From positions 1-31,221 of IMG/VR virus record IMGVR_UViG_3300047498_000040: a DNA stretch of 31,221 nucleotides. One strand, 5' to 3'. The notes beneath the pieces are model-generated. The model saw only the letters and a program-made list of their open reading frames with translations. It was not told the origin of the DNA and did not search any database. A program made the position numbers and the translations under genes. This DNA is from a virus. The stretch's first letter is position 1; each line of letters starts with the position of its first letter. Shown in pieces: positions 1 through 31,221 of this stretch.

Positions 1-51
1 GCTCTAGGCGCAGGCGGACAGGCTGCGGGTGGCTTTATTGGGGGCGGATAA
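1..51 (+). CDS. C-terminus of a truncated upstream virion gene, Gly-rich tail
   Basis: The first 17 codons are open in frame 1 and encode a Gly/Ala-rich tail (ALGAGGQAAGGFIGGG) ending in a TAA that overlaps the next ATG as TAATG. The same coupling recurs at the next junction, which supports a real gene end. Gly-rich tails of this sort occur in virion and ejection proteins that contact membranes, but too little is visible to assign a function. Confidence 0.55.
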   Translation, partial: ALGAGGQAAGGFIGGG

Positions 52-266
52 TGAGTAAGAAGAACGTCGTAAATCAGCGGCAATTCCGAGGTGGCACCGC
101 ACCCCAACAAACGGTCGATGAATGGAATCGGTCCTACAAGACAGAGCCCAATTCGCCTAGTGCATCGAGAAAGCGTGATAGTGTTCAGCTGGGTAGCCAG
201 ACGCAAGCGCGCCCGGGGCAAGTGGGCTGGTCAGATAGGCCACCAATCAAAAAGAGAGGTAGATAA
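51..266 (+). CDS. small basic hydrophilic protein in virion operon
   Basis: A 71-aa protein rich in Gln, Arg, Lys and Ser with no hydrophobic segment and no cysteine; it is probably largely disordered. The start overlaps the preceding stop (TAATG) and follows a purine-rich GGGGGCGGA ribosome site. Its own stop overlaps the next ATG in the same way, so it is translationally coupled to the 243-aa gene downstream. I do not recognise the family. Its position suggests a small virion or assembly factor accompanying the ejection proteins. Confidence 0.6.
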   Translation: MSKKNVVNQRQFRGGTAPQQTVDEWNRSYKTEPNSPSASRKRDSVQLGSQTQARPGQVGWSDRPPIKKRGR

Positions 267-997
267 TGGTTCAAGTTCTTCCGTACGTACAGACGCCGCT
301 AGAGCAATTGACGCCTTATATTACTCAGGCGGCTGGGCACGTAGGCACGGCAATTAGGCAGCATGGCATAAACAAGTCGGATCAATCTATTTTGGCACAA
401 CTTCAGTCTCAAACGCAAGACGGTCAGGTTAGTCCTGTGAATTTTTATACGCAATGGGGCAAATTGAGCGAAGGGGCTAGGAAGAAATATGAGCCGTTCC
501 TTCAATCTCATTTGAGAACGCAAGAGGCACAGGCCAAAGAAGAGATAAAGACTCGGGGGGCTCTTAATAAAGAAGAAGCCGAGAAAAAGGTTCTACAAAA
601 AGAAATTGGAACCGGCTTGGACAGATTGGAAGAACTTTCTTCTAAATACGTTGGAAATTATAATATAAAGAACAAACTTCTTGGAGAATTGCCTTTTACA
701 GAAACGGCTGAAAAGAGAGAGGAACTCGATAAATTAGGTATTTGGGAAGCAGATAGAGTCTATACTCATTTCAATAAAGGTGTCTTGAATCAAGCGAAAT
801 GGAATGATGTTAAAAACCAATTTGCTCCTAGCACAAAAAATACGCACGCTCAAAATAAAGCTCGCATTAATGCCTTGAGAGAAATTATTGGATTGCCGCC
901 AGGAATTTCTTCGGCCAAGCTGGATAAGATTATTGATAAGGAAGTCGATAAGATAAAGAAAACAGAAATAAAACCCATTGAGAGCTATTTTGATTAA
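266..997 (+). CDS. putative DNA-ejection / internal virion protein (243 aa)
   Basis: A mostly helical, highly charged protein of 243 aa. Residues about 80-130 are Lys/Glu-rich and coiled-coil-like. The C-terminal part has a compact segment around IWEADRVYTHFNKG and ends in a lysine-rich helix. No catalytic motif is visible. In P22 the ejection proteins gp7 (about 230 aa), gp20 and gp16 lie after the head-completion genes and before the tailspike; this gene and the next match that order and size range. Function is inferred from position and composition, not from a recognised domain. It is coupled to the 71-aa gene upstream. Confidence 0.6.
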   Translation: MVQVLPYVQTPLEQLTPYITQAAGHVGTAIRQHGINKSDQSILAQLQSQTQDGQVSPVNFYTQWGKLSEGARKKYEPFLQSHLRTQEAQAKEEIKTRGALNKEEAEKKVLQKEIGTGLDRLEELSSKYVGNYNIKNKLLGELPFTETAEKREELDKLGIWEADRVYTHFNKGVLNQAKWNDVKNQFAPSTKNTHAQNKARINALREIIGLPPGISSAKLDKIIDKEVDKIKKTEIKPIESYFD

Positions 998-2627
998 GCC
1001 ACAAGTAGACCAATCTCAACAAAAAATATCCAAAAATATAGCCGCAGCGCGCAAAGGCGGCCATTCAGATGAAGCTATTGCTTCGTATTTATCAGAAAGC
1101 GATCCTAGAATTGCAGAAGCTATTGAAGGCGGTCATTCAGCCAAAGATGTACTCCAGTACGTTTCTCGCAAACAAGGCTTCGAGCGAGAAGTAAGCCATA
1201 ATTTTGGTAAGTTGGGCCGAGCGGCGGAGGCATTTGCTGAATACCCTTCTTTAGCATTAAAAGAATTAGGCGTAGCAGGAATCCAAGGTTTGGAACATTT
1301 AGGAGAAGCATTTAATCCTGCGGTGCAAATCCCTGGCCAAGAGAAAAAACCCACTCCTTCTGAAGCTCTTCAATCATATATCACCGAAAATCTTCCTGAA
1401 GAATACAAGCAGGGTGCTCAAGATATTGCCGATATCGAAGAATATATATTGCCATTTCTTAAATTTGGAAAAGGAAAAGCCGCGATTAAACAAGCTAAAA
1501 ATGCCCCTCGAACACCTCTTCCTGGCAATCCTCCTCCTGGCGCCCCGTCTTCTTATAATCAAATGCTTGCTGAAAGGGGGGCTTTAGGAGCGCCTGAAAA
1601 AGGATTTGCTGGCAAACCAAGCACAAAAATTGCAGAAACTTTTGAAAGCGGTTTGACAAAGCCTAGAGCTGTAGAAGCAAAAACTCCAGAGGCTTCTTTA
1701 ATTTCTAAGGGAAGAAAAGCTAGGACTATTGAAGGTTTAGAAAAAGAAGCTCAAGGTCTGATTAAGCAAAGATTAGAAAAACACGCCCCAATTACAATAA
1801 AAATCCAAGAAGGTTTTGATTTTGAAAAGGGATACCAAGAATCTTTTACTAAACTTAAAGAGGCGGCGGAAAAGTTCAATCCGGATATTGATATTACTCC
1901 TTTGAGCAAATTTCTTTCAGAGACAAAAGCAAAATACCGAGGGATACCCGAACCACATGCAGATGCCAAATCAGTTTTGTCAGAAATGAAGGGGTTTTTA
2001 CAAAGAGTTCCGTCTGATTTAGCTACTTTATTGAAAATAAGAAGATCCAATGGCCGAAAGCTTAACGCAATTTATGAAAAAAGACTATTAGAAGGAAAGC
2101 GCCAAGAATATGCCGATTTCCTTACGCACATGAATAAGAAAATAGATGAAGCGATCCAACATACATTGCCAGAAGATTCGGCTTGGTTTAAGGAATATTC
2201 CAATCTTAACAAGGAATATGATCAATTTAAAAAAGGACAAAACACCTTGAATCTTTTAGAGCCTATACTAAGGGAAAAGATGAGCGGTTCGTCTCTTGCT
2301 AGGTTTGCAGATAATCCTAAAATGCAAAAAAGATTAGAAATAGCTGTCGGTGAACAAGGATCAAAGGAAATAGTACAAATTGCCAAAGATCTCAAGAAAG
2401 CCAAAGAAGCAATAAAAAGAATGAGCACAGATACATACAAAAGCTTCAATTCGGTATTTTCTCTAGGATTTTATTTAAAACCCGTTCATTGGGCTAGAAA
2501 GGGATATGGTTATTATCTCTCCACTCCAGCTAAAAGAGAAGCTTTTGATTCAGCATTAAATGCAATTTCCAGTCAAAATCTAAAAGCATATAAAGAAGCG
2601 ACAGACAAACTATCTTCTAGCCAATAA
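990..2627 (+). CDS. putative DNA-ejection / internal virion protein (about 545 aa)
   Basis: A large helical protein with Lys/Glu-rich central coiled coil. The N-terminus carries two related short motifs, GGHSDEAIASYL and GGHSAKDVLQYV, about 20 residues apart. This kind of helical repeat is common at the N-terminus of phage internal virion proteins. There is no ATG near the start. TTG at 990 is preferred because GAGAG lies 5 nt upstream and it overlaps the previous stop by 8 nt; TTG at 978 is the alternative. The C-terminus has an aromatic, partly hydrophobic patch (SLGFYLKPVHWARKGYGYYL). Size and position resemble P22 gp20/gp16, but no transglycosylase motif is visible. Confidence 0.65.
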   Translation: MIKPQVDQSQQKISKNIAAARKGGHSDEAIASYLSESDPRIAEAIEGGHSAKDVLQYVSRKQGFEREVSHNFGKLGRAAEAFAEYPSLALKELGVAGIQGLEHLGEAFNPAVQIPGQEKKPTPSEALQSYITENLPEEYKQGAQDIADIEEYILPFLKFGKGKAAIKQAKNAPRTPLPGNPPPGAPSSYNQMLAERGALGAPEKGFAGKPSTKIAETFESGLTKPRAVEAKTPEASLISKGRKARTIEGLEKEAQGLIKQRLEKHAPITIKIQEGFDFEKGYQESFTKLKEAAEKFNPDIDITPLSKFLSETKAKYRGIPEPHADAKSVLSEMKGFLQRVPSDLATLLKIRRSNGRKLNAIYEKRLLEGKRQEYADFLTHMNKKIDEAIQHTLPEDSAWFKEYSNLNKEYDQFKKGQNTLNLLEPILREKMSGSSLARFADNPKMQKRLEIAVGEQGSKEIVQIAKDLKKAKEAIKRMSTDTYKSFNSVFSLGFYLKPVHWARKGYGYYLSTPAKREAFDSALNAISSQNLKAYKEATDKLSSSQ

Positions 2628-2697
2628 ATATTTCAATTATTTCATCTATAAATGCAATAATTAAACCAACTACTAATAAAACCAATATAATTGTCAT
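2617..2697 (-). CDS. tiny single-span membrane peptide (26 aa)
   Basis: Begins one nucleotide after the stop of the 66-aa gene (TAG-T-ATG) and reads MTIILVLLVVGLIIAFIDEI followed by EIFIG. This is a nearly uninterrupted hydrophobic helix with an acidic tail. Its last codons overlap the 3' end of the convergent 545-aa gene by 11 nt. The ribosome site is weak, so translation would probably depend on coupling. Either a real fourth member of the membrane-protein operon or a chance AT-rich ORF; the tight spacing and continuous hydrophobicity favour the former. Confidence 0.4.
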   Translation of the reverse strand: MTIILVLLVVGLIIAFIDEIIEIFIG

Positions 2698-2698
2698 A

Positions 2699-2899
2699 CT
2701 AATCTTTATTTAAGTTCTTAATCTTTTCTTCCAAAGTACATAGTCTCCCATGAAATTCTCTGGACTCCTTCTTTGACTCGGATATCCCATTGGATAATTC
2801 CTTCCTATCCGCATTGGCTTCTTTCCTTAGCCAAAGAAACAAAGTCATCGTAACTCCAAAGCAAGAGAAGATGATAGTTAAAACTTGAATCCAGGTCAT
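2699..2899 (-). CDS. small membrane protein with C-terminal coiled coil (EANADR type, copy 2)
   Basis: 66 aa. The N-terminal transmembrane helix (residues about 4-24) is followed by a charged helical tail containing the motifs EANADR and FHGRL and ending in LEEKIKN-type heptads. It is paralogous to the 79-aa protein encoded at 3015-3254: both share LFLW-x-R-x-EANADR, then K-x-E, then FH. The start overlaps the stop of the 39-aa gene (ATGA). The single-TM plus coiled-coil layout fits holin-accessory (XhlA-like), i-spanin-like or superinfection-immunity proteins. The exact role is unknown. Confidence 0.65.
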   Translation of the reverse strand: MTWIQVLTIIFSCFGVTMTLFLWLRKEANADRKELSNGISESKKESREFHGRLCTLEEKIKNLNKD

Positions 2900-3015
2900 C
2901 GCATAGCCTTCAATTTTTTACGGAACTCTCTTCCCTCTTTGCCGCTCCAATACATTAGACAGCCTGCAGAAAGTAAATTTGCCGCAATTATAACTCCTAT
3001 TTTAATCCAATCCAT
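2896..3015 (-). CDS. tiny membrane protein (39 aa), possible lipobox
   Basis: A 39-aa ORF between the two EANADR-type genes, coupled on both sides (TAATG upstream, ATGA downstream). It starts MDWIKIGVIIAANLL, continues SAGC and ends in a basic tail (EFRKKLKAMR). The hydrophobic stretch at residues 5-22 fits one membrane span. L-S-A-G-C is near but not ideal for a lipobox, because serine rather than a branched residue is at -3. The nearly gapless arrangement across three frames on one strand argues for a real gene. Function unknown. Confidence 0.55.
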   Translation of the reverse strand: MDWIKIGVIIAANLLSAGCLMYWSGKEGREFRKKLKAMR

Positions 3016-3254
3016 TATTTATTCCTTTCTTCTATCAAACAAATTCTGTTTTTAAATTCTGCATCTTGCCTTTCAAGAGTAACATGAAAATCTTTCATTT
3101 CTTCTTTAATGGATATGATCAGATTCACAATATCTCTTCTATCCGCATTGGCTTCTCCTCTACTCCACAGAAAAAGCGTCAAGATCAAAGCGCCCATTGC
3201 AATTATTATCCCTAAGCCCGTTCCTAAAATAGTAATCAATAATGAAAAATCCAT
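3015..3254 (-). CDS. small membrane protein with C-terminal coiled coil (EANADR type, copy 1)
   Basis: 79 aa and the first gene of the minus-strand membrane cluster. A GGGGGA ribosome site lies 4 nt before the ATG. A strong hydrophobic helix (residues about 5-30, LLITILGTGLGIIIAMGALI) leads into LFLWSRGEANADRRD, then a charged helix with FH and a terminal CLIEERNK. It is paralogous to the 66-aa protein at 2699-2899. Families of this form are small phage membrane proteins, possibly holin- or spanin-associated; that role is inference. A chlamydial-phage flavour to the EANADR/LIEER motifs is recalled from memory only. Confidence 0.7.
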   Translation of the reverse strand: MDFSLLITILGTGLGIIIAMGALILTLFLWSRGEANADRRDIVNLIISIKEEMKDFHVTLERQDAEFKNRICLIEERNK

Positions 3255-3336
3255 ACATTCCCCCTATTTTCCCCACCATTCTACTCTATGGGCAAATTAA
3301 TCCCAAGCTCAAAGAATCTTTTATTCTAAATAAAAG

Positions 3337-3376
3337 TTTACACTTCCCATCATATCCTTTAAAATAAAGTTTACAC
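3337..3376 (+). promoter_or_regulatory. promoter of the tail-fibre operon with duplicated AAGTTTACAC element
   Basis: TTTACA at 3337-3342 and TAAAAT at 3360-3365 are separated by 17 bp, a good sigma70-type promoter. AGTTTACAC occurs twice, at 3335-3343 and 3368-3376, 33 bp apart; the second copy falls at the predicted transcription start. An 8-bp inverted repeat (CTTTTATT / AATAAAAG, 3318-3336) abuts the first copy. The fibre gene ATG follows at 3403 with AAGGAG as its ribosome site. Confidence 0.6.
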
Positions 3377-3402
3377 AGACTAGCAAGACAAGGAGTCACT
3401 TC

Positions 3403-4443
3403 ATGACCAGCAACAATCTCTATGGTTTCCCGCAGCCTCTCACACAAGTTTTCCCTCCTCCAATCATAGCACAAAGAGCGCCTAGCGGAACAGACTATCA
3501 ATATCCCCTTGGGCAAGAATGGATCGATGAAGTGGGCAAAAACGCCTATATCCTTGTCAATGTCGCTTCTAATACGGCTACTTGGGCAGAACAAGGTGGC
3601 GTGAGCGGACCGGTCGACTCTTTGACGGGTAACTCAGGCGGTGCAATCAGCCCGTCAGCTGGAAATATCAACGTTATTGGCTCTGGGGCTCTGGCCTTTG
3701 CTGGGTCTGGATCGACGCTTACAGGCTCCATTACTCCTGGCACGGCTCTAGTCTCTACAGTAACGGGAAATTCTGGTGGCGCTAGATCTCCTACAGCCGG
3801 AAATATCACCATCACCGGATCTGGAGCGCTCGCATTTGCGGGATCTGGGTCAACTATAACCGGGTCAATTACTCCTGGCACAGCGCTAGCAGCCACCTTA
3901 ACAGGCGGATCAGGCGGAGCGCTCAGCCCAACGGCGGGTAACTTCAATCTTTTAGGCACAGCAAACCAAATCACATCCACTGGCTCCGGTAGCACCATTA
4001 CCTTCAGCTTGCCCGCAGCAATCACAGCGCCGGGCTCTCTAACAGCCACTACGACATTGACGGCAACTCTTGGCGCTATTACTACTACAAACGGAAATTT
4101 CGTGGCATCCACCACTGGAACAGGGATTCTTTTAACTTCATCCCAAGCTTCGGGTGCGGCGTCAGGCCCAGTAGTAGTTAACGGAAGATCCGGCAGAGCG
4201 ACATTTACATCTGTGTCTATTGCTGCAGCCGCTGACTTAACGCTGACCATTACCAATTCCTCGATCACCGCATCTACGACTGAAGTATTGATTAGTATGA
4301 GTGGAGCTACTACTGGATCAGCCCTCAGCATTAAGAGCAAAACCGCTTCTTCTGGATCGCTTGCAATCGTCGTTACAAACGGCACAGGCGCAACCACTAC
4401 GACTGCTGATATCCAAATAGATTTTTTAGTTCTAAACGCATAG
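3403..4443 (+). CDS. tail-fibre protein with three tandem Gly/Ser/Thr repeats
   Basis: 346 aa. The N-terminus (residues 1-65) contains YILVNVASNTATW, a segment I associate with the start of phage tail-fibre or appendage proteins, and probably attaches to the virion. Residues about 74-210 are three 46-aa units (LTGNSGGA, then SPTAGN, then GSGSTITGS) built for beta-structure. The C-terminal 130 residues are Ala/Ser/Thr-rich beta-strand sequence. It has a strong ribosome site and its own promoter, and heads a six-gene fibre cluster. The very low charge and absence of Cys are typical of trimeric fibre shafts. Receptor specificity cannot be read from the sequence. Confidence 0.8.
   Translation: MTSNNLYGFPQPLTQVFPPPIIAQRAPSGTDYQYPLGQEWIDEVGKNAYILVNVASNTATWAEQGGVSGPVDSLTGNSGGAISPSAGNINVIGSGALAFAGSGSTLTGSITPGTALVSTVTGNSGGARSPTAGNITITGSGALAFAGSGSTITGSITPGTALAATLTGGSGGALSPTAGNFNLLGTANQITSTGSGSTITFSLPAAITAPGSLTATTTLTATLGAITTTNGNFVASTTGTGILLTSSQASGAASGPVVVNGRSGRATFTSVSIAAAADLTLTITNSSITASTTEVLISMSGATTGSALSIKSKTASSGSLAIVVTNGTGATTTTADIQIDFLVLNA
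3625..4038 (+). repeat. three tandem 138-bp coding repeats in the first fibre gene
   Basis: Units start at 3625, 3763 and 3901, exactly 138 bp (46 codons) apart. The first two are closest in sequence; the third diverges after about 60 bp. Each encodes GNSGGA/GGSGGA followed by a beta-rich segment. The 46-codon period preserves the reading frame on unit gain or loss. Confidence 0.8.
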
Positions 4444-4450
4444 GAATAAA

Positions 4451-4789
4451 ATGAGTGTTAACTTAAACGCCTTTCAAGCGATTCCTTGCGTGTCTTACGA
4501 TACAGCCGGCTTATCGGGCTCCTATCAAGCGCTTAATGGCTCTGGCTTTGAATCCAGCATCAAGATCATGAAGATCTATAATGGATCGGGCGTGGGCATT
4601 GATATCAGCTACGACGGGATCAACAAGCATGATTTCTGGCCAGCTGGAGCGACTCTGATTATCGACTTCCAGACCAATCACGCTAATTCTGGTCATGATC
4701 CAGGGACACTTAACGGCAAAGCTGGTCAAGTAATTTACGGAAAGACTTCTTCTACATCTACTCAACTCCAGATTGCGGGGTATAGATAG
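4451..4789 (+). CDS. small fibre-cluster virion protein (112 aa)
   Basis: 112 aa with AGGAATAAA immediately before the ATG. The sequence looks like a single beta-sandwich: MSVNLNAFQAIPCVSYD, then KIYNGSGVGIDISYDG, then WPAGATLIIDFQTN. I associate this IYNGSG...ISYDG...ATL pattern with small phage structural proteins near tail genes, without a named function. It sits 7 nt after the first fibre gene, and its stop abuts the next ATG (TAGATG). Probably a decoration, adaptor or fibre-tip component. Confidence 0.65.
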   Translation: MSVNLNAFQAIPCVSYDTAGLSGSYQALNGSGFESSIKIMKIYNGSGVGIDISYDGINKHDFWPAGATLIIDFQTNHANSGHDPGTLNGKAGQVIYGKTSSTSTQLQIAGYR

Positions 4790-5305
4790 ATGAGCCAATT
4801 TTATACCAACAGTGGTGGAGGCCCGCCACCTCCCGGCACAGTTACAGAACTAGATGGAAATAGCGGAACCGCTACGCCATCTGGAGGTATAATTGACGTA
4901 GTTGGAACGGGCGTAGCAGCAAGCGGCGTGTCTGCGGCTGGCAATATCTACACCATAGGCTCTGGGAATACTCTAACCATCTATGAGACACAAGCTCAGT
5001 TTCTGACTCAATACAATTCCACCAACATCGACTTCGCCCATTCGCCTTATGTGGCTATCCTGACCGATTATTTCATATCTGTTAATACCTCCGGCGGTTC
5101 TGTTGTTATTCAACTTCCTAATAGTCCTACTACTTATCGAATGTTCATAGTTAAAGATAGAACAGGCAATTCAATAGCTAATCCTCTAACTGTAACTACA
5201 GTTGGCGGCGTTGTTTTAATAGATGGATCGGCTACTTATACAATTGAAGATGATTATCAAGCAACTAACTTTGTCTTTAATGGCACAAGCTACGAGGCTT
5301 TCTAA
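4790..5305 (+). CDS. short tail-fibre protein (171 aa)
   Basis: The N-terminal third resembles the repeat unit of the first fibre gene (ELDGNSGTATPSGGIIDVVG compared with SLTGNSGGAISPSAGNINVI). The C-terminal domain (residues about 65-171) is beta-rich: FAHSPYVAILTDYFISVNTS, then QLPNSPTTYRMFIVKD, then a terminal FVFNGTSYEAF. That terminal pattern is widespread at the end of phage tail proteins. The start directly follows the previous stop, and its own stop overlaps the next start (TAATG). Likely one chain of a multi-gene receptor-binding apparatus. Confidence 0.7.
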   Translation: MSQFYTNSGGGPPPPGTVTELDGNSGTATPSGGIIDVVGTGVAASGVSAAGNIYTIGSGNTLTIYETQAQFLTQYNSTNIDFAHSPYVAILTDYFISVNTSGGSVVIQLPNSPTTYRMFIVKDRTGNSIANPLTVTTVGGVVLIDGSATYTIEDDYQATNFVFNGTSYEAF

Positions 5306-5883
5306 TGAGCGTTGGGATTATTTTTGATAATGGCGTGGGACTTACAGCCACAGCCGCTGGGAATTCTGGGGACGTACTTACAAGTCAAGGCAGCGGAAGC
5401 GCTCCTATTTTTGCCCCTGGTGGTGGAGGTGGTGGAGCTTTAACGGCTTTTGGAGCTTATCTATCAGCGACCGCTTCGGGTGTCACGGGCGACGGAACTC
5501 TTTACCCTGTTATTTATGATGGGATTTTTAGAAATGACTCATCGATTTATGACAACACCACAGGACTTCTTACAGCAAACAAGACGGGAATTTGGTATCT
5601 CAATGTGAATATTGCCTATCAGGGCATCTTAGTTACCAATACATATGGACAATTCTTCTTTCAAACGGGTGCGGGCGCTCAGTGGGGATATACTCTTTTT
5701 AATGGCTTTAATTTGGCTGAATCTGGCGATCAGTACATGACTGGATCGGCCCTTGTTCCCTTAACGTCTGGGGACACAATCGGAGTGTTTACGGGATTCG
5801 GTGGCAATGGAACGCCTAACGTCGATATTGCAGGTTCTGCATCTCCTCTTTCTTCATTCTCTGGCTACTTTGTGGGGACATAA
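5305..5883 (+). CDS. fibre protein with C1q/TNF-like head domain (192 aa)
   Basis: A short N-terminus (about 45 aa) ends in a PGGGGGGA hinge. Residues about 48-192 form a jelly-roll domain of C1q/TNF type. Recognisable elements are the start AFGAYLSATASGVTGDG, the strand VIYDGIFRNDSSIYDNTTG, then GIWYLNVNIAYQG, and the closing SGYFVG. Such trimeric domains serve as binding heads on phage fibres and collagen-like proteins. A paralogous domain occurs in the next gene. The gene is coupled on both sides by one-base stop/start overlaps. Confidence 0.7.
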   Translation: MSVGIIFDNGVGLTATAAGNSGDVLTSQGSGSAPIFAPGGGGGGALTAFGAYLSATASGVTGDGTLYPVIYDGIFRNDSSIYDNTTGLLTANKTGIWYLNVNIAYQGILVTNTYGQFFFQTGAGAQWGYTLFNGFNLAESGDQYMTGSALVPLTSGDTIGVFTGFGGNGTPNVDIAGSASPLSSFSGYFVGT

Positions 5884-7133
5884 TGGCATATATCGGTAAA
5901 GCTCCTATCTCTATCTTCTACGGAGGAACGAATCAACAAAATTTGCCGACCAATGGCCAGCTCCTTATTGGGAATAACAATACTTTTACCTTAGGAAATC
6001 TGACCGCTGGGTCTGGCATTAACATCACCAATGCCGCGGGTAGCATCACTGTAGCATCCACGGTATCTCCGCCAGTCTTAACACCTGTATTTCTAGCAAG
6101 GCTGTCATCAACACAAAGCAATGTAACAGGCGATGGCACAGATTATACACCGATTATTTTTGATGCATTAGATGGAAACGTCGGATCAGCCTATGACAAC
6201 ACAACAGGGCTTTTCACTGCTCCATCTACGCAGATTTATGTTTTTAGCTTTGGAATACAGATCGTCAATATAGATCCTGCTCATACTTTATGCAGCTTTA
6301 AGATCGAAACGTCAGCTGGTACAACAGCCTTTGGATTTTATGGCAATCCCTATCCGATAAACAATGCTGGCTATCTCATGATCTCCCAGACGGCGATCTT
6401 GGCTTTAGCCGCAAACGAAACCGTTCAAGTATCCCTTCAGATCTCCAATGGCACAAAAACAATCGACGTATATGGGGACAATTCCGGCTCATACTTCACC
6501 TGGTTCTCTGGATATCTGCTTGCTGGAAATAATGGCGGATCTTCAACTTTAGACTCAGTAGTTGACGGCTCTGGAAATACCGTCGTTCCGACAGGCGGCC
6601 TCATCACCTTGGTCAACGGCAACAATGTATCCAGTCTTAGTGAATCGGCATCCCATATCACATTTAATCTGACCGGGACGACCCAATACCAATTACAAGT
6701 CGGAAGTGCTGCAGGAGCCCTAGCAAGCCTATCAAATGGCTCTGCAGGCCAGATCTTGGTGTCTAACGGTGCTGGGGCCAATCCATCCTTCCAAAGCGTC
6801 CCAACAGTCGTAACATGGAATGCAGTTGCCGGTACCTCTCAGACTCTTGCCGTGCAAAAAGGATATGTAAACCAGAACGCTGGGCTTACTACCTTCACAC
6901 TACCAGCAACGGCCAATTTTGGGGACATCGTTGAGATAGCAGGTATGGGAGCTGGTGGCTGGACGATAGTACAAAATACCAGCCAGAACATCATTGTGGG
7001 CAATCTTACCTCAACAACTACATCGGGATCGGTTTCTTCTACAGCCGCACATGACACAATCCGATTGCTTTGTACTGTGGCGAATACAACATTTATGGCT
7101 CTCGATTGGGCTGGTAACTTGACGGTGGTTTAA
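5883..7133 (+). CDS. fibre protein with internal C1q/TNF-like domain and shuffled modules (416 aa)
   Basis: Residues 1-60 are a shaft-start module (FYGGTNQQNLPTNGQLLIGN, similar to the GGTG...NGVLIGNGT segment common in phage fibres). Residues about 70-215 are a C1q/TNF-like domain (FLARLSSTQSNVTGDGTDY, then YDNTTGLFTAPSTQIYVFSF, then FSGYLLAG). Residues about 222-305 repeat a module also found in the next gene (VDGSGN, VNGNNV, HITFNLTGT, GQILVSNG). The C-terminus is a beta domain ending FMALDWAGNLTVV. The mosaic suggests module exchange between neighbouring fibre genes. Confidence 0.75.
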   Translation: MAYIGKAPISIFYGGTNQQNLPTNGQLLIGNNNTFTLGNLTAGSGINITNAAGSITVASTVSPPVLTPVFLARLSSTQSNVTGDGTDYTPIIFDALDGNVGSAYDNTTGLFTAPSTQIYVFSFGIQIVNIDPAHTLCSFKIETSAGTTAFGFYGNPYPINNAGYLMISQTAILALAANETVQVSLQISNGTKTIDVYGDNSGSYFTWFSGYLLAGNNGGSSTLDSVVDGSGNTVVPTGGLITLVNGNNVSSLSESASHITFNLTGTTQYQLQVGSAAGALASLSNGSAGQILVSNGAGANPSFQSVPTVVTWNAVAGTSQTLAVQKGYVNQNAGLTTFTLPATANFGDIVEIAGMGAGGWTIVQNTSQNIIVGNLTSTTTSGSVSSTAAHDTIRLLCTVANTTFMALDWAGNLTVV

Positions 7134-8764
7134 TGGTAACGAGCAATATAATCAATGCAAACACAGCCGGGATAGTTCGATACAACGGGACCGGTACCTT
7201 TGACGCCGTCACCACGACGAACCACGATGTATTAATTGGTGCAGCGTCTAATGGTATCACCAATGTATCACCGGGCGCGTCTGGTACAGCGCTGGTAAGC
7301 AATGGAGTATCTGCCGACCCTTCCTTCCAAGCAATCCCTGGCGCTGGCGTTACGGTGACCCAGCATGACGTTCTTGTTGGTGGTGCAGCGAACTCTATCA
7401 CATCCGTCAGCCCATCAACTGCAGGCCTTGTATTGGCGTCTAATGGCGTCAGCGCGGACCCTTCTTTTCAAGCTGTACCGGGCGTCGGTATAACTGTCAC
7501 TCAACACGATGTTCTTGTTGGCGGGGCCTCTAATGCGATTGTATCGGTGAGCCCAAGCACAGCGGGTTTTGTACTTACTTCCAACGGCGTATCGGCCGAT
7601 CCCAGCTTTCAAGCGGCCCCGCCAACTGGTCTTCAGACGCTAACCGACGGGTCCGCCAATGTCATATCGCCATCAGCCGGCACTATCACCTTTGTCAACG
7701 GCCAAAACGTCGCTAACTTATCTGGATCTGGAGCCCACATCACTTTTGACGTAACTGGCACCTCCAATCACGCCGTGCAGATCGGCAATAACAGTGGCAA
7801 CTTGACCAGCATTGGCTTAGGTGCCACAGGTCAGGCGCTTGTGTCTGGCGGTTCCAGCGCTGATCCCGCATTTGGCGTTTTGCCAGTGGCGGGGGGCGGA
7901 TCTGGAACCAATACGCTGACTGGCGTTTTGACCGGGAATGGCACTAGCGCCTTTACGGCATCGCCTGTGACGCAATACGGGGTCGTGGTAGCGGGGTCCG
8001 CTAATTTGCTGGCTACAGTATCGCCTGGCACTACGGGGCTGGTATTGGCGAGCAATGGGGTGAGCGCCAATCCATCTTTTCAGGCGGTGCCGGGGGTGGG
8101 GGTGACGGTGACGCCATTCACTACTTTGGTCGGCGCGGCCTCTAACAGCATAGCGGGAGTTGGTCCCGGCACGTCGGGCAATGTGCTTACGAGCAATGGG
8201 GCTGGCGTTAATCCAAGCTATCAGCCAGTGCCGGGAGTTGGTATTGTGGTAACGCAATACGCGACCCTAGTCGGCGGCGCTTCGAATAGCATCACCAGCA
8301 TTAGTCCGGGAACGGCGGGATTCGTCCTTACATCCAATGGTGGGTCGGCAAATCCCAGCTATCAGGCATTTTATACCGGCACAACTTTTACTCCGGGCAT
8401 CTCTTTTGGAGGCGCTTCTGTTGGGGTAACATACGTAAATCAATTGGGAAGGTACCAAATTGTTGGGAATGTGTTTTATTTTACGGTTTTGGTGCTTTTA
8501 TCCAGCAAAGGAAGTTCTACGGGAGCGGCCAAGTTGACCGGCTTCCCATTCAATACTACATCTTTCGAGACGGCGGTTCCGATTTCTCAAATGGCGTCTA
8601 TTACCATGGATGCTGGGTATACTTGGATCTATCTCTCGACCCAAAATATGGTAGGGGGAGCTTGTAGTCTGTATGAAAGCGGCAATTCGGGATATAACGC
8701 CCTCACAAATGCAAACTTCGGCAATACAGCTAGAATCGAAATGTCAGGGCTCTTTTTCTTATAA
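7133..8764 (+). CDS. long tail-fibre protein with six 47-aa repeats (543 aa)
   Basis: The largest fibre gene, coupled to the previous one by a TAATG overlap. Six 47-residue units share DVLVG, SNSI, SPSTAG, SNGVSADPSFQ and PGVGVTVTQ. Three occur at residues about 31-170 and three at about 282-420. Between them lies the module shared with the 416-aa protein plus one degenerate unit. Residues about 425-543 form a distinct C-terminal domain (FTPGISFGGASVGVTYVNQL, then a Trp/Tyr-containing part, then IEMSGLFFL), a pattern I associate with receptor-binding tips. Little charge and no Cys in the shaft. Confidence 0.8.
   Translation: MVTSNIINANTAGIVRYNGTGTFDAVTTTNHDVLIGAASNGITNVSPGASGTALVSNGVSADPSFQAIPGAGVTVTQHDVLVGGAANSITSVSPSTAGLVLASNGVSADPSFQAVPGVGITVTQHDVLVGGASNAIVSVSPSTAGFVLTSNGVSADPSFQAAPPTGLQTLTDGSANVISPSAGTITFVNGQNVANLSGSGAHITFDVTGTSNHAVQIGNNSGNLTSIGLGATGQALVSGGSSADPAFGVLPVAGGGSGTNTLTGVLTGNGTSAFTASPVTQYGVVVAGSANLLATVSPGTTGLVLASNGVSANPSFQAVPGVGVTVTPFTTLVGAASNSIAGVGPGTSGNVLTSNGAGVNPSYQPVPGVGIVVTQYATLVGGASNSITSISPGTAGFVLTSNGGSANPSYQAFYTGTTFTPGISFGGASVGVTYVNQLGRYQIVGNVFYFTVLVLLSSKGSSTGAAKLTGFPFNTTSFETAVPISQMASITMDAGYTWIYLSTQNMVGGACSLYESGNSGYNALTNANFGNTARIEMSGLFFL
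7223..8398 (+). repeat. six 141-bp coding repeats in two blocks of three
   Basis: Block 1 units start at 7223, 7364 and 7505; block 2 units at 7976, 8117 and 8258. Spacing within each block is exactly 141 bp (47 codons). The blocks are separated by 471 bp containing a degenerate unit. Codon choice has drifted between units while the protein motif is kept, so these are old repeats under protein-level selection. A related single unit lies in the preceding gene around 6690-6800. Confidence 0.8.
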
Positions 8765-8856
8765 TCGTTCACCGCGGGAGGGCATCGACACAACAAACAT
8801 CGATTGTTAAAACCATCCTTCCACCAACTTTTGCAAAATCGCGGAGAACACCCTTT

Positions 8857-9051
8857 ATGTCGTATCCAAAGAGATGCAGCCTTAATGGCTATATTAGCCT
8901 TCTAAACATCAACAATCGAAATTTAGGCCGTTTAAACGCGTCCTGTAACGTTTTAACGGACATACCACCAAGTCCCAAACAACAAGCGATTCTTTTGACC
9001 TTAACCAGCTTAACTATGCTGGGGTCTTTGGCTCATCACTTGTGGCATTGA
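8857..9051 (+). CDS. doubtful small ORF (64 aa)
   Basis: A 64-aa ORF after the fibre operon, overlapping the 3' end of the convergent replication gene by 42 nt. GGAG lies 10 nt before the ATG, at the loose end of acceptable spacing. The sequence (NINNRNLGRLNASC, then ILLTLTSLTMLGSLAHHLW) has one weakly hydrophobic C-terminal stretch and no known motif. The 245-bp interval 8765-9009 otherwise shows no gene or clear terminator. May be a chance ORF. Confidence 0.25.
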   Translation: MSYPKRCSLNGYISLLNINNRNLGRLNASCNVLTDIPPSPKQQAILLTLTSLTMLGSLAHHLWH

Positions 9052-9954
9052 GAGGCCTAGGCGGTACAGGTTAGTTTGTAGCTGCTCAGCAAATCCACTC
9101 TCGGTGAATTGGATGTGTGGGTCTGGCATGCCCATGCGTCCGAGACGGAATTCGATGTAATTGTATCCAACGACGATGTCCTTGTTCCCGAGGTAGGTTT
9201 CAGCGACGTGCTGGGCGAGTTTTTGGTTTTCAGCGACGACGGAACGCGGGCTATCTTTCCCTTTTAGATTCCTAAGCATTTGAAACTCTATCTTGTCTAG
9301 ATTCTTCAGGAGGCCTCCGGGACTCATCACTACTCCTGACCAGAAAGGGTCTTCAAACACCCAGTCTATAACCTTCCGGATTTCCTCAGCGGTTCTCATA
9401 CTAAGAAGCTTCTTGGAGTCTTTGAGCCATTTAGGGGAGACTTTTCCCGAGAAGTTCTCTTTTTGAGTCTTTATCTTCTCAAGAATGAAGTCGGATAGAG
9501 CTTTTTCGACAGAAAAAGGCTCGTTACTCTCTTCTTTTTGGTAATTCTTAGTAGATGGTACTTCTTTATTGTCCTGGCGTTCCGTGCCCTGGCGTTCCGC
9601 ATCCTGATTTTCAGGACGTGGTAAACATTTTTTGAATTTCTTATCGGTTGAAATGAGATAACTGACCCGTTTAAGTCCTTTTTCCATCCTCTCTTGCCTC
9701 TGGATATAGCCGGCTTCAATCGCCTCATTTAAGATAGCGTATACCTGATCTCGCCCCAAAAATCCTTTGCAATGATTAACAATTTGTTTGGCTTTTACTT
9801 CCCAGTTAGGAGAATTGGAGGAAAGGTAAATCACTAGCCATCTACAGGCTGGTGAAACGCTGGCGTCCCTTACTAGATCGTTAGGAACTACGCTGTATCG
9901 AAATTTAGAATCTTCTTTGTAATCTGGCTTGAAAGCGCCTTGAATATTTTCCAT
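9010..9954 (-). CDS. winged-helix replication initiator-type protein
   Basis: 314 aa. The N-terminal domain (residues about 18-95) is a winged helix of the kind found in phage and plasmid replication proteins: RYSVVPNDLVRDASVSPACR, then LSSNSPNWEVKAKQIVNHCK, then a recognition part with GRDQVYAILNEAIEAGYIQR. A charged Glu/Gln/Lys linker (115-155) follows. The second domain includes RKVIDWVFEDPFWSGVVMSP followed by GGLLKNLDKI, which resembles the C-terminal part of DnaD/lambda-O-like replisome organisers. It would bind the origin and load the host helicase. The unusual 274-bp non-coding region lies immediately upstream. AAGGG precedes the ATG. Confidence 0.7.
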   Translation of the reverse strand: MENIQGAFKPDYKEDSKFRYSVVPNDLVRDASVSPACRWLVIYLSSNSPNWEVKAKQIVNHCKGFLGRDQVYAILNEAIEAGYIQRQERMEKGLKRVSYLISTDKKFKKCLPRPENQDAERQGTERQDNKEVPSTKNYQKEESNEPFSVEKALSDFILEKIKTQKENFSGKVSPKWLKDSKKLLSMRTAEEIRKVIDWVFEDPFWSGVVMSPGGLLKNLDKIEFQMLRNLKGKDSPRSVVAENQKLAQHVAETYLGNKDIVVGYNYIEFRLGRMGMPDPHIQFTESGFAEQLQTNLYRLGLSMPQVMSQRPQHS

Positions 9955-9975
9955 GGTGACCCTTTTTTGGTTAAG

Positions 9976-10090
9976 GGACTGGAGAACATTCTTTTCTTCT
10001 TGCTTTTCAGCTTGTCAGAAAATATCATTCTGGATAAGATAGCTGATGTTTCTAATCAGTCTACTTGGAGAAGTGGTTGTTCTCCAGTCC
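9976..10090. repeat. long-range inverted repeat upstream of the replication gene (possible origin or structured RNA)
   Basis: GGACTGGAGAACA at 9976-9988 is perfectly complementary to TGTTCTCCAGTCC at 10078-10090, with 89 bp between. Flanking GTGACCCTT (about 9956) and AAGGGTCAT (about 10096) extend the symmetry imperfectly. The enclosed segment is AT-rich and pyrimidine-rich on the top strand and codes for nothing evident. Position next to the initiator gene fits a replication origin, but a structured leader RNA for that gene is also possible. Confidence 0.5.
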
Positions 10091-10091
10091 T

Positions 10092-10122
10092 AATAAGGGT
10101 CATCACGTGACCCTTATTTTTT
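10092..10122 (+). terminator. strong rho-independent terminator
   Basis: A perfect 11-bp stem (AATAAGGGTCA / TGACCCTTATT, loop TCACG) followed by a T run ending at 10122. The best reading is plus-strand termination of transcripts from the fibre side, insulating the promoter at 10176. On the minus strand the stem is followed by AGGAC, so any minus activity would be weak. Confidence 0.75.
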
Positions 10123-10175
10123 AATATCAGTCTAATGCCCCCAAAAATTCCTTTCCAGAATAATCTTCAGCGCCC

Positions 10176-10204
10176 TTGACTCCAAAGTCCCCTTCGTCTA
10201 TGTT
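10176..10204 (+). promoter_or_regulatory. sigma70-type promoter for the 129-aa and 98-aa genes
   Basis: TTGACT (10176-10181), a 17-bp spacer, and TATGTT (10199-10204). It lies 25 bp before the ATG at 10229, with AGAGG as ribosome site, and just downstream of the terminator at 10092-10122. Confidence 0.6.
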
Positions 10205-10228
10205 ATTTACTCCCAATTTAGAGGTTCT

Positions 10229-10618
10229 ATGCATAGAGAAAACTTATTCGAAAAAACCGAACAGCTAAAAAGTCTATTCAAAGATTTTTTCCAGCACAAA
10301 AAAAAAGTCGCGGCCTTGGAAAATTACGCCCAGATGGCTGGCACCGACTACAAATCAGAGCTTCAGCTCATCAAAAGTTGCCTCAAAACCCGCTTTCTCA
10401 GCAAAAAGGGAGCCGATTTCTTGGAGGAGCTGATCGATGAGCATCACGTCAATTACCTTGACTGGTCGCACCGGACGAAGTGGGTCAAGAGCCAGATTGC
10501 TGAACAGCAATTAAAGGCCGATCCGATCCAACAGATCTTTTTCGACTTCCGTCCAGACGTCTACACGCCTGCTCAGTTGATCGCTCGCCCGGCACAAAGA
10601 CAATTGGTGAGGGCGTAA
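10229..10618 (+). CDS. helical hypothetical protein (129 aa)
   Basis: A highly charged, probably all-helical protein. The lysine-rich N-terminal region has QHKKKVAALENYAQ, followed by a Leu-rich helix (FLSKKGADFLEELIDEH) and a C-terminal tail with PAQLIARPAQRQLVRA. No Cys pair, membrane span or catalytic motif. It has a good upstream promoter and an AGAGG ribosome site. Its TAA overlaps the next ATG (TAATG), so the two genes are a coupled pair. I do not recognise the family. Confidence 0.65.
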   Translation: MHRENLFEKTEQLKSLFKDFFQHKKKVAALENYAQMAGTDYKSELQLIKSCLKTRFLSKKGADFLEELIDEHHVNYLDWSHRTKWVKSQIAEQQLKADPIQQIFFDFRPDVYTPAQLIARPAQRQLVRA

Positions 10619-10914
10619 TGGAGCTACTTATCTGCATTCTGATTCTGGCGACCAGCTTTATACATACCTATCACCTATACGCGCTGCACAAGAAATGGCG
10701 TGAGTTGGACAGGACGATGGACTATATGGCCACGCAAAACGACGATCTTTTCAAGATCAACCATCGACTGATCTCGGGGCAAGAGACCAAGAAAACCTCG
10801 TCCTTCGTCAGAACGCCAGAGCAAAAGGCTGCGGCATCTCAGAAGCGCAGGGAATGGTGGGAGAAGAAAAAGGGCCCGGCATCGCTAGACCCTTTGTACC
10901 CGAATAATAACTAA
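10618..10914 (+). CDS. single-span membrane protein with basic cytoplasmic tail (98 aa)
   Basis: Residues about 2-21 (ELLICILILATSFIHTYHLY) form one transmembrane helix. A helical segment follows, then a basic C-terminus with RTPEQKAAASQKRREWWEKK. The ribosome site lies within the end of the upstream gene. The stop overlaps the end of the convergent 272-aa gene by 4 nt, with no terminator between them. Possible roles include a membrane anchor or an exclusion/lysis accessory, but nothing specific is recognised. Confidence 0.65.
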   Translation: MELLICILILATSFIHTYHLYALHKKWRELDRTMDYMATQNDDLFKINHRLISGQETKKTSSFVRTPEQKAAASQKRREWWEKKKGPASLDPLYPNNN

Positions 10915-11729
10915 ACAGCGATTGGCATCGGCTGCTTGATCTCAAGCCATTTCACAAAGGAATGGACGAACTTGGGAAAGAGCGCCGGTTCCAAGCAAGA
11001 GTGGATAACGGCCTCGGCGCTTTCCCCTTTGGTCTGCGCTCTAGCCTTTACCCATTCTTCAAGCCGATTGATCGGCACTCGCTCGAGTTCGAGCCTTTCT
11101 TTCAGCTCGTCTAATGCGCCTCTCTCGGGGAATGCGCTAGAAGGCCCTTTATTTGGCCTAGAATCGATTTGGTGGCTGGAGACATATGAAGGTAGCTCTG
11201 CGCCCCCGTTAATCGATTTTAGGGCACCTTCTAGCGGTTCTGCCCAGGGATCGCCGCCAATATATAGGGCTTCGAGATAGGCGGGCCGGATTTGGAGGGC
11301 CAGCTTAATTTCCTCGGCGATTGGCTTTGGAGGCAACGGGCTCAAGAGATACTTGGTCATCTGCCCAGCGCCCTCTTTCCTTAGCTTAAGGTCATAAAGG
11401 GTGAAGTCGCCCCATTCCTCATCTTTGGCGAGATTGACCAGCGCCTTGATGATGCTGGCTTGGGTGATTTCCAAGATGAATAGATCCCGGCGCGCATAGT
11501 CCCAGACATAGCAGCTCCAAAACGACTTGACCTCTTTCTCTGGGTCAAAGGGCTTGGCGGGCCGGTTCTTTGGGGGATAGCGAACGGGTCTATTGTCTTT
11601 CCAATCGATCCATCCCGCTATTGGCTTTTGGACGATACGAAAGCGATTGTCGCCTTGTTGCATCTCCGACATCTTCCAGTAGGCTTTTGGCTTAACGGCA
11701 TATTCATAATTTTCTGGTAAAAAGTTCAT
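10911..11729 (-). CDS. possible phage ssDNA-binding / recombination-associated protein (272 aa)
   Basis: Start chosen at the ATG with GAGGAAATT upstream (MNFLPENYEYAVKPKAYWKM). The N-terminal half has a beta-barrel-like pattern with conserved aromatics: AGWIDWKDNRPVRY, then FWSCYVWDYARRDLFILEIT, then LAKDEEWGDFTLYDLKL, then TKYLLSPLPPKPI. This resembles phage proteins annotated as ssDNA-binding (gp32-like), where W/F strands are followed by a LEIT-type helix and a GD...YD strand. The C-terminal part is helical and low-complexity. It is last in the minus-strand replication/recombination operon, which fits. No zinc motif; the assignment is tentative. Confidence 0.6.
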   Translation of the reverse strand: MNFLPENYEYAVKPKAYWKMSEMQQGDNRFRIVQKPIAGWIDWKDNRPVRYPPKNRPAKPFDPEKEVKSFWSCYVWDYARRDLFILEITQASIIKALVNLAKDEEWGDFTLYDLKLRKEGAGQMTKYLLSPLPPKPIAEEIKLALQIRPAYLEALYIGGDPWAEPLEGALKSINGGAELPSYVSSHQIDSRPNKGPSSAFPERGALDELKERLELERVPINRLEEWVKARAQTKGESAEAVIHSCLEPALFPKFVHSFVKWLEIKQPMPIAV

Positions 11730-11753
11730 AATTTCCTCATACAATCTTAACAA

Positions 11754-12365
11754 TTAACGTGATCTTAGTTGCGTAATTTGCTCATCATAAAATTCCAAAC
11801 CAGGAATCGAGCCAATCCCCAGCTTGATATCCCGCTGTACCAGCTCCTCATTGAGTTGCAGATACTTATCGGGGATCTTGTCAAACTCAACTATTCGGTA
11901 TTTCCGAACGGTTCGAGTGACCATCATTGCCCCATCGCCTCGGGTTGTCTTCTCAACTGGCAAGACGTAAGGCACATCATCAAGGCCTAACAAATCGGCT
12001 GCGGCCTTTAACTTGGCCTCTTCGTCGCTTTTCCTTTGCTCGAGTAGCTTTTGCCATTCAGCGCACTTTTGCTTGGCGATCGATTGGATTTGCTTGATCG
12101 GGCCTAAGATCTCTCGGGCCTTGTCGTTTCTGACATTAATCCGGTCTTGATCGGGCCCGTTAGCCTCTTTGCGGAGGAATTCGATTCGGCGTTCCCAGTC
12201 TTTGGCCTCAGCGTAGAGGGCCGTGAACTTGCGGAAGTGCTCCTCGCGGGTGATCTCGGCGCTTTCGGCGTTGTAGATGATTTCTGTAAACCTTTGTTTC
12301 AAATCGACCGCGCTTTGGTCAATTAGGAACTCGTCCACTTCGGTGGTTATTACTTCTGCGCTCAT
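11754..12365 (-). CDS. coiled-coil phage protein of the recombination operon (203 aa)
   Basis: Residues about 10-125 are long charged helices (KDWERRIEFLRKEANG, then KQKCAEWQKLLEQRKSDEEA). The C-terminal domain (about 150-203) has RKYRIVEFDKIPDKYLQLNE and then GIGSIPGLEFYDE. This ending (a basic strand, then D-K-I/V-P-x-x-Y-L, then I-P-G-L-x-x-Y/F) is a familiar phage family usually next to recombinase or ssDNA-binding genes; its biochemical role is not known to me. The start overlaps the stop of the 57-aa gene (ATGA) with GGAGA upstream. Confidence 0.7.
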   Translation of the reverse strand: MSAEVITTEVDEFLIDQSAVDLKQRFTEIIYNAESAEITREEHFRKFTALYAEAKDWERRIEFLRKEANGPDQDRINVRNDKAREILGPIKQIQSIAKQKCAEWQKLLEQRKSDEEAKLKAAADLLGLDDVPYVLPVEKTTRGDGAMMVTRTVRKYRIVEFDKIPDKYLQLNEELVQRDIKLGIGSIPGLEFYDEQITQLRSR

Positions 12366-12535
12366 GCTAAATATCTCCGGTTCTTTTCGCCAAACATACG
12401 GGCTTCATAGAGGTCTTGGGCCTCGTCTAACTCGTCACTGGTTAGCTCGCGTTCCTCTAACTCTTCCATGTAGTCGAGGTATTCTTCAAAGCATAGTAGC
12501 CGTGATTCTTCTGGTTCTAGGTAATCATCCAACAT
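12362..12535 (-). CDS. acidic small protein (57 aa)
   Basis: A short gene between 11754-12365 and 12525-12710. AGGAGA lies 5 nt before the ATG, and the stop overlaps the next start (ATGA). The protein is strongly acidic (LEPEESRLL, then MEELEERELTSDELDEAQ) and ends in a basic RMFGEKNRRYLA. No domain is recognised. The clean coupling on both sides and good ribosome site support it. Acidic phage mini-proteins of this type can be DNA mimics or host-enzyme inhibitors, but nothing here demonstrates that. Confidence 0.6.
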   Translation of the reverse strand: MLDDYLEPEESRLLCFEEYLDYMEELEERELTSDELDEAQDLYEARMFGEKNRRYLA

Positions 12536-12710
12536 AGGGGTCTCCTATCTGTAAAGCTTTCATTCTAGAGACTGCCTGACCAAGCTTATTTAGTTGAATC
12601 TCAAATTCTAAAAGCGCCAGGCTCAAATCTTTATGGTTTATCTTCATTTGTAAAGCAAAAATTTTATTCAAATAATTTTCTAGCTCTTGTATATTCATGT
12701 TGTATTGCAT
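12525..12710 (-). CDS. small helical protein (61 aa)
   Basis: 61 aa with GGAG 5 nt before the ATG. One long amphipathic Leu/Asn/Lys-rich helix (MNIQELENYLNKIFALQMKI, then FEIQLNKLGQAVSRMK) suggests a coiled-coil mini-protein. The end overlaps the start of the 57-aa gene by 11 nt. It follows a hairpin that lies between it and the upstream 77-aa gene. Function unknown. Confidence 0.6.
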   Translation of the reverse strand: MQYNMNIQELENYLNKIFALQMKINHKDLSLALLEFEIQLNKLGQAVSRMKALQIGDPYVG

Positions 12711-12725
12711 AGATACTCCGTTTTG

Positions 12726-12761
12726 CCCCGCTAGGCGGTCTAGCGGGGATTTTTGTTTTTT
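12726..12761 (+). terminator. hairpin plus T-tract oriented against the surrounding operon
   Basis: A perfect 9-bp GC-rich stem (CCCCGCTAG, loop gcggt, CTAGCGGGG) is followed on the plus strand by ATTTTTGTTTTTT. The neighbouring genes are all minus-strand, and on that strand the hairpin is followed by CAAAACGG, so it is not a classical terminator for them. It would terminate plus-strand (antisense) transcripts. In the minus-strand RNA it would be an intercistronic stem-loop. Confidence 0.65.
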
Positions 12762-12993
12762 AGCCTCTTTCGATTTCTCTTAGTTTTATTTCTTCAATCT
12801 GTTTATCAATTCTGCAAAGAGGTTGTAGGCATCCATTATATTGTGCGCAATCTAGATCCTCGTTGAATATTCGAATAGCATGAATAGAGTCTTCGTTGTA
12901 GATTCTTTTTAAACAACCTTCAACAAATTCAATTAATTCTTCGCTTAGTTCTAACGAATGTTTCAAAAATCTATTTGTAGTTCTAATATCCAT
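12760..12993 (-). CDS. small early protein (77 aa)
   Basis: 77 aa. GGAGGACTAAA directly precedes the ATG, the best ribosome site in this cluster, and a promoter lies at 13026-13054. The protein is helical with acidic patches: TTNRFLKHSLELSEELIEFV, then CLKRIYNEDSIHA, with Cys at the C-terminal side (CAQYNGCLQPLC). Three Cys within about 12 residues hint at metal binding or a disulfide. The family is not recognised. It is the first gene after the internal promoter, so it is probably expressed early. Confidence 0.6.
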   Translation of the reverse strand: MDIRTTNRFLKHSLELSEELIEFVEGCLKRIYNEDSIHAIRIFNEDLDCAQYNGCLQPLCRIDKQIEEIKLREIERG

Positions 12994-13018
12994 TTTAGTC
13001 CTCCGTTTTGTTTGAGAC

Positions 13019-13054
13019 TAAATGTAGTCTACATTTACTGAGAATTAATCGCAA
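13019..13054 (-). promoter_or_regulatory. early-type promoter with a 19-bp palindromic operator over its -10 box
   Basis: On the minus strand TTGCGA (13049-13054), a 17-bp spacer and TAGACT (13026-13031). The -10 is centred in a perfect palindrome, TAAATGTAG-T-CTACATTTA (13019-13037). The -35 region TTGCGATTAAT is shared with the promoter at 17586-17614. The element lies in the last codons of the nuclease gene and drives the 77-aa gene and those beyond it. Confidence 0.65.
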
Positions 13055-13598
13055 CATTTTTCCAAAAGTCGTCAACCGCTTGCAAACAACGGCTCAACAT
13101 ACTACTGTTAAATTTGTATTCGAATACCTTGGGCATTTTGCCGGACTTGTCCAACTTCACAAACAGGTATCGAGGCGCGATTTCTTCCCCGGCATCGGTA
13201 AGGAGATAGCCATATAGATGAGCTTGCATGACCCAAGTGGGGGACTCGGAAACGCTGGTCTTCCAATCGACGAGGATAGCTTTTTCTTCGCCTTCCAATT
13301 TGACGAGAGCGTCAATGCAGCCAGTGAGCATTTTTTTCTCGCAGTAATGCCGCATTTCGGTTTTAACAAACACAGGGTTCATTGCGGCTCGCCATTGTTC
13401 GAAGCTATTGAAGTAGCCGAGTTCTTGAGGGACAATGATTGGAAAGTTCCCCTCGATATCGTCTTGCACTGCTTGATGAATACGCGTACCAATCGCCGCC
13501 TTACGTTCGAGCGTTTCTTGGCTGATTCCGTCGAAATTGGTGAATGGCTGAAGGACTTCTGACACTCTGGCGTAAGGTTTTCCGTTATGGGTTAGCAT
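13035..13598 (-). CDS. PD-(D/E)XK (RecB/Cas4-like) exonuclease
   Basis: 187 aa with AAGGAG before the ATG. The order of motifs fits the PDDEXK phage exonuclease family: GTRIHQAVQ with His41, Glu81 in VKTEMRHY, Asp96 in GCIDALVK, D111-W-K113-T (the D-x-K pair), and the helix motif Q125-A-H-L-Y129. Such nucleases resect double-stranded DNA ends for recombination or concatemer processing. It heads the minus-strand recombination operon, divergent from the HTH gene at 13667. No Cys cluster for a Cas4-type Fe-S site is present. Its minus promoter between 13599 and 13660 is not clear. Confidence 0.8.
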   Translation of the reverse strand: MLTHNGKPYARVSEVLQPFTNFDGISQETLERKAAIGTRIHQAVQDDIEGNFPIIVPQELGYFNSFEQWRAAMNPVFVKTEMRHYCEKKMLTGCIDALVKLEGEEKAILVDWKTSVSESPTWVMQAHLYGYLLTDAGEEIAPRYLFVKLDKSGKMPKVFEYKFNSSMLSRCLQAVDDFWKNVAINSQ

Positions 13599-13606
13599 GA
13601 TTCTCC

Positions 13607-13635
13607 TTGAAAAATATTCACAACGTTACTACAAT
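13607..13635 (+). promoter_or_regulatory. sigma70-type promoter of the HTH regulator
   Basis: TTGAAA (13607-13612), a 17-bp spacer and TACAAT (13630-13635), each one base from consensus. It begins 9 bp from the divergent nuclease ATG, so RNA polymerase bound here would cover the nuclease leader. The ATG at 13667 lies about 25 nt after the predicted transcription start, without a clear Shine-Dalgarno. Confidence 0.7.
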
Positions 13636-13666
13636 CTTCTATAAACTTACACAACAAATAAAATAT

Positions 13667-13864
13667 ATGACTTTAAAAGAATACTTAACAAAGTATAGAA
13701 TCGGCGTTGGCGAATTTGCTGACCGCTGCGATCTAACCGGTTCTTGTATGTGGCACTATTTAGCCGGTAGAAGGCGCCCATCCAAGAAAACGGCTGAGGT
13801 TATCCAAAAAGAATCAGACGGCCTTGTAACGATAAAGGATCTTCGCGGCAATGAAAAACGATGA
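13667..13864 (+). CDS. Cro/XRE-like helix-turn-helix protein (65 aa)
   Basis: The ATG at 13667 is preferred over an upstream TTG at 13607, which lies in the -35 box. The protein (MTLKEYLTKYRIGVGEFADR, then HYLAGRRRPSKKTAEVIQKE) has the spacing of a small Cro/XRE fold: helix 1, GVGEFADRCDLTGSCMWHYLAG as the HTH, then RRRPS and a final helix. YGS/YdaS-like Cro proteins share this size. It is the first plus-strand gene after a divergent regulatory region, overlaps the next gene by 14 nt, and likely controls one or both directions. Confidence 0.7.
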   Translation: MTLKEYLTKYRIGVGEFADRCDLTGSCMWHYLAGRRRPSKKTAEVIQKESDGLVTIKDLRGNEKR

Positions 13865-14291
13865 AGTGTTCACCTCCCTGACTGAAGCGGCCAAGTACGC
13901 CCACGTTTGCCGCCAAGCGATCTTTTTAGCCATCAAAAAGAAAAAGTTGAAGGCTGTCCAAAAGAAGTTTAAGGGTCAGATGCAATGGGTAATCCTTAAG
14001 CAAGACCTCGACGAATACCGAGCAGATAAATATAACCGCGATAAATGCAAGATCGAGGGGGAGCTAATTATAGACCTCGATCAAGATCGCTGGAGCGTTG
14101 CCCACGCGGCCAAGACATTGTCCTCTATGTTAAGGCGCCCATATCCGGCGGCTCATCTCTACTATCTATTACGGCTGGGGGAATTGCGCGCTTCCAAAAA
14201 GGGCGGCAGGTGGGTTATTTCTAAAAAAGAACTTATCGATTTATATCAAAAAGAGCTTAAGGGCTTTGCGTCTTACAAACAGATAGTATAA
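13851..14291 (+). CDS. two-domain excisionase/EUO-like DNA-binding protein
   Basis: 146 aa with two winged-helix, excisionase/MerR-type units. Unit 1 (residues about 7-58) has SLTEAAKYAHVCRQAIFLAI, then KLKA and MQWVILKQDLDEY. Unit 2 (about 81-137) has WSVAHAAKTLSS, then AAHLYYLLRLGELRASKKGG and RWVISKKELIDLY. The arrangement, including RQAIFLAIK, a DEY..DKYNRD linker and RWVI/AWVI endings, resembles the chlamydial developmental regulator EUO as I remember it. Likely a phage transcription regulator or excisionase. No integrase is visible nearby, which argues against a simple Xis role. Confidence 0.7.
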   Translation: MKNDEVFTSLTEAAKYAHVCRQAIFLAIKKKKLKAVQKKFKGQMQWVILKQDLDEYRADKYNRDKCKIEGELIIDLDQDRWSVAHAAKTLSSMLRRPYPAAHLYYLLRLGELRASKKGGRWVISKKELIDLYQKELKGFASYKQIV

Positions 14292-14342
14292 GATTTTTCT
14301 TTCCAAAATTATATTTTAACGCTATCCCTTCGAATAAAGATT

Positions 14343-14777
14343 ATGTTTTTATTCGAAGTGTTTTCAGCGCCTATTCCGCAAAAGCAGACTCAATTCATCC
14401 GTGCTACGGGGATTGCTTACAATCCGTCTAAGAAGGATGCTGAAAGGCTGCGTTGGCAGATACTCCCAGATGCCCCGCAAACCCCGCTAGAGGGCGCTGT
14501 AGAGATGCATCTGACGTTTTACTTGCCTATCCCTAAGAGCGCGTCAAATAGGCTTAGAACGCAAATGATAAACGGGGTGGTGCTTCCAACGAAAAAGCCC
14601 GATTTCGACAACTTGGCGTACTTGGTCACCAATGCATTGAAAGGGATTGTTTACAGAGATGATTCGCAAGTGACGGATTGTATTATACGCAAGAGGTATG
14701 GCGAGCGGCCTAGAACGGTTATCAAGATTATTCCAATTGAGCAGCTGGGCAAGGTGGGGGGCGATATATGCGAGTGA
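14343..14777 (+). CDS. rusA: RusA-family Holliday junction resolvase
   Basis: 144 aa. The family core is intact: KKPDFDN with Asp87 and Asp89, then LAYLVTNALKGIVYRDDSQV with Asp106/Asp107, followed by a basic KRYG. These acidic residues bind the two metal ions that cleave four-way DNA junctions. N-terminal strands (FSAPIPQKQTQFIR, then VEMHLTFYLPIP) match the usual start, and the length is normal for phage RusA. It would resolve recombination and replication branches before packaging. The ribosome site is weak. It overlaps the next gene by 10 nt. Confidence 0.9.
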   Translation: MFLFEVFSAPIPQKQTQFIRATGIAYNPSKKDAERLRWQILPDAPQTPLEGAVEMHLTFYLPIPKSASNRLRTQMINGVVLPTKKPDFDNLAYLVTNALKGIVYRDDSQVTDCIIRKRYGERPRTVIKIIPIEQLGKVGGDICE

Positions 14778-15040
14778 TCTTTGAGGAAGTCGATGGGGAG
14801 TATTTTTTTGAGCTGATCTTGGATCAAGAGGATTTCGACCAGATGAACACCTTTGGCGGGATAATTCGAGACTATGTATGGGAAAACGGGGCAGTTAAGC
14901 TTATAAACATTTATTTACATCCAGAGAAAAAAGAGGGATTATGCCACTTGTCAAAGGAAAAAAAGCCAAAACGCGAGAAGGGTTCTCAGAGAACGTTAGG
15001 CGGGAAATCGAAGCGGGGAAGCCACAAAAGCAGAGTTTAG
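14768..15040 (+). CDS. small protein with C-terminus overlapping the next gene (90 aa)
   Basis: Begins in the last codons of the resolvase gene. Residues 1-58 are an acidic alpha/beta sequence (MRVIFEEVDGEYFFELILDQ, then DFDQMNTFGG, then VKLINIYLHPE) that looks like a small folded domain. Residues after about 58 are a lysine-rich tail translated in a different frame from the well-supported 55-aa gene starting at 14941, with 100 nt of overlap. Either this is a true long overlap, or a frame disruption extended the gene past its original end. Function unknown. Confidence 0.5.
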   Translation: MRVIFEEVDGEYFFELILDQEDFDQMNTFGGIIRDYVWENGAVKLINIYLHPEKKEGLCHLSKEKKPKREKGSQRTLGGKSKRGSHKSRV

Positions 15041-15108
15041 CTATCGCATATAGTGAAGCGCGTCAAGGGAAAAAGAAAGCTCCCAAAAGCAAAAAAGGAA
15101 AGAAATAA
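14941..15108 (+). CDS. conserved small basic phage protein, MPL-KGK / GKPQKQ-AIAY type (55 aa)
   Basis: 55 aa: MPLVKGKKAKTREGFSENVR, then IEAGKPQKQSLAIAYSEAR, and a Lys-rich tail. I recognise the pattern MPL-x-KGK, SEN-(V/I), G-(K/R)-PQKQ-(A/S)-(V/L)-AIA as a widespread tiny phage protein of unknown function, so this frame is coding. The stop overlaps the ATG of the 103-aa gene (TAATG). The upstream gene runs across its first 100 nt in another frame. Confidence 0.75.
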   Translation: MPLVKGKKAKTREGFSENVRREIEAGKPQKQSLAIAYSEARQGKKKAPKSKKGKK

Positions 15109-15419
15109 TGAGCAAGTGGATTAATCATAAGTACGATAAGTACAGAAAGCGCACAAGGAAAAAGGATTGCCAGGAGCTATTTAACAAATTTCTGGCAAAA
15201 GAGTTGAAGGAACGAGGAATCGATATTCGGATGGTTTTTTCCAGTGAAGCGATTCTAAAAGAGATTTTCTGGGAAATCAAGAATATGCAAGACTGGTTAA
15301 TGGAAGAAAAGGGAATGCAAATAAGGGCTCACATTAACTTATTCAATTATTATGAGGATAATAAAGATAGTATTGATGGATTGCGAAAAGCTTTCTTAAG
15401 CTATTTAAAAGGGGAATAA
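15108..15419 (+). CDS. helical hypothetical protein (103 aa)
   Basis: A coupled gene with a strongly basic N-terminus (HKYDKYRKRTRKKDCQELFN) followed by mixed-charge helices (EIFWEIKNMQDWLMEEKG, then HINLFNYYEDN). No membrane segment and one Cys only. The basic start might bind nucleic acid, but there is no recognised domain. It ends two bases before the next ATG. Confidence 0.6.
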   Translation: MSKWINHKYDKYRKRTRKKDCQELFNKFLAKELKERGIDIRMVFSSEAILKEIFWEIKNMQDWLMEEKGMQIRAHINLFNYYEDNKDSIDGLRKAFLSYLKGE

Positions 15420-15421
15420 AG

Positions 15422-15658
15422 ATGAAAGTTGTTTGGAAGTTTGTTTTTGGCGACAATCATATGAACGTCGACTGCGAAAATGCTATAGAAGATCAGAAAA
15501 TAGAAACCGCTCTTCATTATGAGGAAGAATGGCTAAATGTTTCGGTGAATGGGCAAGACGTATATATTAATCTGAAACAATGCAAAGTTATTGCGAGGGA
15601 AGAGATTAATGAGGAAGAAGGACAATCTAACACCGAACCCACTGAAAAAGCGGAATAG
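15422..15658 (+). CDS. acidic beta-rich hypothetical protein (78 aa)
   Basis: 78 aa, starting MKVVWKFVFGDNHMNVDCEN with a beta-strand pattern and ending in an acidic disordered tail (EEINEEEGQSNTEPTEKAE). The purine stretch AAAGGGGAATAAAG before the ATG supplies the ribosome site. The last 50 nt overlap the start of the next gene in another frame. Possibly a small regulatory or DNA-mimic protein; not recognised. Confidence 0.55.
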   Translation: MKVVWKFVFGDNHMNVDCENAIEDQKIETALHYEEEWLNVSVNGQDVYINLKQCKVIAREEINEEEGQSNTEPTEKAE

Positions 15659-15866
15659 GGATGTTGTAGGGGCTGTTTTGGATTTATGGGAACATTCCAT
15701 ATATGACGATGAGCACGAAATTTTGCTCAAGATAAGCGGCCTCCAGCAAATTTTGGCTTGCATCAAGTATCATCAAGCGGATGGGCTGCTACTTGATAAT
15801 GTGTACCAGCAAGCGGATGACGATTATTTTATCCTTCACTTTACAAAGAGGCAAGATGAGACATGA
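15609..15866 (+). CDS. hypothetical protein (85 aa)
   Basis: Start placed at the ATG preceded by GAGGGAAGAG rather than an upstream TTG at 15591. A basic N-terminus (MRKKDNLTPNPLKKRNRD) is followed by an acidic, mostly helical domain (LDLWEHSIYDDEHEILLKIS, then LQQILACIKYHQ, then QQADDDYFILHF). It overlaps the genes on both sides by 50 and 11 nt. No function assigned. Confidence 0.55.
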   Translation: MRKKDNLTPNPLKKRNRDVVGAVLDLWEHSIYDDEHEILLKISGLQQILACIKYHQADGLLLDNVYQQADDDYFILHFTKRQDET

Positions 15867-16140
15867 GAATGAATACCCGGTCACCGAGCTGGGCGGCCAA
15901 GCCGTTACGAATTTGGCGATGATTGAAGAGATGAGGCTCATGTGCTCTAAATTTAACCGAATGTATTCGGAATTGCTGGGAGCTATTGGAGCCGCTGAGA
16001 CGGTAATTGACGTTATGAAATTAGGCGAGAAGGCCGCGTGTGCTCTGGTAAAAGACGCGCGGCGCAAGGTTAAGAGGCAAAGGGAGAGGGCGAAACTGCT
16101 CCCTAAGAAAAAGCCCAAGCGAAAGGGGCTGTTTTGGTAG
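15856..16140 (+). CDS. helical protein with strongly basic C-terminus (94 aa)
   Basis: Start at the ATG after AGAGG. Residues about 10-60 form amphipathic helices (MIEEMRLMCSKFNRMYSELL, then ETVIDVMKLGEKAAC). The last 30 residues are dominated by Lys/Arg (RRKVKRQRERAKLLPKKKPK), which suggests nucleic-acid binding. It is the final gene of this plus-strand run; the stop lies 3 nt from the end of the convergent minus-strand cluster, with no terminator hairpin between them. Confidence 0.55.
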   Translation: MRHENEYPVTELGGQAVTNLAMIEEMRLMCSKFNRMYSELLGAIGAAETVIDVMKLGEKAACALVKDARRKVKRQRERAKLLPKKKPKRKGLFW

Positions 16141-16143
16141 GGG

Positions 16144-16479
16144 CTAGGGGGTTTTGGATAGGCGCAAGACTTCTCGGGCAAAGCAAATTTTGTCGTAGAG
16201 GACTGTAGCAGAACAGCGACTATAGCCAAAAGGGCAACCTCTCCCGCCGCCTTCTGTTTCTATTTGAGAGATATTCCACCCGCCATAACAGCCAGCGTAA
16301 TTGAGATACCATCCACCTATATCTATGTAGGAAACCACGGGACACGGAGCTTTCCATTGATCACCCATCGCTTTTTTTAGAGAAGATAGTTCTTTGGGGG
16401 ACAGACATACGCTTTTTCCAAGATCTGCACATAGCCACATAAAGACATTTAGTAATTGGTATTTTGTTGTTTTGCTCAT
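16144..16479 (-). CDS. Cys-rich hypothetical protein (111 aa)
   Basis: 111 aa with AGAGGA before the ATG. Seven cysteines are spread along the chain (LCADLGKSVCLS, then APCPVVSY, then GCYGGW, then GRGCPFGYSRCS and KICFAREV). A central beta-rich Gly/Tyr/Trp segment contains IDIGGWYLNYAG. The Cys content suggests zinc binding or a disulfide-linked fold, but the spacing matches no motif I know. Last gene of the minus-strand cluster. Confidence 0.55.
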   Translation of the reverse strand: MSKTTKYQLLNVFMWLCADLGKSVCLSPKELSSLKKAMGDQWKAPCPVVSYIDIGGWYLNYAGCYGGWNISQIETEGGGRGCPFGYSRCSATVLYDKICFAREVLRLSKTP

Positions 16480-16481
16480 TA

Positions 16482-16721
16482 TTATTCCTCTCTAATTAAT
16501 TCCATTATTTCTTTCTTGTTCTCTTGCCAATAGTTATTGGCCATATCCTCTATAGTATTTCCTTTGAGGATTACTCTTGAGCCATGAGTCCACGGCGCGC
16601 CCCATGGACAGGGGGTATCGCAATCGGTGACGCTTAAGCCAATTGGCCAATGCGCATAAAACGCTTCCGCGAATTGAGCTTGTTGAGCCGGGGATAGAGA
16701 TTTTGCTGGTTTAGTTTTCAT
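16482..16721 (-). CDS. small hypothetical protein (79 aa)
   Basis: 79 aa, separated by two bases from each neighbour. It contains SPAQQAQFAEAFYAHWPIGL, DCDTPCPWGAPWTHGSRVIL and a helical end (YWQENKKEIMELIREE). The Trp/Pro/Cys-rich middle suggests a compact domain. There is no strong ribosome site directly before the ATG, so it probably depends on translation of the 86-aa gene upstream. Not recognised. Confidence 0.55.
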   Translation of the reverse strand: MKTKPAKSLSPAQQAQFAEAFYAHWPIGLSVTDCDTPCPWGAPWTHGSRVILKGNTIEDMANNYWQENKKEIMELIREE

Positions 16722-16723
16722 GG

Positions 16724-16984
16724 TTATTCATCTTCTCCCCAGCCATCAAATAAATTCCAACACATAAGCCAAAACGCCATTTCCTTCCATTCTCTATCGG
16801 TTTTTGTTTCAGATGGGTGAATATCAGCACTTTGCCGGCAATAGGCTTCCGCTTCGTCGCGATTGATATCAGCGTCTAGTTTCAATATGTCGAACCACAG
16901 AGATACCATTTCATCGTTTGATCCACGTGTGCATACTTGGGTTACACATTCTTGGGGGATAGAGTATATGTCAAAACTGTTCAT
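16724..16984 (-). CDS. small hypothetical protein (86 aa)
   Basis: 86 aa with AAGGA 8 nt before the ATG. Features are FDIYSIPQECVTQVCTRG, an acidic helix (LKLDADINRDEAEAYCRQSA) and an aromatic end (EMAFWLMCWNLFDGWGEDE). Four Cys, no metal-binding spacing. Part of the minus-strand accessory cluster; function unknown. Confidence 0.55.
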   Translation of the reverse strand: MNSFDIYSIPQECVTQVCTRGSNDEMVSLWFDILKLDADINRDEAEAYCRQSADIHPSETKTDREWKEMAFWLMCWNLFDGWGEDE

Positions 16985-16999
16985 TTTAATTTTCCTTAT

Positions 17000-17206
17000 T
17001 TATTCTTTTAATGATTTATAGATCTCTTCAAAATTAACTTTAGAGGTTGTTATTCCGTCTTTTCCTTCAAAAAAAGCTATCCATACCGATTCTAGATCGT
17101 TGGCGCTAGGAGCTTCTAGTGCATGTTGATACGACCCTACATCGTTTGTTAACCATAGATAGGCGTTCCATGTATCCCAATTTGTCCAGCTTTGGTACTT
17201 TTCCAT
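17000..17206 (-). CDS. conserved NWDTWN-type small phage protein (68 aa)
   Basis: 68 aa with AAAGGAAAA before the ATG. The N-terminus SWTNWDTWNAYLWLTND matches a pattern I recognise from small proteins in phages and plasmids of many hosts (N-W-x-T-W-N-x-x-L-W-L-x-N-D), usually among early or anti-restriction genes. Its biochemical role is not established. The rest is a mixed helix with EIYKSLKE at the end. It lies downstream of the terminator-like hairpin at 17244-17265. Confidence 0.65.
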   Translation of the reverse strand: MEKYQSWTNWDTWNAYLWLTNDVGSYQHALEAPSANDLESVWIAFFEGKDGITTSKVNFEEIYKSLKE

Positions 17207-17243
17207 TTTCGTTTTCCTTTATCTTAATAATTTCTTAACATTT

Positions 17244-17265
17244 AAAAAAAGGGGACTAGCCCCTT
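17244..17265 (-). terminator. short hairpin terminator after the first gene of the cluster
   Basis: On the minus strand AAGGGG-ctagt-CCCCTT is followed by a continuous run of T. The stem is only 6 bp, so readthrough is likely. It lies between the 91-aa gene (promoter-proximal) and the 68-aa gene and would reduce expression of the four downstream genes. Confidence 0.6.
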
Positions 17266-17268
17266 ACC

Positions 17269-17544
17269 CTATTCCATATAATCTAGCGCAACATCGAATG
17301 CTTCGCCTAAGTTCGGGGCGTGAATTTGCCCTATATCGTCTATCATTTTCCATTGATCGCAGCATTTGCACTTTTCGTTTTTGGTAACATAATAGGCAAA
17401 AAACTCCTCTCGATAGAATCTTTCGGTGTATTCTTTGTTAGCGGCTTCGTCGCCTAGGTCAAAGGAACCGTCGAATCCTTGGCTATCATCATAGAAGCGG
17501 TATAAGAACCCGTTTCTTTCTATCTCGTGTAAAAGTTCATTCAT
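17269..17544 (-). CDS. promoter-proximal small protein with CKCC motif (91 aa)
   Basis: 91 aa, acidic and aromatic: FLYRFYDDSQGFDGSFDLGD, then YREEFFAYYVTKNE, then KCKCCDQW, then APNLGEAFDVALDYM. The three Cys in C-x-C-C may bind a metal or be redox-active. It is first in the minus-strand cluster, directly after a promoter resembling the one at 13 kb and followed by a hairpin terminator, so it may be the most highly expressed gene of the set. Family not recognised. Confidence 0.6.
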   Translation of the reverse strand: MNELLHEIERNGFLYRFYDDSQGFDGSFDLGDEAANKEYTERFYREEFFAYYVTKNEKCKCCDQWKMIDDIGQIHAPNLGEAFDVALDYME

Positions 17545-17585
17545 GATTGCACTCTTATTTTGTTGTTATTGGTTGCTATGAAAGT

Positions 17586-17614
17586 AGTGTACAAAATGCG
17601 TGGATTAATCGCAA
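17586..17614 (-). promoter_or_regulatory. early-type minus-strand promoter
   Basis: TTGCGA (17609-17614), a 17-bp spacer and TACACT (17586-17591). The -35 and following bases read TTGCGATTAAT, as at 13049-13054, and the -10 boxes differ by one base (TACACT / TAGACT). It lies about 40 bp before the ATG at 17544. Confidence 0.6.
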
Positions 17615-17674
17615 GGCGTAAAGATTAATTTAATTTAGCTTGAGCGATTAAAACGAATTGTTTACGCTTAAGTT

Positions 17675-18142
17675 ATGGCAAAGAAAGAGATTAAGACTAG
17701 AGCAAAGGCACCTAAACGCAGAGGCGCGCCATTAGGCAATAAATTTGCAGTGGGCAATCGTGGCGGACGCCCAATTGTATGGACGGACGAACTAATCGAG
17801 ATTGAGCGGCTTGCGCTTGAAGAATGGATCGACAATCCAGAGAACTATTACGTGGGTTCATTTATCGTGGAACGGGGCTTAACAGGCTACGAAATGCTGG
17901 AAAGATTCGCTGAAAAGTCAAATGAGTTTAGAGAAACTCTTAAAAAAGCCCGCAGCGCGCAAGAGCAAAGGCTTGTAACTCTAGCAGTTACGAAAAAGGG
18001 TGACGGCAACTTCATCAAATTCGTCTTGGCCAACAAAGCCGGCTGGAGGGAGAAACAAGAAATCAGCGGCGATGCATCTAACCCCTTGAGTATCATCCTG
18101 GATCGCATTGGCAAGTCCGCTAAAGATCCATTAAGCGATTAA
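17675..18142 (+). CDS. terminase small subunit
   Basis: 155 aa, immediately upstream of the large terminase. The basic N-terminus contains RRGAPLGNKFAVGNRGGRP, a signature of many phage small terminase subunits. It is followed by an HTH-like helical region (residues about 58-110: YYVGSFIVERGLTGYEMLER, then EFRETLKKARSAQEQRLVTL) and a C-terminal part with KFVLANKAGWREKQEI. The protein would recognise the packaging site and deliver DNA to the large subunit. A GTTTACGCTTAAG element just before the ATG resembles the AAAGTTTACA motif elsewhere. No strong Shine-Dalgarno. Confidence 0.8.
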   Translation: MAKKEIKTRAKAPKRRGAPLGNKFAVGNRGGRPIVWTDELIEIERLALEEWIDNPENYYVGSFIVERGLTGYEMLERFAEKSNEFRETLKKARSAQEQRLVTLAVTKKGDGNFIKFVLANKAGWREKQEISGDASNPLSIILDRIGKSAKDPLSD

Positions 18143-18145
18143 TGC

Positions 18146-18292
18146 ATGGACAAGATTAAGTGTGAATTAACCCGCGCTGATTTATATAACTTAATTGCAA
18201 CTTACTTTACAAACGAAATAGAAAGCTGTCCCATTAATGCAATAACGTTTGTAGATATATTCTTTCACAAGTACAAGGCTAGCGATGAGTGA
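18146..18292 (+). CDS. small ORF between the terminase genes (48 aa)
   Basis: A 48-aa ORF that fills the gap between the terminase genes and overlaps the large-subunit start by 8 nt. The sequence (MDKIKCELTRADLYNLIATY, then CPINAITFVDIFFHKY) is a plausible small helical protein. There is no good ribosome site and no known family. Retained because it closes an otherwise unexplained 142-bp gap in a very compact genome. Confidence 0.45.
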   Translation: MDKIKCELTRADLYNLIATYFTNEIESCPINAITFVDIFFHKYKASDE

Positions 18293-19790
18293 CCTAGCCC
18301 TAGTTGAGCGTCACCTCGGTGACCCACATTGGCGCCTAAATAATCTTTATACCATTATCGACAAAGACGGGCGTGAAGTGATATTCCGCTTCAATGGGGA
18401 GCAAAGAGATCTCTATAGTAATATATGGTATCGCAACGTCATCCTAAAGGCGCGGCAACTTGGCATCTCAACCTTTATCTGTATATTCTTCCTTGACACG
18501 TGTCTCTTCAAGCCAAGCACCGCTTGCGGTATCATAGCCCATACCAGAGAAGACGCTGAGCACTTGTTCAAGCGCATTAAGTTCGCCTACGATAAGCTGC
18601 CGGATGCAATCAAGTCTCTCCGCTCTGCCGCCGTCGATAGTGCCCGTGAGCTTGTCTTTAATAACCACTCCAGCCTTCGCGTAGGCACGTCGATGCGTAG
18701 TAGCACACTCCAATATCTCCATATCAGTGAGTTTGGCAAGATCTGTGCCCATTTCCCAGATAAGGCGCGCGAGATCGTTACTGGCTCTCTGAATACCTTG
18801 GGAAGCCGCCAATACGCCTTCATCGAATCGACCGCTGAGGGCAAAGAGGGCTTTTTCTATGATATCTGCAAAAAAGCTGAAGCGGATCATTTGTCCAAAC
18901 AACGCCTCACGAGCCTTGATTATCGCTTCCACTTCTTCCCTTGGCACGAATGTCCCGATTATTCGATAGACGATACTATCACAATCCCCGTCGAGATGCA
19001 AGACTATTTCCACAAGCTCGAATCGGACAAGATCTATCTCACCCGGGCGCAAATGGCTTGGTACTACAAAACCGCCCTCATCCAAAAAGAGGACATGAAG
19101 CGCGAATACCCCTCTACCCCGAACGAAGCCTTCGAGTCCGCCATTGAAGGCACATTCTACGCCAAGTGGCTCCGTGACGCCCGTGTGCAAGATCGTATAG
19201 CCAAAGTGCCCTACGACAAGAGCGCGCGTGTCTATGTGGCCTTCGACCCGGGGTACCTCGACTCTTGCGCAATAGTCTTTTGGCAAATGGCTGGCCAAGA
19301 GATTCACCTAATCGACTACTACGAAAACTCCGGCGAAGGCCTAGCCCATTATTTAGGCGTTATCAAGTCGAAGCCCTACATATACGAAGCCTATTTTGGC
19401 CCCCATGACATAGAAAACCACCAATTCTCCACCGGCCTCTCTACAAAAGACGTAGCGGCGTCTCTAGGCGTTTCGCTAGTCACTCTGCCCACCCTTAAAA
19501 TGCTGCTAGAAGACGGGATAGAGGCTGTCCGTAGCCTATTCCCCCGATTCTGGATTGACGAGGAGAAGTGTAGCCGTCTCGTTAGATGCATAGAAAATTA
19601 CAGAAAAGAGTTTGACGTTAATCACGGAATCTACAAAAGTAAGCCAAAACACGACGAGTATTCGCATGGCGCAGATGCGTTAAGATACGCCGCGATAGCG
19701 ATAAAAATGCATATTGACAGCGGCAAGACGTCTATCAATGATGAAGAAGCAGAACGACTCTACAACAAATACAATCCCATCTTCAAGTAA
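18285..19790 (+). CDS. terminase large subunit (ATPase/nuclease)
   Basis: 501 aa. The ATPase half has a Walker-A-like K55-A-R-Q-L-G-I-S-T63, typical of phage terminases lacking the canonical GKS/T. The Walker B segment is LQYLHISEFG with Glu149. The nuclease half starts at VAFDPGYLDS (catalytic Asp about residue 319) and continues with the YFGPHDIENH region (about 370) and HDEYSHGADALRYAA near the C-terminus (about 455), matching the RNase H-like acidic triad. It packages DNA through the portal and cuts concatemers. The length is usual for the family. Neighbours are the small terminase and, 8.8 kb on, the portal. Confidence 0.93.
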   Translation: MSDLALVERHLGDPHWRLNNLYTIIDKDGREVIFRFNGEQRDLYSNIWYRNVILKARQLGISTFICIFFLDTCLFKPSTACGIIAHTREDAEHLFKRIKFAYDKLPDAIKSLRSAAVDSARELVFNNHSSLRVGTSMRSSTLQYLHISEFGKICAHFPDKAREIVTGSLNTLGSRQYAFIESTAEGKEGFFYDICKKAEADHLSKQRLTSLDYRFHFFPWHECPDYSIDDTITIPVEMQDYFHKLESDKIYLTRAQMAWYYKTALIQKEDMKREYPSTPNEAFESAIEGTFYAKWLRDARVQDRIAKVPYDKSARVYVAFDPGYLDSCAIVFWQMAGQEIHLIDYYENSGEGLAHYLGVIKSKPYIYEAYFGPHDIENHQFSTGLSTKDVAASLGVSLVTLPTLKMLLEDGIEAVRSLFPRFWIDEEKCSRLVRCIENYRKEFDVNHGIYKSKPKHDEYSHGADALRYAAIAIKMHIDSGKTSINDEEAERLYNKYNPIFK

Positions 19791-19828
19791 CGTCACAAGC
19801 GTTGTTCAACTGTTCCCCGAGGCCACCA

Positions 19829-20125
19829 ATGACTAACCCCGATCTCCAAGCCCTAAAAAACGCCTTCCTTCTCACCGGAACAGAAGGCTTTTCGCAAATG
19901 CACTCCCAAGACTCCCGCGAAGCCTACTGCGCCCTCGTTACGCTCTTCCTTGTCTGCTACAGTATGCTATCCCCCGAAGACCGTTGCCAATGCTGCCTAG
20001 CGCTATTCCCATTGCTCGAAGACATAAATACGGAAGTCTTTGAAGACGGCCCCGATTTCGTCTCATTCCTTAAAGAAAAACACGCACAAAGGACACAAGA
20101 TGGTCAAGACGCTAGTAGTGAGTAG
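19829..20125 (+). CDS. hypothetical helical protein after terminase (98 aa)
   Basis: Start at the ATG with GAGG 7 nt upstream (MTNPDLQALKNAFLLTGTEG), not the upstream TTG. Helical, with a Cys-rich hydrophobic centre (AYCALVTLFLVCYSMLSPED, then RCQCCLALFPLLED) and an acidic end. The RCQCC motif could bind metal or be membrane-peripheral. It overlaps the next gene by 26 nt. Family unknown. Confidence 0.6.
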   Translation: MTNPDLQALKNAFLLTGTEGFSQMHSQDSREAYCALVTLFLVCYSMLSPEDRCQCCLALFPLLEDINTEVFEDGPDFVSFLKEKHAQRTQDGQDASSE

Positions 20126-20390
20126 CAATACCGCCGAAGAAGACCGCATGGCTGCCTTCATGATAGAACGCAACGCCCTTGCCGATAATCGCCTAGAAAG
20201 GGTAGTCTGGTATTCGAATCTAGGCCACTCCCTCGCCGATATGCAAACGGAAATGGCCTTCATCCAAGGCAATATGGACGCAATCACCAAGGCCCACACC
20301 GATCTATGCAACTCGCATCTAAAGATCGGCGATCGGATCTTGAAGCTAGAAAAGAGTGTTAACACGCAACCAAAAGAAGAGCCGAAATGA
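20100..20390 (+). CDS. small coiled-coil protein (96 aa)
   Basis: Start at the ATG after AAAGGA. After a short N-terminal strand (MVKTLVVSSNTAEEDR) the protein is helical with repeated Asn/Met/Ile heptads (SLADMQTEMAFIQGNMDAIT, then HLKIGDRILKLEKSVN), consistent with a coiled coil of the kind found in small phage tail or regulatory proteins. It overlaps the next start (ATGA). No function recognised. Confidence 0.6.
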   Translation: MVKTLVVSSNTAEEDRMAAFMIERNALADNRLERVVWYSNLGHSLADMQTEMAFIQGNMDAITKAHTDLCNSHLKIGDRILKLEKSVNTQPKEEPK

Positions 20391-20695
20391 GTTTTCTCTT
20401 CGCCATTCTCGTAATATTCCTAATTGTCCACACAAGCGTGCAAAAAAAGGACTTCATGCGGAAGCACCTAACTTACTGTACCGATGAAGACTTTGCCCTC
20501 TGGGCGTTTGGCGAAGAGGCGTGGCACAAGTTCCTCGCCTACAAATGCGATCATAACGGGCTAAAAGACGCCTGGAATGAAAGGCACGGCGATCTTTTGT
20601 ACGTAGACGCCTCGCACATAATCCTAGAGAGCCTAAAAAAGATGAAAGAGGCCTATAAAAACACCCAAAACCCCCAACCAAAGGCCCCAGAATGA
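20387..20695 (+). CDS. single-span membrane protein (102 aa)
   Basis: A short hydrophobic N-terminal helix (SFLFAILVIFLIVHTSV, residues 2-18) is followed by a charged soluble part with aromatic residues (DFALWAFGEEAWHKFLAYKC) and a Lys/Pro tail. It is probably anchored with the bulk in the cytoplasm, since positive residues follow the helix. Coupled to its neighbours by 4-nt overlaps on both sides. Function unknown. Confidence 0.6.
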   Translation: MSFLFAILVIFLIVHTSVQKKDFMRKHLTYCTDEDFALWAFGEEAWHKFLAYKCDHNGLKDAWNERHGDLLYVDASHIILESLKKMKEAYKNTQNPQPKAPE

Positions 20696-20976
20696 TCCAA
20701 TCCTACGGTGACCGTATCCTAGTCCGCATAGTCGAAAAACCCCAGCCGAAAGGCCTGCTTTTACTCACGCGTGAAGAAAAGGAGTTCCAGATAGGCCGCG
20801 TTGAGTCGATTGGAGCAGATCTACCGATCTTCGAATCGAATGAAGGCGGCACTCTGGAAGTAGGCGATTATGTGTACACGCGCAAGTTTGCAGGCCTTTT
20901 GCTGGAATATGACGGCGTCGAGTACGTCTCGCTAGATGCGAAAGAGATATTGGCCTTTAGCAAGGAGTTGAAATGA
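20692..20976 (+). CDS. GroES-like (Cpn10) co-chaperonin homologue
   Basis: 94 aa, the size of GroES. The Cpn10 pattern is present in order: DRILVRIVE (residues 7-15, cf. DRVIVKR), a mobile-loop region with K20-G-L-L-L-L-T26 (cf. GGIVLT), FQIGRVESIGADL (32-44, cf. GEVLAVG), LEVGDYVYTRKFAGLLLEYD (55-74, cf. VGDIVIF), and a closing VEYVSLDAKEILAF (cf. EVLIMSESDILAI). A phage co-chaperonin would redirect host GroEL to fold virion proteins, as T4 gp31 does for its capsid protein. It sits between terminase and portal. The roof-loop region is divergent. Confidence 0.75.
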   Translation: MIQSYGDRILVRIVEKPQPKGLLLLTREEKEFQIGRVESIGADLPIFESNEGGTLEVGDYVYTRKFAGLLLEYDGVEYVSLDAKEILAFSKELK

Positions 20977-21122
20977 GAGGGTCCCGAGTAAAACTACTCC
21001 GCAAGCAATACCATCTAACTGCGGGCGAAGTCTCTTGGCGCGTATTCAAGAGACTCTGCACCCACAAACCAAGCCAAACGCCTAAATCGGATCGCGGTTC
21101 TTCCAGTTGTAGATGTCCGTGA
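20973..21122 (+). CDS. small basic protein (49 aa), convergent overlap with ParB-like gene
   Basis: Starts within the GroES-like stop (ATGA) and runs 49 codons: MRGSRVKLLRKQYHLTAGEV, then WRVFKRLCTHKPSQ and a Ser/Cys end. The start resembles a short basic protein seen in many phages (RVK-x-LRK...TAG...W...YKRLK), so it may be real; the C-terminus looks eroded. It overlaps the 3' end of the oppositely oriented ParB-like gene by 41 nt, consistent with truncation when the ParB/HTH island was inserted. Confidence 0.4.
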   Translation: MRGSRVKLLRKQYHLTAGEVSWRVFKRLCTHKPSQTPKSDRGSSSCRCP

Positions 21123-21807
21123 ACATCAGGATATAGTCATTAGTGTTAACGCAGGGCTTTAAAGACGATATCTTAATAGACAATTTCTTTAAAAAGACGG
21201 ACATATCTAAATCTCTATTTAACAAAAACGCCATTAACCCAACTTTAAACTTGACGCTTTTTGTAAAAATATTATCTGATAATCTATACCTAGAAATGCA
21301 ATCCATTACCTCTTCCATCAACACTAATGCTTCTTTGATCGCTGTTTCTTCGAAATAATCACTAAATACAAAATCACCAGATCTCACTTTATGATAAATT
21401 TTGCCACTGGCTCTAAACATACTAAATAGAGAGTTCATTTTAATATTGTTTTCTTCGCAAAATCTTTTTAATCTAATATATTCTTTATTTCCCTGGTTAC
21501 AATAATACAGTACATAGTCCTCAATGCCCCATCTCTTTTGATTGGCGTTCAAAAGGATGATGTCCTCTGTCTTAGAGTTCTTGTTTACTTGATAATAGAT
21601 GACTACACCTAAGTTTTCCGCGGCCTTTAACCTGTGTTGGCCATCAATGACCCTCATTTCCTCATCCACCAATATAGGCCGCAAAGCCAGCATATTGTTC
21701 GTTTTGATGGAAAACTCGATTCTCTTCAAGTTAAAAGCATCTAAAGTCCTATTGCTCTCGTGCCTCTTAAATATCGAATAATCCGTTGTGCTGTCTATTT
21801 TTTGCAT
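21082..21807 (-). CDS. ParB-like N-terminal domain protein
   Basis: 241 aa. The ParB/Srx-type core is clear: LALRPILVDEEMRVIDGQHR followed by LKAAENLG, with the D55-G-Q-H-R59 box and Ala62. NKNSKTEDIILLNANQKRW and then EDYVLYYCNQGNKEYIRLKR match a family with L-N-x-x-x-K-x-W and D-Y-L/V-x-x-Y-x-x-x-G-N. This is not a full chromosomal ParB (no CTP-box GERRxRA) and there is no ParA beside it. Such proteins in phages act as DNA-binding or nuclease-like regulators. The gene is clearly more AT-rich than the terminase-side genes. AAGGAG precedes the ATG, and it overlaps the HTH gene by 13 nt. Confidence 0.75.
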   Translation of the reverse strand: MQKIDSTTDYSIFKRHESNRTLDAFNLKRIEFSIKTNNMLALRPILVDEEMRVIDGQHRLKAAENLGVVIYYQVNKNSKTEDIILLNANQKRWGIEDYVLYYCNQGNKEYIRLKRFCEENNIKMNSLFSMFRASGKIYHKVRSGDFVFSDYFEETAIKEALVLMEEVMDCISRYRLSDNIFTKSVKFKVGLMAFLLNRDLDMSVFLKKLSIKISSLKPCVNTNDYILMFTDIYNWKNRDPI

Positions 21808-22241
21808 AAGATCTCCTTGATCTGTTCTGTTAATATTTGTAACTGCATCTCCAGCGCGTCCATCCTTTCCATAAGAGTAACTTCGTCTGGAACCTGTTTC
21901 TTAAGCCCATTTTCTATCAGATAGTTGTTCAGCTTTTCGTAAGAACATCCTATCTTATAGCGAATGTCGTTTTGTAGACGTCCTTCATGCACCATCTGCA
22001 TTATCGTTGCCTTCTGCTTCTCGCTGAATCCTACTGTTCTACTTGTTTTCGCCCGAAATGCCTGTAAATGCCTCGTTTCTGCATTATATTTTTCTCGTCC
22101 TCCTCCCTTTCTAACCTCACCCACTATACCAGCCTTTGAACGATTTAGCATTTTCGCTATCACAGAGCAAGTTTTGCCGCCCCGCAACTCCGTCTCTATC
22201 GTTTTCATTTCCGATAAGGTAAAATATTTCCTCGAGCTCAT
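21795..22241 (-). CDS. IS30-type helix-turn-helix DNA-binding protein (148 aa)
   Basis: Start at the ATG after AGAGGAAA (MSSRKYFTLSEMKTIETELR); longer starts would lie inside the promoter. Residues about 5-60 form an HTH like the N-terminus of IS30-family transposases (GGKTCSVIAKMLNRSKAGIV, then GEVRKGGGREKYNAETR). A second helical part (SEKQKATIMQMVHEGRLQND, then IGCSYEKLNNYLIENG) looks like another HTH, and the C-terminus is a short coiled coil. There is no DDE catalytic domain, so this is a regulator rather than a transposase. First gene of the ParB island, with its own promoter. Confidence 0.7.
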   Translation of the reverse strand: MSSRKYFTLSEMKTIETELRGGKTCSVIAKMLNRSKAGIVGEVRKGGGREKYNAETRHLQAFRAKTSRTVGFSEKQKATIMQMVHEGRLQNDIRYKIGCSYEKLNNYLIENGLKKQVPDEVTLMERMDALEMQLQILTEQIKEILCKK

Positions 22242-22251
22242 CCCATTTCCT

Positions 22252-22301
22252 CTGTTGACAAAGACAAGCATTGTAGTATAGTGATAAGAGAAAGTCAACA
22301 G
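22252..22301. promoter_or_regulatory. interleaved divergent promoters with an 8-bp inverted-repeat operator
   Basis: Plus promoter: TTGACA (22255-22260), 16 bp, TATAGT (22277-22282). Minus promoter: TTGACT (22293-22298), 17 bp, TACAAT (22270-22275). The two -10 boxes lie back to back and the -35 boxes are outermost, so polymerases compete for the same DNA. Perfect arms CTGTTGAC (22252-22259) and GTCAACAG (22294-22301) cover both -35 boxes. The likely regulator is the adjacent HTH protein. Confidence 0.7.
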
Positions 22302-22309
22302 GTTCCTCT

Positions 22310-22597
22310 ATGGCAGGCGTCAATCCCCCTAATCCACCAAGCCAGATCACCTCCGCTGGTGGCAATGGCAACCCCTTCGCTGGAATTGGCCGTGTAGCCA
22401 CCCCAGCACCCCCAAGACCACGCCCCTTTCCTTGGCCATACCCCTTCAGCGCAACGCAAGGCGCAACGGGTGGGGCTGGTGGATTGGGCATGGTCAAGGT
22501 ATCTGTGCCGCCCTATTACGGCCCCTTCAATATGTATTGGCCATACCAGGTGCCCAGATTAAATGGATTGCCAAATCCTATCGTTAAATGCTACTAA
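22310..22597 (+). CDS. proline/glycine-rich small protein (95 aa)
   Basis: 95 aa of Pro, Gly, Ala and aromatic residues (MAGVNPPNPPSQITSAGGNG, then TPAPPRPRPFPWPYPF, then YYGPFNMYWPYQVPRL). It is probably disordered with a Tyr/Trp-rich end. It starts about 20 nt after the plus-strand transcription start, with a weak AGG ribosome site. Two other small Pro-rich proteins lie within 1.2 kb. I do not know the family. The composition resembles virion- or surface-exposed linkers. Confidence 0.55.
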   Translation: MAGVNPPNPPSQITSAGGNGNPFAGIGRVATPAPPRPRPFPWPYPFSATQGATGGAGGLGMVKVSVPPYYGPFNMYWPYQVPRLNGLPNPIVKCY

Positions 22598-22607
22598 AGG
22601 AAAATTC

Positions 22608-22883
22608 ATGAAAGTCCAAATTGAAGTTTTAGATGACCAATTAGAACTATTGAAAAAGATTCAATCACTTCCTAAAATAATTGCCGATCATATAGGAAAA
22701 TTCCCCCAAGCATTTACTAATCCTTTCCATGAAACGTCCAAGATTGACGATGCAGTTGCAAACTTGGAATTCAAATGCAAAAAGATGATATTTGATACCT
22801 GTATAGTCAAGGACAAACTGGAAGAGATATTTAAGGGAATGAATGTCTCAAATAGGCCCGTAGATCCCGATGGAGATGATTAA
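22608..22883 (+). CDS. coiled-coil hypothetical protein (91 aa)
   Basis: Start at the ATG after AAGGAAAA; the upstream ATG at 22563 lies in the previous gene. The protein is helical with Leu/Ile heptads (IEVLDDQLELLKKIQSLPKI, then DDAVANLEFKCKKMIFDTC, then VKDKLEEIFKGM) and an acidic C-terminus. It is coupled to the 49-aa gene by a TAATG overlap. Unknown family. Confidence 0.6.
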   Translation: MKVQIEVLDDQLELLKKIQSLPKIIADHIGKFPQAFTNPFHETSKIDDAVANLEFKCKKMIFDTCIVKDKLEEIFKGMNVSNRPVDPDGDD

Positions 22884-23032
22884 TGCCCCCCGGAATGGTC
22901 ACCACGCAAATACCCCCTAGCCCTGTGCCTAGATCGCCCATGAGCCCAATATCCCAGACTCCCAGCACCACTGGCGCGCCACCCCGTATTCCCGTACCGC
23001 CGGGAACTACACCTCTATTCCCCAACACATAG
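22883..23032 (+). CDS. proline-rich mini-protein (49 aa)
   Basis: A 49-aa ORF beginning in the previous stop (TAATG) and ending 6 bp before the next ATG. The composition is dominated by Pro, Ser and Thr: MPPGMVTTQIPPSPVPRSPM, then PRIPVPPGTTPLFPNT. Low-complexity Pro-rich proteins also flank it at 22310 and 23290. The frame is supported by its exact fit between coupled neighbours. Function unknown. Confidence 0.5.
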   Translation: MPPGMVTTQIPPSPVPRSPMSPISQTPSTTGAPPRIPVPPGTTPLFPNT

Positions 23033-23038
23033 GTATTT

Positions 23039-23293
23039 ATGCAAAAAGAATTTACGCCAGACGATTTTGATGATATCAATCAATTGAAAATTAAGCTTCT
23101 TGAAGTTATCATAGAACATTTTCAAGAAGCGCCAGAAAGACCAGAAATTATTAAAGTGGTAAGCGCTTCATGCATCGCGGCTTGTGAAATAGCCGTTAGT
23201 GCTGGATTTAGTTTTTCAGAATTTATATCGTTGTCGAGCAAATTTTATGAACATGCTTTGGAAGATGAAAAAAACCTAAAGGAATCCAAATGA
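23039..23293 (+). CDS. helical hypothetical protein (84 aa)
   Basis: 84 aa with AGG 7 nt before the ATG. It is all-helical and acidic at both ends (EFTPDDFDDINQLKIKLLEV, then AACEIAVSAGFSFSEFISLS, then EHALEDEKNLKESK). The middle resembles a four-helix fold. It overlaps the following gene by 4 nt. Not recognised. Confidence 0.6.
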   Translation: MQKEFTPDDFDDINQLKIKLLEVIIEHFQEAPERPEIIKVVSASCIAACEIAVSAGFSFSEFISLSSKFYEHALEDEKNLKESK

Positions 23294-23532
23294 CCGCAGA
23301 AGACGTCTGGAAAACCCGTTCGACAATATATTATTTGATTGGCCTTGTCTGCATTGTCGGCTGTTCGCTTAGATATTGCTCAATGGACGAAGAAAGCCCC
23401 ATTCTATATGAATACCGCCAGCTGAACGCTTCTTTCTGGCCGCCGGACATAATCCCTCATCCTAATTTGCCAGAGCCTAATTACCCAGCTCCCAGCGCGC
23501 CACCACCCCCTTTCCCGAACTCTTTTAGATAA
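23290..23532 (+). CDS. possible lipoprotein with proline-rich tail (80 aa), o-spanin-like layout
   Basis: The N-terminus has a basic stretch (VWKTRST), a hydrophobic segment (IYYLIGLVCIVG) and a cysteine in I-V-G-C-S, which fits a lipobox. The mature part is short and Pro-rich (PPDIIPHPNLPEPNYPAPSA, then PPPPFPN). Small size, lipobox and Pro-rich tail are the hallmarks of Rz1-type outer-membrane spanins. No i-spanin partner overlaps it, so this is only a possibility; a simple anchored Pro-rich protein is the alternative. Confidence 0.5.
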   Translation: MTAEDVWKTRSTIYYLIGLVCIVGCSLRYCSMDEESPILYEYRQLNASFWPPDIIPHPNLPEPNYPAPSAPPPPFPNSFR

Positions 23533-23543
23533 GGATCAACAAA

Positions 23544-24047
23544 ATGCAATACACAGAAGAACTAACCCCGGCTCTTAAGCTAGAGCATTGGGGCGATGGC
23601 CCTTGGGTCAATGAACCGGATGAATTTGAGTTCGAACACGAAGGATTTGTGTGTTTGGGTAGAAGGATGAGCAGAGCGCCTCTAATGTTTGGTGGCTATT
23701 GGTGCGCCTATATAGTTCTTCCAGACGGTCATCCTTGGCGTGAAAAGGATTATGACGATATTGAAGACATTGAAGTGCATGGCGGGATAACATTCGGCGG
23801 ATTAGATCCCATGCCAACATCGGCCGACAGACATCTCTTAGGCTTTGACTGCGCTCATAGTGGGGATATCGTTCCTTCGATGGGAAAAACAATGGAAAGG
23901 CATAGAAAGGATTTTTTAAAAAGGATGCCAGAATTTTCTAAATTCTTAGAAGAATCTTTTATTTTTCAAGAAACTTACAAAACCTACGAATTCGTGGTAA
24001 GCGAAGTAAAATCCCTCGCTGAACAGGCTAAAAAGGCCACAGAATGA
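23544..24047 (+). CDS. conserved hypothetical protein, VHGG / GFDCAH-GD family (167 aa)
   Basis: AAGGA lies 8 nt before the ATG. I recognise the motif order GYWCAYIVLPDGHPWREKDY, then D-D-I-x-D-I-E-VHGGITFGG, then LGFDCAHSGDIVP from a widespread family of uncharacterised bacterial and phage proteins. The conserved Cys, His and Asp in GFDCAHSGD suggest a catalytic or metal-binding site, but no activity is known to me. The C-terminus is helical. It overlaps the phosphoesterase gene by 4 nt (ATGA), which may indicate a shared pathway. Confidence 0.75.
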   Translation: MQYTEELTPALKLEHWGDGPWVNEPDEFEFEHEGFVCLGRRMSRAPLMFGGYWCAYIVLPDGHPWREKDYDDIEDIEVHGGITFGGLDPMPTSADRHLLGFDCAHSGDIVPSMGKTMERHRKDFLKRMPEFSKFLEESFIFQETYKTYEFVVSEVKSLAEQAKKATE

Positions 24048-24700
24048 TCATCGACTGCATCTCCGACCTCCATGGCCACTATCCCAAGCTAGAAGGCGGC
24101 GATCTTTTGATTGTTGCTGGAGATCTAACGACCAGGGATAATGAAAAAGGCTTCGAAGAGCTCAGACACTGGCTAATAGTATCTTGTCTAGCTAAAGGCG
24201 CAGGTTATGACAAAATCATTGTAATAGCCGGCAATCACGACGAATATGTCCATAAAAGAATGAAAGATCTCGAGAATTGGGCGCCTCTTTCTTATCTCTG
24301 CGATTCGGGGACGGAATTCCAGGGATTAAAGATCTGGGGCAGTCCTTGGACTAGAACTTTCGAAGGTATGAATCCAAAATGCAAGGCTTTTACAAGCGAT
24401 ACAGAGGAACAGATTGCCGAGAAATTTGCTATGATACCGGACGATGTTGATATTTTAGTCACCCATTCGCCCCCCTTTAGCGTCTTAGATCGAACTTCAG
24501 ATGGTCTACAGGTCGGCAGCTCGTCTTTGATGGCTGCGTTTGTGAGCAAGCGCATACAGCCTAAGCTCTGGGTCTGGGGTCATATCCATGAAGCCTATGG
24601 TCAAACTAAGATGGATTGGTGTGATACGATCTTGGTTAATGCCTCCCATGTCAATGAGCGTTATCAGCCAGTCAATAAACCGATAAGGGTTGAGTTATAG
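24044..24700 (+). CDS. calcineurin-like metallophosphoesterase
   Basis: 218 aa with all family motifs: S-D8-L-H10 near the N-terminus, V-A-G-D27-L-T, I-A-G-N64-H65-D66, I-L-V-T-H-S-P-P (about residue 140) and W-G-H-I-H-E (about 180-183). These residues coordinate the two-metal centre that hydrolyses phosphomono- or diesters. The short length and lack of a cap domain put it near the small class III type phosphoesterases; the substrate may be a nucleotide or nucleic acid. In phages such enzymes have been linked to nucleotide metabolism or defence evasion, which is inference here. Confidence 0.85.
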   Translation: MIIDCISDLHGHYPKLEGGDLLIVAGDLTTRDNEKGFEELRHWLIVSCLAKGAGYDKIIVIAGNHDEYVHKRMKDLENWAPLSYLCDSGTEFQGLKIWGSPWTRTFEGMNPKCKAFTSDTEEQIAEKFAMIPDDVDILVTHSPPFSVLDRTSDGLQVGSSSLMAAFVSKRIQPKLWVWGHIHEAYGQTKMDWCDTILVNASHVNERYQPVNKPIRVEL

Positions 24701-24734
24701 TAAACAACCCTCAGCTGAAGCAGAAGGCTTTTTG

Positions 24735-24995
24735 ATGCTAGATGTATATGACCGAGATTTCACAACCTTAGTTTTCAATCAGCAATTTATTGTACCGACA
24801 AGCGGTCAATATCCCGACGGTTTACATCGACCAATTCTTTTGGGTCTCACGCCAGATACTGCATCGGCAGATACAGTATGCCCCGATGTGCTTAATGTCT
24901 TGTCGTGGGCTAAGCAGACATCTAACATTTTAACACAGGAGCAGCATTTCCTCCCAGAGCTAAAGCACTGGGTTTCCATGCTGTCAATAGGATGA
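24735..24995 (+). CDS. hypothetical protein (86 aa)
   Basis: Start taken at the ATG with AGAAGG 7 nt upstream; a TTG at 24690 would extend it by 15 residues. The N-terminal half is beta-strand-rich (MLDVYDRDFTTLVFNQQFIV, then SGQYPDGLHRPILLGL). A helical end follows (CPDVLNVLSWAKQTSNILTQ, then ELKHWVSML). Overlaps the next gene by 4 nt. Not recognised. Confidence 0.55.
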   Translation: MLDVYDRDFTTLVFNQQFIVPTSGQYPDGLHRPILLGLTPDTASADTVCPDVLNVLSWAKQTSNILTQEQHFLPELKHWVSMLSIG

Positions 24996-25228
24996 AAAAC
25001 CATGCCCGATTGCAAGCAGAATACGGCTCCTGCGGCAATGTAAGATTTGCAAATCCCGAGCAAGTCAAAATGTACTATGCCGATGGCACAGAAGTCCTCT
25101 GCAAATGCGGAAAGCCCGCTGGAATGGGCTGTATGGGCCTAGAAGCATATTTGGCTTGGTGTGATGAGTGTTCCCCCCTTGGCAAAGGAGCAGATAAATT
25201 CGTATCAATTGATACCAATTCACAATAG
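24992..25228 (+). CDS. small Cys-rich, probably zinc-binding protein (78 aa)
   Basis: Contains C37-x-C39, C47 and C57-D-E-C60 (VLCKCGKPAGMGCMGLEAYL, then AWCDEC), a treble-clef or zinc-ribbon-like layout. The N-terminus (GNVRFANPEQVKMYYADGTE) is a beta hairpin. It is coupled to the upstream gene by ATGA. It is the last plus-strand gene before the convergent collagen-like gene. A 14-bp palindrome (GTATCAATTGATAC, 25202-25215) sits in its last codons. Confidence 0.6.
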   Translation: MKNHARLQAEYGSCGNVRFANPEQVKMYYADGTEVLCKCGKPAGMGCMGLEAYLAWCDECSPLGKGADKFVSIDTNSQ

Positions 25229-25258
25229 ACATTTTGAAAGATTCATGTTATACAGAAA

Positions 25259-25301
25259 CCACGAAGCTTTTCATCTCTCGCCAGATTCAAAAGCCCCGTG
25301 G
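25259..25301 (-). terminator. 3' hairpin of the collagen-like gene
   Basis: CCACGAAGCTTTT (25259-25271) faces AAAAGCCCCGTGG (25289-25301) with a 17-nt loop. Read as minus-strand RNA the two internal mismatches become G-U pairs, giving a continuous 13-bp stem; on the plus strand they are A-C mismatches. There is no good T run after it, so it is better called a structured 3' end than a classical terminator. Confidence 0.45.
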
Positions 25302-25328
25302 AAATCAGCTATCCGCCGATTTTAAGAT

Positions 25329-26000
25329 CTAGCCAACTTGCTTGATGTTGATCGAAGCAATCGTGATCGGGAAAACTGATCCCGTGATCGCTGGGTTCAA
25401 GCTAACTGGGGAAACTGATGTGTTTCTCAATTTTAGGACATCCCCAACAGCCATTTTTACAATAGCTTCTGAGCTAGAATGGCAAGCGTCGTCGCCTGGA
25501 GCTTGGGTAAATCCCGAGTAAACCGTTCCAGGGATGAGTATGCCATTGTTCCAGAAACCAAAGGACCAAGATGGTACTGGATCAGGAATAGGAGGAGTAA
25601 TTCTAGCTTGTAACAGCCAACCTATAGAATAAACTCCGGCTCTTAAAAACTTGATCGATCCATCAACTCCCATCAAGCTGAGGTCAAAATCTCCAACTGA
25701 TACCGCATTTTGCGAGTTAAACAATACAGTGTCAGTAGCAGTCGAATAAGGCCCAATTATTAAAGGAACAGACGCATAAACGTTGGCGTAATGGCCGCAG
25801 CAATTATCCCGTCCATGATGTCCATCGCAATCTTTTCCAGGAATACCTTGTAATCCCTGAACTCCCTGCATACCTTGTTGTCCCATTGCACCTTGTGCTC
25901 CAGGAACGCCTTGGATACCTTGTTCACCTTGTAAGCCAGGAACGCCTTGGGGCCCTTGAGCGCACTCACAACAGTGCCGCATAGAATCATCTTTACACAT
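25329..26000 (-). CDS. collagen-like protein with C-terminal beta-sandwich domain (moron candidate)
   Basis: 223 aa. A Cys-rich N-terminus (MCKDDSMRHCCECAQ) leads into about 14 Gly-X-Y triplets (residues 16-57; GPQ-GVP-GLQ-GEQ and so on). A short Cys/His-rich neck (KDCDGHHGRDNCCGHY) follows. The C-terminal domain (about 70-223) looks like the TNF/C1q-like head of BclA-type proteins: IGPYSTATDTVLFNSQNAVS, then FLRAGVYSIGWLLQARITPP, then ASINIKQ. Such trimers are surface fibres for adhesion. It is the only gene on this strand for kilobases, with its own near-consensus promoter and AAGAGG ribosome site, so it may be expressed from a prophage. Confidence 0.8.
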   Translation of the reverse strand: MCKDDSMRHCCECAQGPQGVPGLQGEQGIQGVPGAQGAMGQQGMQGVQGLQGIPGKDCDGHHGRDNCCGHYANVYASVPLIIGPYSTATDTVLFNSQNAVSVGDFDLSLMGVDGSIKFLRAGVYSIGWLLQARITPPIPDPVPSWSFGFWNNGILIPGTVYSGFTQAPGDDACHSSSEAIVKMAVGDVLKLRNTSVSPVSLNPAITGSVFPITIASINIKQVG

Positions 26001-26035
26001 AGAAACCTCTTAAAAATTGGCGGGAGATACTTCTA

Positions 26036-26064
26036 TATATACTATTAAAATATTTACTTGTCAA
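26036..26064 (-). promoter_or_regulatory. near-consensus sigma70 promoter of the collagen-like gene
   Basis: TTGACA (26059-26064), a 17-bp spacer and TATATA (26036-26041): a perfect -35, ideal spacing and a 5/6 -10. It gives a leader of about 30 nt before the ATG at 26000 with AAGAGG. No AAAGTTTACA element is present, unlike the virion promoters. Confidence 0.75.
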
Positions 26065-26079
26065 TTTGAGACGGTCGAC

Positions 26080-26121
26080 TTGATAACAAATGTTGAACAA
26101 GTTAGTATGAGGAAGTTTACA
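26080..26121 (+). promoter_or_regulatory. plus-strand promoter with AAGTTTACA element
   Basis: TTGATA (26080-26085), a 17-bp spacer and TAGTAT (26103-26108). GAAGTTTACA (26112-26121) lies at the predicted start of transcription, as in the fibre promoter. It is back to back with the collagen promoter, 16 bp apart, and drives the gene at 26134. Confidence 0.55.
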
Positions 26122-26133
26122 TGAGGAAAAAGA

Positions 26134-26418
26134 ATGGCTTGGGTGAGATATGCGGAAAGAAAACCTGAAAAAGAAGGCCTCTATCCCGTTGTTATTTTGA
26201 TTACTTATGAGGAAGGTCGCGACGGGGCGCCGTCTTTACATCCTATAAAAAGGGTGGAATATTATACTTGGAAGCAGAAAATGACGCTGGAACAAGATTA
26301 CGTCGATCGCTGCGTTTATAAGAAATGCATGTGTTTTCTAAACGACTATGGCAATGAACTGCCGCCCGCCCAGCTGCTATATTGGTATGAACTGGACGCT
26401 ATTCCAAAGGAAGAATAA
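26134..26418 (+). CDS. small DUF551-like phage protein (94 aa)
   Basis: Begins MAWVRYAERKPEKEGLYPVV and ends with YWYELDAIPKEE. The pattern W-V-x-x-x-x-x-x-P-x-x-G-x-Y-x-V, followed by a strand region and a final W-x-x-L-x-x-(I/L)-P, is like small DUF551-type proteins common in phages, whose function is unknown. The central part has two Cys (VYKKCMCFLND). GGAAAAAG precedes the ATG, and the stop overlaps the next start (TAATG). Confidence 0.6.
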   Translation: MAWVRYAERKPEKEGLYPVVILITYEEGRDGAPSLHPIKRVEYYTWKQKMTLEQDYVDRCVYKKCMCFLNDYGNELPPAQLLYWYELDAIPKEE

Positions 26419-26693
26419 TGGATAAATGCGACAAATGCGGCTCTGATATCTTGATGGGTAGATGCTCGTGTGGCGAATGGTATGAGAAGGACGAACAGCC
26501 CGAAAGTATGCAAAATCTAGAAAGGGCGCTCTTATCTTTCAAAGAATCGGGAAAACAAATCTCTTCAGGCGACCATCATAGCGGCGTGTGCTTTGTGTTT
26601 TTCCATGGAGACTATGAGAAGTGCATGAATGTGGTAAATTTTGTAGAACAGTTGGAGCAATTTATGGAGGGTTTAAAGAATGACAGAGCTTAA
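26418..26693 (+). CDS. small zinc-ribbon protein (91 aa)
   Basis: The N-terminus has a compact zinc site: M-D-K-C4-D-K-C7-G, then GRC16-x-C18-G-E-W. The rest is helical (MQNLERALLSFKESGKQISS, then YEKCMNVVNFVEQLEQFMEG). A Zn ribbon plus helical tail suggests nucleic-acid or protein binding. Coupled upstream by TAATG; overlaps the next gene by 14 nt. Confidence 0.6.
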   Translation: MDKCDKCGSDILMGRCSCGEWYEKDEQPESMQNLERALLSFKESGKQISSGDHHSGVCFVFFHGDYEKCMNVVNFVEQLEQFMEGLKNDRA

Positions 26694-27108
26694 TATGAGC
26701 GAGAGTGAAGTAATTTTTGACCTAACGAATCCCAATAACAAATACAAAGGTGTTATGTTTGCGGAAGTCGATAATCAAGAATTAGACAGAGAAATGCAAT
26801 CTCCTTTCCCTACGCCACAAAAATACGCCGCTGGCGTTATGGCTATAATTTGGGTAGATGAAGAAGGAATATGGAATGCAAAAATGCGTTTTAAATTCCC
26901 CTCTGGCAATAAGCAAGTGATTACTAAAAAGTATGATGTTGAAGCAAAAGAGGGTGAAACAATTAATGAAAACATTGTTCTACAAGATCTGTATAGATTT
27001 CCAATGATACATAAGATGTGGCTTAAAAATGACGATGAAACTGGACATGGAATAATTGAATTAATTGAAAAAGCTGAAATGGTGCAATATATAAGGATAG
27101 AAAAATAA
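26680..27108 (+). CDS. hypothetical acidic protein (142 aa)
   Basis: GGAGGG precedes the ATG by about 10 nt. A mixed alpha/beta protein: VIFDLTNPNNKYKGVMFAEV, AAGVMAIIWVDEEGIWNAKM, RFKFPSGNKQVITKKYDVEA, then LYRFPMIHKMWLKND. No Cys, no membrane span, no motif that I recognise. It is AT-rich compared with neighbours. The stop overlaps the next ATG (TAATG). Possibly a small enzyme inhibitor or structural accessory; not assigned. Confidence 0.6.
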   Translation: MTELNMSESEVIFDLTNPNNKYKGVMFAEVDNQELDREMQSPFPTPQKYAAGVMAIIWVDEEGIWNAKMRFKFPSGNKQVITKKYDVEAKEGETINENIVLQDLYRFPMIHKMWLKNDDETGHGIIELIEKAEMVQYIRIEK

Positions 27109-27401
27109 TGACAAAGCTTAAGATGATACGCCTTTACAAGGCCGATGATGTGCCGGATGAGATTTTTCAGAAAATCTGCGATCTAGTCGACGAAATGGGT
27201 AAAGTTTTACAGCCCGTTATGGAAGGTCAATCGTTTAACATGATACTTTCGGCATTTGCAAGATTCCACGCCGCTATGATCTGTACGATGGTCAGCGAAT
27301 CACATCTTGAAGATGCTGCCAAGACCGAGGCGATTGGTCTGATAAAAAATGTGCAGCATATGTGCGGACAGAAATTTGAGTTTTTGAAGGAAGAGGAATG
27401 A
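27108..27401 (+). CDS. helical hypothetical protein (97 aa)
   Basis: An all-helical protein (DDVPDEIFQKICDLVDEMGK, then FNMILSAFARFHAAMICTMV, then AIGLIKNVQHMCGQKFEFL) with four Cys but no metal spacing. Coupled to the upstream gene. Followed by a 51-nt gap that carries an inverted repeat. Function unknown. Confidence 0.6.
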   Translation: MTKLKMIRLYKADDVPDEIFQKICDLVDEMGKVLQPVMEGQSFNMILSAFARFHAAMICTMVSESHLEDAAKTEAIGLIKNVQHMCGQKFEFLKEEE

Positions 27402-27404
27402 TTC

Positions 27405-27430
27405 GTTATGATAACGGTAATTATCATAAC
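27405..27430. repeat. 8-bp inverted repeat in an intergenic gap
   Basis: GTTATGAT (27405-27412) and ATCATAAC (27423-27430) are perfect inverse complements with a 10-nt AT-rich loop, just before AAGGAG and the GTG start at 27453. It could be an operator or an RNA hairpin; the stem is too AT-rich to be a terminator. Confidence 0.45.
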
Positions 27431-27452
27431 ATATTTGTAAGGAGATATTTGA

Positions 27453-27710
27453 GTGATTTGGAAGTCCCTAAAAGAAGAATGGCCCTACCAAGACGACGAG
27501 GTCTGGGTCCGCTGGACATCAGATGGCATCAGCTATCAAGAAAAGACTATGCATGAAAAGGAACTTGACGGAATCCACTGCCTAGGCGTCCCAGAATGGC
27601 GAGCCCTAGACGCTCCCGAGTGGATGACCCCCCTTCAAAAAGATAAGTTTGACAAGATGACCGGAAATTGGCAAAACAGAGTGAACGAGATCCTTGCGGA
27701 GCCAAAATGA
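27453..27710 (+). CDS. small Trp-rich hypothetical protein (85 aa)
   Basis: GTG start with AAGGAGA 7 nt upstream. The protein has a Trp-rich pattern reminiscent of DUF551-like proteins (MIWKSLKEEWPYQDDEVWVR, then CLGVPEWRALDAPEWMTPLQ). The C-terminus is helical. It overlaps the following zinc-binding gene (ATGA). Function unknown. Confidence 0.6.
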   Translation: MIWKSLKEEWPYQDDEVWVRWTSDGISYQEKTMHEKELDGIHCLGVPEWRALDAPEWMTPLQKDKFDKMTGNWQNRVNEILAEPK

Positions 27711-28081
27711 AAGAACTAAGGTACAAATGCGAGATCTGCCGGTCTAAGCATGGCGCCCGATATTGCCATTTCTTGCCCAAGTCTATTGTTTGTAATGAGT
27801 GCTTTACAGAGTACATGCAGCTCTTCCACGGGTTTAAGAACCGCAAGGCAAGGAAAGTGCGACCAGATCCCACAGGGTTGACTATATTTATTGAAGCCAC
27901 TCCTGAAATGGCATATGAATATAAAGAATTACTTGAAGAGTCACAAAAAAAATTGATTGAGCATTTAATTGATAGCCCATTTACGCTTGAAGATTTGTTA
28001 GAAGACAAAGAGAGACGGGATACTAATTACAAAAGAATAATAGAGGAAAAAGATAACAATGGAATATCCCAAGATCCATAG
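27707..28081 (+). CDS. zinc-ribbon protein (124 aa)
   Basis: Start at the ATG inside the previous stop with GGAG upstream, rather than 27668. The N-terminus carries C8-E-I-C11, then a loop with C20, then C29-N-E-C32, a zinc-ribbon or treble-clef site. The C-terminal 80 residues are acidic and helical (MAYEYKELLEESQKKLIEHL, then TLEDLLEDKERRDTNYKRII). Probably a nucleic-acid- or protein-binding regulator; family not identified. Confidence 0.6.
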   Translation: MKELRYKCEICRSKHGARYCHFLPKSIVCNECFTEYMQLFHGFKNRKARKVRPDPTGLTIFIEATPEMAYEYKELLEESQKKLIEHLIDSPFTLEDLLEDKERRDTNYKRIIEEKDNNGISQDP

Positions 28082-28110
28082 TCTTTGGAAAAGAAACGGA
28101 TGGTAATTTG

Positions 28111-28305
28111 ATGAAAACTGCAAAAAAGACCCCTCTAAACAACTTGGTAGACGATCTTTTAACTTGGGCGACTGGTGCGAAGCGCTCGTTACCAGGCGTT
28201 TGTCCCCCAAAAACTACCAAATTTGGTAACACACAGGTAAGAAGGATGCGTAGCTATCCCTTATCGTCTAAGACTAAATGCAATCTAAAATGTAAGGAAT
28301 TTTGA
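28111..28305 (+). CDS. small basic hypothetical protein (64 aa)
   Basis: 64 aa, Lys/Thr/Pro-rich (MKTAKKTPLNNLVDDLLTWA, then SLPGVCPPKTTKFGNT, then SSKTKCNLKCKEF). The basic, low-hydrophobicity composition suggests nucleic-acid binding or disorder. The ribosome site is weak (GGATGG). It is tightly coupled to the following gene by a one-base overlap (TGATG). Could be a chance ORF. Confidence 0.45.
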   Translation: MKTAKKTPLNNLVDDLLTWATGAKRSLPGVCPPKTTKFGNTQVRRMRSYPLSSKTKCNLKCKEF

Positions 28306-28520
28306 TGGATGGAAGACCAAAATACATGCGCTTCGGCTGCTATATTGTTTCTCTGGATTATATTCATGGCGTTTTTGCCGCTATGACAGAAAGTGAAGAC
28401 ATCGCTTTTCAGATATTCATCACCTACACTGATAAAACTAGTATCGGCATAGAATGTAAAGACGTGGAAACTAAAGATATGTTAATGGATAAAATATCTA
28501 AAGAGATTGGAGCGATCTAA
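28305..28520 (+). CDS. small hypothetical protein (71 aa)
   Basis: ATG with AAGGAA upstream. A mixed strand/helix protein: FGCYIVSLDYIHGVFAAMTE, then AFQIFITYTDKTSIGIECKD, then DMLMDKISKEI. It reads as a small PH-like or ferredoxin-like fold, two beta hairpins then a helix; not a recognised family. Last gene before the portal promoter region. Confidence 0.55.
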   Translation: MDGRPKYMRFGCYIVSLDYIHGVFAAMTESEDIAFQIFITYTDKTSIGIECKDVETKDMLMDKISKEIGAI

Positions 28521-28526
28521 ATATGC

Positions 28527-28553
28527 TGTAAATTCTAAATTAGAAAGTTTACA
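28527..28553 (+). promoter_or_regulatory. AAAGTTTACA element before the portal gene
   Basis: TGTAAATTCT, then AAATT, then AGAAAGTTTACA: an imperfect inverted repeat whose right half matches the fibre and post-portal elements. TAAATT (28536-28541) could be a -10 box, but no -35 is visible at the right distance. It lies 27 bp before the portal ATG, which has AAGGA as ribosome site. Confidence 0.5.
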
Positions 28554-28579
28554 ATGGGGATAAATGCTAAGGAACACAG

Positions 28580-30655
28580 ATGTCGAGCCCCATGTCAGAT
28601 TATTCGTATTCTCAAGACGCCAAAGATTACCTTTCGGATTACAAGAAAAAGATCAAATCTGACCCCCGATTAGAGTTCCACCAAGACCTCGTACAAGACT
28701 TTGGCGAGTCATACGAAAGGGCGTATCAACTTTGGAACACATACTATGCCGAAGCCTATAAAGATCTCAGCTACTACTTGGGTAACCAATGGTCGCTCGA
28801 GGAGCTTAGTTATCTTAACAATCAAAGACGTTCATCGTTTACTTACAACAAAATCTTTAGGCTCATCAATCTTGTGCTTGGCAGGTACTCCGATACCATG
28901 CGTGGGTATAATGTTGCGCCTATTGAGAACTCATCTGACCTCACTGCCGAGATTCAAACAGATGCTCTCCAATACGTCATGCAGTATGGCTCTGGGCACG
29001 ACATCGTCAAGAAAGCGGTCAAAGGCTCCCTTACAACGGGGATGGCTTTTGTGTCGCCATGGATGGACTACAGAGACGATCCCGTCTCAGGCGATATCAA
29101 GTTCCATCTCGACGAATGGAACGCCGTCATACTTGATCCGTTTCTTACAAAGAAAGATCTATCTGATTGCTCATTCATTGCTCGGCGCAAATTCCTTAGC
29201 CGTACGGAGGTAATTTCCCTACTACCAGAGAAACAAGCCGAAATCGAAGCTTTACCTTGGGGCAGCCGGGACGACAAATTTACTTACATGCCCTATGCCC
29301 GGCAATGGGGAATGCAGAAGCTTCTCAACTATAATGAATACTGGCGCACCAAATGGGAAACCAAAAGCGTTCTCGTCGATATGGAGACTGGAGAAACACG
29401 GCAGTGGGACGGCGATCGCAAGCGTTTATTCATCCTTAGAAAGATGTTCCCGCAGTTGGAAGTAATTAAAAAGCCTGTTCGATCCGTTGAATTAGGCATC
29501 ATTGTTGAAGGACAATTATTATATTATGGAAAAGATCCTGGCGGACTTAATGACTATCCCTTTGTGCCTTACTTTGCTGTGTTTGAGCCATCGTATGATC
29601 TTTATACCTGGAAAATCCAGTCCTTAGTACGCTTCTTACGCGATCCGCAGACCGAAATCAACAAGAGACGCTCCAAGAAAGTCGATATCATCGATAACCA
29701 GCTCAATTCTGGATGGATCGCCAAGACAAACAGCGTCACGAATCCCTCATCGATGTATAAATCGGGTCAAGGGCAAGTTATTTGGCTAAAGCCAGAGGCC
29801 CAAATGACCGACGTTCAGCGCATCCCTTCAGCCAATATCGATGGATCGCAATTCCAGCTGGAAGCGGAGTTCGAGAAAGATATGTTCGAGATCTTAGGCC
29901 TAAGCCAAGAGAACGTCGGCATGTCGGAAAACGAGAAGATCGAGACGGCTGGCATCCTGGCCAAATCACGTCAGATGGCCGGCTGGATTCCAATGCAGCA
30001 CATCTTTGATGGCATCTGGGAGTCTCAGAAATTGCTAGGCGAAAAGTGCCTTAAATTGATCCAAAACAACTACACGCCAGAGAAAATCAAGTTAATCACC
30101 AAGAAAGACCCGACGCCAGAGTTCTATTCCAAATCATTTGGGCGCTATAACGTGGTGGTCGAAGAAGGCATTCTTACCGATACCCAGCGCCAGAGCCAAT
30201 TCGTACAGCTAGTGGCTCTCAAGCAGATGGGCATCCTTCCCCCAGAAGGAGACGCGCTCATCATCGAGAACTCAAATCTACACGGCAAAAAAGACCTCCA
30301 TGCCGTCGTCCAACAGAAAAACCAAGCAGAATCCCAAGCGCAGCAACAGTGGATGCAGATGCAGATGCAAAACCAAGCTACTGTCACTGAGGGAATCCAG
30401 TCCAAAGCCGAATCTGATAGGGCTCTGGCAGCTGAGCGCCTTAATAAGGTTGGCCTCGATGCAGCCCTTAATATGGAGCGTATGTCCAGGGCAGAGGAAG
30501 AGAGGACCGCCGGCGCTCTTAACCTCATCAAAGCGCTTAAAGAGCTCGATACGATGGATCTCGACAACCTGCAAAGGAAGATCGATCTCATTAGGACTAT
30601 CGAGGGGAAGAACGACGAGAAAGAGCCTAAATCCCCAGTGAAGAAATCGGCCTAA
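28580..30655 (+). CDS. portal protein (P22 type)
   Basis: 691 aa, within the size range of P22-like portals (about 700). The N-terminal part (residues about 45-110) has the usual YYLGNQW, then SFTYNKIFRLINLVLGRYSD and MRGYNVAP. The central wing has FHLDEWNAVILDPFLTKKDL. The stem/crown region contains LVRFLRDPQTEINKRRSKKV and DNQLNSGW, then FEKDMFEILGLSQENVGMSE. The Gln-rich C-terminus (about 575-691) is a long helix corresponding to the barrel. Twelve copies form the DNA channel that binds terminase. An AAAGTTTACA element lies just upstream. Confidence 0.92.
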   Translation: MSSPMSDYSYSQDAKDYLSDYKKKIKSDPRLEFHQDLVQDFGESYERAYQLWNTYYAEAYKDLSYYLGNQWSLEELSYLNNQRRSSFTYNKIFRLINLVLGRYSDTMRGYNVAPIENSSDLTAEIQTDALQYVMQYGSGHDIVKKAVKGSLTTGMAFVSPWMDYRDDPVSGDIKFHLDEWNAVILDPFLTKKDLSDCSFIARRKFLSRTEVISLLPEKQAEIEALPWGSRDDKFTYMPYARQWGMQKLLNYNEYWRTKWETKSVLVDMETGETRQWDGDRKRLFILRKMFPQLEVIKKPVRSVELGIIVEGQLLYYGKDPGGLNDYPFVPYFAVFEPSYDLYTWKIQSLVRFLRDPQTEINKRRSKKVDIIDNQLNSGWIAKTNSVTNPSSMYKSGQGQVIWLKPEAQMTDVQRIPSANIDGSQFQLEAEFEKDMFEILGLSQENVGMSENEKIETAGILAKSRQMAGWIPMQHIFDGIWESQKLLGEKCLKLIQNNYTPEKIKLITKKDPTPEFYSKSFGRYNVVVEEGILTDTQRQSQFVQLVALKQMGILPPEGDALIIENSNLHGKKDLHAVVQQKNQAESQAQQQWMQMQMQNQATVTEGIQSKAESDRALAAERLNKVGLDAALNMERMSRAEEERTAGALNLIKALKELDTMDLDNLQRKIDLIRTIEGKNDEKEPKSPVKKSA

Positions 30656-30696
30656 TCTTTAGTTTCAATTTTATTTCATGCACAAATTTTATTTAT

Positions 30697-30727
30697 CGTG
30701 TAAACTTTGAATTAGAAAGTTTACACG
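30697..30727 (+). promoter_or_regulatory. perfect 12-bp inverted repeat containing AAAGTTTACA
   Basis: CGTGTAAACTTT (30697-30708), 7-bp spacer GAATTAG, AAAGTTTACACG (30716-30727). It is the most symmetric copy of the element seen upstream of the fibre and portal genes. It lies between the portal stop and the 75-aa gene. It has no T run and an AT-rich stem, so it is not a terminator; operator or phage-specific promoter is more likely. Confidence 0.6.
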
Positions 30728-30784
30728 TAAAAAGCGTGCCATTTACAAGTAATGGCCCAAATTACCAAAGAAACGAGGTTGCTA

Positions 30785-31012
30785 ATGTCAGAAAGAAACC
30801 GATTCCCCGTATCCGCTAGACATCCAGACGATGACTACTGGCATAAGGTACCCGAAGATTCTTACTCCAGAGAGCTAGATTCCCGCGTACAGGCCCAAGA
30901 GCGTCCCTATGGCTATTCCTACGGCGAACCAGCGGCTGATACAGGCGATTTCAATCAAAAGGCCAAAGAGAGCCGCAAACAATATCCACTGCATAAAGGA
31001 AGGGCCGTTTAA
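30785..31012 (+). CDS. small protein following portal (75 aa)
   Basis: Start at the ATG preceded by ACGAGG (6-nt spacing) rather than ATG 30752, which has no ribosome site. The sequence (MSERNRFPVSARHPDDDYWH, then QAQERPYGYSYGEPAADTGD, then RKQYPLHKGRAV) is polar, Tyr/Pro/Asp-rich and probably disordered. It is coupled to the next gene by TAATG. Likely a head-assembly or virion accessory, based on position only. Confidence 0.6.
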   Translation: MSERNRFPVSARHPDDDYWHKVPEDSYSRELDSRVQAQERPYGYSYGEPAADTGDFNQKAKESRKQYPLHKGRAV

Positions 31013-31197
31013 TGGCGAAGAAATGGATTCAAGAGATGCACATGAAAAAAGGCGCTCTTCATAAGGAATTGGATGTTCCAGAGGGAAAGAAGATCCCCGC
31101 AAAGAAGCTTAAGAAGGCTGAACATTCCAAAAGTCCTAAGCTCCGCAAGCGTGCGGTCTTAGCTGAAACCTTAAAGAAATTACACAAGGGTAAATAG
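31012..31197 (+). CDS. conserved small basic phage protein, GALH / KK-IPAKKL type (61 aa)
   Basis: 61 aa: MAKKWIQEMHMKKGALHKEL, then DVPEGKKIPAKKLKKAEHSK and a Lys/Arg end. I recognise the pattern W-I-x...K-G-A-L-H-x-x-L-x-V-P-x-G-x-x-I-P-x-x-x-L-x-x-A from small proteins in the head-gene region of many phages; the role is unknown. Coupled to the upstream gene, and the next ATG follows its stop directly. Confidence 0.75.
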   Translation: MAKKWIQEMHMKKGALHKELDVPEGKKIPAKKLKKAEHSKSPKLRKRAVLAETLKKLHKGK

Positions 31198-31221
31198 ATG
31201 AAAGACAGAGAAGAACACATG
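31198..31221 (+). CDS. start of a truncated gene (probable head-assembly gene)
   Basis: ATG directly after the previous stop, with AAGGG 8 nt upstream. Eight codons (MKDREEHM) are visible before the window ends. The position after the portal and small head gene suggests scaffold, protease or coat, but nothing more can be said. Confidence 0.5.

Follow-up and report, generated by a model that had tools for sequence, protein, structure and literature searches.

A collagen-like gene exchanged among phages with P22-like portals is a well-supported moron and probably encodes a dispensable virion spike

The collagen-like gene of a 31,221-base virus record in IMG/VR (the window, that is, the whole stretch of DNA analysed here) is well supported as a moron, and we consider it somewhat probable (about 0.58) that it represents a single-gene cassette roaming among phages with P22-like portals and coding for a dispensable spike on the virion surface. 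The earlier note on this DNA had already proposed a moron, and comparison with relatives bears this out, in that the gene is patchily distributed, occupies a new location in each genome, has gaps on both sides and usually a hairpin behind it, and follows a phylogeny decoupled from that of the phage backbone. Since morons were originally described as complete transcription units appended to phage genomes (PMC6316719), the term fits. The relevant features of the window are as follows.

5305-5883 and 5883-7133, plus strand: two C1q-headed tail-type proteins (PF00386)
18285-19790, plus strand: terminase large subunit, a context gene
25302-25322, minus strand: 8-bp hairpin directly past the stop codon of the collagen gene
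25329-26000, minus strand: collagen-like putative spike gene, 223 aa, with a Cys-rich N-terminal connector, 14 Gly-X-Y triplets and a predicted BclA/TNF/C1q-like head
25332-25790, minus strand: C-terminal head, residues 71-223, a predicted TNF/C1q jelly roll nearest to F-BclA and BclA heads
25830-25955, minus strand: collagen stalk, 14 Gly-X-Y triplets, residues 16-57
25956-26000, minus strand: codons 1-15 (MCKDDSMRHCCECAQ), N-terminal connector containing Cys2 and the CC motif
26005-26010, minus strand: ribosome-binding site AAGAGG, 5 nt before the ATG of the collagen gene
26036-26064, minus strand: sigma-70-like promoter TTGACA-17-TATATA, upstream of the collagen gene
28580-30655, plus strand: P22-like portal protein (PF16510, 1.3e-79), the backbone marker

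The reading frame (25329-26000, minus strand) starts with ATG and codes for 223 residues. The 14 Gly-X-Y triplets described before were counted exactly and run uninterrupted through residues 16-57, and the match of the protein to the Pfam collagen family (PF01391, 5.5e-8) passes the family cut-off. The TTGACA-17-TATATA promoter is indeed present at 26064..26036 on the minus strand, with 0.02 such sites expected by chance in the window (two matches were a single site counted under two spacings), and AAGAGG stands 5 nt from the ATG as claimed; sites agreeing with the sigma-70 consensus at 10 or more of 12 positions are not rare, numbering 12 in the window over both strands. The hairpin after the stop codon is weak in the window, has no clear T-run and folds no better than shuffles. 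The statement that the gene opposes all its neighbours is right for both flanking genes of the window (24992-25228 and 26134-26418, both on the plus strand) but does not hold generally, the orientation opposite to the portal being found in 2 of 25 near-complete genomes and a few partial contigs. Likewise, the 26-kb genes do have a divergent sigma-70-like site at 26080 (TTGATA-17-TAGTAT), back to back with the gene as the earlier note had it, but its score of 9/12 is close to chance.

Among the relatives, 27 genomes present 27 distinct pairs of flanking gene families around the collagen gene, and the median gaps at the gene (110 nt on the 5′ side and 49 nt on the 3′ side) exceed the 6 nt that is the genome-wide median between same-strand genes. 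Relatives usually have a hairpin behind the stop, and a strong one, the median fold there being -12.2 kcal/mol versus -4.0 kcal/mol behind their remaining genes (p 9e-10). Between distant phages, DNA homology at this locus is confined to the gene with tens of flanking bases and reaches no further than about 120 bases upstream: the match between L123 and L121 begins 119 nt upstream and ends 3 nt past the stop, and that between L102 and L112 begins 83 nt upstream and ends about 67 nt past it. The best promoter sites upstream of the gene in the relatives seldom beat shuffles in a scan that demanded T at position six of the -10 element, a scan outside which the TATATA of the window falls. The candidate for a conserved upstream promoter motif occurred in 3 of 42 homologues against 0.6 expected, which is not convincing, and judging from these upstream regions the promoter does not appear to be a conserved feature across relatives. 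Several copies of the gene adjoin multi-copy genes of tail-fibre type, and no gene family that all collagen-positive genomes share, and they alone, emerged as a possible docking partner, which speaks against the virion reading. In L003, a tRNA-Asn gene (6786-6859) lies immediately downstream of the collagen gene.

The head has an evolutionary history of its own. Over 299 genome pairs, head identity bears no relation to portal identity (Spearman 0.04), and the corresponding values are 0.65 for the major capsid (the family annotated as major head protein) and 0.53 for the terminase; other core families likewise correlate with the portal, and the small family fam 10 gives a rho of 0.06 with the portal, but its identities are low throughout. 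Where portals are less than 30% identical, heads are 65%, terminases 16% and major capsid proteins 31% identical. The extremes run in both directions, from L123 and L121 with portals 29% and heads 95% identical to L123 and L109 with portals 80% and heads 47% identical, and in AU tests each of four portal clades was rejected as a head clade (p 1.6e-61, 8e-4, 2.5e-4 and 0.03). The GC content of the head tracks that of its own phage genome (r 0.81), with no sign of recent import by base composition; the gene has therefore long been resident in phages, and its transfers do not represent recent imports.

When IMG/VR was scanned with the head, 48 contigs of uncultured phages were recovered, and a portal of the broad P22-like family is encoded in 45 of the 49 collagen-positive records, window included. 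The head had no match at E <= 1 among INPHARED phages, and neither a head match nor a carrier-type portal was found in the plasmids of PLSDB; a scan of genome contigs with the whole protein gave matches to collagen repeats alone and was set aside. Carriage is sporadic even among close relatives, with the gene present in 3 of the 33 records that have the portals nearest to the query alignment (58-82% identity), some of the negatives being short fragments. The two phages nearest to the window, near-identical to each other, about 40 kb long and with a portal 82% identical, are without it. With negatives limited to near-complete records, presence and absence amount to 9 changes, whether gains or losses, on a 76-row portal tree. 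Broken copies also occur, one frameshifted (L130) and two retaining just the last third of the head (L134 and L135), and the gene is single-copy in carrier genomes. Together, these genome comparisons indicate an accessory, single-copy gene that is exchanged between lineages and sometimes decays. A clean empty site was sought in the nearest phage, L136, and rejected, the region being too diverged; where the window has the collagen gene, L136 (6770-7915), as also L168, has a C1q-headed tail-type gene instead.

The homologues share three parts, namely an N-terminal connector, a collagen stalk and a head of about 155 residues. The connector carries the pattern MC[K/D][D/E]...CC, with CC before the stalk in 41 of 42 homologues and Cys2 in 40 of 42, the latter count being somewhat biased by a start-picking script that favoured Met followed by Cys; good ribosome sites lie upstream of most of the Met-Cys starts chosen. 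Stalk length ranges from 11 to 42 triplets and is mostly 14-15. No signal peptide, membrane segment or hydrophobic N-terminus was found in the 42 homologues by N-terminal hydropathy, no LPXTG was seen at the C-terminus, and five homologues gave no match to the exosporium leader (TIGR03720, NCBIfam, E <= 1).

The TNF/C1q-like head that had been claimed is upheld by structure prediction. An AlphaFold2 model from an alignment of 39 sequences (pLDDT 91.6), compared with the PDB by Foldseek and VIA-align, matched best the BclA-type spore heads, with F-BclA at Z 18.8 (rmsd 1.9 over 132, 24% identity) followed by BclA at Z 17 and BxpB/ExsF at Z about 16.6, while TNF and C1q proteins gave Z 14-16. The head is thus predicted to adopt a BclA-type TNF/C1q-like fold. 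Pfam BclA_C (PF18573) weakly matches the heads of 34 of 39 relatives (best 1.8e-5), the window's own head not being among them. The PDB sequence match 8zxl, named 'spindlefibril', was rejected, as collagen-type repeats account for it and no single stretch passed by itself. In L115 (7961-9121) and L122 (8265-9179), an in-frame Ala-rich insert of roughly 90-100 residues splits the head, in both cases in the identical loop, after NAVSG or NEVSG.

Heads of the same superfamily also occur in the C1q-headed tail proteins (PF00386) of the same genomes, from which the spike differs in that those proteins are multi-copy, belong to the tail module, have no collagen and show no significant profile match, in the window's two cases, to the collagen-gene head. 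The tail-type family to which 5305-5883 and 5883-7133 belong counts 132 members in 37 genomes, several per genome, and some members carry C1q heads; such multiplicity is unusual.

By analogy with known phages, the collagen gene most likely encodes a dispensable virion spike comparable with gp12 of SPP1. SPP1 gene 12 codes for a collagen-like, non-essential capsid accessory protein and is called a moron by its authors (PMC6316719), and decoration proteins of its kind are thought to help adhesion (PMC7602432). The two share the collagen-like nature, a place in the packaging/head gene region and the moron class. In contrast, gp12 has 64 aa, without room for a C1q head, and its gene sits within the late block, with the scaffold gene on one side and the capsid gene on the other, whereas the window's family is a roaming cassette. 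We infer a location on the virion rather than on the host surface because the protein lacks a hydrophobic N-terminus, because tail-fibre-type genes are often among its neighbours and because SPP1 gp12 offers a precedent. In the mechanism that we favour, a self-contained cassette with its own promoter and ribosome site, and usually a hairpin terminator, would be inserted at unrelated positions; its protein would trimerise, the N-terminal connector (codons 1-15), likely a docking segment, would anchor it as a dispensable fibre to the surface of the virion, and the head could hold the particle to a cell, to another particle or to environmental glycans, as proposed for SPP1 gp12 and phi29 gp8.5.

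The exchange links phages with capsid proteins about 31% identical, which would be odd for a protein that docks on the capsid, save where the dock tolerates much variation or is supplied by the host. One tentative extension, which we think rather unlikely to be right, is a universal spike whose Cys connector docks on a conserved capsid feature or on a host appendage common to unrelated phages; if so, the gene would be freely traded while the rest of the virion diverges. Phage proteins with collagen repeats are commonly classed as tail fibres, evolving together with the tail to which they belong, but here a putative spike with a spore-type head is traded at new places between phages with heads about 65% and portals below 30% identical. 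If the spike belongs to the virion, its dock must be common to very different particles or belong to the host, and the identity of that dock would tell how accessory virion spikes spread. The family is also a source of compact BclA/C1q-type heads on natural stalks of 11 to 42 triplets.

An ordinary core tail fibre that merely shifts place, like the collagen-like side-tail fibres of EHEC prophages, would account for the PHROGs matches, which are to tail-fibre families, and for the copies that adjoin tail-fibre-type genes. We regard it as unlikely, given that those matches cover little outside the collagen repeat, that Pfam finds no phage-fibre N- or C-domains, that most phages with the closest portals lack the gene, and that gaps and a hairpin of its own set it apart as a separate unit. 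The collagen-like proteins EPclA-D of EHEC prophages are likewise phage-encoded and have a trimeric collagen stalk and end domains (PMC3368898), and to that extent they resemble the spike, but they differ in having phage-fibre N/C domains and coiled coils, in being described as side-tail proteins and in having no BclA-type head. Ranked below it in probability is a lysogenic-conversion factor, which the prophage would produce from the gene's own promoter and which, exposed at the surface of the host, would alter adhesion or block superinfection. An autonomous transcription unit whose promoter is close to consensus in the window, the moron-type distribution and the existence of collagen-like adhesins on cells speak for such a factor, although the Lcl and Scl models match just the collagen part. 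Nevertheless, the suggestion of the earlier note that the gene is transcribed from a prophage and changes the host surface was not borne out. None of the 42 homologues has a signal peptide or membrane segment and no LPXTG was seen; a tyrosine integrase is absent from the window, which is possibly incomplete, and present in 3 of 30 collagen-positive records, in a screen that covered integrases of the tyrosine type. Nor was such a prophage found in about 1,190 sampled genomes, surveyed without a positive control: no carrier-type portal was detected at E <= 1e-60 in 398 genomes from the phylum of a gammaproteobacterial seed, 199 from that of a planctomycete seed and 296 from that of a Cyclobacterium seed, or at E <= 1e-40 in 299 Bacillota genomes, the phylum of a Paenibacillus seed. 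The search for host homologues, which had been recommended as a check, gave no head homologues in 299 Pseudomonadota-type genomes and remote, partial matches (E about 1e-7) in Bacillota.

The spore-surface heads, being the best structural matches, raise another reading, the least probable of those considered here, in which the phage protein imitates, through its CC connector and BclA head, the tip fibrillum of an endospore appendage (L-BclA, AGE80398.1). The protein could then attach to a host appendage or spore layer that is built in the cytoplasm, so that a signal peptide would be unneeded, although this too we consider improbable. Collagen proteins with a CC connector and a C1q head form the tips of spore appendages (PMC11952670), and L-BclA shares with the phage protein the Cys-rich CC N-terminus, collagen, the C1q head and the want of an exosporium leader (PMC11952670); a host-encoded dock would, moreover, account for the free exchange among phages. 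Against it, the carrier-type portal is absent from the 299 Bacillota genomes, and Bacillota proteins are just remotely similar. More broadly, the BclA, F-BclA and L-BclA spore fibrils resemble the phage spike in a collagen stalk of variable length and the same predicted head fold, with the CC connector shared by the L-BclA type (PMC11952670), whereas the phage gene has 24% head identity to F-BclA and no exosporium leader, and the window's head falls short of PF18573 although most relatives weakly match it.

The absence of the element AAAGTTTACA from the collagen gene had been taken as a hint of transcription in the prophage. With 5 exact copies in the window versus 0.07 expected, AAAGTTTACA is a genuine repeated element. 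No exact copy lies on the collagen gene's strand within the window, and to that extent the observation stands; however, a one-mismatch copy occurs at 26112-26121 (plus strand), in the divergent intergenic region shared with the collagen gene, and the element does not separate this gene from virion genes, preceding just a few units in the window. Upstream of the portal AAAGTTTACA runs into TACAATGGGG, and at the equivalent site close relatives have TACAATGGGG, TATACTGGGG or TATAATGAGG; because the portal copy merges in this way and relatives vary there, AAAGTTTACA resembles the -10 portion of a phage promoter. In L090, the collagen gene is preceded by TACAATGAGG, i.e., the TACAATGRGG motif also found in the portal promoter of the window. 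Since the element is promoter-like, since it precedes few units and since L090 has this motif, the missing AAAGTTTACA says little and is no demonstration of host-type or lysogenic expression.

Repeats of AAAGTTTACA lie at 30699-30725, 28522-28553 and 3316-3376 of the window, and the copies at 30699 and 30716 form a dyad, GTGTAAACTTTGAATTAGAAAGTTTACAC. This dyad, together with the portal copy that merges with TACAATGGGG, is a candidate operator/promoter of the window phage. The window also encodes a ParB-like partition protein (21082-21807, minus strand), with a relative in L002, which might hint at plasmid-like maintenance.
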